Part shown: positions 1 through 64,000 of the stretch, piece by piece
How positions within the stretch are numbered: position 1 is the stretch's first letter
How the letters are laid out: every line of letters begins with the position of its first letter
DNA from: Diphasiastrum complanatum
Lineage: Eukaryota > Streptophyta > Lycopodiopsida > Lycopodiales > Lycopodiaceae
Direction of reading: 5' to 3'
Assembly (NCBI GenBank): GCA_029204225.1
Contig: CM055093.1
Coordinates: 27,687,566 to 27,751,565 of the forward strand
DNA length: 64,000 nucleotides
The notes under the pieces: model-generated
Databases searched by the model: none
What the model was told of the DNA's origin: nothing
The model's input: the letters and a program-made list of their open reading frames with translations, nothing else
Position numbers and translations under genes: made by a program

Positions 1-160
1 TTGAAGTTTTTGTAAGGGATTGTTTTTCAAAAAACAACATCCATTCAAAGATATTAAAGTGAAAAAAATTTCTCTTTAAAACCCTTGCATAATGAGGCAA
101 TCATACTAAATCGTTTATATTTAACAACAGATTGTTTAATTGGAAGCTTAAGGTGGCTTC
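1..160. repeat. Dispersed repeat R1, copy a (cut by the window edge)
   Basis: Begins at the window edge. By eye it aligns with 4051-4200 (shared blocks include AAGGGATT, TTTTTCAAAA, CATCCATT, AAAGAT, ATTAAAG, AACCCTTGCAT and AATCATAC) and in its second half with 3030-3110. No ORF, LTR ends or tRNA boxes are visible, so the repeat class is unknown. Confidence 0.6.
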
Positions 161-2166
<2,006 letters not shown>

Positions 2167-2247
2167 GAGCTTTTATTATGATTTTTAGGGTTAGGATTTT
2201 TTAAGGATTTGTAAAGATTAAAATAGCCATTGAGTGAGGCACTGTTG

Positions 2248-2249
<2 letters not shown>

Positions 2250-2341
<92 letters not shown>
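2250..2341. repeat. (GA)n microsatellite, about 92 bp
   Basis: Second pure GA array, starting after CTGTTGGG and ending before ATTCAATGC. It lies in the same orientation as the array at 2047-2165, with an 85-bp unique spacer. Confidence 0.97.
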
Positions 2342-2343
<2 letters not shown>

Positions 2344-3029
2344 CAATGCATCTCGCTCGTACTATGAAGAATATATCACATTTAGGATTTGCAGGTTACA
2401 ATTTATCAACCAGTTACATGTAAGTAAGAATTGTGTTGATATTGTACTTGCTATCTTTGAAGTGGATTAAATCGTGCAAAGAACTTCATTTATCTAGAAA
2501 TGATGGATTTAGCATTGCCACTAGTAATATAGGCATTGTGCATGGGATGTTCTATGGAAAAGAGTTGTAAAACAAAAATTAAATTAAATTAGATGATCAT
2601 ATGTGAAAGTGAGATGGATACATTACTAAATCTTGAAATCATATGACTTTTCAAAAGCAGTTTACACTTAATAAATTGCCCATAATAATTTTGGGGATGC
2701 ATGTTAAAGCCTTTTGAAGCTCAAAAGACGTTTCAAGGCATTTTAATGTCATAAAATCTTCATCAAGAATTTGGAGGAATACGTTACACCTCATAAAAGG
2801 TCAAAACCTATGGGCCATAAAAAAATTATAACATATAATGCGTAGACAATCCTTTACTAATGGAAAAGTTCTTTTTGGTAACCTTACACCTAATTCAACA
2901 ACAATTGGCTCGGCCTAATGGTGTCCCCATAATCTTAAAAATGTTTTACTAGAAATGAAAGGTTACTAAACATATTATTTCCCAATAGTTAGTGTGAGTG
3001 TATGACTTTGTCTTTTCTTGACACTTGCC
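2342..3029. other. Non-coding stretch, nothing recognised
   Basis: AT-rich, no coding similarity, no LTR or tRNA-like boxes seen on either strand. Confidence 0.55.
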
Positions 3030-3215
3030 ATTTTTTCTCTTTGGAACCTTTGCATGATGAGGCAATCATACCAAATCTTTTATATTTTGATTAAGGTGAC
3101 TACAAGATAAACACAAATGAAGATTGTTAATTAATGTTCCAAAAACTTTTTATGAGTTATCTTCCAAAAGCCTGCACTTTTAAGCTTCTTCGGTTCTCAA
3201 AGCAATGCTCGGGAA
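3030..3215. repeat. Dispersed repeat R1, copy b
   Basis: Aligns by eye with 4125-4330: shared blocks include TTGCATGATGAG, AATCATACCAAAT, GAGTTATCTTCCAAAAGC and CTTCTTGGGTT/CTTCTTCGGTT. Same orientation as copies a and c. The sequence to its right (from about 3216) is not shared with copy c, so a different junction follows. Confidence 0.65.
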
Positions 3216-3329
3216 AACCGGCATACTATAGAAATGGAATAGGCAAATTCTCTCAAAAACTGGCTACAAAGATAAAATGCAAGATGTTGACTTTTAAAAA
3301 ATCGATAAAATTTTGGTTTTGTAAGGAAT

Positions 3330-3470
3330 TTTACGTGGGGGGAAAGGACCGGCTTCCAGGCCCCTCTGCCCTGGAAGGGTCTGAGGACGAGGGCGGAGGC
3401 CCTAGGGGCATAGACTCTTCCGTGGGTGGAAGGGCCCGAGGAGTTGGACTTCACCGAATATAATCTCATT
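3330..3470. other. GC-rich island of unknown origin
   Basis: About 140 bp rich in G and C (GGCCC, CCAGGCCCC, GGCGGAGGCCC, GGGCCC) inside very AT-rich DNA. Both strands have an open frame across it, but neither translation resembles a family I know. It could be a fragment of an unrecognised mobile element or a captured exon. Confidence 0.4.
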
Positions 3471-3523
3471 TTTTATTTTTTATTTATTTCGTAAATTCTT
3501 TTTTTACTTGCACCTTCCGCCCG

Positions 3524-3555
3524 GAATGTGTATGTAAAATTTTACATGCACATTC
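3524..3555. repeat. Near-perfect 32-bp palindrome
   Basis: Arms 3524-3539 and 3540-3555 are reverse complements with one mismatch and no loop (GAATGTGTATGTAAAA / TTTTACATGCACATTC). A related direct copy of the right arm follows at about 3570-3590 (AAAATGTGCATGTAAAT). Could form a cruciform or be a foldback end. Confidence 0.8.
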
Positions 3556-4050
3556 TGCTTTGCAAAATGTGCATGTAAATTTTTCTCAAAAAAATTTGCA
3601 AAGATAGAATTCCTAGTGAGTTACCATCATTTCCTTCGTTAAAAAATAAAAAATGGAGTTATGTTTAGTAAAATATATGAAGGATTCTTGACTGTTGGCT
3701 TTTGCACATGTTAGATGCATGTAAATTCTTAAAATTTCTCAAAAAACCACGCAAAATTTTGAAACAACTATCTTGTAGATGCTTGATCGTTTGTACAATT
3801 TTTTACTCTAGTTACACGTGACTAATTTCTAAGCTTATAACACATTATACCATGAAAATAATTGTTGGAGCGAGCAATGTTGATGCCCAAGAAAAATAGT
3901 TGGATTATGAACTTTTTTTTTATTATGATGAATATAATTTAGCAGATCAAAAATAGTTTTAGTTGATGCTCTATTCTTTTACAAGCTTGGTTACTATAAT
4001 AAATGCCAATCTTTGATAGTTGTCAGATTTTAGAATGCAGCATTTTTTAC

Positions 4051-4330
4051 TTGAACTTTTTGGAAGGGATTATTTTTCAAAAGATGACATCCATTGAAAG
4101 ATCTAGGATATTAAAGGGAAAAAAAATCTCTTTGAAACCCTTGCATGATGAGATAATCATACCAAATTTTCTATAAATAATACCACATTCTTTAATTGGA
4201 AACTTCAGCTGGCTACAAGATATACATAATTAAAGATTAATACTAAATGTTTCAAAAACCTTATCTGAGTTATCTTCCAAAAGCTTGCAATGTTTTAACT
4301 TCTTGGGTTTACAAAGAATATAATTCGCAA
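4051..4330. repeat. Dispersed repeat R1, copy c (longest)
   Basis: The longest copy (about 280 bp) spans the parts seen separately in copies a (1-160) and b (3030-3215), so it probably best represents the unit. It lies about 400 bp beyond the 3' end of ELIP copy 1. No coding potential seen. Confidence 0.65.
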
Positions 4331-4740
4331 AAGGGTTCACATACCTCTATGAAAAAACGTAAAAATCTTCATGATAGCGATTTTTGAAAAAGAATCATGA
4401 ATGACGATTCCATTTCTACACATTATGCACAAATTCTTTTTCCGTAGCAAAAAGAACAAGAGTTTATGCGTGATTTTCTAGCAAAAGCATCAAGTTAATC
4501 ACCATCACAAACAGGTACAGATGTCCAAAATTGCATTTAATATACTCAAAGTGTTCTTTACGAACTATATCCATATGCGTTATTGAATATTCTGTCATCA
4601 GAAGAATGAAAAACTCGTTTATCGAGTTTGTAATTCATTATCTGAGGTTTTAACATCGAAAGAAAGGGCATGTTAATATTCTATGCGATATGGTGTGCAC
4701 GAATGTATTTTTTTTTTCGTGATTTTACAGTTTCGACTAA

Positions 4741-5730
4741 TTAAAAAAGTGGACTACCTTTGACATATTCTGTCAGCGCTAAAGCCACAAGACCTACCAT
4801 AGCCGCTCGGCCATTCCACGTCTCCGCTTTGGATGAAAAGAAATCTCTTGCGATTTGCTTTCTGCCGAGATACCTTGGAAGAGTGGAATAAGCGACGCAG
4901 ACGTAAACAGAACTGCTGTGACGATAAACCATGAAAGCCCTCCGTTGTCTAACTGGCCCAGGAGACCTTGACCAGTAGCTATCTCTACTCCCAAGGCTGA
5001 TACGAATCCCAGCATGGCCAATCTCCCGTTTATTTTCTCTGGAGCAGGTCCGGAAAAGGCGAATATATCAGTGAAGTTGGTGCTCATCTGCAAGACAAGG
5101 GCAAAGTCCGGATTCGTTTCACCGAACATAAGTGAGAAATAGTCACGTACAAAGTGCATTCTAATAAAAATAGAAGAAATGAGTATAATTAACAAGCAGG
5201 GAAGTTTAATTTGAATAATATAGACTGTAGATCTATATAGATGCAATACCTTCTTAAGAGCAGCTGGGGTGGTAGAGGTTCTTCTTGATTCTGCATTATC
5301 CTAAAGGAGCATACAAACATGTTTAAGCTGGGTGAGATTTGACTGGCAGATCTAATATTACATGTGGACGACCTATTGTAGAATTTAAAAAAGAAACCTG
5401 AAGTTCACCTTGCAAATACATCGAAACGAATGACTACATCACTCGGAACATGGATGATGAAAATGCTGGAAGATCTTCTAGTAACCAGCTCAACAGATAA
5501 TTAATTATATCCAAAATTCAAGAACAAGAAATCTTTTCAGTTTTGAACTAAGAAAATATAGTTACCTTGGACATGCACGATAGACTAAGTCGAGGCAAGT
5601 TCCGATAACTTCCTAGAGAGGTTTTTGTGAGAGGAACTAGTTTTACGTGTTGCATCAAAGATCTACTGTTAACCTGCGTACTCTGCTGAGTTTTGCCATA
5701 CAGGGACGTTGGAAGGGTTGAAGCAGCCAT
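4741..5730 (-). pseudogene. ELIP: Early light-induced protein (ELIP), copy 1, frameshifted
   Basis: ELIPs are nuclear-encoded thylakoid proteins of the chlorophyll a/b-binding superfamily, thought to hold pigments and limit photo-oxidation under high light, cold or drying. Exons by alignment to copy 2 (33385-34460): exon 1 5566-5730 (55 codons, Ser-rich transit-peptide-like), exon 2 5250-5300 (17 codons), exon 3 from 5087; introns 5301-5565 and 5088-5249 have GT-AG ends. Exon 3 encodes helix I with EKINGRLAM and helix II, then a 2-bp insertion near 4844-4849 relative to copy 2 shifts the frame. The shifted frame stops at 4794 after about 169 residues in all. Helix III ([11 protein letters not shown]), needed for the three-helix fold, survives only in another frame ending at 4741. 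Exon 2 lacks about 20 codons present in copy 2. Probably a recent pseudogene, unless the 2 bp is an assembly error. Confidence 0.85.
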
Positions 5731-5897
5731 TCCGAACTTCCGCTATTCGATAACTAGAATAAGATGTGTTTTCAAGTGCCCTTGAAATGAGTGCTTGAAT
5801 GCAAGCTACTCCCGAGTCGCGTCAGTTATGGATGTTCAGACTTTGGTAAATCAGTAACCACTGATGAGAAGGAGATTGTGAGTAAGTTATGACAATG

Positions 5898-6045
5898 TTA
5901 GCAGGGCAGGCGATGAATCTTTATAGCAAAAACAGAGAGGTGCGGATGGCTGAAAAAGTGCCACGGTTAAAGATGGTATGGGACAAGCTCGTCCACAAGG
6001 GCAAAGGGATCGACGTGGTCGAGGTCCTATGCCAGAAGCAAGCAT
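5898..6045 (-). promoter_or_regulatory. Conserved ELIP promoter block, copy 1
   Basis: Reading the minus strand, TATAAAG (5919-5925) lies about 190 bp upstream of the ELIP copy 1 ATG. Further upstream are a block containing GGGACAAGCTCGTCCACA (5979-5996) and an ACGTGG/CCACGT core (about 6013-6018) of G-box/ABRE type. The same elements occur in the same order upstream of copy 2 (34640-34785), where the TATA-like element is also about 190 bp from the ATG, so they look selectively retained. ACGT cores are known targets of bZIP factors such as HY5 and ABA-response factors; binding here is inference. Confidence 0.7.
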
Positions 6046-6924
6046 GGATCGTGTCGTGAGACGGTGGAGAGTTGTGATATTTTGTTGTTCACTTCTTCGG
6101 TGCTGCTCATGCTTAATGCTTAGGGTGCTTTCACATGCAAGAGTAGAGGGCCATTTAGAAATTTGCAATTATCTCCCAAGTTGAAAGCCCATGTCTTTCC
6201 ATGTGAAATTGAAATTTCCTTGCATTTGGAATCAAAGCATTTATTGTCTATTTTTTAAATTAAATAAGATATTTGTGTTTTTTAAGGAAAGGAAGCAATG
6301 GCCCACCCCTTACTCCCCAATCAAGGCTTGGAATTTGACGTGCACCCCTCTACCTTTCACCTGGATGGGCTTTAACCGTTCACATGACATGTATAATGCA
6401 AGGTACCATTCAAATAAAAATAAGTATGAACCTTTCAACCACTTATACGTATATTCTTGTTATATTTTACACTAAAATTTAATTTTAAAAGTTCAGAATA
6501 GCATGACATTTGACTTTTTAAAGTTACCTTTCAAATGGAAGGACAATTTTCAAGTTTACCATTTAAATGACATGTTTTTGAAATTTTTGCCTTTCTTTGA
6601 AAGGCAAACTAGCCTTTGGCGTGCATTGTAGCTTGCAAATGCCAAGCCTGTCCCCAGTACTCCAAGAGGCCCAAGGGCCAAGGTACTCCCTTGGTATGTT
6701 GAGTGACCCCAAGCAACTTTCAATGCCACCTAGGGGCAAATCTCATCCCTTGTGAAATGGGGGGAAGTCCTCTTGGAGTGGCTCAAGTAGGTGCTAGTCT
6801 CAAATGTTCTATGGGTAATCCTTACTTGTATTTTGATCTCTCCATATTTCCTAAGATGCCTATGAAAGTCAATTATTCTTTAGTGAATGTGTGCATAAAA
6901 TGTGCCACAATTGATAAAAAATCA

Positions 6925-6963
<39 letters not shown>

Positions 6964-8260
6964 GTTTTGAATTGATTTCTTTACCACACACCCACCCCAT
7001 AGTTGTTGAAAAATCCTATGACCTCACCACCACTAAGAAACAACCCATCTCACCATTACAAGATAGATTCTCCCTCAACTTTGAATTTGAAATGGAATGA
7101 AGATTTCGAGGTTAGATGTTGTGGTTATCTTGCTCGCACAATGATAGTTTATTGGTGTCAAATCTTAGGATACAATTTTTATTGGTGACAAATCTTCGGA
7201 TTGAATAATTGGCAAGTGTCCTTTTTTTAATTAGTGCTTGTGTTATTGGTAACCATGGGTAGATTCACTAATGGCTAGGTGTCAAATTTCCTTGTTAACA
7301 CTAATTGTCTATATTGTCTACATACAAGTGGAAGCAACTTTTAGTTTGTGCTCCTAGGACATCTTGCCATTGTGACAATATGTGATCACTCATTCCAAAG
7401 TTCACTTTGTTCTTTATTTTTTAAGTTCTCAATTTCTTGATGCATTTGCATGAAAATGGCAAAATTGTTGATGGATTGCAACTAATTGTGGGAACAGAGT
7501 GGATGCTTACGTGAGGTGATTTGGCTGTTGAAATTTCTTTTTTCTTTAAGATTTTGAATTTGATATTGTTTTTTTATACTATTGATTTAACTCTTGAATA
7601 TTTGATGAAATTACATTGATTTCTTTGTGAACTTTTGTGTCAATTTTGTACACTGATTTTTGATCGGGCAAGAGAGTATAGAGAACGTGAACGAAGAAGA
7701 GAGCAGGAATATTTGCGGAAAAACTTTCCCGCTACAATGGGCTGCTAGATGCAAAAACAGTCTAATACAATGTTTATGCTAAGTATAATCACAGCTTAAA
7801 TGTTTTGGTGCCCAACGGGGTCTTATAAATTAGTTCATACTCACAAAAACAAAATGAGTACAGTCCACCGAAGAGATTAGAAATGGTTTGTGTCTGGTAT
7901 TACTGAAAAATGGATTCAGTCAGAAGTTTAGTTCTAAAATAGATTCTCAGGCGTCAAAGATAGCCATCGTCTAATCAGAAACTAAGGAGTCGTAGATTTT
8001 GATGATCCAAATGAAGCCAACACTTTGAACACTTCAAACTCAGCTTGTAGGCCGTACGTACTACAGCCTATAGTACACACGTGCCAACTGGGATTTGTGT
8101 CAATGATCTGTATTTTCATTATCAATGCTTGTTGTTTGTGAACATGCCAATCTAGATCAAGTTTTTGGTAACTAGTTTTTTGATAGATTGGTAAGCAAGC
8201 ACATAATAACTCTTGTGGATCTTTCAAGATCCATTTTTGGTTCCCAAAGTACTATACTTT
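6046..8260. other. Non-coding stretch, no gene seen
   Basis: No recognised coding sequence on either strand. It contains a (CT)n array at 6929-6959 and scattered short frames without family resemblance. The 6660-6830 part is slightly richer in GC but holds no motif I can name. Confidence 0.55.
6929..6959. repeat. (CT)n microsatellite, about 31 bp
   Basis: Pure CT run between ACATT and CATATG. Confidence 0.95.
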
Positions 8261-9294
8261 TGTCAGAAATAGGATAGATAATGTAATGCGGAAACTTCCT
8301 ACTTCCAATGCATGACTACGACTATCAAACATTAAACAAAGCAAGATGAAAATCACGTTCAATCTTTAGCAACTAACTATGAAATTGCTAGATACTAAGT
8401 GATTAAGTAGCCAAACATAAAGTATTGAATTCTCAGACAATTTCTATCAGTTACAAAAGCAATACAGAGATGCATGCATTCTGACATATACTGAACACAA
8501 TAAGAAGATAGTATTGATACAGAAAAACAAAATCACATGTTAATGAGCGCAAAACAATAGCGAATAGAAATCGCGCACTCTAAGTTGTATCTGAATAACT
8601 GAGAATAAGTCTGATAATAAGCAGCTCTGATGATAAGCAGTAGCGCAATATGTGGAAGCAGGCACTGATATCACTCTATGGGCGAAAAAGAAAAATAAAT
8701 TGTTATAACCAGAATCATGGATTACTTGGAGAATGGAGTTACAAGCAGTTCTTTTGTGTGTGAAATCAGATTATCAGTGTAGGAGTCATACACTGCCATG
8801 AAAAAAAGATTGCAAAAACAATTAGGCGTCTGAGACAGCCATGCAATCCTCTAATAATGATAACCTAATATTAAGAGAATGTAGAATCAATTTAGGCATC
8901 ATAGACAACCATACAATTCTCTAATAATGGTGTTTGTGTAAAAGGGAGTGAGAGTTATCATTCAACAAGAATGCAATGAAGTAGAACAATAGCGAATCTG
9001 TACAATAAAGGTTGTAAAGACAACAATCAGACCACAATACAATTGCGCTGATAAGAGCGTGATCCTACTAGCATATTCAAGACAATTGCTAAGGTTTTAA
9101 AATAGTTCTCTCTCTCTCTATGATCACCAACTTTTCAGAGTCAGCTACTGATAAAAGACGTTCTTCGCTATCTAACCTCACGTATCATAATCCTCTCCTC
9201 TCTTCCTCTCTTTTGCCCTCATTCAATTACATGTATATCTACATATCAGCTGAAGAATCTTGTACTAGCTTAACTTTACAATTACAAGATTGAT
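8261..9294 (-). mobile_element. Inverted LTR of copia family A, truncated at its 5' end
   Basis: Read on the minus strand this matches the LTR of element A. The 8261-8640 part is the reverse complement of about 9960-10341, including the LTR end CTATTTCTGACA. The 8640-9294 part is the reverse complement of about 16840-17500. The LTR 3' terminus (TG...CA type) is at 8261 on this strand, and no primer-binding site follows it, so it is a 3' or solo LTR. Similarity to the 16706-17560 copy stops near 9294, so the LTR 5' end is missing. Confidence 0.7.
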
Positions 9295-9399
9295 AACAGT
9301 TGTAAAACTGATTAGTGGATCAATTCGTTAATGGAGCATGAAGGCTTTCTGGTCTGATAGCGACAATTTGTGTATTTTTGGTAGACTGGAAATGTGATA

Positions 9400-10341
9400 C
9401 TTCTTGGCCTTTTGGCCGTTGCCTTTACTTGAGGGCAGCCTTTGGGATTTATAAGATATCTTCGACGTTTGGAAAACACCTTCGGGATTTGTAGGACATT
9501 GTCTTTACTTGTAGGATACCTTTGGCTTTTTGTAGAGCAAGCATTTTTTGCCTGTCAGAAAACCTGTGTAAAAACACAGTGTCGGGTGTTTTGCCTTTTT
9601 TGCCTATTGAAAATTGCATGTAAAACTATAGTGTTGGGTTTTTCGCCTGTGTAGAAACCCGTATAAAACTGCAGTGTCGCCTGTTAGAAAACTTAGGGTA
9701 AAAACACAGTGTCGAGTTTACTCGCATTTTTGGCTATGTTCATAAACCTCTTTTGAAGTTCTGAAACAACAAATCAACATTGTGAATTGTGAAGGAGTTG
9801 AGTATTATTACACGACGCTTCCTGCACTCTTATCAAGCAGATCATTCACAATCAGAAAGTATTGTTGTTAGCTCTCTATCAAGCTTTCACGCTTGAGCTA
9901 TCTTGAGCATTCTAGCTCAGTCTTTTAGAGATTTATTTTAGAGTTGCTATTTTGCTACTGCTTATCAACAAAGCTGCTTATTATCAGACTTATTCTCAGT
10001 TACTCATAGACAAGTTAGAGTGCACGATTTCTATCCGCTATTATTTTGCGCTCATTGGCATTCAATTTTGTTTTTCTAAATCAATACTATCTTCTTGTTG
10101 CGTTCAGTATATGTTAGAATGCATGCATCTCTGTATTGCTTTTGTAAGTGATAGAAATTGTCTGAGAATTTAATACTTTATGTTTGGCTACGTAACCACT
10201 TAGTATCTAGCAATTTCAAAGTTAGTTGCTAGAGATTAAATGTGATTTTCATCAAAACTACTTTGTTTAATTTTTGATAGGCATAGTCATGCATTGGAAG
10301 TAGGAAGTTCCCGCATTATATTATCTATCCTATTTCTGACA
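9400..10341 (+). mobile_element. 5' LTR (partial) of copia element A
   Basis: The right end is precise: CTATTTCTGACA is followed immediately by TGGTATCAGAGC, the initiator-tRNA-Met primer site typical of plant copia elements. The inner part matches 8261-8640 inverted, and the stretch AGAGATTTATTTTAGAGTTG recurs at 16675-16695 in the 3' LTR. The LTR start is not visible; the left part (9430-9760) is built of degenerate tandem repeats and abuts the inverted LTR. Confidence 0.7.
9550..9725 (+). repeat. Degenerate tandem repeat in LTR A (about 45-60 bp unit, about 4 copies)
   Basis: Units of the form GCCTGT-AGAAAACC-GTAAAAACACAGTGTCGGG recur around 9550, 9600, 9645 and 9680. Related units occur in the 3' LTR at 16028-16135 (TAAAAATGCAGTGTCG, TAAAAATGCAGAGTCG). 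Tandem repeats in the U3 part of plant LTRs often carry enhancer activity; that role here is inference. Confidence 0.6.
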
Positions 10342-10353
10342 TGGTATCAGAGC
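10342..10353 (+). promoter_or_regulatory. Primer-binding site of element A
   Basis: TGGTATCAGAGC directly abuts the LTR end. It is complementary to the 3' end of plant initiator methionine tRNA, the usual primer for copia reverse transcription. Confidence 0.9.
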
Positions 10354-10547
10354 ATTGATTCTTCTTCAGGGCCTAATACTATTTCGGTATCAGAGCGAAA
10401 GCTCTAATACTTGATATCTTTTGCGATATCAAATTGATATTATATTCTTTAGTTCCTTTCATTGTTTCAGTATCAGAGAATTGATTTCATATTGTTGACA
10501 TTACTACATCTTAGTGTCATCGATACAATCGACAGACTAAGTTCCAG

Positions 10548-11600
10548 ATGGATTCTCAAAGTAAAGCTGGTCTTATTGCAGACAAGCTAAATGGATCCAA
10601 TTATCATTTGTGAAATTCAAGATAAAGATCTTGCTAATTGCCAACTAGTTATGGGATGTTGCTACAGATATAGAAGTAAACTGAAGATGACGCAAAAGAC
10701 TCAAAGTGGAAATCGAAGGATGGTAAAACTTATGCGTTTATTATCCTCAATATATCAGATACACAGATTGGACACGTAGCTGAAGCTAAAACTTCAAAAG
10801 ACGTTTGGGACAACCTGAACTCACTATATGACATGAGGGACGTAACTACTAAGTTACATCTACGAAGGAAATTCTTCACATTCAAGATGTTTAATGGTGA
10901 TTCTCTTCAGAGTCACATTAACCAGTTTAAGAATCTCTTACAACAGATGGCTGCTTTCGGATCAGTCATAGATGATCAAGACACAATCATGACATTGCTT
11001 TGAAGCTTGCCCTCTACATATGAGAGCTGAGTGATGATCATATCGACACACTCAGATTCAGCTCTTACTAGAGTATCACTATGTTGCTGCAAGAAGACAA
11101 TAGAAGAAGTCAAGACACTTTGTCTACTTCCTCCTCTTAGGCTCTATATGTCAACAAAGGCTCTAAGCGATAGAAGCAAAAAAGATCCACAAAGACTGCA
11201 AAGAATCAGAAGCTGACTCAAAGTCAAGTACAATCATCAAATCCACAGTCGAAGAAGAAGATGTTTTGTAGGTATTGCAAGCGCAATAACCATGAGATCA
11301 AGAATTGCGAAATTCTCCAAGTGAAGAATGCATCCTAGCAACCCTATCAACAAGCAAACACGGTTTCATCATCTCCCTAGGTCAAAGTGGATGAAGGCGC
11401 ATTCATGGTCACAGACCAAAGCGCATTTTTGGATGATTCATGGTTTTTTTTTATTTTGGAGAAACTCAACACATGACCAATCAACTTGAGATTTTCAACT
11501 CTTACATGCCTTACAGCACGAAGAAATTTGTTCATCTTGATGACAATAGTACTCACACTATTGGAGGTGAAGGTACTATGAGATTGAGATTCTAGCATAA
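10548..11600 (+). pseudogene. Copia element A: gag and protease remnant
   Basis: Starts with MDSQSKAG..., a copia gag start, about 200 bp after the primer site. Fragments such as KTSKDVWDNLNSLYDMRD and KNLLQQMAAFGSVIDDQD resemble the UBN2-type gag. The zinc knuckle is intact as CRYCKRNNHEIKNC (CX2CX4HX4C, about 11266-11307). A protease-like region follows (11395-11600) with its frame broken around the expected active site. Several stops and shifts exclude a functional product. Confidence 0.75.
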
Positions 11601-11639
11601 TCAATTCAAACTACTATCAAAGGTCTTATATATTTCTAA

Positions 11640-12785
11640 ACTCTCTACAAATCTGTTATCAGTAAGTAGAATTACAGATTTAGGTCATAAGGTAGAAGTC
11701 AAATTTGATCAATGCAAACTTATTGATAGGAGTAATAAGATCCTTGCACTCGGCAAGAGACATGGTTACTTATATAGATTGGCACATTGTTATTCTGAGT
11801 ATAGTCAAGCCTTAAAAACCTCTGTTCTAGTCAATAAAGCATTACTATGGCTTCATCGCTTAGGACACGTGAATTATGCATCTATTTTGAACATGTCCAG
11901 ACAATCCATGGTTCTTGATCTCAACTATTCTTCTGGTAAGGTCAACCTCCATGTCTGTCACATAGCTGCATCTTTGGAAAGTAGGCTAGGATTTCTTTTA
12001 GAACAAACCATAGATATGCAACAAAAGGTCTATTAGATGTTGTCCATATAGATATATGTGGACCTATGCAAACTCCTTTTTGTTAGATGAAAAGTATTTC
12101 ATTACTTTTATTGACAAATTCTTCAGAAGAATAACTGTTTTTTTAATTAAACAGAAATTAGAGGCTTTCATCAAATTCAGACAATTCAAAGAGTATGCTA
12201 AGAATCAAACTGGCAAAGGAATCAAAGAACTGAAGTCAGATGATAGGGGAGGATACATCTCCACTTGTCTTAACAACAACATTGAGCAACAATACATTAA
12301 CTCCTATTTGCCTCAGTCAAATTGTCTTGTTGAGAGAAATAACAAAACCTTAGTTGAATTGGCAAAGTGCATGTTATCTCATGCGACACTTCCAAAGTCC
12401 TTTTGGGCTGAAGCTGGTTCAACAACAACCTATATTCAGAACAGATGTCCTACTAAAGGTCTCTCAGACAAAACGCCATTCAAAGTTTGGATAGGTACCA
12501 AACCTTTTTTTATCAAACCTACGAGTTTTTGGATGTACTACTTTTGCGTAGATACCTCGTGATCTCAGGAAGAAGCTTGACTTCCAGAGTATCAAATGTA
12601 TTTTCACCTGCTACACTACTTCAAATCAAGCCTACAAGTTGTTTGATCCCATCAAGTTGAAGATATTCACTAGTCGGGATGCCATCTACATCGAAGATCA
12701 GTTTATCGACCTCAAGGGAAAAGGCAAAGCCCACATAGCTGACTCTTCGGTTTCATCCGACACATTGAACTTCCCAGGTCGAAAA
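11640..12785 (+). pseudogene. Copia element A: integrase remnant
   Basis: The stretch ending at 12036 includes WLHRLGHVNYASI, the HHCC-type zinc region before the integrase core. The frame 12056-12562 carries the core: a second Asp region (KSDDRGGYI), the Glu region altered to LVERNNKTL, and ATLPKSFWAEA. The end (12600-12780) matches the linker toward reverse transcriptase. The frame is broken repeatedly. At 12785 element A stops and inverted element B begins; the reverse transcriptase of A is missing except for its tail at 15745-15855. Confidence 0.75.
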
Positions 12786-14378
12786 TCAATGAACATTCAA
12801 GTGTATAAGGTCAAGAGGAGAGTTAGATCTTATCAAAGATCTCTTGAAAGGAAGCTTATGAGATTTGGAGAGTCCACAAGCTTCACAAAGCTTGCCACAC
12901 TTGGATATGGTTTTGGGAAGTCCACTTGCTAGCTCCTTTGTCACCATGGTCTCCATAGCTTTGTAGTTAGGATGGCCTAACCTTTTGTGCCATAATTCCA
13001 CTTGAGTGAGCTCCTCCCTTGCCATGTTCACACTTCCAACCATCACATTAGCATCCAATTTGAATAACCTCCCTTTCTTGAAACCACTAGTAATACATTT
13101 CTCATCTTTCAAGATAGAACATGCTCCATGCTTGAGATGTACATCTAATCCACTATCCATAAGTTGTCCTACACTCAACAAGTTCTTTGTAATTGAAGGT
13201 ACATAAAGAACATTGTCTAGATCTACTTTTTTAGATGATCCTAGACATAAAGGAATGGATCCAACACCTACAATCTCACATTCTTGATCACTTGCAGTGA
13301 AGATAAATCTCTTAGAACTATTGTAAGAAAGTAGATTAAAAAAGTAGTCTTTTTGGTGAGTCATGTGAGAGCTTGTCCCATTATCAATCCACCAAGTGTC
13401 TTGATTAGATGTTTGTGGTGAGGATACCATCAAGGATAGATTGCCTTCTTTCTCCTCCTCAAGCACAAGATTGTCTTGATTGTCCTTCTCTTGGGCATTC
13501 TTCTTCTTGTAGCACTCGGATGCAAAATGTCCCTTTTTTCCACAAAAGAAACACTTTAGCTTCTTCTTGTCCTTCTTGCTCTTGCCTTTGGAACTTGATG
13601 CTCCATCTTTGTTCTCCATCTCCATGTCTTGAGTCTTCTTGGATGGAAACTTCTTCTTATTGCCTTTCAAAGAAAAGTTAGCTTTTTCATCACCATCATT
13701 CAAAGATAAGAAACTCATCCTACTTTTGATATGAAGCATTCAACTCTCCTCACTAACAAGCACACTTTGAAGTTTTTCAATACTAGGAAGTGAATCTTGA
13801 ATAGCAAAGGTTTGAACAAGATTTGAATAATCATCTCCTAATCTATTCAAAATTATTTGAACTATTTCATCATCTTTGATTTTATCATCTATAGAAGACA
13901 ACTCCTTATTCAAAGATTTGATCCTAAAGACATAATTTTGGGCACTTTCAGTACTTCCTTTCATGCTTTGAAGGATTTGATTCCTAAGCATGAATATCCT
14001 TGAAGTGTTCTTGGATCCATAAATGGCTTTTAATGAATCCCATGCCTCTTTGGATGTGGTACAAGATGAGATTTTTTTCAGAAGTTCATTACTTACATTC
14101 ATTTTTATGAAATGAAATGCAACTCTACATCTCTTTTTGTACTTAGCCAATTCAAATCCTCCTTGAGGTTCTACTTCCACCTCAAGTACTATGTCATAAA
14201 GATCATGAAGTTCAAGCAAGGACTCCATTCGAACTATCCAAGTAGCATAATTAGTGGATGTAAGTCTTTCACTAGCTTCAAGCAAAAACCCACCCATTGA
14301 TGCCATTTTTGAATGTGAAAAAGCACTAGAAACTCTTATGGTTTCTCTAAGAGATCTAAACCTAAAGTCTTCTAGCAA
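12786..14378 (-). pseudogene. Copia element B: gag, protease and integrase start
   Basis: A UBN2-type gag starts at 14378, or more likely at the internal Met of MASMGGFLLEASERL, followed by the zinc knuckle CFFCGKKGHFASEC and a protease with WWIDNGTSSHMT, where copia enzymes usually have DSGAS. The pre-integrase segment has LWHKRLGHPNYKAM and CEACGLSKSHK. A single in-frame TGA (13740-13742) separates gag from the rest; without it the frame is continuous for about 530 codons. The copy is cut at 12786 after PLDLIHLNVH, just where the integrase core should begin. It is inverted inside element A. Confidence 0.85.
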
Positions 14379-14897
14379 TTTAGAAAGCTTATAGACTCAA
14401 TCCTATCACTCATGAACCAATCTAGAATGATGGAAATTTAGATTCTAGTCTCAAACTTGCAAAATCACTCCTTAATCTATGATTTTTAGCAATTTCTCTC
14501 TTCAACCTCAACATACACTCAAAAAATCAGAGAAGATCAATTAATGCACCTAATTCAAGCTTCAATTTTAATTTTTTGGCTGATCTAATTCAAAAACTAA
14601 TCAACGGATTAGATTCACTATAGAAAATGCTTGATTTTGCACCAAAAATCACTCAAATTTGGTATGTGGGTCAAATTCTACAAATTTTTGAAATTTCTCA
14701 GTCAAAAAATGGATCTGTATGGCCTCACACATGTGAAAAGGGTTCCTATAGCCCACAACAAGATCTGGACCAAAAATTTTGAGGATAGCTATCAAATCCA
14801 ACTCGCTACACAAAATTTGACTAGTTTCCTAAAAAACTGCTAATTTTGGCTTTGATTTGGATTAACCCTATCAATTTCAACAAAACCTCTTGTACTT

Positions 14898-14910
14898 GGC
14901 TCTAATACCA
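14898..14910 (-). promoter_or_regulatory. Primer-binding site of element B
   Basis: On the minus strand TGGTATTAGAGCC abuts the LTR end at 14911. It differs by one base from the common TGGTATCAGAGCC initiator-Met primer site. Confidence 0.8.
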
Positions 14911-15732
14911 TGTGCAAAAAGTACAAAAAAGGACCAAGAGTGGATCCTAATCTTATCCTCAAGAGGGATTGGTTGTCAGATTACTTGATCTATCAATCTA
15001 CTTGAGATTAAGATCAATCTAGATCAATTCTAGACACAAAATCCTAACAAGAACAATCATTAATTGAAGGTAAGTGTACTTTCTGGTTTCACACGTGTGA
15101 AACACTGTCTGAGTATGGACTCCAACCTGAAAATCAAGTACACATTGATAGAACCTCAAAACAATCAAAACAAATGTAGACAAATGGAGAGAATCACTCA
15201 AAATTGCTTCCAAAACCAAGATTGGTCTCTCACATTGATTATGTACAAATAAGCCTCTATGTATACACTTCTTGGAGCTCGAGGTACTGATCATGCATCA
15301 GATCTCACACGTGTGAGGATGCCTTGTCACCATCATGCAATTTGACACTTGGATCAAAACTTTCCATTTTGGGCATTTTTGGTCTATTTTTCTACTATAT
15401 GGAGATCTTCATGGAAGTCTTCTAGAAGCAAAAACTCGCTTACTTCAGCTATTTCTACACGTGTGAGCTGTCCTCTACACATGGGATGTGACACCTATTC
15501 AAAATATTTGGCTCATGCAATCATTAGATTGGTGCCATGTGTGACATCCTTAGAAAACTAGTTTTTGGTTATTTTAGCCACTAGAACTTGAATTAAATCA
15601 TATGTACAACATATATGATTATGGTACATGAAAAGTACACTAGTTTCACACGTGGGAACAGGCTCCACACATGTGTGTTTATCCTACATACAAGATTTTT
15701 GGCCTATACCAAATTTATTTTTGCATTTTTCA
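14911..15732 (-). mobile_element. 5' LTR of copia element B
   Basis: Bounded on the plus strand by TGTGCAAAAAG (14911) next to the primer site, and by TTTTTCA (15732), after which element A sequence resumes. About 822 bp. It contains several copies of a CACACGTGTG-type palindrome, for example near 15090, 15305, 15455 and 15645. The matching 3' LTR is absent, so B is a truncated insertion. Confidence 0.65.
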
Positions 15733-15744
15733 CAAGATTGCAGT

Positions 15745-15855
15745 ACTATAGAACGCAAGATATGACAGCAGATATTTTTACCAAAGCACATAGAAGATTC
15801 TGTGTAGAACTAAGTTTGAAGTTCAAGACATTCAAGGATTCAGATTCAGGAGGAG
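15745..15855 (+). pseudogene. Copia element A: RNase H tail and polypurine tract
   Basis: The conserved copia C-terminus QDMTADIFTKAHRRF is readable, followed by the polypurine tract AGGAGGAG directly before TGTTGG, the 3' LTR start at 15856. This places the end of element A after the inverted element B. Confidence 0.75.
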
Positions 15856-16705
15856 TGTTGGATTATTCTCCTTCTTACTAATCGACTAATCGGTTTAAAT
15901 CCTTATCCATTGTTTATCCAATTCTGCAGATTTTCCTGTGTCTTTACATAGTCTGCAGATTTACAAGTGTTTTTGCACAGTCTACAGAAATACACGAAGT
16001 TTGACAACATTGTCGCATTTTCTCTCTCTACAACCCTAACAATGTCGCCTATCAGAAATCTCGTGTAAAAATGCAGTGTCGTATTTTTTGCATTTTTCAC
16101 CTGTCAGGATTTGCGAGTAAAAATGCAGAGTCGCATTTTTCTCATTTTTCAAAGTGCCTCAAATGTTAAGGAAATGACTTTGGCAAAGTGTGGGGCTATC
16201 CCAATATGAAGGAAATGAGATTTTATGACACTGTCGCTTTTCTTGCAAAAAGCCGACACTGTCATCTTTTTGCAACATTGTTGTCTTTTTGCGACCTTGT
16301 CGCTTGTGGCAGTTTTAGTTCATTTTTGTAGAGTGACAGTTTTAGTTCATTTATGCAGATAGACTGCTTATGGCTAATTTTCACCGCTTATCAACAATCA
16401 ATTTATGAGAAGGAACTGGATGAATGCCAGCGGACACTAGCCAACTGGCAATCGCATTTGATGACCTAATTACTTAGTATAAATTAGTTGTTCATACATC
16501 TCTTTTCAAGTTCTGAAGCAACAAATCAATATTGTAAATTGTGGAATTGAGTGTTATTACACAACGTTTCCTATGCTCTTATCAAGCAGATCATTTACAA
16601 TTAGAAAGTATTGTTGTTAGCTCTCTATCAAGCTTTCAAGCTTGAACTCTCTTGAGCATTCTAGCTCAGTCTTTTAGAGATTTATTTTAGAGTTGCTATT
16701 GTGTT
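15856..16705 (+). mobile_element. 3' LTR of element A, interrupted
   Basis: Starts TGTTGGATTATT after the polypurine tract. It shares the tandem-repeat units and the block CAGTCTTTTAGAGATTTATT with the 5' LTR. At about 16706 the match to the 5' LTR stops (5' copy continues TTTGCTACTGCTT) and a new sequence starting TGTTGGAG begins. Confidence 0.65.
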
Positions 16706-17560
16706 GGAGTTTAATCTTACTCCTACTCATCCCAAGAGCCCTTATTTCTTCTCTAAATTTTACTCTCTCAAATGTAACCTGCAGAAAATTGAACTGTCGC
16801 TAATCTGGTTTTTTGCTCACATTTTTGCACAGCCGAAAAACAATCTTATAATTGTAAAGTTAAGCTAGTACAAGATTCTTCAGCTGATATGTATATATGC
16901 ATGTAAATGAGCGAGGGCAAAAGAGAGGAAGAGAGGAGAGTATTATGATACGTGAGGTCAGATAGTGGAGAACGCCTTTTATCAGTAGCTGACTCCTCAA
17001 AGTTGGTGATCATAGAGAGAGAACTATTTTAGAACCTTAGCATTTGAATCTGCTAGTAGGATCACGCGCTTATCAGCACAATTGTATTGTGGTCTGATTG
17101 TTGTTATTACAACCTTCATTATATAGATTCGCTATTGTTCTACTTCATTGCATTCTTGTTGAATGATAACTCTCACTCCCTTTTACACAAACACCATTAT
17201 CAGAGATTTGTATGGCTGTTTACGACGTCTAAATTTATTTTACATTCTCTTAATATCATGTTATCAGTATTAAAGGATTGCATGGCTGTCTCAGATGCCT
17301 AATTGTTTTTGCAGTCTTTCTTTCACGATAGTCTATGACTCCTACATTGATAATATGATTTCACACACAAAGAACTGCTCGTAACTCCATTCTCCAAGTA
17401 ATCCACGATCCAGGTTATAACAATTTATTTTTCTTCCAATAGAAGTGGTATTAGTGCTGATATCTATTTTCGCCCATAGAGTGATATCAACGCATAATAT
17501 TAACACAGAGAAGATTTCCCATATGAAATCCATATTCAAATCCCTATTTATTATGTGAAG
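16706..17560 (+). mobile_element. Second LTR of family A inserted into the 3' LTR
   Basis: Begins TGTTGGAGTTTAATC, a canonical TG start, exactly where the outer LTR is interrupted. From about 16840 it matches the inverted LTR at 8640-9294 in reverse complement. The expected terminal part ending CTATTTCTGACA is not found after 17560, so the copy is truncated. Confidence 0.6.
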
Positions 17561-18254
17561 GAACTGCTATACCTGAAATGCTGCCAACCACCAGATATCA
17601 TTTTTTGATTGAACACTAAAATTGAGGCCTTCTGAGTCTTCTGAATTTGAAAGTGCTCCATTCATGATCGTGAGACTGACTCTTTTCATTTTTTGTTCTT
17701 TTATAATTTCAGACTCATCTAACTTGAGAACAACTATCAATTTGTTATTGACATTCTCATTTGTAATACCGTAAAAATTTATGATGAATGTTAATAACTG
17801 ATTAATGTCAATAAATAAAATGTTGGAATTGTTTAAGCTATCAACTATATATCAAATGAATTAAAATAAATGTGAATTTAACTTTACTAATGTACCTCCA
17901 TTGTTTTGAAATCTTTGCTTTCCCTTTTGCATGCACTTGATCTTTCAACCCTTTGCAATGAAAGCTCTTTTTTCATTTTTCATATCCAAGCCTACATCAC
18001 AGACAAAAAAGATCTTAAAACTTATACTTAAAGATTATGATCACAAAACACATACAATTAACATCCATCAATGAACTAAAAACCCTAAACACTATCAACA
18101 TTCTCACTCACATTCATCCCCATCTCATCTTTACTCACATCTATACTCTCTTTTTCTCTCTCTCACACAAAAAAGAAAAGGAAGTCGACCTCTAGTTTAG
18201 GAGTGAACCACATTTTGGTTCACGCCAAATGTTTCTTTTTGGTCAGAAGAAATT
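17561..18254. other. Non-coding stretch, nothing recognised
   Basis: AT-rich. No coding similarity seen. CT-rich patch near 18140-18170. Confidence 0.5.
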
Positions 18255-18680
18255 TGCGTGGATTATCCACCACGCGTGGATAATCCATGCAAAATCCAGA
18301 GATTTAACCGCATGGATATAAAAAAACTCTATCCATGCGGTATCCACGGCCCTAGCTCTCTGGATTTTGCATGGATTATCCACGCGTGGATAATTTGCCA
18401 TGCGGTATCCACGTGAAAGTCGAGCCTTTAATTTTTTCTAAATCTTACTATGGTGTGGATAATCCACGTGTGGATTATACACGCCAAAATAAAATTCCCA
18501 TTTCCAGCTCCAGGTGTCAGAGGTTTGGCCGGCAGTTGGCTGCTGGTGGTCAGAGTTGGCGTGGATAATCCATGCGTGGATTATCCACGCAATTTGAATC
18601 ACGACCTCCGGCCAATTTGTTGCCAAAAATGGCACTTGCATGGAAGATCCACGGGACAGTATCAATGCGTATCCACGGCT
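18255..18680. repeat. Foldback block built from GTGGATAATCCAC palindromes
   Basis: The short palindrome GTGGATAATCCAC or GTGGATTATCCAC, often joined through CACGCGTGG, recurs about eight times. Copies near 18263-18303 and 18356-18395 form the arms of a large hairpin: ATTATCCACGCGTGGATAAT and the adjoining ATCCATGCAAAATCCAGAG are repeated as reverse complements, and an inner hairpin ACCGCATGGATA/TATCCATGCGGT closes it. Further copies lie at about 18455-18480 and 18560-18590. Could be a MITE or foldback element; no terminal duplication was identified. Confidence 0.75.
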
Positions 18681-18776
18681 ATATCCACGCAAAAACAAAT
18701 TTGGTCGCACCACCTCCTTTGTATTGTGCTTGGATATTTGCTACATGTGTTCTTGTGTGTAGTATTTACAATCGCA

Positions 18777-20061
18777 GATGGCAGAGTACGAGAAGCTAAA
18801 AGATGAGCTGGAAGAGGCGAAATATAATTCAAGCTAGATCCAGACTTTTGAAGAAGAACCGGCCCAACACTAGGACCAATCAATGCCGACGAATACACAG
18901 CTGTTGATACAACAGAAAAGGCCACCCAAATTGATGCAGTTTTCAAGCAAATACAGAAAGATCAATCAGTTCAGACCGATGTTGATATTGATGACAAACC
19001 AAACCAATTGTTGAAGAAGTACCATCCACTGTTGCAGCATTATTTGTAGCAGTGATTTCACAGCAGAGCAAAGTTACACCAGGCGACAGTGTCAAGAAGA
19101 AAAACAAGGTAGCTTACTCACTGCTAAAGTCAGAATTTCAGACATTCCAACAAGAACTAACAAGTTTTTTACCTCCCTTCTATAGTCCAGAACTCCAATG
19201 GAGAATGGATTCTCTTTGTTTACCGAAACTTTTTTGTTACACCAAAGAGCAATGGGAAAGTCCTTGGACTTTCATCAATTTAAACATTTTTTGGGCCAAA
19301 CTAACAATGTGCCAAAAAGGTGTCTTGGCCTTAGCCATTGTTCAGAATAAGTTCAATGTGTAGACTAACTACATTTATGTCATTACAGGATGTTTGTATA
19401 TATGCATTTTAGAATACCTAAAAACATTCGAAAATAATATTTTTTCTACTCTGGACGAGTATGTGAATAAGTTAGAAATGATAAGCATTTTTTATGTTAA
19501 ATTGTTTCTAGTCCTACTCCCATCTCTCCTAGATTTTCAAGCCAACTTCTATTCCCTAATCTGTGGACAATCTACATAGATTGAGAAACTAACTATTCTC
19601 AATACTTGGAAGAAGTAAAAGCAAACAATTTACTTCGATCCACTAACCCAATAACCAAACCATATTATACATATAGCCATGTAAATTTCGCTTCTCTCAT
19701 TTCCTCTACACTCTTATCCATCCAATAGTTGTACATAGAAGAAAAATCTCCAGAATACTCATATGCAGCCCTATCACTAACTATTCCTTCATTTGAGATG
19801 TCTGACATCCTGACTGAGGATAGTTGGTATGCTCACCTTGTGAACAATACGCTCATTGATAACCCGCTTGGACCATTGGGCAATCGAGGAATAGGGAGTA
19901 ATCCCAACTTATCATTTCAAGAAGATTATATGCAGAGGAACAATTACTTCCTCGCTACCAAAGGCATGTCGTTGGAACAAGTCAATGTAGAGAATGAAGC
20001 CCGAACAAAGGCAATCTTCCACAAAAAGTCAGCCACCAGAAAAAGGCAACAAAGAAGGTGA
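18777..20061 (+). pseudogene. Decayed gene of unknown function
   Basis: A start at MAEYEKLKDELEEAKYN (coiled-coil-like) is followed by a stop. Coding-like stretches continue in shifting frames: KATQIDAVFKQIQKDQS near 18920-18960, the 19052-19363 frame with YSLLKSEFQTFQQEL and NIFWAKLTMCQKGVLAL, and the 19729-20061 frame with LTEDSWYAHLVNNTL and a basic end (KKSATRKRQQRR). The gap 19364-19728 is AT-rich and intron-like. I do not recognise the family; it may be a mobile-element accessory gene. Confidence 0.35.
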
Positions 20062-20165
20062 ATAGACTGTTTGTGAGCCACTGCACAGCTGAGGAAGGGG
20101 ATATGTGGAGAGCTATAATCCCACATTATCCAAATTAAATGTTTTAAAATATGCTATAGTGCCTA

Positions 20166-20562
20166 AATTCATGTAAAGGCCTATTTGCATCTTGTAAAGA
20201 GCGACCGTTAGGCCGATGTTCATCTCTATAAGGGCGACACTCAGAGCCAATGTAGAGCGACACATTACATGATCCCAACCGACACCTTAACAGTTGGCGA
20301 TCGACTGTTAGGCCGATGTTCATCTCTATAAGGGCGACACTCAGAGCCAATGTACATACGCAGAGATTCATCTATCAATAGAGAGAAGAGAGCCAATTTT
20401 ATTGCTTGTGCATTCCTTTCCTCTGTTATCTATTACAGTTACACTTCTTATCAATTGAGCGAACACACTTTGAGTTATTCTATAACTGATTTTGATAGGC
20501 ATCTGTTTGCGACATTCACTCTTCACTTGTACTAAATTCTAGATTTACTAACATGGATTTAT
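20166..20562 (+). mobile_element. Probable gypsy-type LTR 3' part with primer-site-like end
   Basis: The segment has an LTR-like transcribed tail (ATTCATCTATCAATAGAGAG, then CT-rich sequence) and is followed at about 20563 by GGTGACATCTGGGAGGA. That resembles the GGCGACTCTGCTGGGGA-type sequence after the LTR of plant Ty3/gypsy elements. No internal coding was found downstream. The left boundary is uncertain. Confidence 0.4.
20208..20351 (+). repeat. Direct duplication (about 48 bp, two copies)
   Basis: The block GTTAGGCCGATGTTCATCTC...CACTCAGAGCCAATGTA occurs at about 20208-20253 and again at about 20305-20351, essentially identical. It lies inside the LTR-like segment that ends near 20562. 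Confidence 0.85.
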
Positions 20563-22547
20563 AGGTGACATCTGGGAGGAACAATTCCAAGTAATGCGTG
20601 TAGGGAATTAGCCGAAGCCTTAAGCATAACTCTAAATAGAACCTCTTTTGATTCTAAATGAGCTATGTGTTCAAATAAGGAACTTAATTGACGTTTTGCT
20701 TTGTTTGCTTTCTGTGATAAGAACTAATTTCTTGTGCTTATTGAGAGGAATCAAAAGCCAAATAGATTATATTGTAAAGGATCTTTCTACTTGCTGTTGT
20801 CAAATTAATTGCTTACTGTTGTCCTAAGAGCCTAGAAGATAACGTACCCTTTTATACCTTCAGACCTTGATCAAATCATTTCATCCTTGGTGTTTCTAGA
20901 TGCCAAATTACTCAATATCTTTGGATATTGTAGTATTCTGTTTTGAATATTACATCCACCATCTATTCATTACCTTTGTACACTTATTGATCTGAAAGAG
21001 GAGATGTCTCTCTCTCTTGGGGAATGATAAAAACTTTTATATTACTTGATTCATTGATTTTGTGAAAATCTATAACGACTAGGCTACCACACCCCCCCAT
21101 GGCTATGGAGGTGGATTGTAGTGGATTAGTGTAGAGGTTGATGGTTTAACATAGATGTGGATGATGTTTTAGGGTAGTTAGAGATTAAGATCCATCTTTC
21201 ATTTGTTTTCATATTTCAGGCTTGTGCATAGTGTAAATAATATAAAGAATCTATGTTATTTTATATCCGCTGGATCTTAGCATGAATCAGTTTGGTTTGT
21301 TCATTTCTTGATTGATTGAGTTTGACTCTCTCTTGTTTTAGTGGTTTTTTGGTTTTCCTTTGATGGTTTTTTGAAGGGTTGGCTTGCTGGTTTTTTGAGT
21401 ATGTTTGCGCTAATATTGGAACGTTGCATGAATCTTGAAGGAATGGTGATGCTACATGGTTTTTTGCTTGAATGGTATTTCGTGCTGTGGTGAGGGGTTC
21501 TTGCTTGCTCGGTTTCTTGATTGGTTTCAGGGTTGAGGGTCTTTAATGCAAGCCTAGATTTTGAGCTCGGTGGGAAGGGTGAAGGTGGAAGAGAAAACTA
21601 TACTACAACACGGTGGAGTGAAGAAGAAGGGTAGAAAGAAAACAAATTATGTCTTGCACGTAATCTATTAACATTTGACTAAAGAATTCAGCTAACATTC
21701 CTTGATATTGGAAGACTTGAAGTGCAGAACTACTGTTACAGAGCTTCGATAGTGACTACAGTTTCAAGGATGGTTTGAATAATATGCTACACATACTGCA
21801 CCCCGTGGATCGATTTTTCATACAGCTCTGGATTTGAGTGATTGCTCATGGTCAGAACATGGGTCTGAGCTGCTATTGTAGATCGAAATAGCCGTGGGAT
21901 ATAGGCGTATTGAATAAGAAAAACAATTTGTGTACAAGACATCAAATGTAGAATAGAACATTATAATCAGGAACTACAAGCAATCATTGTTTTTAGTCTA
22001 GGCATATAAAACAAGAAATTGACAAAGGCTTGTGACTAGTTTAAAGCCTTCTTAAAAAATTACTTGCTAATGACATCTGTTTACTGATTCTTTTCTTTAG
22101 AATCTTGTTTTACAACTTATGCTTCTTATTCTACCTGTCAGCAGAGTCTGTGGGGATTTCTTGGTGTTTGTCTATCTCGTTTCAATGCCCGGATCAAGTA
22201 GAAATGACTGAAATCGTTATAGTATTGTCCAGCCTATTAGAGGACACTCAAGAAGGTCTCTCTTAAACTGTACTCACATGTATACACAACCAAACATGCA
22301 AGCCATTATGTTTAGCAAATGATTTGCATACTGCTCAGTTGAAGATCAAATGATTTTCTACTTCTAAATGCTACAAAATCGAAATGAACAGATAATTCCA
22401 ATCTAAAAAATAAACTACACACATCAAACCACAAGTATTCAAGAAACAAGAAGTAAGAAAACTTACTATACAACATTTGGAAGGTCCAAGAATCTGTCAG
22501 AAATGGTGAACTCCTGCAACTTTGCCGCGATGTGAAGCGAAGGTCGA
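20563..22547. other. Non-coding stretch, no gene seen
   Basis: About 2 kb with T/G-rich tracts (21290-21540) and no frame resembling a known family. Possibly old intergenic or leader sequence of the preceding gypsy element. Confidence 0.45.
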
Positions 22548-23290
22548 ATGGCGAACAATTCGCAAAAGTCAATGTACCTCAAAAACCCTAAGAGACATTA
22601 CTTGGACACTCCTTGGGACACATACTCTCCACAAAGTGTATCACCTGAGTCTAAGATACCAAAATGGTATGAAAAGATCATGAAGGACACAAAGCTAAAT
22701 CAACCAAGATCTAGCACACAAGAAGAAGTGAGAAGATCAACGTGGGAAAGGAAGCCTCCCGATCGCTATCATGTGAACTATGCCCTAATGAGTGACATTT
22801 TGAAGTTTCGAGAGCCATCAAACTTTGATGAGACAAAGGATCACAAAGAGTGGCAAAGGGCAATGGAAGAGGAGATGCAGTCCATCCACAGACATGGTAC
22901 ATGGGAGTTAGTTGATCTACCACTTGGAAAGAAACCCATTGACAACAAATGGGTGTTTAGAACAAAGTTTCATGCGGATGGCATGATAGCAAACCATAAG
23001 GCACACCTAGTAGTGAAGGGCTATGAGCAAAACAAAGGAAGTAATCCGAATGCTCCTGTCTTATCATACAACTGTCGACCTTGAAGTACATCAACTTGAT
23101 GTGCAAACAGCCTATCTGAATGGAGTTATACAAGAAGACATCTACATGATCCAGCCCAAAGGATACGTTTTGGAAGGTGTGAAGAATCATGTCTATAAAC
23201 TCTACAAAGCACTTTATGGCTTGAAACAGTTTGCCGGAGCTTGGTTTCAGAGGATCAACACATTCCTCGACATAACAAATCTACTAGTAC
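22548..23290 (+). pseudogene. Copia reverse transcriptase fragment (separate family)
   Basis: The first frame (to about 23060) has KEWQRAMEEEMQSIHRHGTW and KWVFRTKFHADG, the classic N-terminal copia RT region. A second frame from about 23075 gives EVHQLDVQTAYLNGVIQED and YKLYKALYGLKQ. The segment between KGYEQ and the LDVQTAYLNG region is shortened and shifted. Sequence is lost before the YVDD catalytic box. No LTR of its own is seen. The next 220 bp (to 23510) hold a minus-strand frame I do not recognise. Confidence 0.8.
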
Positions 23291-23509
23291 TTGATAAGAG
23301 ACAAAAACTTACGCATCCGACTTTATCTTCTCTGATTACTGTCTCTCCATCAATATTATGTCCGCCTTTCGATGTCAATATTGTTGGTGAATAGATAGTT
23401 GGATGTGGAAAACCAAGTTGACTTTGGATTCTAAGAAACTCCTCCTCAGAAGGTAGATCATCTTCTTTGTTGCGCATTTCCTCCACATCCATTTTCAAGC
23501 AATCTTTCC

Positions 23510-24593
23510 CTGAATAAAACTTATCATTATGTACACAAAATGAAACGAATATTGCACAAACATTGATTCATGCTGGAAGCACAGATTGTGAAATGTAATG
23601 AAACAAAGTGAAATAATTTGCAACAAGATCAATCAAGCAACTAAGCTCTGTAACGAGACCAGACGAGATGAAACGAAAATAGACGAAATGAAATGAAACC
23701 TAGGTGAAGCGAAGTGAATCATGAGGTGAAAGGATTCACGAATAGGATCAGTTCGTCAGAAATTTAGATGAGATTGCTAGTTACTGCTGGCTATATCACT
23801 ATTGTGGGATGGCTCACTTCTTGGTGCTCGAATAGATATCCTCGAGCTCTTTGATGGCAGTAGCCACCTGTCAAAGAGTAGTCAGACACAATTGATCTAC
23901 GTTAACAGAATAATGTAGCATTCAACAAAGATCAAACCAAAGATGTGAAATTAGAATGAACAAGAGAATCAGACACACAAATAATATCAGATGAATTTAC
24001 ATATAAGATCATACAATCATCTAGATTAATAATGTGCACAATAGCTACAAAATTATCTATTGATTTTTCTGATACTTCAAACACTGCATGCAGATCCACG
24101 TAGTGCATTGGCGTGAGAGAAATATAGTTCTCTCACGAATTTCAGTCTTGCTTACTAGCGAACTTTGGATCTATAGATCCTATTATAGAAAATCATATCA
24201 CACGCAGGCGGATTCGTATTCATTATTTTTTGTCTTCTGACAATTGTCTTACTTACTAGCATTAGACTTGTTGTGATGTGCATCAATCAGAAAGTATATA
24301 GTTCACGAACAATTTCGTGTTCCATTCTTGTAGATTATAGATTAGAAAGATTAAACATCTACAACTAGTTCACGAATTACAAAAGTGGCAGATTAGCCAC
24401 GATCTAGCACACTTCTGATGATGTCATGATATCAGATCAGGTATCTGCACCCCATGGCAATTGGTTGATCTTCTTGTTGGATGTTCGTGGGGCACGATTG
24501 ATTTCTTGTCGTGTCGTGTCGTGTCATCTTTTGTTGAAGGTTCAAAATTGAAAGCTAGCAAAGCTTTGGCATTAGAAACAAAATGTTTCTTCA
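23510..24593 (-). mobile_element. 3' LTR of copia element D1
   Basis: Matches 29430-30483 over most of its length. The plus-strand right end ...AAATGTTTCTTCA (24593) abuts GCTCCCTCTC, the polypurine tract of the minus-strand element. The outer part near 23510-23880 diverges from the 5' LTR and seems to carry an insertion at about 23800-23870, so the left limit is approximate. A short GTGTC/TGTCG pentamer array sits at 24508-24527. Confidence 0.7.
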
Positions 24594-26323
24594 GCTCCCT
24601 CTCAAAGCATGATAGCTTGACGAATCCAAGGCTACTCTTTTGTCTCTTGAATAGACCTTTGTCTAGGGCCTTTGTGAAAATGTCAGCAACCATGTATTTC
24701 GTTCTAATGAAGGTGGTGTGCAACATCTTCTTGCTAATCAGGTCCCTGATCAAGTGGTACTTGATCGCAATATGTTTCGTCCTTGAATGGAACATAGGGT
24801 CTTTCATCAGATGTATTGCAGATGTGTTGTCCATCTGCAAAATGAGAGATTCGTTGTTCGTTTTGTCCAATTTGTCTAGGAAATGTCTGAGCCAAATTAT
24901 CTCGTTGGCCATCTTTGCTGTTGTGACATACTCTTCTTCACAGGATGACTGGGCCACAATGGTCTGCTTCTTGCTGACCCAGAGAATTGTTGCTCCTGAA
25001 GCAATGGTGCATCCTCCTGAGACACTTTTACAGTCATCTTTGAGAGATGCCCAGCTAGCATCACTGTAGGAAATCATCTGAAAACCTGCATCATGACAAT
25101 AACATAAACCATAATTCTTTGTTAGTTGAAGATACTGCAAAATTTGCTTTGCAGTCTTCCAATGTGTTGAGCCAGGATTCGTACAGAATTGGCTTATCCT
25201 GAACACTGCATAAGCAAGGTCAGGGCATCTATTGTCTACAAGGTACATCAGTGATCCTATCAACTTCCTATAAGGTGTGAGCTGCATCAATTCTCTCTTT
25301 TCCTCAGTCCTCAAACAATTTTCGTTCGTTAGCACTGTCCCTGCGAGCATTGGAGTATTCGCTCCTTTGCAATTCAGCATCCCAAAGTCCTCTAGAATTT
25401 TATAGGTGTATCTAGACTGGTGAAGGTACAACTTACCTCCCTCATAGTTCCTTTCAATATGTAACCTGGCCTCTCCCAGATCCACGATCTCGAAATGTTT
25501 CGAGATGTCTGTCTTCACTTCAGCAATTAGCCTCTCACTCTTGAAAAGTATCATCGTCCACATACACAACCACAATGATAATCTTCCCATCTTTAATTCT
25601 CACATACACATTGGAATCAGCCATTAGTGGCTTGAATTCCAATGACTTCAGGGCTTGATCTTGCTTTTTGTACCATTGTCGAACTGACTGCTTCAGACCG
25701 TAGATACTCCTATGCATGCTACATGCATAATCAGGAAGTGAATTTGAGACATAACTTGGGAGTTGATCCATGTAGACCTCCTCGTATAACTCACCATGCA
25801 AGAAGGCTGTCTTCTTGTCCACAATGTGGATCCTGAGGTCATAAGTAGTTGCATATGCAAATAACAAATGTAGGGACAAATGTTTGATGATAGGAGAGAA
25901 GGTCTCAGAGTAGTCAATACAATATGTTTGGAAAAATTCCTTCGCTACTAGTCTTGCCTTGTATTTTGAGACATCCCCATCTGGTCCATACTTGAGCTTG
26001 TAAACCCATTTGCATTGGACAGCCTTACGCTTATCAGGTAATGGCTGCAACGTCCATACCTAGTTCTTCCTCATGGATTCCATCTCTTCGTTCATGGCTT
26101 GGATCCATTTGTCCTTCTCTGGACATTCAATTGTCTCCTTGAATGTCTGTGGTTCGTCATTGAATCCACAAAATTCTTCTAATGTGGAAGCTGAGCTGCC
26201 TAACACATATCTTGCTGGCGCTCTTCGTCGTCTTGTCGACCTTCTAGAAGATCCTCTTGGAACAACAATGCCTTTGCCTTTGTCTGTTCTTCTAGGTCTG
26301 AAACCATCTTGGTTTACATGCAC
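24594..26323 (-). pseudogene. Copia D1: reverse transcriptase and RNase H
   Basis: RT N-terminus: KDKWIQAMNEEMESMRKN, then an in-frame TAG at about 26057 where D4 has CAG, then CKWVYKLKYGPDGDVSKYKA and MHRSIYGLKQS. The catalytic box VVVYVDDDT is near 25550. A frameshift just after it moves coding to the frame ending near 24594. That frame contains KLIGSLMYLVDNRCPDLAY, the RNase H residues in SYSDASWASLKDD, and the end MVADIFTKALDKGLF. The RT-RNase H polyprotein copies element RNA into DNA; this copy cannot make an intact enzyme. Confidence 0.9.
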
Positions 26324-26446
26324 TATAGCATAAGGCTGCCTCTCGAATCTTTTGTCTTCTGATTCGTCACTTGAATGCGAAGCGACTTGAAAATCTTCGT
26401 TTTCGTATTCATCTTATGCTCCCTCTTTCACTGGTGGCAAATCATA

Positions 26447-27515
26447 CTACTGTCTTTCCAGAACTTCGTAGCTGACAGGATCATCATTGGCCATTGTCCT
26501 GCTCTCATTGAATCTGACATCTCTCACTGTCTTCACAATGTTCGTGTCTAGAATGTAGACTATGTGGTATGATGAATGGTTGTCATAACCTACCAGAAAT
26601 CCCTGTTCAGCTTTCTCATCAAGCTTCTTTCGAAGCTTATCAGAGATATGTGCATAAGGTGCATAGCCAAAGATTTTAATGTGAGACAGGTTGGGCTTTC
26701 TTCCCCACCATAATTCGTGTGGTGTTGTGTGAGGGACACCAGACTTCCCTGTTCTATTCTGGATGTATGCAGTTGTAGCTACTGCTTCAGCCCACAGTAC
26801 CCTTGGAGCTTTCGAGTAGGCCATCATGCATCTGGTAGCTTTCATCAGGGTCCTATTCTTCCTCTTTGCAACATCGTTGTGCTGTGGTGTGTATGTTGTA
26901 GTCCTTCTATGAATGATGCCACGATCATTGTAGAAGTCAGTGAAGCGATTCGAGATGTATTTGCCACCTCGATCTGTCCTGATCTGCTTCACTTTGTTGT
27001 GAGTGCATCTCTCTGCCCAGTTCACATACTTTGTGATTTATCAAGTGCTTCTGATTTATTCAAAATGAAATACACTCTAGAAAATTTACTATAACTACTG
27101 AGATCCTATTGAAAGGCCCACAGATGTCAGAATGCACTAACTCCAGAATCTTAGTCGTTCTATAGGAGTCTTTGACAAATGGAGTGCGAGACATCTTATC
27201 CTTCAAGCATGCATCAGAGGTGGTCAAATTGTTTGCATTCGAGATGCTGATCTCTGTTATTGTTCCATGATGGCTTGCTCGGTAACGTGCCATAAAATTC
27301 ATGTGGCATAGTCTCATGTGCCACAGAGTGTTTGGCAAATTATCATGAGTCTGATGCATCTGATCTGCAGACAAGCATACCTTCAGATGATATAGATTAG
27401 CTTGTCTTCTGTCTTGAGTGATTAGGGTACTGGTATAGGCATCAATAACATTGCATGCTTCATCAGAAAATGTCACACGCATCCTTGCATCAGCTATCAT
27501 TGCCACAGAAAGCAA
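26447..27515 (-). pseudogene. Copia D1: integrase with lost catalytic Glu
   Basis: The pre-integrase zinc region (LWHMRLCHMNFMARY) and the first catalytic Asp (LELVHSDICGPF) lie in the frame 27060-27515. The core frame 26447-27025 has the second Asp in IRTDRGGKYI. The third catalytic residue normally lies in NGVAERKN; here the stretch reads TPQHNDVAKRKN, so Glu is replaced by Lys. The C-terminal part (KIFGYAPYAHISDK, DVRFNESRTMANDD) is well kept. The core would be inactive even if the frame were restored. Confidence 0.9.
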
Positions 27516-27554
27516 GTCATACTATAGTGTAGGCACAAACAGAACATCTTCGAG

Positions 27555-29023
27555 TCATCTATCTCTGCCATTTGTGTTGAGACAGAGTGAACCAATACCG
27601 TTCACTTGATGCTTGGATCCATCTCCAAGAACAATGAATCTTGATGGATCTGCACTTCTGAAATTAGACATAATTTGTCTTGATGTCACGAAGTGTGAGG
27701 TAGCTTCTGAGTCTAGGATCACCTCTTGTGTGTTAGGCATTGACGCTGCACATACATCTGCACAAATGTAGGCGATCGAACAATTTCTGTTCGATCTCTC
27801 TTCGCCCATTTTTGAGCTCTCAGGCTCCTCGACATAGGATAATCTGTTACTATTCTCCTGTCTATTTTGTGCTAATTTATTCCTTGGGTTCAGGCAACAA
27901 TCCATGGTTGCTTGACCTTTCTTGTGGCAGTGGATACATTCAATTTTTGGATTGAGCCAACAAGTATCAACTGTGTGCCCATCTCGTCTACATCTCACGC
28001 AAGTCTTCTTTTCTCCACCTTGTTGTTTTGACCCTCCCTTTGTTCTTCCACTTGCCTTTGCTTGTCCCCTATGCTTGCTGATCACGATCCTGCCTTTGAT
28101 TCGACTCCCTCTTAGGCTTGAATTGTTTTGTGGTCTTTTCTTTGTTGTCGCAGAGGGCCTAGTTAGAACCATCCTTGTGATCAAGGTGCTCCCTTGCCTC
28201 AACTTCCTCTCGAATTTGAACAATTACCTTTTCGAGGGTCATTGTAGGATCTTTTGCGAGCATGGTTCTAGTTGTCTGGAAAGATCTGGGTAAGGATCTC
28301 AACAAGTAAGTGAGCTGCTTCATGCTAGAAGGCCACGGTAAGATGTGGAGCAAAGAGTGCATGAATCCATGTAGATTGGATAACATATTAAGTAGCCAAA
28401 GTTTGAAAAACACAAAAGTATGGATCTTGCTCAGTGCAAGACATTTTTTTTATAGCTGTAAATGCACACAGCTAGGTGTCTTGGTGAGGGTACATACTGC
28501 CAGAAGGCTATGGACAACCGTGTGTAGAGGAGGGAGATGGAGCGATCACCATAGCTGGAATGAAGGAGGAGTACATGGATCGTATTCCGGAGTGCCTGGA
28601 TCACGATCCAGAATCGAACGTGCATCTTTGATTTTAACTACATGTTGCAATTCATAAAAATTTCACCATAATGTGATGACATGGTGTTTCTTATTTCTTG
28701 TATCTCAGTTGTCATTCCTTGTTTACTCTATTCTCTACTCCAGAGTTATGTAGTGATAGAAATAGATCCTTCATCTTCCTCACAAAAGAAGTGAGGTCTT
28801 TCCCATCCCACTATAGATTTGTCAGCTGATCTTCCAGCATCATAATTTGACTTTGTGATTTCGTTTGAAATCTCGTAAACAGTGTATCCCACATCTCCTT
28901 TTCTTTGGAGAGTGTAGCCAGGTCAAGTGTGAGACTATCTTCGATGGATGAAGATAGCAAGGCTACTGCCTTGTCATTTTTCTCCTTCCACTCAAGTAGC
29001 TCTTTGCCTGATGTTGTAGGCAT
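27555..29023 (-). pseudogene. Copia D1: gag and protease
   Basis: Gag pieces lie at 29023-28811 (SIEDSLTLDLATLSKEKEMW) and 28413-28160 (AKDPTMTLEKVIVQIREEV). Two zinc knuckles follow (CVRCRRDGHTVDTC, CIHCHKKGQATMDC). The protease site reads VILDSEATSHFV; the usual DSGAT has become DSEAT, removing the Gly of the catalytic triad. About 28440-28700 is unrelated sequence inserted in gag; it contains CTGGATCACGATCCAG, also present at 1628-1643. Confidence 0.85.
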
Positions 29024-29234
29024 CTCCTCTACCCTTTAGTATCAATGATGTCTTCACTTTCCATGCAAGAAAGTTAGATCCTGAAGAATCCAGAACTATA
29101 CAGATCTTGCTTTGTATGCTGCTGATAGAAGCCATTGCTTCTGAATTTGTGTTCACTTGATGATGGTTGATTGTTTGAATGCTTAAGCCCCTTGGATCTA
29201 ATAGCCTTCGGCTATGTTAGATTATGACAAGATA

Positions 29235-29247
29235 GGCTCTGATACCA
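29235..29247 (-). promoter_or_regulatory. Primer-binding site of D1
   Basis: On the minus strand TGGTATCAGAGCC follows the LTR end TTGTCATCA with a one-base spacer, giving the standard initiator-Met tRNA primer site. Confidence 0.9.
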
Positions 29248-29248
29248 A

Positions 29249-30483
29249 TGATGACAAATTAAGCACTCAGAAAATGCAAAATTTTAGCCAAAACAACTCT
29301 GGTGACAAACTGATAGAATTAAATCATGAGTGATTCACGAAACTTTTCGCAACACTCGAATTATTTCTGTTCGAGTTGGACCAATCAGGCTCTATAATTC
29401 AACCAAACGAAACGAGACGAATTCTAGAAGAAAACAAAACTTGCACTGACATTGATTCGTGTTGGAAGCACATATCATGAAACATAACAAAATGAAACAA
29501 AATAATTCGCAACAAGATCAATCAAACAATCAAGCTCTGTAACGAGACGAGATGAAATGAAACGAAAACAGATGAAATGAAATGAAATCTAGGTGAGCTT
29601 TGTAATTGATTTACCCTTGTAGCCAGGTGATCGCGAAGCGAAGAGAAGTGAAGTGAAGCACGAGGTAAAAGGATTTGCGAACAAGATCAATTTGTCAAGA
29701 ATTCAGATGTGATCGTTGGTCACTGCCGATTGTATCACTCCTACAATCCTTCAGAGAGTAGTTAGACACAATTGATCGACGTTAACAGAATAATGTAGCA
29801 TTCAACAAAGATCAAACCAAAGATGCGGAATTAGAATGAACAAGCGAATCAGACACACAAATAATATCAAACGAATTTACATATAAGATCATACAATCAT
29901 CTAGATTAATAATGTGCACAACATCTACAAAATCATCTATTGATTTTTTTGATTCTTCAAGCACTGCATGCAAATCCACGTAATGCGTTGGCGTGAGAGA
30001 AATACAGTTCTCTCACGAATTCGAGTCTCACTTAGTAGTGGACTTTGGATCTATAGATCCTATTACAAAAAATTTATCTCGCACGCAGGCAGATTCGTAT
30101 TCTATATTTTTTGTCTTCTGACAATTGTCTTGCTTACTAGCATTAGACTTGCTGTAATGTGCATTAATCAGAAAGTATATAGTTCATGAACAATTTCGTG
30201 TCGCATTCTTGTAACTTACAGATTAGAAAGATTAAACATCTACAACTAATTCGCGAATCACAAGAGTGGTAGATTAGCCATGATCTAAAACACTTATGAT
30301 GATGTCACGATATCAGATCAGGTATCTGCACTCCATGACAATTGGCTGATCTTCTTGTTGGATGTTCGTGGGGCACGACTGATTTCGTGTCGTGTCGTAT
30401 TGTGTCGTGTCGTGTCGTCTTTTGTCAAAGGTTCAAAATCGAAAGCTAGCAAAGCTTTGGCATTAGAAACAAAATGTTTCTTT
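29249..30483 (-). mobile_element. 5' LTR of copia element D1
   Basis: About 1235 bp, from TGATGACAAATT next to the primer site to ...AAATGTTTCTT. It contains AAATG/AAACG-rich repeats (29520-29600) and a TGTCG pentamer array at 30386-30418, longer than in the 3' LTR (24508-24527), consistent with slippage after insertion. Right of 30483 the element abuts leader sequence of another copia remnant. Confidence 0.75.
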
Positions 30484-30964
30484 AGGTGAGTTGTTTGTTT
30501 TTGTAACCAAATATCAATTCTAGATTTGGATCTTAATGGATCTCAAATCCTTTACAGCATGCTCTAGCATTGGTATCTCTATCAAATTTTTGCTAAATGT
30601 GATTACTTCATTCATAACCTGAAACACAAGAGCTCTAATACCATGTGAGGGATGTCATATCATTAAGATCCAAAATGTGTCCCTTAATCTTTGGTTAGAA
30701 AGTCAACACAACATTCAACATTGCCAATGTAGAAAAATCAGCATCTACTCAATGAAAGAGATGCAAACTTAATAAGAAATTGATCAAATATAAAATATAT
30801 GATAGAATAATTGTTCTCCATACAATAACAATACCCTACTGTACTTCCCACGTGTGAATCCAAAAATAGCAAAATATGAGCATTCTACACACAAGATTGC
30901 AAGATATCATCAAGATAGTGCACCAATGGATAGATGATCTCAAGAGAACTCATGTATAAGCATG

Positions 30965-30997
<33 letters not shown>

Positions 30998-31290
30998 TCT
31001 CTTTCTCCACGAATTTACATCCTTTTATAGCAGGTCCATGCTTCATTAATGAATGTTTGGTTTTCCTCCATAATGAAAATCTTATCAACATCGATGGCTT
31101 TGCCATCTTCAGTATGTTTGAGCTTGTTCATCCTCAAAATTTTATACTCTTATCTTGCTTCCTCGAAAATAAAAATTTCTTAAAGAGTCTCCAAGTTGGG
31201 TAATTCCTCCGCGATAGCAAAGGATCGAACAAGGTTATCATAATCTTCTTTCAAACCATTAAGCATGAGTTGTACTAGCTTACCTTGGTT
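30484..31290 (-). mobile_element. Copia remnant with primer site and gag scrap
   Basis: A primer site (GGTATTAGAGCTC on the minus strand, about 30630-30643) is followed to the right by an LTR-like segment starting TGTGAGGG. At 31186-31290 the minus strand encodes a gag fragment (KLVQLMLNGLKEDYDNLVRS) similar to the gag of elements B and C. D1 appears to have inserted into the leader of this older element. A (GA)n array at 30969-30996 lies inside. Confidence 0.6.
30969..30996. repeat. (GA)n microsatellite, about 28 bp
   Basis: Pure GA run after CATGAAAT, ending before ATCTCTTTC. Confidence 0.95.
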
Positions 31291-33384
31291 GAGTGTGAGA
31301 AAGTACAAATAAATTCATGTATGAGAAAGCAAACTACTCGAGTTAGAGAGAGAATGGCAATTGAAGCTTAAAATTACAAAATCCAAATTAACAAGAACAT
31401 AGTCTCAATGCTTGATTCATCATCAAAAGTTGTGAGAGATCCCACATACATATATAGAAGAGTTACTAGCTCGAGGTAAATCAAGCATGCAACCTTATTT
31501 CTCCACCTCTAAAAGTGGTTACTACCAAAATATTAACATCTATCAGTCCACCTACTCTTACCAACTTTATACATGTGTCATATTTTAAACTATAATTGTA
31601 CAAATCATCATTCATGTGCCAATACAAGTTTTAATTTGCTTTGCATGTCACTTTTGGCAAACTTAGATATTATACATGTGTAGCAGCTCGAGATTTTAGT
31701 AGCTCAAATTTAACCATGTCATGATTTAACTTTACATGCATGATGTAAATTTCATCAAACCCCAAAAGTTAAGATGATGGGATTTTTATTTTCAACAAAA
31801 AGTTTGAAGAGACAATATTTATTCGACATACATACTTGATACATTTGGTACTTTTGTTCTTTTAATACAAATAATGAAAATATGTACTGACCGTTATGAG
31901 CACAATGCAATGCTAACCATAAATTTTCTACCTTATTGAAAGAAGTTTATTCATTTTCCAATTTATCTATCTAAAAAATTGTCATAAGATATTTTTGAGA
32001 TATTTGTTTTAAAATACATCATAAGTTTCAAACCTATATATACCATTTGAGAACTAGCTTTGAACATATTGTCTACTTTAGCCTATATCTATGCATGTGT
32101 GTGTGTGTGCGTGCGCGATTTTTTTCTTGAATTAGACCCACATGTGGGAAGGGTTTGAACTTGCATGTTCAATTTCACACGGGCAACTGTTTACCACTAT
32201 ACCACACAAGGGGAGATTGTGTGTATGTAACATTGTGTGAGTAAAGATATGAATAGATTTATAGTACTTAGTTATCAACTATTTATAATACAATCAATCC
32301 TCACCATATTATTAAATTTCTGTTAAAATTAGGTTAAAGTGTTAACATATTTTACTTTTGTAGATGGGAAACATGTCTTCTTCATTTATCATATTTCATT
32401 TATTGTTTGTTGAAAAAATTTGTATTTGTGCATAATGTTTTATTTTCAAAAGAAAGCTGTATAAGATCTACTTTTAAGTAAAGAAACATTTAATTGCCAT
32501 TTCATCATTCTTTTTGCATGCTTAACCTTTAAAGTGAAATTTACCTTGTGATTATTACTAGAGATTTTTTATTACTTCAACAAGTATAAAATATTATAGA
32601 GTGCAAAAAGAAAAGTAAATCTTCACTCTTGTCCATTTCTCAAAGGATGGAAATTATTCGTTACAACAAATTTTAGATAGCTTTTATGGACAATTGAATA
32701 TTTACCGCTAGATTTCAAGTTTCATTTTCTACAATAAGCATCTAGCCATCTTCTGTATGAAGAATGGATTGGTGGCCTTAGCATTATTAATTGAATAAGA
32801 TTTAAATTGGCAGAATTATAAAGATCCTCTTAAAATTTGTTGTGACTTGCATGGTTAAGAGAAAATATTTTAGGAGAATTGGCTATGGCCTAATAATACT
32901 TATTTTATAATTAAATAAGGCAGTTGTCTTGGAACTTTTTAACCTTATACAATTTTGCCATTTTTAAAAGTCTAGATACTGACTTTTCAACTCTGATAAT
33001 CACCTAAAAAGACTGGAAAAGTCTGTAAGAAAATGGCAAAACTAAAAAGTGGAAGAAGGGTTAAAACAATGATGCACATTTCAACTATTTGTTGCAGCAA
33101 AAGACAGATATCACGAAGAAAATCTCGTCTAACTTTTCGCATAAGAATTGATAACTAAAACGGCCACTACAAAAAAATACATTTTCCATATCATTTGTTC
33201 AAAGTGAAGTACAGGCAATATTCAGATGTTTTGTTCTCTCATCAGGAGACTACAATATTTGTGTACCGATGTTGTGCTTCATTAGCAGAACGACGAAGTT
33301 CCAAGCATATTACAATCATATTCTACAGTATTCGTGAACAGGTTTCTTTAAAATAAATATGTATCATTTTACAGTATCGACTCA
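31291..33384. other. Non-coding stretch downstream of ELIP copy 2
   Basis: No gene seen on either strand. It contains a TG microsatellite (about 32095-32113) and the SINE-like tRNA unit at 32120-32215. The 3' flank of ELIP copy 2 (33340-33384) shares TTTTACAGT-TCGACT with the flank of copy 1. Confidence 0.5.
32120..32215 (-). mobile_element. tRNA-derived SINE-like unit 2
   Basis: On the minus strand there is a perfect RNA polymerase III A box (TGGTATAGTGG, 32194-32204) and a B-box-like AGTTCAAACCC about 35 bp downstream (about 32153-32164), then A-rich sequence (TTCAAGAAAAAAATCG) and a CA repeat. This is the usual plan of a plant tRNA-derived SINE head. No complete cloverleaf with a clear anticodon was found, so a functional tRNA is unlikely. 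Confidence 0.6.
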
Positions 33385-34460
33385 TCAAAAAAGTGGACTT
33401 CCTTTGACATATTCTGTCAATGCTAGAGCCACAAGACCTACCATGGCCGCTCGACCATTCCACGTCTCCGCTTTAGATGAAAAGAAATTTTGCGATTTAC
33501 TTTCTACTGAGACACCTTGGAAGAGTGGAATGAGCGATGCAGACGTAAACACAACTGCTGTGATGATAAACCATGAAAGCCCTCCGTTGTCTAACTGGCC
33601 CAGCAGACTTTGACCAGTAGCAACTTCTACCCCCAAAGCTGATACAAATCCTATCATGGCCAATCTCCCATTGATTTTCTCTGGTGCAGGTCCAGAAAAG
33701 GCAAATATATCACTAAAGTTGGTACTCACCTGTCATACAAAGGCAGATAAACATAAGGTTTATTTCACGCAACTCAGCGAGAAGTGAAAAGGCACAAATG
33801 TCTAATCCCAACAGTTACGTACAGATTCTATCGAGAACGTTTCCATCGAACAAAGTGACAGTAAAATTGAGATACAACTTCACCCTGTATAATATAGATC
33901 GCAATATTTTCACTACCTTCTTAGGAGCGGCTGGGCTGGTAGGGGTGGGTGTCGCAGCGATAGGAGATGTCGTAGAGGTACTTTTAGGTTTCGGGACGTC
34001 GTCAGTGCTTCCTGAATCTGGATTATCCTGAAAGACCATACAAACATCTCTTAAATCTCTGTGAGATCCGACTGAAAAATCGGAAATCTGTGGGTTATCT
34101 ACTGTCAAATTTATACACAACAAGCCAATGACTTAAAACAAAGAAAACTGCACTTAAATCTGCAAAATATATTAAAACGTACGACCAATCAGCGCCAATA
34201 TGAATATGCTGGGAAGATCTTCCAATATTTCAGCCTAAAAGCTTGTCCAAAAAGCAAGATCAAGAAATAATCAAGAATTTCGTTACCTGCGACATGCACG
34301 AGATGTTAAGTCGAGAAAAGCTCCGATGATTTCTTAGATAGGTGCTCGTTACGCCGAAACGAGGGCATGACTTTGCGTTTTGCATCAACGATCTACTATA
34401 AACCTGCATATTCTGCTGAGACTTGGAACATAGAGCCGATTGGAAGGTTAAAGCAGCCAT
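33385..34460 (-). CDS. ELIP: Early light-induced protein (ELIP), copy 2, intact
   Basis: Three exons with GT-AG introns in phase 0: exon 1 34287-34460 (58 codons), exon 2 33917-34027 (37 codons), exon 3 33385-33729 (114 codons plus TGA); 209 residues, a normal ELIP length. Residues 1 to about 58 are Ser-rich and poor in acidic residues, as in chloroplast transit peptides. Exon 2 is a Pro/Thr/Ser-rich linker ([12 protein letters not shown]). Exon 3 holds three membrane helices: I at about 112-136 with [11 protein letters not shown] at about 146-167, III at about 183-205 with ETWNGRAAM. The E-N-R motifs of I and III are the pigment- and salt-bridge-forming signature of the chlorophyll a/b-binding fold. 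ELIPs accumulate in thylakoids under light, cold or desiccation stress and are thought to bind free pigment. The start is chosen because the frame runs straight into the transit-like sequence, as in copy 1. Confidence 0.93.
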
Positions 34461-34639
34461 TCCAAACTTACTCCTCGACAGCAAGAGTCAAGCAAGAGTT
34501 ATGAAACGTGGTGGAAATGAGTGATTGAACGAATAATATTTGCGTCACCCGCAGATTTTCCAATATAACAAAAGCTCCAGTACACTCGATCAACTCACAA
34601 GAATGGCGATCTTCAAGAAGTTGTATCAGCACTGCTTGG

Positions 34640-34785
34640 GAGCTCGATGAATCTATATACCAAAAACCATCGAGGTGCAAATGGTGGAGACACTGCCACG
34701 TTATGAAGATGTTATGGGACAAGCTCGTCCACAGGAGCCATTGGAATGACGTGGTCGAGCTCCTACGCCAGATACAAGCATGAGT
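34640..34785 (-). promoter_or_regulatory. Conserved ELIP promoter block, copy 2
   Basis: Reading minus, a TATATAGAT element (34651-34659) sits about 190 bp before the ATG, matching the spacing of copy 1. Upstream are GGGACAAGCTCGTCCACA (about 34717-34734, identical to copy 1 on the plus strand) and GACGTGGTCGAG (about 34748-34759) with the ACGTGG core. Conservation across copies while intron and 5' leader sequence has diverged suggests function. Confidence 0.7.
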
Positions 34786-34789
34786 AGAA

Positions 34790-35650
34790 TTTCCAGGTAC
34801 GCAGTCTCCAGACACTTCCGATGCCGTTCAATTCTTACTTCCGTGATGCTGGACTGTGCCATGCGTCGTTATTGAGTCGTGATTAGCGAGCGATCCACAC
34901 CTGTCTGTCAACCCTACGACTCTTTCATGTACCTCAATCTTCACGACCATCCATGACTCACCTACCATCTCTCAACTGCGTATATTATAGTCAGGGTGCC
35001 ATTTTCTTTCACAACAGCATTTTAAAGAATTAAGACAGATTCTAATCCATTAATACAACTAACAACTCCAAAACCACATCTGAGCTCTTTGTCCTTGGAG
35101 CTAACCTCATTGTGTGTATAATGTGTTCTTAGTATCCATTGACTAGGGAGAGATTGAATTCCTCATGTATTACAAAGGAGCCATGCAATGACATTATGCC
35201 CTATAAGGAGTCATAGGCGAGGCCAAAACACAATTGTCCTACTCTAGTGGTTGACATTGACAATTTTGCTATATACTATTGAAAATTTTGCAATTTTTAT
35301 GATATTGGCAGTCATGATTTTTTAGATGGCACTCACGTTTGAATTCAATATTTCTCGATTTTAGTATGAGAATTCATGAAAGTAGAAGTGATTTTGCACT
35401 TGAATATTCCATATTCTCAAGTGATCTTAATCAAACATGTCAAAATATTTGTGCTTGATGCTTTTGATGATTGTAGTTAAGATTTTACAATATCATTCTT
35501 AATTTTCAAAATTGAGCTTTTTTTAATCAGTCACTTACAAAAGTGCTCATGATATTCACAATCAAATATCAATAGTAGTTTAAAAACTTCACAAGCTTTA
35601 CAATTTAGCATGATTTTATATGATATGGTATTCAAAAATGTCCACAAATT
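34790..35650. other. Non-coding stretch upstream of ELIP copy 2
   Basis: No coding sequence recognised. The part to about 34980 is richer in GC and may extend the promoter; the rest is AT-rich. Confidence 0.5.
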
Positions 35651-37227
<1,577 letters not shown>

Positions 37228-38124
37228 TGATGAGTTTCAAAAAAAATTGGAACTAATTCTCTCTAGAATCTAATTAAAATGTGATCGTTGGTCACTGCCA
37301 ACTAAATCACTCCTACAGTCCTCCAGAATGTACTCAGGCACTGTTGACCTACGTTCTTAAATTAATGTAGCATTCAACAAAGTTTCAACCAATGTGCGGA
37401 ATTAAATGAATGGGAGAATCAGACACACGAATAACAGCAGACACATTTGCATTCAAAATCATACATCATCAAAATGACATGTGCACAATGTGCACATGAT
37501 TTTTTTTTATTCTTCAAGCAGTGCATGCATATCCATGCAGTGCGTTGGCGTGAGAGAAATGCAGTTCTCTCATGAGTGGATGTCTCGCTTACTAGCAGAC
37601 TTGTGGATCTCTATGGATCCTGCTTACAGAACTCGTCTCACACGTAGGCGAAATTCTTGTCTGTTTTTCGTCTTGATTGCTTACTAGCATCAGACTACTT
37701 CATCATTGTATATATCTATCAAGTATCATCCAATAAGTATATAGTCGCTCTGTGTAACTTTAAGATTAGAGTAATTAAGCATCTACAACTAATCAGAAAA
37801 TTACAAGAGTGGCAGATTAGCCACGACCTAATGTGTATCTGCTGATGTCATGCCATCAGATCACATATCTGTACTTCTGGGTACTTACATGATCTTGCTG
37901 GTACCTTTTTGGAGCGTGAGGGCAGAAATGGTTTCGCGACGATTTTTGCGTCACGTCGTTTGTCTTTCTCTTGTTGGATCGCGAAAGATTCTTGTTCGAG
38001 AATATCTCATGTTTGTGTCTTCTCGTCAGGATGTTCGTGAATATTTCGTTTTCGTGAACACTTTCGTCAGGCAGAGGGCTGAAAGCTAGCAACGCTTTGT
38101 AAACAGAAATATTTTGTTTCTTCA
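37228..38124 (-). mobile_element. 3' LTR of copia element D2
   Basis: Plus-strand limits TGATGAGTTTC (37228) and ...TTTTGTTTCTTCA (38124), the latter abutting GCTCCCTCTC, the polypurine tract of the minus-strand element. Related to the D1 LTRs and to the inverted LTR at 41144. Its outer side interrupts the LINE. Confidence 0.75.
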
Positions 38125-39900
38125 GCTCCCTCTCAAAGAATGATAGCTTTACGATCCCAAGACTGCTCCTTTGTCTCTCAAAAAGTCCTTTGTCCAGGGC
38201 TTGGTGAAGATGTCATCAACCATGTCTTTCATTTCGATGAAGGTGGTTTGCAACATCTTCTTTTCAATTAGATCCCTGATCAAGTAATACTTGATCGCGA
38301 TGTGCTTCGTTCTTGAATGGAACACATGATCTTTCATCAGATGTATTGTAGAGGTTTTATTCATCTGCAAGACGAGAGGCTCGTTCCCTGTTTCGCCCAA
38401 TTCGTCTAGGAACTGTCTTAGCCAGATTATCTCATTGGCCATCTTTGCTGCTGCAACGTACTCTGTTTCTCAAGATGACTGGGCCATAATGGTCTGCTTC
38501 CTGCTGACCCAAAGAACTGCCACTCCTGATGCGATGGTGCATCCTCCTGAGATGCTTTTACAATCATCCTTGAGGGATGCCCAGCTAACATCGCTGTAGG
38601 AAAGCATCTTGAAACCTGCATCATGACAATAGCACAAGCCATAATTTTTCATTAATTGAAGATATTGCAATATTTGTTTTGCAATCTTCCAATGTGTCAA
38701 GCCTGGATTTGTGCAAAATGGGCTCATCCTGAACACTGCATAAGCAATATCAGGTCGTGTGTTGTCTACAAGGTACATAAGTGATCCTATCAGCTTCTTG
38801 TAAGGTGTGAGCTGCAGTTGTTCTCTCTCTTCCTCAGCCTTCGGACAATCATTGTTTGTTAGCACCGTTCTTGCGAGCATTGGAATATTCGCTCCTTTGT
38901 AGTTCAGCATCCCAAAATTCTCTAGGATTTTTTGGGTGTATCTAGACTGGTGAAGGTAGAGCTCACCTCTCTCATAGTCCCTTTCAATTTGCAAGCCTAG
39001 GTAGCACCTAGCTTCTCCCAGATCCACGAGAGATGTTTGTCTTCACTTCAACAATCAGCTACTCACTTTTGCAAAGTATCAGAGTGTCATCCACATACAC
39101 AACCACAATGATTTGTAACTCTGACATACACATTAGAATCAGCCAACAGAGGCTTGAATCTTAATGATTTCAGGGCTTGATCTTTCTTCTTGTACCATTG
39201 TTGGGCTGATTGTTTCAGACTGTAGATACTTCTATGCATTCTGCATGCATAGTCAGGAAGTGAATTTGAGACATATCCTTGGGGTTGATCCATATAGACT
39301 TCTTCATCTAGCTCGCCATGCAAGAAGGCTGTATTCTCGTCCGCAATGTGGATCCTAAGGTCAAAAGCTGCTGCATGTGCAAATAATAGTCGTAGGGATG
39401 AATACTTGATGACAGGAGAGAAGATTTTAGAGTAGTCAATACCGTATCTCTGAGAGAATCCCTTCGCTACTAGTCTTGTCTTGTATTTCGTGACATTTCC
39501 ATCGGGTCCGTATTTGAGCTTGAAAACCCATTTGCATTTGACAGTCTTGCGCTTATGTGGTAATGACTACAACATCCATATCTGGTTCTTCTTCATGGAC
39601 TTCATCTCTTCGTTCATGGCTTGGATCCATCTGTCCTTCTCTGGACATTCAATCGCTTCCTCGAAAGTCTGTGGTTCGCCAGTGAATCCGTGGAACTCTT
39701 GTGATGTGGAAGCGAAGCTGCTTGGCACGTATCTTGTTGGCGCTCTTCGTGGTCTTGTCGACCTTCTAGGAGATCCTCCTAGGACATCAATGCCTTTGTC
39801 TTTGTCTGGTCTACTAGGTCCGGAACCATCCTGGTTTACAGGAACTGTAGCAATAGGCTGCCTCTCGAATCTTTCATCTTCAGATTCGTCACTCAAATGG
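38125..39900 (-). pseudogene. Copia D2: reverse transcriptase and RNase H
   Basis: RT begins near 39896 (RWIQAMNEEMKSMKKNQIW). An in-frame TAG follows at about 39567 (WML stop SLPHKRK) where D4 has CAG. Then CKWVFKLKYGPDG, YVDQP-type and MHRSIYSLKQSAQQW segments are readable. The catalytic-box region at about 39070-39110 is shortened and shifted. RNase H is in two frames (38470-39027 and 38149-38442), separated by a stop near 38468 and containing SYSDVSWASLKDDCKS. Confidence 0.88.
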
Positions 39901-39971
39901 GAAGCGACTCGAAACTCTTCATTTTCGTATTCATCTTTTGCTCCCTCTGTAGCTGATGGTAGGTCATAGTA

Positions 39972-41143
39972 CTATCTCCCTAGTTTTTCATAGCTGACAG
40001 GATCGTCATTGGCCATTGTCCTGCTCTCATCAAATCTGACATCTCTCACTATCTTCACAGTGTTCGTGTCTGGCATGTAGACTCTGTAGTATGACGAGTT
40101 GTTGTCATAACCTACCAGAAATCTTCGCTCGTCTTTCTCATTAAGCTTCTTTCGAAGCTTATCAGGAATATGTGCATAAGCTGCACAAGCAAAGATTCTG
40201 ACGTGAGACAAGTTGGGCTTTCTACCCCACCATAACTTGTGTGGTGTCATTTTAGGGACACCAGACATACTTGTCCTATTCTGGATGTATGCGGCTGTAG
40301 CTACTACTTCAGCCCACAGTATCCTTGGAGCCTTCGAGTAGGCCATCATGCATCTGACAGCTTCTATCAGGGTCCTATTCTTTCATTCTGCAACACCATT
40401 GTACTGCTGTGTGTAGGCTGCAGTCCTTCTGTGAATGATGTCATGATCATTGCAAAAGTCAGTGAAGCGATTCGAGATGTATTCGCCACCTCGATCTGTC
40501 CTGATATACTTCACTTTGTTGCATGTACATCTCTCAGCCCAATTCACATTTTCCTGTGAATTTATCAAGTGCTTCAGATTTATTCTGAATAAAAGACACT
40601 CTGGCAAATTTGCTATAATCATGAATGAAGGTTATATAATATTTTGAACCTCCTACTGAGATCACATTGAAAGGCCCACAGATGTCAAAATGCACTAACT
40701 CCAGAATCTTGGTCGTTCTGTAGAAGTCTTTGCCAAATGGAGTGCACGACATCTTATCCTTCAAAGATGCATCATAGGTGGTCGAACTGGTTGCATTCGA
40801 GATGCTGACCCCTGTTATTGCTCCATGATGGCTTGCTTGGAAAAGTGCCATTGAGTTCATGTGACAGAGTCTTCTGTGCCACAGAGTGTCTGGCGAATCA
40901 TCATGAGTATGATGCACTTGATCTGCAGGTAGGCGTACCTTCAGATGATATAGATTACCCTTTTTTCTGCCTTGAGCAATCAGAGTACTGGTACTAGCAT
41001 CAATCGCGTTGCATGTTTCGTCAGAAAATGTCACACGCTTTTTTGCATCTGCTATTCTTGCCACAGAAAGCAAGTCTTGCTGTAGTGTAGGCACGAATAG
41101 AACGTCTTCGAGCTGTCTGTCTCTGTCATTGGTGTTGAGCCAA
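39972..41143 (-). pseudogene. Copia D2: integrase
   Basis: Pre-integrase and first Asp: LWHRRLCHMNSMALF and LELVHFDICGPF (the normal HSD is HFD but Asp is kept). Second Asp: IRTDRGGEYI. The third catalytic residue is retained as NGVAE, immediately followed by a stop near 40383. The C-terminal part (39972-40349) reads MMAYSKAPRILWAEV to DVRFDESRTMANDD. At 41143 the frame is interrupted by an inverted LTR insertion and resumes at 42170. Confidence 0.88.
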
Positions 41144-42169
41144 AGTTGAAGAAACAAAGTGTTTCTGATTACAAAACCTTGCTAGCTTTAAGCCCTTCAC
41201 CTGACAAAGATGTTCGCGAACTCAAACATCTGGAGACACGAAACACGAAGAGTCTCACGAACACAAAAGTCAACGGAGACGAAGACAAACGGTTCGCAAA
41301 CACGAACGGTTCACGAACACGAAGGATCCAGGAACGAGATTCCTTTGCGGTCCAACAAGAGAGAAAGGCAGACGAGGTAAACGAAACCCATTTTGTCCTC
41401 ATGCTCCAAGGAGTACCACCAGAGATCACGCAAGTACCCAGAAGTATAGAGATTTGACCTGATGGCATGACGTCAGCAGATACTTCCTAGGTCGTGGCTA
41501 ATCTGCCACTCTTGTAATTCCTTGATTAGTTGTAGATCTATAATCACTCTAATCTTAGGTTTACATAGAGAGACCGTACTTACTGGATAATACTTGACAT
41601 ATATCAGAATAGGATACACATAGTGTAACTGAGAGAAGAGACACTGAAGAAGTCTAATGCTAGTAAACAATCAAGACGAACATAGACATAAGCTTCGTCT
41701 GCATGCGAGAAGATAATTCTATCTAGGATCAGAAGATTCAATTGTCTGCTAGTGAAGCGAGACTACTACTCGTGAGAGAGCCATGCTTCTCTCATGCCAA
41801 CGCACTACTTGGATTCGCATGCAGTTCCCTGAAGAAATCAGAGAAAATCAACATAGATTATTTTTTTGGTTGTGTCTGATCTTGGATATCGAATGCTTAT
41901 GCTGTTTATTTTAATATGTCTGAGTTTTCTTGTTCCCTTATGAATTTCGCACCTTGGTTGAAATGAAGTCGAATGTTGTATTAATTTTATGAACGTGAGT
42001 CAGTAGTAACTGACTACCCTCTAGAGGATTGTAGGAGTGTTTCAGATGGTAGTGCCCAGCGAATGCATCTGAACTCCATCCAAATCTCGAAAGAGAGTCG
42101 CGAATGTTTCGTGAATTTTCTTCTCATGATTCTCATCATTCGTATCAGAGCACCACTCAACTCACAACA
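41144..42169 (+). mobile_element. Inverted family-D LTR plus primer-site insertion in D2
   Basis: Starts TGAAGAAACAAAG, the LTR start of family D in plus orientation, opposite to D2. The LTR end is at about 42138 (TCATCA), followed by CGTATCAGAGCACC, a slightly altered primer site, and 17 more bases ending in ACAACA. Both sides carry AAAGT (41139-41143 and 42170-42174), and the D2 frame is contiguous if this segment and one AAAGT are removed. So the insertion is one LTR plus about 31 bp of internal sequence with a perfect 5-bp target duplication, not a classical solo LTR. Confidence 0.8.
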
Positions 42170-42424
42170 AAAGTGAACCAATACTGTTCACTTGATGTTT
42201 AGATCCATCTCCAAGAACTATAAATCTTGAAGGATCGGCACTTCTGAAATCAGACATGATTTGTCTTGATGTCACAAAGTGTGAGGTGGCTCCTGAATCT
42301 AGGATCACCTCGTGTGTGTCAAATGTTGACACTACACACATGTCTTCACAGATGTACGCGGTCGAACAGTTTCTGTTCAATCTTTCTTAGCCCATTTTTG
42401 AGCTCTCAGGCTCCTTGACATAGG
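42170..42424 (-). pseudogene. Copia D2: protease fragment
   Basis: Contains HEVILDSGATSHFVTSRQ with the intact DSGAT protease active site, closely similar to D1 where this reads DSEAT. The fragment is limited on one side by the LTR insertion and on the other by the tRNA-like SINE at 42425, so gag of D2 is missing. Confidence 0.85.
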
Positions 42425-42530
42425 ATGTGTTAGAGATCCATAAATCATAATATGGATGGACAGACTAGGATCTGAACCCAGGACCTCCCTCATTCCAGAT
42501 GGGATGCCTACCATTGAGCTATCCACCCTA
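42425..42530 (-). mobile_element. tRNA-derived SINE-like unit 1
   Basis: Minus strand: A box TAGCTCAATGGTAGG (42507-42521) and B box GGGTTCAGATCC (42468-42479). The T arm CTGGG-TTCAGAT-CCTAG folds with five pairs (one wobble). GGTGGA upstream and TCCATCC downstream can form an acceptor-like stem, but spacing and anticodon arm are irregular, so a functional tRNA is unlikely. It sits at the broken gag end of D2, followed by the short inverted repeat ATCCATA...TATGGAT. Confidence 0.65.
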
Positions 42531-42544
42531 TTTGATAGTTCTCT

Positions 42545-44218
42545 CTATAGTGTGGATTGATATTCCAATGATGTAGTTGCCAAATTTTGAGTTTTCAACT
42601 CAACAGCCAACTTCTGATCTTCCATTTGTTGCTTTTGATTCGACAGCTCCTGTTTTAGCTGGTCAATCTTCGCGATAGCCTCCAAGAATTCTGGATGGTC
42701 TGAGGCTCCGGTGTAGGCAGGCATAGCTTGGAGTTGTTGTGTGAGTTTATCAATTCGCAACAAGGCCTGAAGATAGTCATCGTGTGCATCGGGCCCACTG
42801 CAAGATGGGATGGCATCACTGGAGAGCTCCTTCAGCTTTGCCAACTCTTCCTCGACAAGTGCTTTCGCATCCTCGAGTGGTTGTAAGAACTCGACTCGAA
42901 AATTTTTGAGCATTTGGCCTTGGAGCTGGTTCAGCTTCGTGAGATTGACAGTGATTGATCCTGTAGTGGTACTTAGAGACAAAATAGCTTCTACCTTTAA
43001 TCTTGTCATTCACTCCTCCTGTAGATGTTTCTGGAGCATGACATTATGGTGATTTGCAGCCAAAAGGTGCTGTTTCAAAGAATCGTTTTGAGTCTGAAAA
43101 TTGTCAGACTTGGCCTGAATCGCCTTATTTGTTTGCTTCAAAGAATCAGCTTCCTTTATTTTAGTCTGAAGCTATGTTTCGAGAGAACAATGTTGTTTGA
43201 TCAGCTTCATGTTGTCTGATTCGAGCGAATCGATCTTCTCGAAGGACTCCTTCAGAGAGTCTAGTGATTTCCTCTCTGAGGTGATAAGCTGCATCGTGAG
43301 TTGACGGTGGTACTTGTCAAACTCATATACTTCAGCCACTAGATTCTTGGCTTTCTCTGTCATGGATCGAAACCATTGGGGCTAGTCGTCTGGTTCTTCT
43401 TCATCTGCCACAAGTGCCCCAGTGTCGCCTTCAGCAGCTATGCATCCCTTGTCGGATGTATCAGACTGGGTTGCGTCATCCTCAGAGGTGGATGCGCTTG
43501 GCTGCTTCTGAGATGTGGAAGCAGATGCTGGCTTTGAAGAATCAGCAGCAGCAGCTCCATTGGTTTCCATTGCCACAACTTCACTCTCCATAGCAGTGGT
43601 GACTGCTACTTCGACTGTTGGTGCAGCATCGATGAGGCTAGAAAGATCAATTGGCTTGGGAGCCAACATCCTTCTTGTCAGCAGTATTTTCTCTGGCTCG
43701 GTCAAAATTTGAAAATGAGCGCATAGGCGAGAGACATGGGCTCCGACTCCAGAAAACTTCTGATGTTTGATCCATCGCAAAAAGGCTTTGTAAGTGATAA
43801 TGCCAAAGCATACTGGATTACCCGCAAGCGCATCCAATATGTAACCAAAATTTTGTACTGATATTGTCGCATCCGCAACCGTAAAAAATATGGCTTCGTT
43901 TGCGTATTTACAAAATAGTTTGAATGTCGCATCTCGGATCATAAAAATTTTGTACCCCTTCGTGGGTATGAAGCAGTTGCTTAAGAAATGAGCAGCTTCA
44001 TCCACCGAATCTTTATTGGTTGCAATCAGCTTCCCAGCCAAAGGCAGTCTGAGGGCTGTGCAAAACAAATCTTCAGAGATGGTGAAGAATTTGCCTCGTA
44101 CATGAACTTTGAATTCCTCCTCCGAAATTAAATGGACAGAGTTCACAAACTCTGTACTGACTTCAGAGAGGATGATGGAGGGGTCCACTTTCAAATCACC
44201 CAACCTGCATTGATCCAA
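42545..44218 (-). pseudogene. Long accessory ORF of a gypsy-like element with three in-frame stops
   Basis: One frame runs from MDQCRLGDL (44218) to 42545, about 558 codons, broken only by TAG (43382), TAG (43172) and TGA (near 43010) with no frameshift. The N-terminal 170 residues contain VRGKFFTISEDLFCTALRLP, resembling the V-GK-FS-E-I-LGLP signature of the putative plant transposon protein family. Then comes a low-complexity Ala/Ser/acidic linker (ending VADEEEPDD) and a long coiled coil rich in Leu, Lys, Glu and Gln (for example KIDQLKQELSNQKQQMEDQ). It follows gypsy integrase on the same strand, so I read it as the element's downstream accessory ORF. Function unknown. Confidence 0.6.
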
Positions 44219-44297
44219 AAAGGACTGGATGGATGCCAGGCGGATTCCTGCACGTGCTTTTCAGATGATAGTAGAGTCTCGAAATATGCTAGAAAAA

Positions 44298-44572
44298 TTC
44301 TCGAAAATATGCTAGAAAGATTCTAGAAAGTTTCGTGAAACTTTCTCGAAAGATCTTAAAAAAAATGTTACAAAAACTCACAAAAATTTCTCGAAAATTT
44401 TAGCAACATACTAGAAAATTTCTCAAAAAACTGGAGATAATGCTAGAAAAGATTCTAGAAAATTTCTCGAAAACTATTCGCGAAAAAATCTCGAAAATAC
44501 TTTTTAAAATGATATTGAAAGATTGAGAGAAGTCAAGAAAAATTCTCGAAAATTTCACGAAAATTTCTAGAA
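44298..44572. promoter_or_regulatory. Array of 11 TTCnnGAA motifs, often at 11-bp period
   Basis: Eleven palindromic TTCnnGAA sites start at 44298, 44321, 44332, 44343, 44388, 44453, 44464, 44477, 44543, 44554 and 44565. Spacing is exactly 11 bp in the runs 44321-44343, 44453-44464 and 44543-44565. TTCnnGAA is the tail-to-tail half of the heat-shock element; here the next unit follows after 3 bp instead of the canonical 2. The array lies 80-350 bp upstream of the accessory ORF start. It may be a heat-responsive promoter or a simple 11-bp satellite. Confidence 0.6.
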
Positions 44573-44599
44573 AAAAAATAAAATAAAATAATATAAAAG

Positions 44600-44816
44600 T
44601 GCCGAAAAAATTTAGACAAGATAAAAGAAAATTTGTGATTAATTTCAGAAAAATACTAGAAAATAATAAGAATAAAAAAAATAAAAATAAAATAAAAATT
44701 CTGGTCAAAGGTAGTATTTCTTCAGTCTGGACCCGTTCATATGTGTCGGTAATAGTTCTCCTTCAAGTGATTGAAGTTGCATAGAACCATTGTCCAAGCC
44801 ATTGTATATGGAGCTT
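44600..44816. other. AT-rich spacer between accessory ORF region and gypsy integrase
   Basis: A-rich sequence with AATAAAA-type runs (44660-44700). No coding sequence recognised. Confidence 0.5.
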
Positions 44817-46358
44817 TTAAGGGAACTTTTGATGGCGACTGTCATATATCAACGCATAATAATCAGCTTTAAAATCACATTTTTTTATATGACTGTCATA
44901 TTTCTTCTTTTTTTGTATTTGGATTTCCTCTGTTAATTTTTGTGAAGTCTCTCGAGCTTCTGCTAGTTCTTCAATATTAGTCAACCTTTCGTTTATACAT
45001 TCTACATTTGTTCGTTGAGCTTGAATACAAAAGGTTTTCACCTCAAATTCAATTGGCAAAATAGGATGCATACCATATGTAAGAAAATATGGTGTCTGTT
45101 TCGTCGTGATTTTCTCTGTGTTGCGATAAGCCCAGAGAACTGATGGTAGTTTCTGATCCCAATCCGTTGCATGTGCAATGATAATTTTAGTGAGGATCTT
45201 ACATAAGATTCAATTAGCTCTTTCTGTCAACCCATTTGCTTTTGGATTATACGGTGTAGTTTTTCTGTGTTTGATCAAGAAATAGGTTGTCAGCAAACGT
45301 ATCGTATCACTTAGAAAATGTGTTCCTCGGTCACTTACTAGTTCGAGTGGACAACCATATCTTGTGATTATACTTTTGAATAAGAACGTCGTGATAGTTT
45401 TCGCATCGTTTCGTTTCGTCGCCTCTGCTTCAACGTTCTTGGTAGCATAATCCGTGGCAACTAGAATATAACGACATTTCGTATGTCGGATAACAGGTTT
45501 GATTGGACCAACAAAGTCAATCTCCCACTTCTCGAATGGTGCAAGAGACAGGATTGGTGTCAAAGGCCAATTCATTGCTTTTGTAGGTTTACCAGATCTC
45601 TGGCATGGATTTCATGAACGAATAAAATTTGATACATCCTTGAAAATTGTTGGCCACCAATACTTGGTAGTCAATATCTTATTAATTGTATTCTTCAAAG
45701 CAAAATGTCCACCAGCATCTTCTGAGTGTAAGGCTTTAACGACCTTTTAATGTCTTCAGTTTTGAGACATCTTCGTAGTTGATGGTCAGCACCAAGCTTG
45801 TACAAAACATTGTTAATAATTGTATAAGGTGCTACCTTATATTGAAAAACTATCTTTTGCTCCAAATTGTAACCATCCGGATATATCTGATCCTTAAGAT
45901 AAGTAATAATATCAAAATATAACGAATTTGTAGATGAAATCTTGAATAAATGTTCATTTGGAAAATCATCATTGATAGGGTTTTCAATTTATCCGATGCT
46001 GAGTCGCGATAGATAATCAGCATTCATATGATATTTTCCTTGATGAAGCTCTACTTGATAAGTTAATTCTTGCAGAAGTAGAACCCATCGAGCAATTCGT
46101 CCTGATAGATCTGGTTTATTTACAAGATACTTAAGAGCATAATGATCCACATGAAAATAAATGCATATCCCAGCAAATAATGTCGAAATTTTTTAACAGT
46201 GAAAATCATGCCAAGTGCTTCCCTTTTTGTAGCCGAATAATTCTTCTCTGATGCACTGAACTGTCGACTTGCATAGTAGATGGGATGATCATTCTTCTGT
46301 TTGTCCTTCTGGCTTAGACAAACGCCAATAGCAAATGCAGAAAAATCCTCATAACTGT
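44817..46358 (-). pseudogene. Ty3/gypsy RNase H and integrase
   Basis: From the right: RNase H with YEDFSAFAIGVCLSQ, HPIYYASRQFSASEKNYS and LGYAFIFHVDHYALKYL, then the integrase zinc region (TKYWWPTIF, NPCQRSGKPTKAMN) and core frame 45210-45575. The catalytic Asp positions read WEIDFVGPI and LVSDRGTHF, and the Glu lies in KANGLTERAN, so the DDE triad is present. The C-terminal part is 44817-45071 (TYGMHPILPIEFEV before the frame). Stops and shifts separate the pieces. The element is cut at 46358; RT, protease and gag are not on this side. Confidence 0.85.
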
Positions 46359-46379
46359 GAAATAAAATAGCCCAGTTGG

Positions 46380-46940
46380 GTGGTGGGAGGCCGTACTTTC
46401 ACACGTGTGAAGCCTTCTTCAAGGATTTGGGCCATTTAGTGAGGTTCAAGCATAGATTTTTGATGGATTTTGATGGTTCAACTTGTGCTAATCTTATGAA
46501 ATCATAATCTATTGTTTCCCTCATCATTTCAGGTGTTTTAGGATCCTTATTTGCTGTAATTTTTACATGGTATCAGAGCCTAAAGGCTGAAATGAGCTAA
46601 ATCCTTGGTTTTCATTCAATTTGATCACAATTTTTTATCTAAATCTTGTGTAGATTGGATCTTAGCATCTAGTATTGATTCTAGAACTCAAAGTGCTTAT
46701 TTCACTTTCTTTTGTTCAAAGTGAATATAATTCCACTCTTTACATTAAGTTTGATGATGTTGGTATTGTACTTTTACTCATTTATGTAGATGACATCATC
46801 ATTAGTGGAAATAGTGTTGATGGTATTGAAAGATCTATCCTTAGAGTTCAAGATGGTAGATCTAGGGTGTCTTCACTTCATCTTAGGCATAGAAGTACTT
46901 AGAGGGTCTGATTTTATCTTTATAAGTCAAGTAAACTATG
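46380..46940 (+). mobile_element. Deleted copia copy of family C (LTR end, primer site, RT scrap)
   Basis: 46385-46568 matches the end of the element C LTR. TGGTATCAGAGCC follows, with GCTGAAATGAGCTAAATCC as in C. After about 100 bp the sequence jumps to the RT catalytic region (LLLIYVDDIIISGNSVDG), then shifts frame and ends near 46940. A large internal deletion removed gag through most of RT. Confidence 0.8.
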
Positions 46941-46945
46941 CTGCG

Positions 46946-47675
46946 AAATTGAAATGAATGGGAGAATCAGACACACAAATAACAGCAGACACATTTGCAT
47001 TCAAGATCATTTATTGATTTTTTTTTCTTGATTCTTCAAGCACTGCATGCAGATCCACGCAGTGTGTTGGCGTGAGAGAAATATAGTTCTCTCATGAGTG
47101 GATGTCTCGCTTACTAGCGGACTTGCGGATCACTATGGATCCTACTCATAGAACTTGTCTCGCACGCAGGCAGACTTCTTGTCTATATTTCGTCTTGATT
47201 GCTTACTAGTATCTGACTATTTTCATCTGTATGTATCAAAAGTATCATCTAGTAAGTATATAGTCACTCTATGTAACTTTAATATTAGAGTGATTAAACA
47301 TCTACAACTAATCAAAAAATTACAAGAGTGGCAGATTAGCCATGACCTAGAGTGTATCTGTTGATGTCATGCCATCAGATCAGATATATGTACTTATGGG
47401 TACTTGCATGATCTTTGCTGGTACACTTTGGAGCGTGTGGGCAGAAAGATACGTTTTTCGTGTCATGTCATTGGTTTCATTTCCGTCGTCTGACTTTCTC
47501 GTGTTGGACCGCAAAAGATTCTCGTTCGCAAATCTTTCGTGTTTGTGTCTTTTTGTCAGGTGTTCACAAAACTTTTGTGCTTCGTGTCTCTTGACTTTCG
47601 TTTTCACGAACATCTTCGTCAGGTAGAGGGATGAAAGCAAACAAGGCTTTGTAAACAGAAATGTTTTGTTTCTTC
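46946..47675 (-). mobile_element. Family-D LTR fragment
   Basis: Closely parallels 37390-38124 (LTR of D2) from GAATGGGAGAATCAGACACAC to TTTTGTTTCTTCA. Its outer part is missing. It abuts family C sequence on the left and an oppositely oriented family-D coding scrap on the right. Confidence 0.75.
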
Positions 47676-48312
47676 ACAGGATGATCCAATTCTGCATGAA
47701 TCCAAGCTCAACACATTGGAAGATTGCAAAATGAATTTTGCAATATCTTCAATTAACGAGGGATTATGGATTGTGTTATTGTCATGATGCAGGTTTCAAG
47801 ATGCTTTCCTACAATGATGCTAATTTGGCATCCCTCAAGGACGATTGTAAAAGGATGCACCATCGTGTCAAGAGCAGCAGTTCTTTGGGTTAGCAAGAAG
47901 CACACCATTGTGGCTCAATCATCTTGCAACAGAGTACGTTGCAGCAACAAAGATGGCCAACGAGATAATCTGGCTCAGGCAGTTCCTGGACAAATTGGTC
48001 GAAACAAGGAACGAGCCTCTAGTCTTGCAGGTGGATAACACATCTACAATACATCTGATGAAAGATCCTATGTTCCATTTGAGAACGAAGCACATCGCGA
48101 TCAAGTATCACTTGATCAAGGATCTAATTGAAAAAAAGATACTGTAGAACACCTTCATCGAAACAAAAGACATGGTTGCTGACATCTTCACCAAAGCCCT
48201 GGACAAAGGACTTTTTGAGAGACAAAGGAGCAGTCTTGGGATTGTAAAGCTATCATTCTTTGAGAGGGAACAAAAGAAACAAAATATTTCTATTTACAAA
48301 GCGTTGCTAATG
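47676..48312 (+). pseudogene. Family-D RNase H fragment and LTR start, inverted relative to its neighbour
   Basis: Plus-strand fragments of copia RNase H: TIVAQSSC, EYVAATKMANEIIWLRQFL, TSTIHLMKDPMFHLRTKH and the C-terminus VADIFTKALDKGLF, in shifting frames. The polypurine tract region GAGAGGGAAC and the first about 38 bp of a family-D LTR (to TTGCT at 48312) follow. With the preceding LTR fragment this makes an inverted, non-canonical arrangement. Confidence 0.8.
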
Positions 48313-49602
48313 AATAATGTTAAACTTGCATTTTAGGGTTAATTTGGAAGTGATTTTGCTTGATTTGAGTGGATTTTCTTGTTTGAATTCTAATATGATT
48401 ATTGAATAGGAGAAGCTATTCAGATCACCATTTTTAAGATCCATCTAGATCTGAGAAATCAGAAAAAACAACAAAAATATGTCAAATCTATTAGATTTTG
48501 GTCAAAAGGAGACAAAATTGTCATCAGAGCTGATAACATTTTACCATCTTTCGAAAAACATTCGTTGAGTTGCAAGCACCTTTGGTTTTGATCACAGAAC
48601 CTTCAGTTTGAAAGATAGCAGATTTCCAAAAACATCAGAAAAACCATCAAAAAATACTAAAAAACATTCAAAACCCTAAAAAATACGAAGCAGAACATTC
48701 ATCTAATTCACTATGCATAGGTGTGATTCAGATCTATATACTGCCAGGTCAGCGACCGTTAATTCTAAAAATCGAAGGTCAAATTGACTGTTCATCTAGA
48801 AATGGATAAATTTTTGTGAAGAGTTTAACACCTTTTTACAAAGTTTTCAATTTTCAGAACGAACCTTTGCCAAAAACCTTCGCCAAAGTCTATGTCATTT
48901 TGACTTCTATTTTGGTTCATTAGTGAGTTCGACGAATGATAAGCAGAGGCCACGTGTCATATTGTCCAATTTTTATCAAAAAATTTTCTTTTTTGCAAAA
49001 ATAGTAGTATTATATTTGTGACCTTTGTCGAAACCTTTGCTAAAACTGTAACCTTCGATGAAATTTCTAAGGATTTCATTTATAGTAAATTACCATTTTT
49101 TGAGTTCGACAAACGTTAATTTTGTCAGAATCTAGAAAAATATCTATTTTTATCCTTGCCAAACTACAAAAACAAAATTTTTGTGCATAACAAATTTGTG
49201 CCAGTTCTACTCTACCCTAGTTTTATCTGAGAAGGATTTACTATATGAGAGTTCAAAGAAGCTTAATTTTATCGTATTTGTCAGTAAATAGCCAGATCAC
49301 AGATTTTTTATTCAAAATAACAGTGAAGAAGTTTCGCCGAGTCAACCTTCGCCTAGGAAACATTCACCAATACTAGTTTTAGATTATTATTTTCTAGATC
49401 AAGCCTTGGCCAAATTTTTAGACAACTCTGTTATAATTTGATTCTGATTATGAGAATTCATCATTCTTAGAAGTGTTGATCGCTTGATCATAGATCTTTT
49501 TCCAAAAATTAGAAATCCGATTCTTGTCAAGTGAAATTGTTTTTGTAGATTTGAACTGAGATAGATTTTGATTGAAAATCTAGATCCAATCTCATTGTCT
49601 AA
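48313..49602 (+). mobile_element. Probable leader or LTR of a gypsy element
   Basis: No coding sequence. Contains many variants of ACCTTYGCCAAA (for example 48864, 48877, 49019, 49052, 49345), a dispersed internal repeat. It precedes a gypsy-like gag, so LTR or 5' leader is likely. LTR ends were not identified. Confidence 0.4.
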
Positions 49603-49933
49603 TTGATTATGTTGCAAAAATGGCGGCTCCTAAAGTTGTTCCCCAAGAAGTCAATCCAAGAGTGTAGAGCAAGACCAAAGCCACCATTGGTTACAGCTCT
49701 TGTAAATTTGATAACGATCAATCAAAGACCAACATTTCAACCTGAACCAAGTATATCCTTGATGGTGGTTACTAGAGCTCAGAAGCAAAAAGAACTTATA
49801 GTAGATCTAGCACCTGCTGATTCTATAACATCAACTGATATACCAACAACATCTGGAGTCTATCCAAATCTCCATGTAGAAAAGAGAAGTCCATTCTTCA
49901 CCTATGTAGCCACCAATTAATCCACAAACAGAT
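49603..49933 (+). pseudogene. Ty3/gypsy gag 5' part (split by element C)
   Basis: The frame includes MVVTRAQKQKELIVDLAP, a start motif common in plant gypsy gag, and runs to 49920. The reading continues on the far side of element C at 54927 (DVNTQLHHHEESFKMTEPE). The two halves flank the insertion with CAGAT and CTGAT. Confidence 0.55.
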
Positions 49934-50615
49934 TGTAAAAATTACAGCAAATAAGGATCCTAAAACACTTGAAATGATGAGGAAAACAATAGATTATGAT
50001 TTCATAAGATTAGCACAAGTTGAACCATCAAAATCCATCAAAAATCTATGCTTGAACCTCACTAAATGGCCCAAATCCTTGAAGAAGGCTTCACACGTGT
50101 GAAAGTACAGCCTCCCACAGTCTGAGTACTGTACACCAGACCTACATTCAATCCTATAATCATTAGTAAGCACAAGTACTCAAACAATTATGAACATAGA
50201 GAGCAATTGCACCATAATGAGAGAAAAAACATGAAATTGCTTGATTGATTTTGGTGAGATATCATCACCTATATATACATGATCCATCACGGTTTTGGGC
50301 AGGTATGAGTAGCCCTAAACTTATCCCTAATGCTAATTTTGGTGGATCTTTCATCCCTACCAAGTTAGGGTTGGAATCTTGGAGACCCCTCAACAATGCA
50401 AAAACTACCAAAAATAGCTCCTATTTTTTCTCCCTTGTATCTAAGCATAATTTGGAATCATTCCAAAGGTTCTAACACTTAGGTTTACTTGAGAACATCC
50501 TTATGAATGGAATCCTATGCTATTTGGCACGTGTGACAAGCCACATCATGACCATCTAACTATTTACAAGTCATATGACCAAAACTAGTCAAGCTAGAAT
50601 TGTGAATTTTTAACA
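49934..50615 (-). mobile_element. 3' LTR of copia element C
   Basis: 682 bp, TGTAAAAATTACAG to TTTTTAACA on the plus strand, directly followed by CTCCTCCTCACT, which is the minus-strand polypurine tract. I count about 17 differences from the partner LTR (54240-54921), roughly 2.5 percent. It carries TTCACACGTGTGAA. Confidence 0.92.
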
Positions 50616-53600
50616 CTCCTCCTCACTATCTAGCTTGGTTCAATCATTGCTTTACTAATCACTCCAAGTGATGATCTGAACTTCATAAAAGGTGTCTTTT
50701 GAAGTGGTTTAGTAAGTAGATCAGCTACACATTCATTGCTTGGAACATGCTCCAAAGCAATCACCTTGGCTTGCACCATTTCTCTCACAAAGTGATGGCA
50801 TATCTCAATGTGCTTAGATCTTGCATGGAAGATTGGGTTAGATGCAAGGTGTTGGGCTGATATATTGTCATTGTAGATGATTGGTGCCTCCTCTGAATCC
50901 ATGATCTTTAGTTCCACCAATAATCTCTTGATCCAAAGTACCTCCTTTGTAGTGGTTGTCAAAGCTTTGTACTCAGCCTCGGTTGAAGATAGAGATATAG
51001 TTTCTTGCTTTTTTGAAAGCCATGAAACCACACGTTCTCCTATGAAAGTTGAATAGGCACTTGTTGATTTCCTATCCCTCTTGTCCCCTGCAAAATCTGA
51101 ATCACTAAATGCATGAAGGTTAATCACATCTCCTCTATATAGAATCCCAAAATCCAATGTACCCGAGATGTATCTTAGAATCCTCTTAGCCTTTTTCCAA
51201 TGGATATTCAATGGCTTTTGCATGGATTGGCTAAAGCTAAGATCTGGTCTAGTTATAGTGATCCACATTAAGGAACCTATAAGTTGCCTAAACAAAGTGA
51301 TGTCCATAAAGGATCTTTCATCATCTTCATTTGGCACTTTTACATCTTGCTCCATTGGTGTGTCAACCCTTTTGCATACTTCCATATTAAACTTCTTCAA
51401 AAGACTTTGAGCATAGTTTAATTGACTTATAAAGATAAAATCAGACCCTCTAAGTACTTCTATGCCTAAGATGAAGTGAAGACACCCTAGATCTACCATC
51501 TTGAACTCTAAGGATAGATCTATCTTGATTTTTACAATACCATCAACACTATTTCCACTAATGATGATGTCATCTACATAAATGAGTAAAAGTACAATAC
51601 CAACATCATCAAACTTAATGTAAAGAGTGGGATCATATTCACTTTGAAAAAAGAAAGTGAAATAAGATAGCAATGTAGTCTTGAATTCCAAGATCTCGAG
51701 GCTTGCTTCACGCCATAGATGCTTCTTTGGAGATGGCATACTTTGTTCTCCATTCCATGCTTGATGAACCCTTGTGGCTGCTCCATATAGATATCCTCTT
51801 CCAAAAAACCATTCAAGAAAGCATTAGAGACATCCATTTGACATAGAATCCATCCAAAATGTGATGCAAGTGCAATGATTAGCCTTATTGTGACCATCTT
51901 GGCCACGGGTGCAAAAGTTTGCTCATAGTCTATCCCTCTCTCTTGAGCATAACCTTTTGCAACTAATCTTGCTTTATGTTTGTTAACACTCCCATTTGCA
52001 TTCAACTTAAGCTTGAAGACCCACTTGCATCCTATTACATTCCTTTGAGGTCTCTCAACAAGCAACCAAGTTTCATTCTCAATCAAGGCATCATACTCAT
52101 CCAACATAGCTTTATATCATTCTTTGGAGTTCAATGCATCTTCAATATTAGATGGTTCTTCAAAACTAGATAAAGCATAAGAAGTGGATGAGATACCCTC
52201 AACTTGCTGTCCTTTTCCTTGATGGCTCCACTTTTGCCCTTGAAGATCTCCTTGGTGTGATAGGTGGGTTTGGTGCTTGCTCCTCCATGAGCTCCTCCTC
52301 AAAACCAAGATCTTGCTCCTCGGCCATCTTCTTCTTGATTGTTGGAGCACTTGAGCCTTCTTCAAGCATATGCATATGATGTTCATCAAAGATGACATCC
52401 CTTGAAACAACAAATTTGTTCAAGGATGGGAGATAGACTTTGTAGCCCTTGCTTGAGCTTGCATATCCAAGCATGATCCCTCTTGTGGAAGATGGATCCT
52501 CCTTGGTTCTTGTTTCCAATGGCACATGCACATAACATATATACCCAAAAACTTTCAAGTGATTAAGATTGGGTTTCTTTCCATACAACATCTCATAAGG
52601 AGTTTTGCCTTCAATTGCTTTGCAAGACACCCTATTCATCAAGTAGTTTGCACATACAAGAGACTCACCCCAAAAGGATTTGGGCAAACAAGCATCTAAT
52701 CTTAAAGCCTTATAACATTCACATAATGTTCTATTCCTTCTTTCAGCAACTCCATTTTGTTGAGGAGTGTAAGGACAAGAAGTCTCTTTCTTGATCCCTT
52801 CCTCCTCACAAAAGGCCTTGAACTCATTGGAGATGAATTCTCCACCATTGTCACTTCTAAGAATCTTGATGCTATGATTATGATGCTTTTCCACAAACAA
52901 CTTGAACTTTACAAAAGTATCAAATACTTGAGACTTGAAGGAAAGTAAGAACACCCAACAATATCTTGAGTAGTCATCAATGAAGGTTAAAAACATGGAT
53001 GAACCTCCATTAGATTTGGTGCTAGCAATGTGCACATCCGAGTGTATGAGTTCAAGAGGATGAGATGACTTTGTGATGGAGTTAGGAAACACCTTCTTAT
53101 GTGCCTTGGATAAGGCACAAGCTTCACAAACCTTGTCTTCCTTCCCAATAGACCTTGGTAGGCCTAAAGCATACTCCTCCTTGATCATAGCCTCCATGGA
53201 ACCCGAGTTGACATGTCCAAGTCTTTTGTGCCATAAAGTAAAGGTAGATATCTTGCCCTTCTCGGCCAACATGACAACATTAGTATCCACAAATGCATCC
53301 AACTTATAAAGTTTGCCAAGTCTAGTGCCCTTAGCCACTATCTTACCCTTCTTCTTGATGAAACATTCATTTGAAGCAAAGTCAACATTGAAACCATTGT
53401 CTACCATTTGGCCAACACTTAGTAGATTCTTTGTTATTGTAGGAATGTACAAAACACCTTCTATGTTGATCTTTTTGGAAGATCCTAAGCAAAGGGGAAT
53501 TCTACCAACTCCTTCAATATTACAAGCTTCATCATTTGTTGTATAGATAGACTTTACAGGTCCATCTTAAGATAAGAGAGAAGAGAAAAACTCCCTTTTA

Positions 53601-54202
53601 CTAGTCATGTGTGAACTAGCACCCGAGTCAATCCACCAAGGATCTTCTCCTTTGAAGCTTGTTGAAGAAAATATGGACATCATGAGAGAGTCCTCATGTG
53701 AACTCTCCTCCTCCTCCTCTTTGCTCATGTTGGCTTGGCTTTGATCTTGCTTCCTCTTGAAGCATTCTGAGGCATAATGCCCCATCTTGCTACAATAGTA
53801 GCACTTCACCTTTGATTTGTCCTTCTTGACTTTGGTGGTTGATGGAGATGCCTTTGAGGGTCCTTCTTGATTCTCAAGCTTTGTAGACTTCTTGAATGTT
53901 GATACTTTGCCTTTGGACTTGCCTTTGCCTTTGGTGAAGAGATCTTGGTCATCTCCACCTTGGATGGAAAGCCTATCCATCCTCTCTTGCATTTGGCTCC
54001 TTCTTGATTCCTCGGCCATGAGTGTGCCTTGGAGTTCTTCAAGTATGGGTAGCTTACCCATAATTGCATATCCCTGAACCAAATTGTCAAACTCAAAGCT
54101 TAGTCCATTCAATATGAGTTGAACAAGCTCTTCATCCTTGATAGGATCACCTATAAAGGCTAGCTCTTTGTTCAATTCCTTTACTAATTGAATGAAAACC
54201 AA
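50616..54202 (-). pseudogene. Copia element C: gag-pol
   Basis: Nearly the whole copia polyprotein in order: gag C-terminal half (54202 on), zinc knuckle CYYCSKMGHYASEC, protease WWIDSGASSHMT, integrase with LWHKRLGHVNSGSM, RSDNGGEFI and NGVAERRN (Glu kept), RT with CKWVFKLKLNANG, LLLIYVDDIIISGN, and RNase H with FSDSDFAGDKRD, STEAEYKAL and CVADLLTKPLQ. Defects: the gag N-terminal about 100 codons are deleted (the first Met is only about 25 bp from the primer site), an in-frame TAA at 53567, a frameshift near 52220, TGA for Trp near 52117 and a frameshift near 51650. The catalytic residues are intact, so the copy is recent but dead. Confidence 0.92.
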
Positions 54203-54226
54203 GGATTTAGCTCATTTCAGCCTTTA

Positions 54227-54239
54227 GGCTCTGATACCA
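54227..54239 (-). promoter_or_regulatory. Primer-binding site of element C
   Basis: TGGTATCAGAGCC on the minus strand immediately after the LTR end. Confidence 0.92.
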
Positions 54240-54921
54240 TGTAAAAATTACAGCAAATAAGGATCCTAAAACACTTGAAATTATGAGAGAAACAATAGAT
54301 TATGATTTCATAAGATTAGCACAAGTTGAACCATCAAAATCCATCAAAAATCTATGCTTGAACCTCACTAAATGGCCCAAATCCTTGAAGAAGGCTTCAC
54401 ACATGTGAAAGTACGGCCTCCCACAGTCTGAGTACTATACACCAGACCTACATTCAATCCTATAATCATTAGTAATCACAAGTACTCAAACAATTATGAA
54501 CATAGAGAGCAATTGCACCATTATGAGAGAAAAAACATGAAATTGCTTGATTGATTTTGGTGAGATATCATGACCTATATATACATGATCCATCACAGTT
54601 TTGGGCAGGTATGAGTAGCCCTAAAGTTATCCCTAATGCTAATTTTGGTGGATCTTTCATCCCTACCAAGTTAGGGTTGGAATCTTGGAGATCCCTCAAC
54701 AATGCAAAAACTACCAAAAATAGCTCCTATTTATTCTCCCTTGTATCTAAGCATAATTTGGACTCATTCCAAAGGTTCTAACACTTAGGTCTACTTGAGA
54801 ACATCCTTATGAATGGAATCCTATGATATTTGGCACGTGTGACAAGCCACATCATGACCATCTAACTATTTACAAGTCATATGACCAAAACTAGTCAAGC
54901 TAGAATTGTGAATTTTTAACA
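54240..54921 (-). mobile_element. 5' LTR of copia element C
   Basis: 682 bp, same length and ends as 49934-50615. The right flank is CTGAT versus CAGAT on the left, a 5-bp target duplication with one change. The G-box palindrome of the partner is here CACACATGTGAA. Confidence 0.92.
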
Positions 54922-55340
54922 CTGATGTTAATACTCAGTTGCATCATCATGAAGAATCCTTCAAGATGACTGAACCAGAAGCGCCACAAATAGAGCTACT
55001 CATGAATATTCTGTCTAGTAAGATGAATATTACATTGGGAGAATTTTTGAAGTTGGTGCCGAAAGCAAAAGAAGTATTAGCATAGAAGTTAACTTAGAGC
55101 GAACCAGAAGCCCATCAAGGACCAATTTTTTGTGCTAGATTTGAATAATCTAATGAAGTACTCCATGTCAGGGCGGCCTGAGAAAGTGAGCAAAAAAACA
55201 TCACTTTGCTGATACAACATAGACAATTTTCTAAAAAAACAGCTGTAATACACGGAGGTTCAAGAGTTAACCTGATTTCAACAAAGCTATGTGCAAAATG
55301 GGGCCTTAAAAGAATTAAGCCTGCGACAAGGCAACGCTAA
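54922..55340 (+). pseudogene. Ty3/gypsy gag-protease remnant
   Basis: Continues the gag begun before element C (EPEAPQIELLMNILSSKMN, then stops). Near 55245-55330 a retropepsin-like stretch reads AVIHGGSRVNLISTKLCAKW, where gypsy proteases usually have a D-GG/S-VN signature; the catalytic Asp appears replaced by His. The coding ends at about 55335. Confidence 0.55.
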
Positions 55341-56095
55341 CCCTAGTTAATAAGTGAGAGGGTTTGGAACCCTACGTGTGTAAGTCCAACCCGATGATCA
55401 CATACTTATTTGATTAGTTACAAGTTAATAAAAGAACTTTGTGCCTTTTTGCGGGACTTTTAATGTCGCAGGCCTAAATGTCAAGTTAGTAAATAAAGTT
55501 GGGACTCCCACCAAAATTGATTCAAATTCAAATTCAAGTTGGTTCCCTCCAATTTGGAAATGGGTTCCTACTCTTTTTTAAGTTTGAATAGTTAGGGAGG
55601 TAGAAATGGGCCAATAGGATTTTGAGGCCAAGGCCCTCCTCTCTACTACAAATAGGGGCAAATTTGAGTTGCTCCTCATGTTCAAATCTTCATTTCAATA
55701 CAAGCAGATTGGTTCTCTTATGGAATGGACTTGTGAATGTCCTTGCTCTCTAACTTTTTTCCTCCATCTCTCATGCTTTGTTGTATTTTGTTAATTGTTG
55801 GATCTAAATGTTATTGGAATTGTTATTTCTTATGCTTTTTGTTGAGAGAGAAGGAGAGAAAGAGAGAAGCAAATATCTATCTCATTGTGGATTGTAGTGT
55901 TAATGGAACGTAGTGTTAATGCTTAGGGTTAATGGATGTTAGAGTTAGATGTGGATCTTCCATACATGCTGAATTCTGAGATATGCTATCGCTCTCACGG
56001 GAACGAACCTCCCCGTGACGACTAACTTCATCTCCTTGATGCTTGTTCGCTTGGATCTTGGGTTGAGGCTAGGCTAGGAAATAAACCAACTACAA
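55341..56095 (+). mobile_element. Gypsy-type LTR-like segment
   Basis: Has LTR features: conserved-looking transcribed part (CTACTACAAATAGGGGCAAA, then TTCATTTCAATACAAG), CT- and GA-rich tail, and a primer-site-like sequence just after it at 56099. Boundaries are not certain. Confidence 0.45.
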
Positions 56096-56098
56096 TTT

Positions 56099-56117
56099 TG
56101 GCACCGTTGCCAAGGAG
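56099..56117 (+). promoter_or_regulatory. Gypsy primer-site-like sequence
   Basis: TGGCACCGTTGCCAAGGAG closely resembles TGGCGCCGTTGCCGGGGA, the sequence that follows the LTR in many plant Ty3/gypsy elements. Confidence 0.6.
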
Positions 56118-57289
56118 CTACGCCAATTGTTTAATTTGCAGCATGTTTGCACGTACTACTTTCAAACTTTGGAGCCTACCCTCTGTAAACTTTCTAGCTC
56201 CCTTGCCTATGGAACTTTGGATTTTACTTGCACATCTGACAAATAAAAAAGTGAAATCCTGCAAACTTGTCGTTCTAATAAGAATACTTCACTTGAGACA
56301 CCTATCGCCTTTGACAATATCAATCGCATGAACCTTTTCGAACCATCTCATTGCCCTTTTGAGCAAACCTAGGCTCATGTTCATTTTGACACCGATTTTA
56401 GTAGAATGAATATGCAGTAGGCCAAAATCTAGAATTGGAAGAGACCCTTTATCAAAGATGTGGTGAAAAGTGCAAAAATAACTCCTCCATTGTTTGGTTC
56501 GATCATGATGTCTGGTTCATAATGAACAATCTGAATAAGTTTTTCCTTGTTGCATCCTTGCAAAATCAGTTGAATGCGTTCTTCCTTTGGCTTCATAAGC
56601 CGGCCAGAGAGTTGTCAATTCACACCTCACTTTCTTCTTTATACGCCAGCACATGATTGATGCATCTATAGAGTTAGCAGCAAACCCCTCTACCAAATTA
56701 CTTGCCAACCCTGGTGATGCGGAAAGCATTAGGAAAATTGAACGCTTACTCAAAAGACCAAGTTTCTCTACTCTCCAAGATAAATTCTTTCAAAACTCTA
56801 ATAAAAGGCCCAGTTCTTTCAACTTAAACAACCTGAGTTCGGTGGTGTTTGGACAAAATATGGAAAAAAGAAGGAAGTTTACAGGTTATAAAGGTAAGGA
56901 GGGACAAGGCAGTGCTGCAAAAGAAGATTTACCGGTTAAAAGATTGAATTTTTATAGGGATTAACTGGCTCATAGGAGGATGAGGTTCTGGACAGAAGAA
57001 TGCTTATTAGAAATGCAGTTGATCGAATACAATTCAACACGCACAAGGACAACGCAAAGATCTTACACTTATGTTATTGCAATAGAATGTTTGAGACAGT
57101 TCATGTAAGATGTTTTTACACTCGCATTTTATTATAGATTTTTGGCCTTATATATGAGTCCTTCCATGATATTGTATTTGCTTGGTCTTATATACCGAAT
57201 ATCAAAAGTGAATGGTACTTTCTGTTTGATGTTTTTTGCAATTTTAAAATCGAAAATCTGTCTTTATGTTCTTGTGCTTCTCTAAAATG
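56118..57289 (+). other. Decayed internal sequence with one unknown ORF
   Basis: Follows the gypsy primer-site-like sequence but lacks recognisable gag motifs. The frame 56653-56964 (103 residues) has a basic C-terminal half (KRRKFTGYKGKEGQG) and the phrase SSVVFGQNMEKRRKF; it may belong to the unit that follows. Function unknown. Confidence 0.35.
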
Positions 57290-58440
57290 TTTCAAAAAGT
57301 TCATTTCGGATAAATTTGATCATGTACTTACAATGGACTGCAACATAATTAGAAGTATGTACCTCAAAAAATTATTAGAAAAAGGACTTAATCATATTAT
57401 GTTGCAACATACGTGTATTTATAGTGTGGCTAATGAACTTTATGATGGTTGAATTAAACTTATGAAGCTTTTACCTGAATGTGCAATGATAGACGATGAT
57501 ACTGTTTTGAAACATGTCGAGCTATGTAGACTTGCCGCTATTGACTTATTAAAAAGAAAAAAATGGATTCAAGAGAATATTGTTAGTTTACTGGAAAACG
57601 ATAGATGCCAATAATGAATGACAATGGTTAACTAACATTTATACGTCCATGGCATAGACAAAGCGCAACATAATCCATGTTTCATTTGTATTAATCTTGT
57701 CAGAACACTAGCGATTAAGAGGCTTGATAGTCAAGATTTTGAACCCTTTCCTAACAGATCAAATAATTTTGTTCATCACTCGTTAGAGCATATAAGGGAC
57801 ACTTTGGGAAAAAGAATACCAGAAGAGTTCATATATTCAAAAGAACTTTCCTACCTCTTATGCACTTTTAAAGCTCATAAAAACTCTTTCAGATGGATCA
57901 CAAATGCCCATGAATGCCATTTTTTGGACTTGCTAGATTCATGACAGGGGTTTTGGACATGCTGCATCCTTTCATTATAAAAGGTGCAGGCCTTAAGGTT
58001 GAAAAAACAAAAAAGCTACCTAAATGGGGATACAGCTTTAATTTGGCAATGTGAATCCTTCATTGACTTCTATCTAAATATACCAAAGAAGATTTACAGT
58101 ATGGAAGCCATGGATATTTCCAAATGTTATGAAAATATACCTCTGGATGGACCGGATGGACTGAAGACGGCTATAAGAAAACTAATCCTATTTGCCTTCA
58201 AATTCACAAAAGGTAAAACCCTCATTACAGGAGTTCTCAAACTTCAAAGGGTCGTTTGTTACAGGTTTTTTCCCTCGCTTTTTATGTCCATGTGGCCCAA
58301 TCGGTTCTTGACATAGTGGCTTCTATGTCACATAACTTGCCTGATCTGGAAAACACAATTCATGTTTGGGCAAATTTGAATTTCCGGTTCGGTAGATTGG
58401 AAGCATACTATTGGCTGGCATGCGCGGCGACTGGTTGACT
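57290..58440 (+). pseudogene. Penelope-like reverse transcriptase remnant
   Basis: An upstream stretch contains HVELCRLAAIDLLKRKKW (about 57520). The frame 57657-57947 has DKAQHNPCFICINLV and LCTFKAHKNSFRWITNAHE, matching in order the D-K-N-F/C and P-K-H-K-RPI positions before the RT palm in Penelope-like enzymes. The frame 57984-58316 adds the catalytic-Asp region AMDISKCYENIPLDGPDG, of the D-CY-IP type shared by Penelope-like RTs and telomerase. Stops lie between the pieces and the second Asp motif is not recognisable. Penelope-like elements integrate by target-primed copying and are known to keep introns. Family assignment rests on motif order by eye. Confidence 0.55.
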
Positions 58441-58669
58441 AAACTACTTGGGTTAACCTCAAGTTAAAATTATCTTGGGACTCAGAAATAGGTTTGGCGC
58501 CTATTATGCTCTGGACTTTCATATTGACAAGTTCAAACGTGAACTCTTCAAGCTATGGCGATGAGAAGGAGACCGAGATCCTTGATATGCTCTGCAATTT
58601 TTTTATAAGGAGAGGGAAGATAATGGCACATGGATTGCCCATGAATATCATAAGGCTTCTTGGGTACTG

Positions 58670-59880
58670 ATGCATCAATCGGCACGAGGGGCTTTTCGCC
58701 AAAAGAAAAAGGCCAAGTATACATATAGATCTTATTGGAAAGGGCGGAGTATTGATTTCAAAGTTTCTTCAGGAGGACAAACCATTTCAAATGTGCTTAT
58801 TCAACATATTTATATGCATTCAAAACTTAATGTGGAGGATGTAAATCCACATGATTTTTGAAAGTGTAATTGTAAGTATCCTAATTTTTTGGGTTGCTTG
58901 TCATTTTTAAAACGTAATCGTATTTATGAATGGGAGCTTATTATGATTTTGTATTGCAGATCTATATCCTTCAAATATACATGAATGGGAACATGTGGCG
59001 TCTCTTTCAGGTATTATAGATGTCATCCATTCAGAAATTGGCAAATTGCAATACGGAGGATGGATGACAAAAGAACTTGTAGATTCTGGAATATTTCTTT
59101 ATGATGCTATGTATATTCCAGACACAAATGGAGGAATGGAAAAACTAGGGTGTATGCCTCTACCTAATTTTCAAGATAATGTGTGGTGGATTGCAGTCAA
59201 CGACAATATAATAAAATGTTTTCGTTCCAAGCTATATAATGATGTACAAAAGTCACTCAAAATTAGTACTGGATCAAGAAATGTGCACTTAAGCTGGTTT
59301 GTTCCAATGTCATTGTTTGTCAGCTCTTTTTCAAACACGGAGGTGCATCGACCTCCCACATTGTTTGTTTGCAAAAATCCATCAGATGATTTTTATTCAA
59401 ATTCATGGACAAAGATTGGGATATTGAATCCACTGCAGATATTGCTTGTAGAATCAAATATTCATCCATATCATTTAAATACAATATAGAAAAGCAAATT
59501 CTTAGTATGGTGTTTCATTATCAGAGATGGAAAGAACACAATGGTACTTGGGCCCCATTAGATCAAGATCTAGACAACATTGGACACACTGATCATTATA
59601 TGCATTGATATCATGGCAAATGGGGATTTACTTACTACTATTGAGGTTGAGCAGGACTCGACCTTATTCCACATTAGAACGGAACTGACACTTTTACAGC
59701 AAGATGTCCCCAAATATTTCAGCTGTGAAATCTATGAATTGTATATTAATTTGTATTCATTATCCTTTTTGTCAATATTTGGATCACTAATTGTAATTTG
59801 ATTAATGTATGTTTGTGCAGATACGTAAAAGACATGAAGAGAAAATCAAATGCAGATATTTGGGAGGAATTGTTCAGATA
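58670..59880 (+). pseudogene. Broken intron-containing gene of unknown function
   Basis: Exon-like pieces: 58670-58875 (SARGAFRQKKKAKYTYRSYW, ending at a GTAAGT donor near 58872); after GCAG at about 58960 a long exon (HEWEHVASLSGIIDVIHSE, GGWMTKELVDSGIFLYDAMY, VWWIAVNDNIIKCF) that shifts frame near 59400 and goes on to RWKEHNGTWAPLDQD; then MANGDLLTTIEVEQDSTLFH, and after another GCAG near 59820 IRKRHEEKIKCRYLGG. Well-formed splice sites suggest it once was a spliced gene. It follows the Penelope-like RT on the same strand and could be part of that element. I do not recognise the family. Confidence 0.45.
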
Positions 59881-60503
59881 ATAGAACAATCATGATACAA
59901 GATTTGTAAAAACTCTCATAAATATCAATATATTTTTCATTTTCTAATCAGAATGTACATGTGCATCCTGCATTTAACAATGGATGCTTTTACCCCATTG
60001 TCTCTATCTTTCTATGTGCCCATAATTATTCACAGGGCATTACATCAAAAATGTATATCTCTATTTAATCTATTATTTACAGCCCAAAGTAATATGGATT
60101 ATTTTCACCCTGCACTAGTGTTAGGTGTGGACTTGATTGGCCTCCCGTTTCCACAGCTAGACTGGGTGTTGCATGAGATAATAAGTTCACCAACATTTTG
60201 ACGAAACTCATATATCATTCATTGTAAATGCTCGACATTTATACTGCAAATCCAAAATAACCGAGTCAATTGACTTATCGGAAACCAAATCGAAAATAAC
60301 TTAGTTAGGCCATTAACTAGTCTATTTACCTCTCGTATATCTGGAACCTCGAATTGCATAATGTACTACTCTAAGAACCATCTACAGTTGTGCCCATCAT
60401 CTTGTTGAGCTGACTTCAATCAAAAAACATATAATAGGTTACTTGTGCACTCTTAAAAAAAACAAATCATATTACCTATCAGATATGTGATGGGAAATAC
60501 TTA
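59881..60503. other. Intergenic stretch between convergent units
   Basis: Lies between the plus-strand gene remnant and the minus-strand unit. Short frames only, nothing recognised. Confidence 0.45.
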
Positions 60504-61240
60504 CTTTTGCATCAACAATCTCCAGGTGGCTATTTACAGTGGCCCCATCTGACCTTGGCAAAAATGACAACATTTTGTTGTACATCACGTCCATTTCGGC
60601 ATGGGTATAGCTCAAGGAACTCATCTTTAAACAGATGGGATTAATGATCCCATATGAATCTTCCCTAAGGGAGGCATACTCCAATGCTTACTACAAACAA
60701 GACATAATTAGTTAAACTGAAGGAATTACAATACCTATAAAAAATATTACTTGAATATATTCTATGTACTCACTTACTTTTGGTAGTATGGAATAATAAA
60801 GACTTTGGTCTCTGAAGTTGTATGGAGAAGATACTTCGTCGCCTGAGTTGGACTATGAAGGCTGTGTGCAAAAAAGGACAGCACAACCCCAATGTCCTTA
60901 CTATCATTGCATTTACATCTATTTACAAAATACATCAAACCAGTCTCCACAACTGGATTTGATATATATGTTGTCTTCTCTATTAGGGCATCACAAAAGT
61001 CTTTATTTATGTGATTTACATAATTAATTGAACTTAGACAAAAAGAAAATTGACCTCCTAACTTATAATCTCTTTGGCAACATACTCATCAAAAACTATA
61101 TACCTCTCAGAATCCAAAAATGAACCTTTCGGATCAACATGAAATCTTACACAAAGATCCTTATAAAAATCACCTACTAAACTCTTATCTAGATCCGATA
61201 CTATTTTATCTACAGTGTAGAGGTCATATCCTCGTTATTG
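60504..61240 (-). pseudogene. Exons of a possible Ulp1-like (C48) protease, downstream of the H3-like ORF
   Basis: First piece about 61240-61063: YDLYTVDKIVSDLDKSLVGD to FDEYVAKEIIS. Second piece about 61019-60778: FCDALIEKTTYISNPVVETG, then KVFIIPYYQ, ending at a clean GTAAGT donor. After an 86-bp intron ending TTTGTAG the frame can give KHWSMPPLGKIHMGSL. The IPY...KHWSM...L-GKI pattern resembles the His-Trp segment of Ulp1/SUMO-protease domains often carried by plant mobile elements. An alternative frame reads LREDSYGIINPICLKMSS to EIVDAK and ends at another GTAAGT (about 60504). The catalytic Cys was not found. Assignment is tentative. Confidence 0.3.
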
Positions 61241-61434
61241 TGGGATGGAATGGAGGGAATGGAGAAGGAACTACTTGAATAGCTAGGGGTGGTGGGAGGA
61301 GAAGAACGCCTTGCAGACTGGTGTGATGGTCCAACCAAAGGATGAGAGATATGAGAGGGGGATGGTGATTCGCTGCCACTGAGTACTACCCTTTGCCTGG
61401 CAGGCCTGGTGGGCTTGGTCTGCTTTCTCTTTCT

Positions 61435-61869
61435 TCATTGAGGAATAGGCCCTCTCTCTGTAGGTGGTGGTCTAGAGGTGAAGCCACTCTTGAAAACCTG
61501 ATCGTATGTACTCCTCAGCCTCATGACAAGATGCATGTCCTGAGACATGAGAGTAACTCTCTTGGCGTGCACTGTGCAAAGCGTAGAGTCCTCATTAAAT
61601 TTAGCTTGAAAGTCCTCATAGGTAGTATGGAGGGCTTCCAGGGCTGTTATGTTCCAGCGAACATCATGTGAGAGTGACATTGTCACTAATCCCACAGACC
61701 TGTAGAACAGAGCATGTGAAATCAGGAGATTAGTTGTTCTCCTGATATTCCTTAGCCATGGTCTTCTCGGCCGACCTACTCTCCTACCAGTGCCCACTGC
61801 CCTTCCTACAGGAGGATGAGTAGGCGAGGCAAATGTGGAAAGACGTGTTGTCTGCTTGGTATGGGCCAT
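61435..61869 (-). CDS. Divergent histone H3-like protein (possibly CENH3-like)
   Basis: 144 residues, no intron needed. The N-terminus MAHTKQTTRLST mirrors the H3 tail, keeping the Lys-4 position and replacing Lys-9 by Leu. The tail is short, Pro/Gly/Arg-rich (to about residue 37). From LRNIRR (39-44) to RLR (117-119) it aligns with the H3 histone fold; after LLI it is gap-free with H3 for over 70 residues, including DVRW (69-72), EALHTTYEDF, and the hallmark LCTVHAKRVTLMSQDMHL (97-114). RW at the loop before helix 2 recalls centromeric H3, but loop 1 lacks the usual CENH3 extra residue. A 25-residue C-terminal extension ends at TGA; the same frame then stays open another about 70 codons (RKRKQTKP, Ser/Pro-rich). 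Canonical H3 is far more conserved, so this is a fast-evolving variant, a captured copy or a decaying gene. Confidence 0.65.
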   Translation of the reverse strand: MAHTKQTTRLSTFASPTHPPVGRAVGTGRRVGRPRRPWLRNIRRTTNLLISHALFYRSVGLVTMSLSHDVRWNITALEALHTTYEDFQAKFNEDSTLCTVHAKRVTLMSQDMHLVMRLRSTYDQVFKSGFTSRPPPTERGPIPQ

Positions 61870-62110
61870 TTCAAGCTAAGGTATCGTTATGACGTGCCAA
61901 ACAGAAAGAACAATGGATATCGGAGAGGGGAGGTGTGTGATGGCGATATGAGAGATGGCGTATAGCTGCGACGTGTGGAGGGGGAAGCTGTATGGGTATC
62001 TGACTGACTGGGCGCATGGTAGCAATATGCGGATAGCGAGGAGCGCAAGGAAATCTGAGGAGCGCTAGGAAACGAAAAAATTCGAAACAAAAATATGAGT
62101 CAAAAATGTT

Positions 62111-62478
62111 CTTTTATACCTACTGAACATCCCATCATTGTCACACGTGTGATGTGACACTTTCAATCCCCGCGCATGTGGTTACATGTGTCATCATATG
62201 GACTAGTCACGTGTTAGGACATCACTGGTCCATACAATCATACGGCTGGCACGCAAGTGCAAGGACACGTGTCATGATATGGGCCATTCATGCGTCACAT
62301 GATGACTGGTCTGTATGATCATATAGTGGCATGCACGTGTGAGGACATGTGTCAAGATCTGGAGCATACACGTGTCATGCAATGATTTGGTCGTCGTTTC
62401 CACACGTGTGGCAATTTTGATCGCACATTTTAGAAACATGTGTATGGTTCAGATCCTTTGAATTAGAGTATATATAAG
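62111..62478. promoter_or_regulatory. Divergent promoter with 80-bp G-box tandem repeats
   Basis: Minus-strand TATAAAAG (62111-62118) lies about 242 bp upstream of the H3-like ATG, and the intervening leader is CT-rich. Plus-strand TATATATAAG (62469-62478) points the other way. Between them three tandem units begin at 62184, 62265 and 62345 (80-81 bp apart), each starting ACAYGTGTCA and holding a second ACGTG/ATGCG site about 30 bp on; CACACGTGTG also occurs at 62141 and 62391. G-boxes bind bZIP and bHLH factors. Whatever the plus-strand promoter served has been replaced from about 62560 by copia sequence. Confidence 0.55.
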
Positions 62479-62559
62479 AGGGTCATTTTCGGAATTCAGT
62501 TTCGCATATCGAGTCCAGCAAACCGACCTGCTCCAAATCCAAAACATACTATATCGCTA

Positions 62560-63637
62560 CCTCCCTCATAGTCCCTTTCAATTTGCAAGCTGAGGTAACA
62601 CCTGACTTCTCCCAGATTTACGATCTCAAAATGTTTCGAGATGTCTTCCTTCACTTTAGCAATTAGTTGCTCACTCTTGCAAAGTATCAGAGTGTCATCC
62701 ACATACATAGCCACAATGATGATTTGCCCATCTGTAACTCTGACATACACATTGGAATCAGCCAACAGTGGCTTGAATCACAATGATTTCAGGGCTTGAT
62801 CCTTCCTCTTGTACCATTGTCGAGCTGACTATTTCAGACCATAAATACTTCTATGCATTTTGCATTCATAATCAGGAAGTGAATTCGAGACATATCTCGG
62901 GGGTTGATCCATGTATACCTCCTCGTCTAACTCATCATGCAAGAAGGCTATCTTCTCATCCACAATGTGGATCCTGAGGTCATAAGTTGTTGCATATGCA
63001 AATAACAGTCGTAGGGACAAATGTTTGACAACAGGAGAGAAGGTTTCAGAGTAGTCAATACCATGTCTTTGAAAAAATCCCTTCGCTACTAGTCTTGCCT
63101 TGTATTTTGAGACATTCCCATCCGGTCCATACTTGAGCTTGAAAACCCATTTGCATTTGACAGTCTTGCGCTTATGTGGTAATGGCTGCAACGTCCATAC
63201 CTGGTTCTTCCTCATGGACTCCATCTCTTCATTCATGGCTTGGATCCATTTGTCCTTCTCTGGACATTCGATTGCTTCCTCGAAAGTCTGTGGTTCACCA
63301 CTGAATCCACAAAACTCTTCTGATGTAGAAGCAGAGCTGTCTGGCACGTATCTTGATGGCGCTCTTCGTGGTCTTGTCGACCTTCTAGGAGATCCTCTTG
63401 GGACAACAATGCCTTTGTCTTTGTCTGCACAACTAGGTTCAAAACCATCTTGGTTTATAGGAACTATAGCAGTAGGCTGCCTCTCAAATCTTTCGTCTTT
63501 AGATTCGTCACTCAAATGAGAAGCAACTCAAAACTCTTCGTTTTCATTTTTGTCTTTTGCTCCCTCTGTCATTGGCGGCAGGTCATAGTACTGGCTCTCT
63601 AGAACTTCATAGCTGACAGGATCGTCATTGGCCATTG
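62560..63637 (-). pseudogene. Copia D4: reverse transcriptase fragment
   Basis: Family D RT, the least broken copy in the window: frame 62829-63515 reads KDKWIQAMNEEMESMRKNQV, CKWVFKLKYGPDGNVSKYKA, MHRSIYGLK then TAG for CAG. The next frame (62560-62765) has the intact box MYVDDTLILCKSEQ and EIVNLGEVRCYLSLQ. It is cut at about 62560 inside RT and at about 63637 in the integrase-RT linker (AMANDDPVS). No LTR joins it directly in the proper place. Confidence 0.88.
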
Positions 63638-63880
63638 TCCATAGATCAAGCTGTCATTGGTTGAGCTTCAGTCTTCGCTTGTAGGCCGCAAGTGTTGACC
63701 TGCAGTTTTCTTTGGTCATCTTCATTCGTTACCCAGATGTTGCGATTTGCGGTTTGCAGGTTGTCGGCCTTCGTTATCTTTGTTGTTTGTATGTGATGCA
63801 GTTGCAGTAGCGGCGGTTTGCGGTTCATAAGCTATTAATGCTTTGTGGGTAGAGACCTCAAGTTTCTTCAAACATTAGCT
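63638..63880 (-). mobile_element. LTR fragment related to family D
   Basis: On the minus strand it starts TGAAGAAACTTGAGG near 63879, like the family-D LTR start TGAAGAAACA, then ...ACAAAGCATTAATAGCT in parallel with ACAAAGCGTTGCTAGCT. It then has GCAAACCGC-type repeats (63750-63830) not seen in D1/D2, so it is a distinct subfamily. Cut at 63638. Confidence 0.5.
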
Positions 63881-64000
63881 AATCCAATGTTTGGCCTTCT
63901 TCTCTATATTCTAAAAGATATCTTATGAAAACAAAAAAATGTTGAAAATTAAGTCCACAGTTGTCTCCTTGGTGAATGACTAGTTTCTATTTCAAGATTC
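63881..64000. other. Window end, nothing recognised
   Basis: 120 bp of AT-rich sequence right of the LTR fragment. Confidence 0.5.

Follow-up and report, generated by a model that had tools for sequence, protein, structure and literature searches.

Few known proteins are as conserved as histone H3, so the locus described here raises the question of what an H3-like frame that departs so far from that pattern represents: a working paralogue, an offshoot of the centromeric lineage, a germ-line variant, the cargo of a mobile element or the remains of a dead gene. Among plant H3s, strong divergence is as a rule tolerated in CENH3 and certain germ-line variants alone (partly after the account in PMC3380720), and H3.1, H3.2 and H3.3 are given as mutually >95% alike in the switchgrass account (PMC4940616).

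In the ORF listing of the window (the whole 64-kb stretch of DNA that was analysed), an uninterrupted ORF of 144 codons runs on the minus strand from an ATG at 61869 to a TGA ending at 61435. The interval given in the earlier note, 61435..61869, proved exact; the strand, which had gone unstated, is minus, and read on the plus strand the same interval contains stops. The gene and the frames next to it are laid out as follows:

61435..61869, minus strand: H3-family histone-fold ORF without introns, ATG at 61869, TGA at 61437-61435
61756..61869, minus strand: N-terminal tail, residues 1-38, MAHTKQTTRLST and then R/P-rich, with K4 as its sole lysine
61510..61755, minus strand: histone fold, residues 39-120, equivalent to H3 51-132 without gaps, covering the end of alpha-N, alpha1, loop 1, alpha2, loop 2 and alpha3
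61438..61509, minus strand: C-terminal extension, 24 residues past the last aligned residue (H3 has only 3 more)
61213..61434, minus strand: 74 further open codons in frame past the TGA, Ser/Pro/Arg-rich
61871..62017, minus strand: upstream ORF of 48 aa, ending just 5' of the histone ATG

A stop-free stretch of 147 codons in a given frame arose in 0.175% of 4,000 simulations based on the local dinucleotide make-up. The chance of 74 open codons past the TGA was ~4% by our own arithmetic from the local stop rate; these codons may be former coding sequence of a gene that then lost its end, or may be open by chance. The start context of the histone ORF is AAATGG, and a codon-usage score trained on the transposable element (TE) ORFs of the window did not single out the histone frame.

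The encoded protein belongs to the H3 family by its histone fold. The Pfam Histone profile matched residues 42-119 with 51.7 bits (E = 1.3 × 10−13), above the gathering score of 26.4 bits that served as cut-off, and 82 columns aligned with H3 without a gap, as the earlier note had seen for the stretch from LLI to RLR. Identity was 29 of 82 columns to chain 7ux9_E, an H3.3 that is plant-type by its residues, and 10,000 shuffled queries reached a mean of 5.3 identities and a maximum of 14. Among the best 60 of 173 phmmer matches of the whole protein to PDB chains, H3.Y ranked first (54.6 bits, E = 1.5 × 10−13), followed at ~50 bits by the H3.3 chain 4h9s, H3mm15, Cnp1 and H3; with the fold alone as query (107 aa), 4h9s and two Cnp1 chains ranked first. 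The whole-protein alignment placed a 3-residue gap in alpha-N before LLI, where columns are ambiguous, and the local alignment passed the same region without a gap. A fold identity of 35% is not the near-identity of a canonical H3, and the strong divergence from plant H3 that had been claimed is borne out. So is the likeness of the tail, which opens with MAHTKQTTRLST where H3 has MARTKQTARKST, with K9 replaced by L, and which past its start is indeed cut down (~13 residues shorter in the ungapped alignment). A single-sequence AlphaFold model reached a pLDDT of 44 and was not used.

The protein has four lysines in total. By our own count, 2 of the 14 lysines of plant H3.3 are kept (K4 and K115) and 12 are gone, among them K9, K27, K36 and K79; residues 1-41 hold one lysine and eight arginines. 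R83, K115, R116 and T118, which in H3 contact DNA in nucleosome structures, are retained, as are H113, R116, D123, L126 and R129 of alpha2, loop 2 and alpha3, which hold two H3 molecules together in the nucleosome.

Neutral decay was simulated by mutating a plant-type H3.3 fold plus 62 random codons without selection. At a residual identity of 29/82, frames had accumulated a mean of 4.8-6.4 stops per 144 codons, ≤0.7% of the 600 runs per setting were stop-free, and the probability of no frameshift was ~2 × 10−7 when one indel was assumed for every 10 substitutions. Decay from a hand-entered CENH3 gave similar values (mean 4.2-5.3 stops, ≤0.7% stop-free, no-frameshift probability ~5 × 10−6). 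Nine H3-type references (six from the PDB, three hand-entered) share 26 invariant columns, of which 18 were kept (R52, T58, L61, F67, R69, V71, R83, A88, L92, E97, L109, H113, A114, R116, T118, D123, L126 and R129) and 8 were lost; by comparison, 11 of the 56 variable columns carry the H3.3 residue (Fisher P = 2 × 10−5). With CENH3 as the ancestor this contrast weakens (18/26 versus 17/56 or 18/56, P = 0.001-0.002). Where positions had changed, hydrophobic residues gave way to hydrophobic residues in 17 of 25 cases and polar to hydrophobic in 6 of 28 (P = 7 × 10−4). Because the frame is intact and invariant residues were selectively retained, we read the fold as one shaped by purifying selection, past or present; the codon-usage score, which did not single out the frame, speaks against this.

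To place the protein within the H3 family, residues were compared at columns where the references differ. Matches favored the centromeric histone chain Cnp1 over H3.3 by 8 to 1, and both Cse4 and the CENP-A chain (an H3/CENP-A chimera) by 6 to 3 (PDB sequences). No plant CENH3 chain appeared among the best 60 of 176 PDB matches, and the plant CENH3 rows are hand-entered sequences; of these, Arabidopsis (10 to 4) and rice (9 to 2) were closer than H3.3, and maize (3 to 4) counts against a CENH3 origin. Centromere-type residues in the fold include W84 and others. In a tree on 88 columns the query branch measured 1.56 substitutions per site. Likelihood placed it best beside Cnp1 under LG, and at the plant CENH3 stem under JTT only. 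The AU test rejected a position as sister to plant H3.3 (P = 0.018 under LG, 0.031 under JTT, 0.028 in a second run; P = 0.006 on the PDB rows), and the SH test did so with PDB rows only (P = 0.039) but not with all rows (P = 0.09-0.16). AU kept the H3 stem (P = 0.24-0.40), Cnp1 (P = 0.45-0.86) and all four CENH3 placements, and gave P = 0.046 and 0.065 for a placement with H3.Y.

Simulations were run for placements in plant H3, at the H3 stem, with Cnp1 and at four CENH3 positions. The observed summed excess was reached in 0/500 simulations inside plant H3, 1/500 at the H3 stem and 0/500 as sister to Cnp1, and in 13/500 at the CENH3 stem, 26/500 with monocot, 39/500 with rice and 46/500 with Arabidopsis CENH3. 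On a PDB-only score the counts were 7-16/500 for the CENH3 placements, 11-12/500 for Cnp1, 6-7/500 for the H3 stem and 0/500 for plant H3. The diagnostic residues agree best with the CENH3 placements, yet even these stay below 10%, and the PDB-only score is similar for Cnp1 and the H3 stem, so the model is strained everywhere. Descent inside plant H3 is thus unlikely, and an origin in the centromeric lineage is favored, though not proven.

CENH3 differs from H3 in a longer loop 1 and in a long variable tail that does not align to H3. In all six centromeric histones compared (three hand-entered) loop 1 was longer, with folds of 83-88 columns; the query fold has 82, as in H3. The start of its tail aligns to H3 (MAxTKQTxRxST) and the remainder does not. 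Plant CENH3 genes have 6 introns in the accounts for carrot, rice and switchgrass (PMC4041860, PMC4940616), and the query is a single uninterrupted ORF. With an H3-length loop 1 and an intronless gene, it was not filed as CENH3. The CENH3-type variant proposed in the earlier note thus survives in part: its residues have a centromeric flavor, but full membership is not supported, loop 1 being of H3 length and introns missing.

Around the gene, elements of a putative transcription unit and of a neighboring retroelement were found:

62111..62118, minus strand: TATAAAAG (TATA box), ~242 bp 5' of the ATG, one of 8 such sites in the 64 kb on both strands
62144..62408, minus strand: six G-box cores (CACGTG), 5' of the TATA box
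61002..61007, minus strand: AATAAA, a possible polyadenylation signal ~430 nt past the stop
62558..63640, minus strand: internal fragment of Copia pol (RVT_2), separate from the histone gene

A pyrimidine-rich stretch also lies upstream of the histone ORF on the minus strand. CACGTG occurs 16 times across the remaining 63.6 kb; the six upstream cores are not independent, since they lie mostly inside a degenerate tandem repeat of ~80 bp in 3 copies. The G-box repeat region also contains an imperfect palindrome of ~100 bp (62356-62455, centre CACACGTGTG) that is 67% self-complementary. A scan for bacterial-type promoters and terminators over 61.8-62.6 kb, a method unsuited to plants, found nothing above shuffles. 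A second TATA-like site, TATATATAAG, at 62466-62557 on the plus strand faces the Copia fragment and away from the histone gene, and may be a divergent promoter. The Copia fragment (1.08 kb) has counterparts at 24.3-27.1 and 38-40.6 kb to which it is ~86% identical; these continue beyond both edges of the fragment, where the similarity ends. At 61.2 kb GC content jumps from 0.29 to ~0.5; it remains at 0.47-0.52 as far as ~62.1 kb, and most of the sequence between there and 63.9 kb lies at 0.41-0.48. The frames 61210-61434, 61058-61234 and 60774-61085 were considered as possible parts of one long protein; they had no Pfam match, and there is a break in composition at ~61.2 kb.

The setting is TE-dense, with Copia-type ORFs abundant in the window. 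Pfam gave no match in 10 hand-chosen frames of the 48 listed open frames between 54.9 and 62.6 kb, nor in 2 more. Two plus-strand frames, 57636-57944 and 57981-58316, are open in the same reading frame and contain 'FKAHKNSFRWITNA' and 'MDISKCYENIPLDGPDGL'; they look like a reverse transcriptase, Penelope-like or of a related type, although Pfam had no match for either at E ≤ 1 and the first frame had no PDB match of significance (best E = 1.1). Direct repeats of 684 bp (49934-50617 and 54240-54923, 97.7% identical) flank Copia-type ORFs, probably as LTRs of a young element; an inverted piece of this element lies at 46383-46621. The sole Rfam match is a tRNA-Ser (GGA) at 42457-42528 on the minus strand, among retroelement ORFs. 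Elsewhere, a piece of a chlorophyll a/b-binding gene, which we take to be ELIP-like, occupies 4722-5246 on the minus strand (domain at 4794-5246), and a second copy of the region lies 28 kb off at 33366-33745 (88.7% identical), which suggests a local duplication. From this domain and the abundance of Copia-type ORFs we take the window to be land-plant DNA.

That a canonical H3 copy has decayed neutrally is extremely improbable. Such decay would account for the large divergence and for lysines lost throughout, and the earlier note had named just this outcome, a canonical H3 pseudogene in neutral decay, as one that would refute its reading; the decay simulations (stop-free in ≤0.7%, no frameshift at ~2 × 10−7) and the preferential retention of invariant residues (P = 2 × 10−5) contradict it, and the origin in plant H3 that it presupposes is rejected by the AU test and by simulation. 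A long-lived H3.1-type duplicate, freed from the constraint on H3 and with centromere-like residues acquired by convergence, perhaps a male-gamete (generative-cell) variant of the kind of lily gcH3, leH3 and gH3, is possible but on the unlikely side. The gene is intronless, as H3.1 is in the switchgrass account (PMC4940616), its tail starts TKQTxRxST, its loop 1 has H3 length and AU keeps the H3 stem; trees are reported to leave divergent generative-cell H3s 'not clearly separable' from cenH3s, and the lily gcH3 and leH3 to carry deletions in the fold (PMC3380720). Placement as sister to plant H3.3 nonetheless failed the AU test (P = 0.006-0.031, with no rejection by SH on all rows) and inside plant H3 none of the 500 simulations reached the observed excess.

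The surroundings bear on the remaining alternatives. Capture of a histone by a TE (hAT, MULE, Helitron or retroelement), of which this would be one of many copies and the 74 codons past the stop the remainder of a longer element protein, fits the TE-dense setting, the Copia pol fragment 690 bp upstream, the GC step from 0.29 to ~0.5 at 61.2 kb and the frame that stays open past the TGA, and it has a fungal precedent in an H3 reported within a hAT element (PMC6710886). We regard it as doubtful: the sequence is single-copy within the 64-kb window at the DNA and protein levels, 57-64 kb contains no repeats of ≥30 nt, and the hand-chosen neighboring frames were blank in Pfam. No terminal repeats stood out around the gene in a search bounded on the right by the window end at 64000; candidate pairs of terminal inverted repeats and target site duplications (TSDs) in five TSD classes were equalled by 16, 2, 40, 35 and 7 of 60 shuffles, and only the 5-bp class was unusual, which it no longer is after allowing for five tries. 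In a further reading, which overlaps with the preferred explanation, a divergent H3 or CENH3 paralogue has only lately become a pseudogene; selection would lie in the past, and the TGA and the lost C-terminal part would be marks of the gene's end. This reading draws on the open codons past the stop (chance ~4%), the 48-aa upstream ORF and the TE-rich surroundings, whereas the fold is without stop or frameshift and the TGA falls beyond its end; we judge it rather improbable, if still worth weighing.

The explanation we prefer, at a probability of about 0.5, is an intron-free, fast-evolving paralogue of the H3 family, likely from the CENH3-type side and probably arisen via a retrocopy. For most of its history the paralogue would have been translated, with its histone fold preserved by purifying selection. 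Descent from the centromeric (CENH3-type) side seems most likely, and an intronless gene of such descent would in turn point to a reverse-transcribed copy; against this, no poly-T run of ≥6 that would be the trace of a poly-A was found on the plus strand in the 0.8 kb downstream. As the named residues of alpha2, loop 2 and alpha3 and those in contact with DNA remain, the protein is predicted still to pair with H4 and a second molecule of H3 type. With 12 of 14 lysines gone and alpha-N shortened, the resulting nucleosome would be without the usual H3 marks (K9, K27, K36, K79) and would hold its DNA ends loosely. Expression may come from the gene's own putative TATA/G-box promoter. A fuller version, in which a CENH3-lineage retrocopy kept its frame, lost the loop-1 insertion and nearly all lysines and acquired its own promoter, to become a mark-blind H3 variant that is neither canonical H3 nor CENH3 and packages part of a plant genome, for instance a germ line or a chromosome region, is speculative and, taken whole, unlikely. 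An intact H3 so divergent and so poor in lysine would be a natural test of what a nucleosome needs, and even a relic would still document an additional H3 lineage.

A narrow search of titles and the starts of abstracts found no description of a like plant H3 or CENH3 gene, captured or degenerate, and five CENH3 peptide strings had no occurrence in full-text papers. No relatives were found in IMG/VR, GTDB genomes, plasmids or phages; by their description these collections are without plants, so this result is uninformative on plant relatives. Among known systems, the hAT-captured H3 of Pseudocercospora is likewise an H3-like sequence amid TE-rich DNA, but it is described as present in hundreds of copies inactivated by RIP (PMC6710886), whereas the present gene is intact and single-copy within the window, and no element ends were found around it. 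Truncated CENH3 pseudogenes are reported from cowpea (PMC7738545). The lily histones gcH3, leH3 and gH3 are divergent plant H3s too, compared here by their descriptions (PMC3380720, PMC8215658). Canonical plant H3.1 and H3.3 share with the query the ungapped fold and the TKQT tail start, and H3.1 its lack of introns; they differ in fold identity (29/82), in lysines (2/14 left) and in the AU-rejected plant-H3 origin. Cnp1, CENP-A and Cse4 share W84 and other non-H3 residues with it, and Cnp1 is identical at 36/82 columns, but their loop 1 is longer (fold lengths of 88, 84 and 85 versus 82). Compared with plant CENH3, the hand-entered Arabidopsis HTR12 shares N59, A65, T75, L78, W84, L89, D98, S107, L119 and L130 with the query against H3.3, and identity to the hand-entered CENH3 rows was 35/82 for Arabidopsis, 36/82 for rice and 28/82 for maize, versus 29/82 for H3.3. 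Plant CENH3 has 1-2 extra loop-1 residues and an RPW-type end, both missing from the query, which is also unlike it in being intronless and in its short, H3-like tail start. If the gene does derive from CENH3 and has done without the loop-1 insertion, it would help to part the folding from the targeting residues of the centromeric nucleosome.
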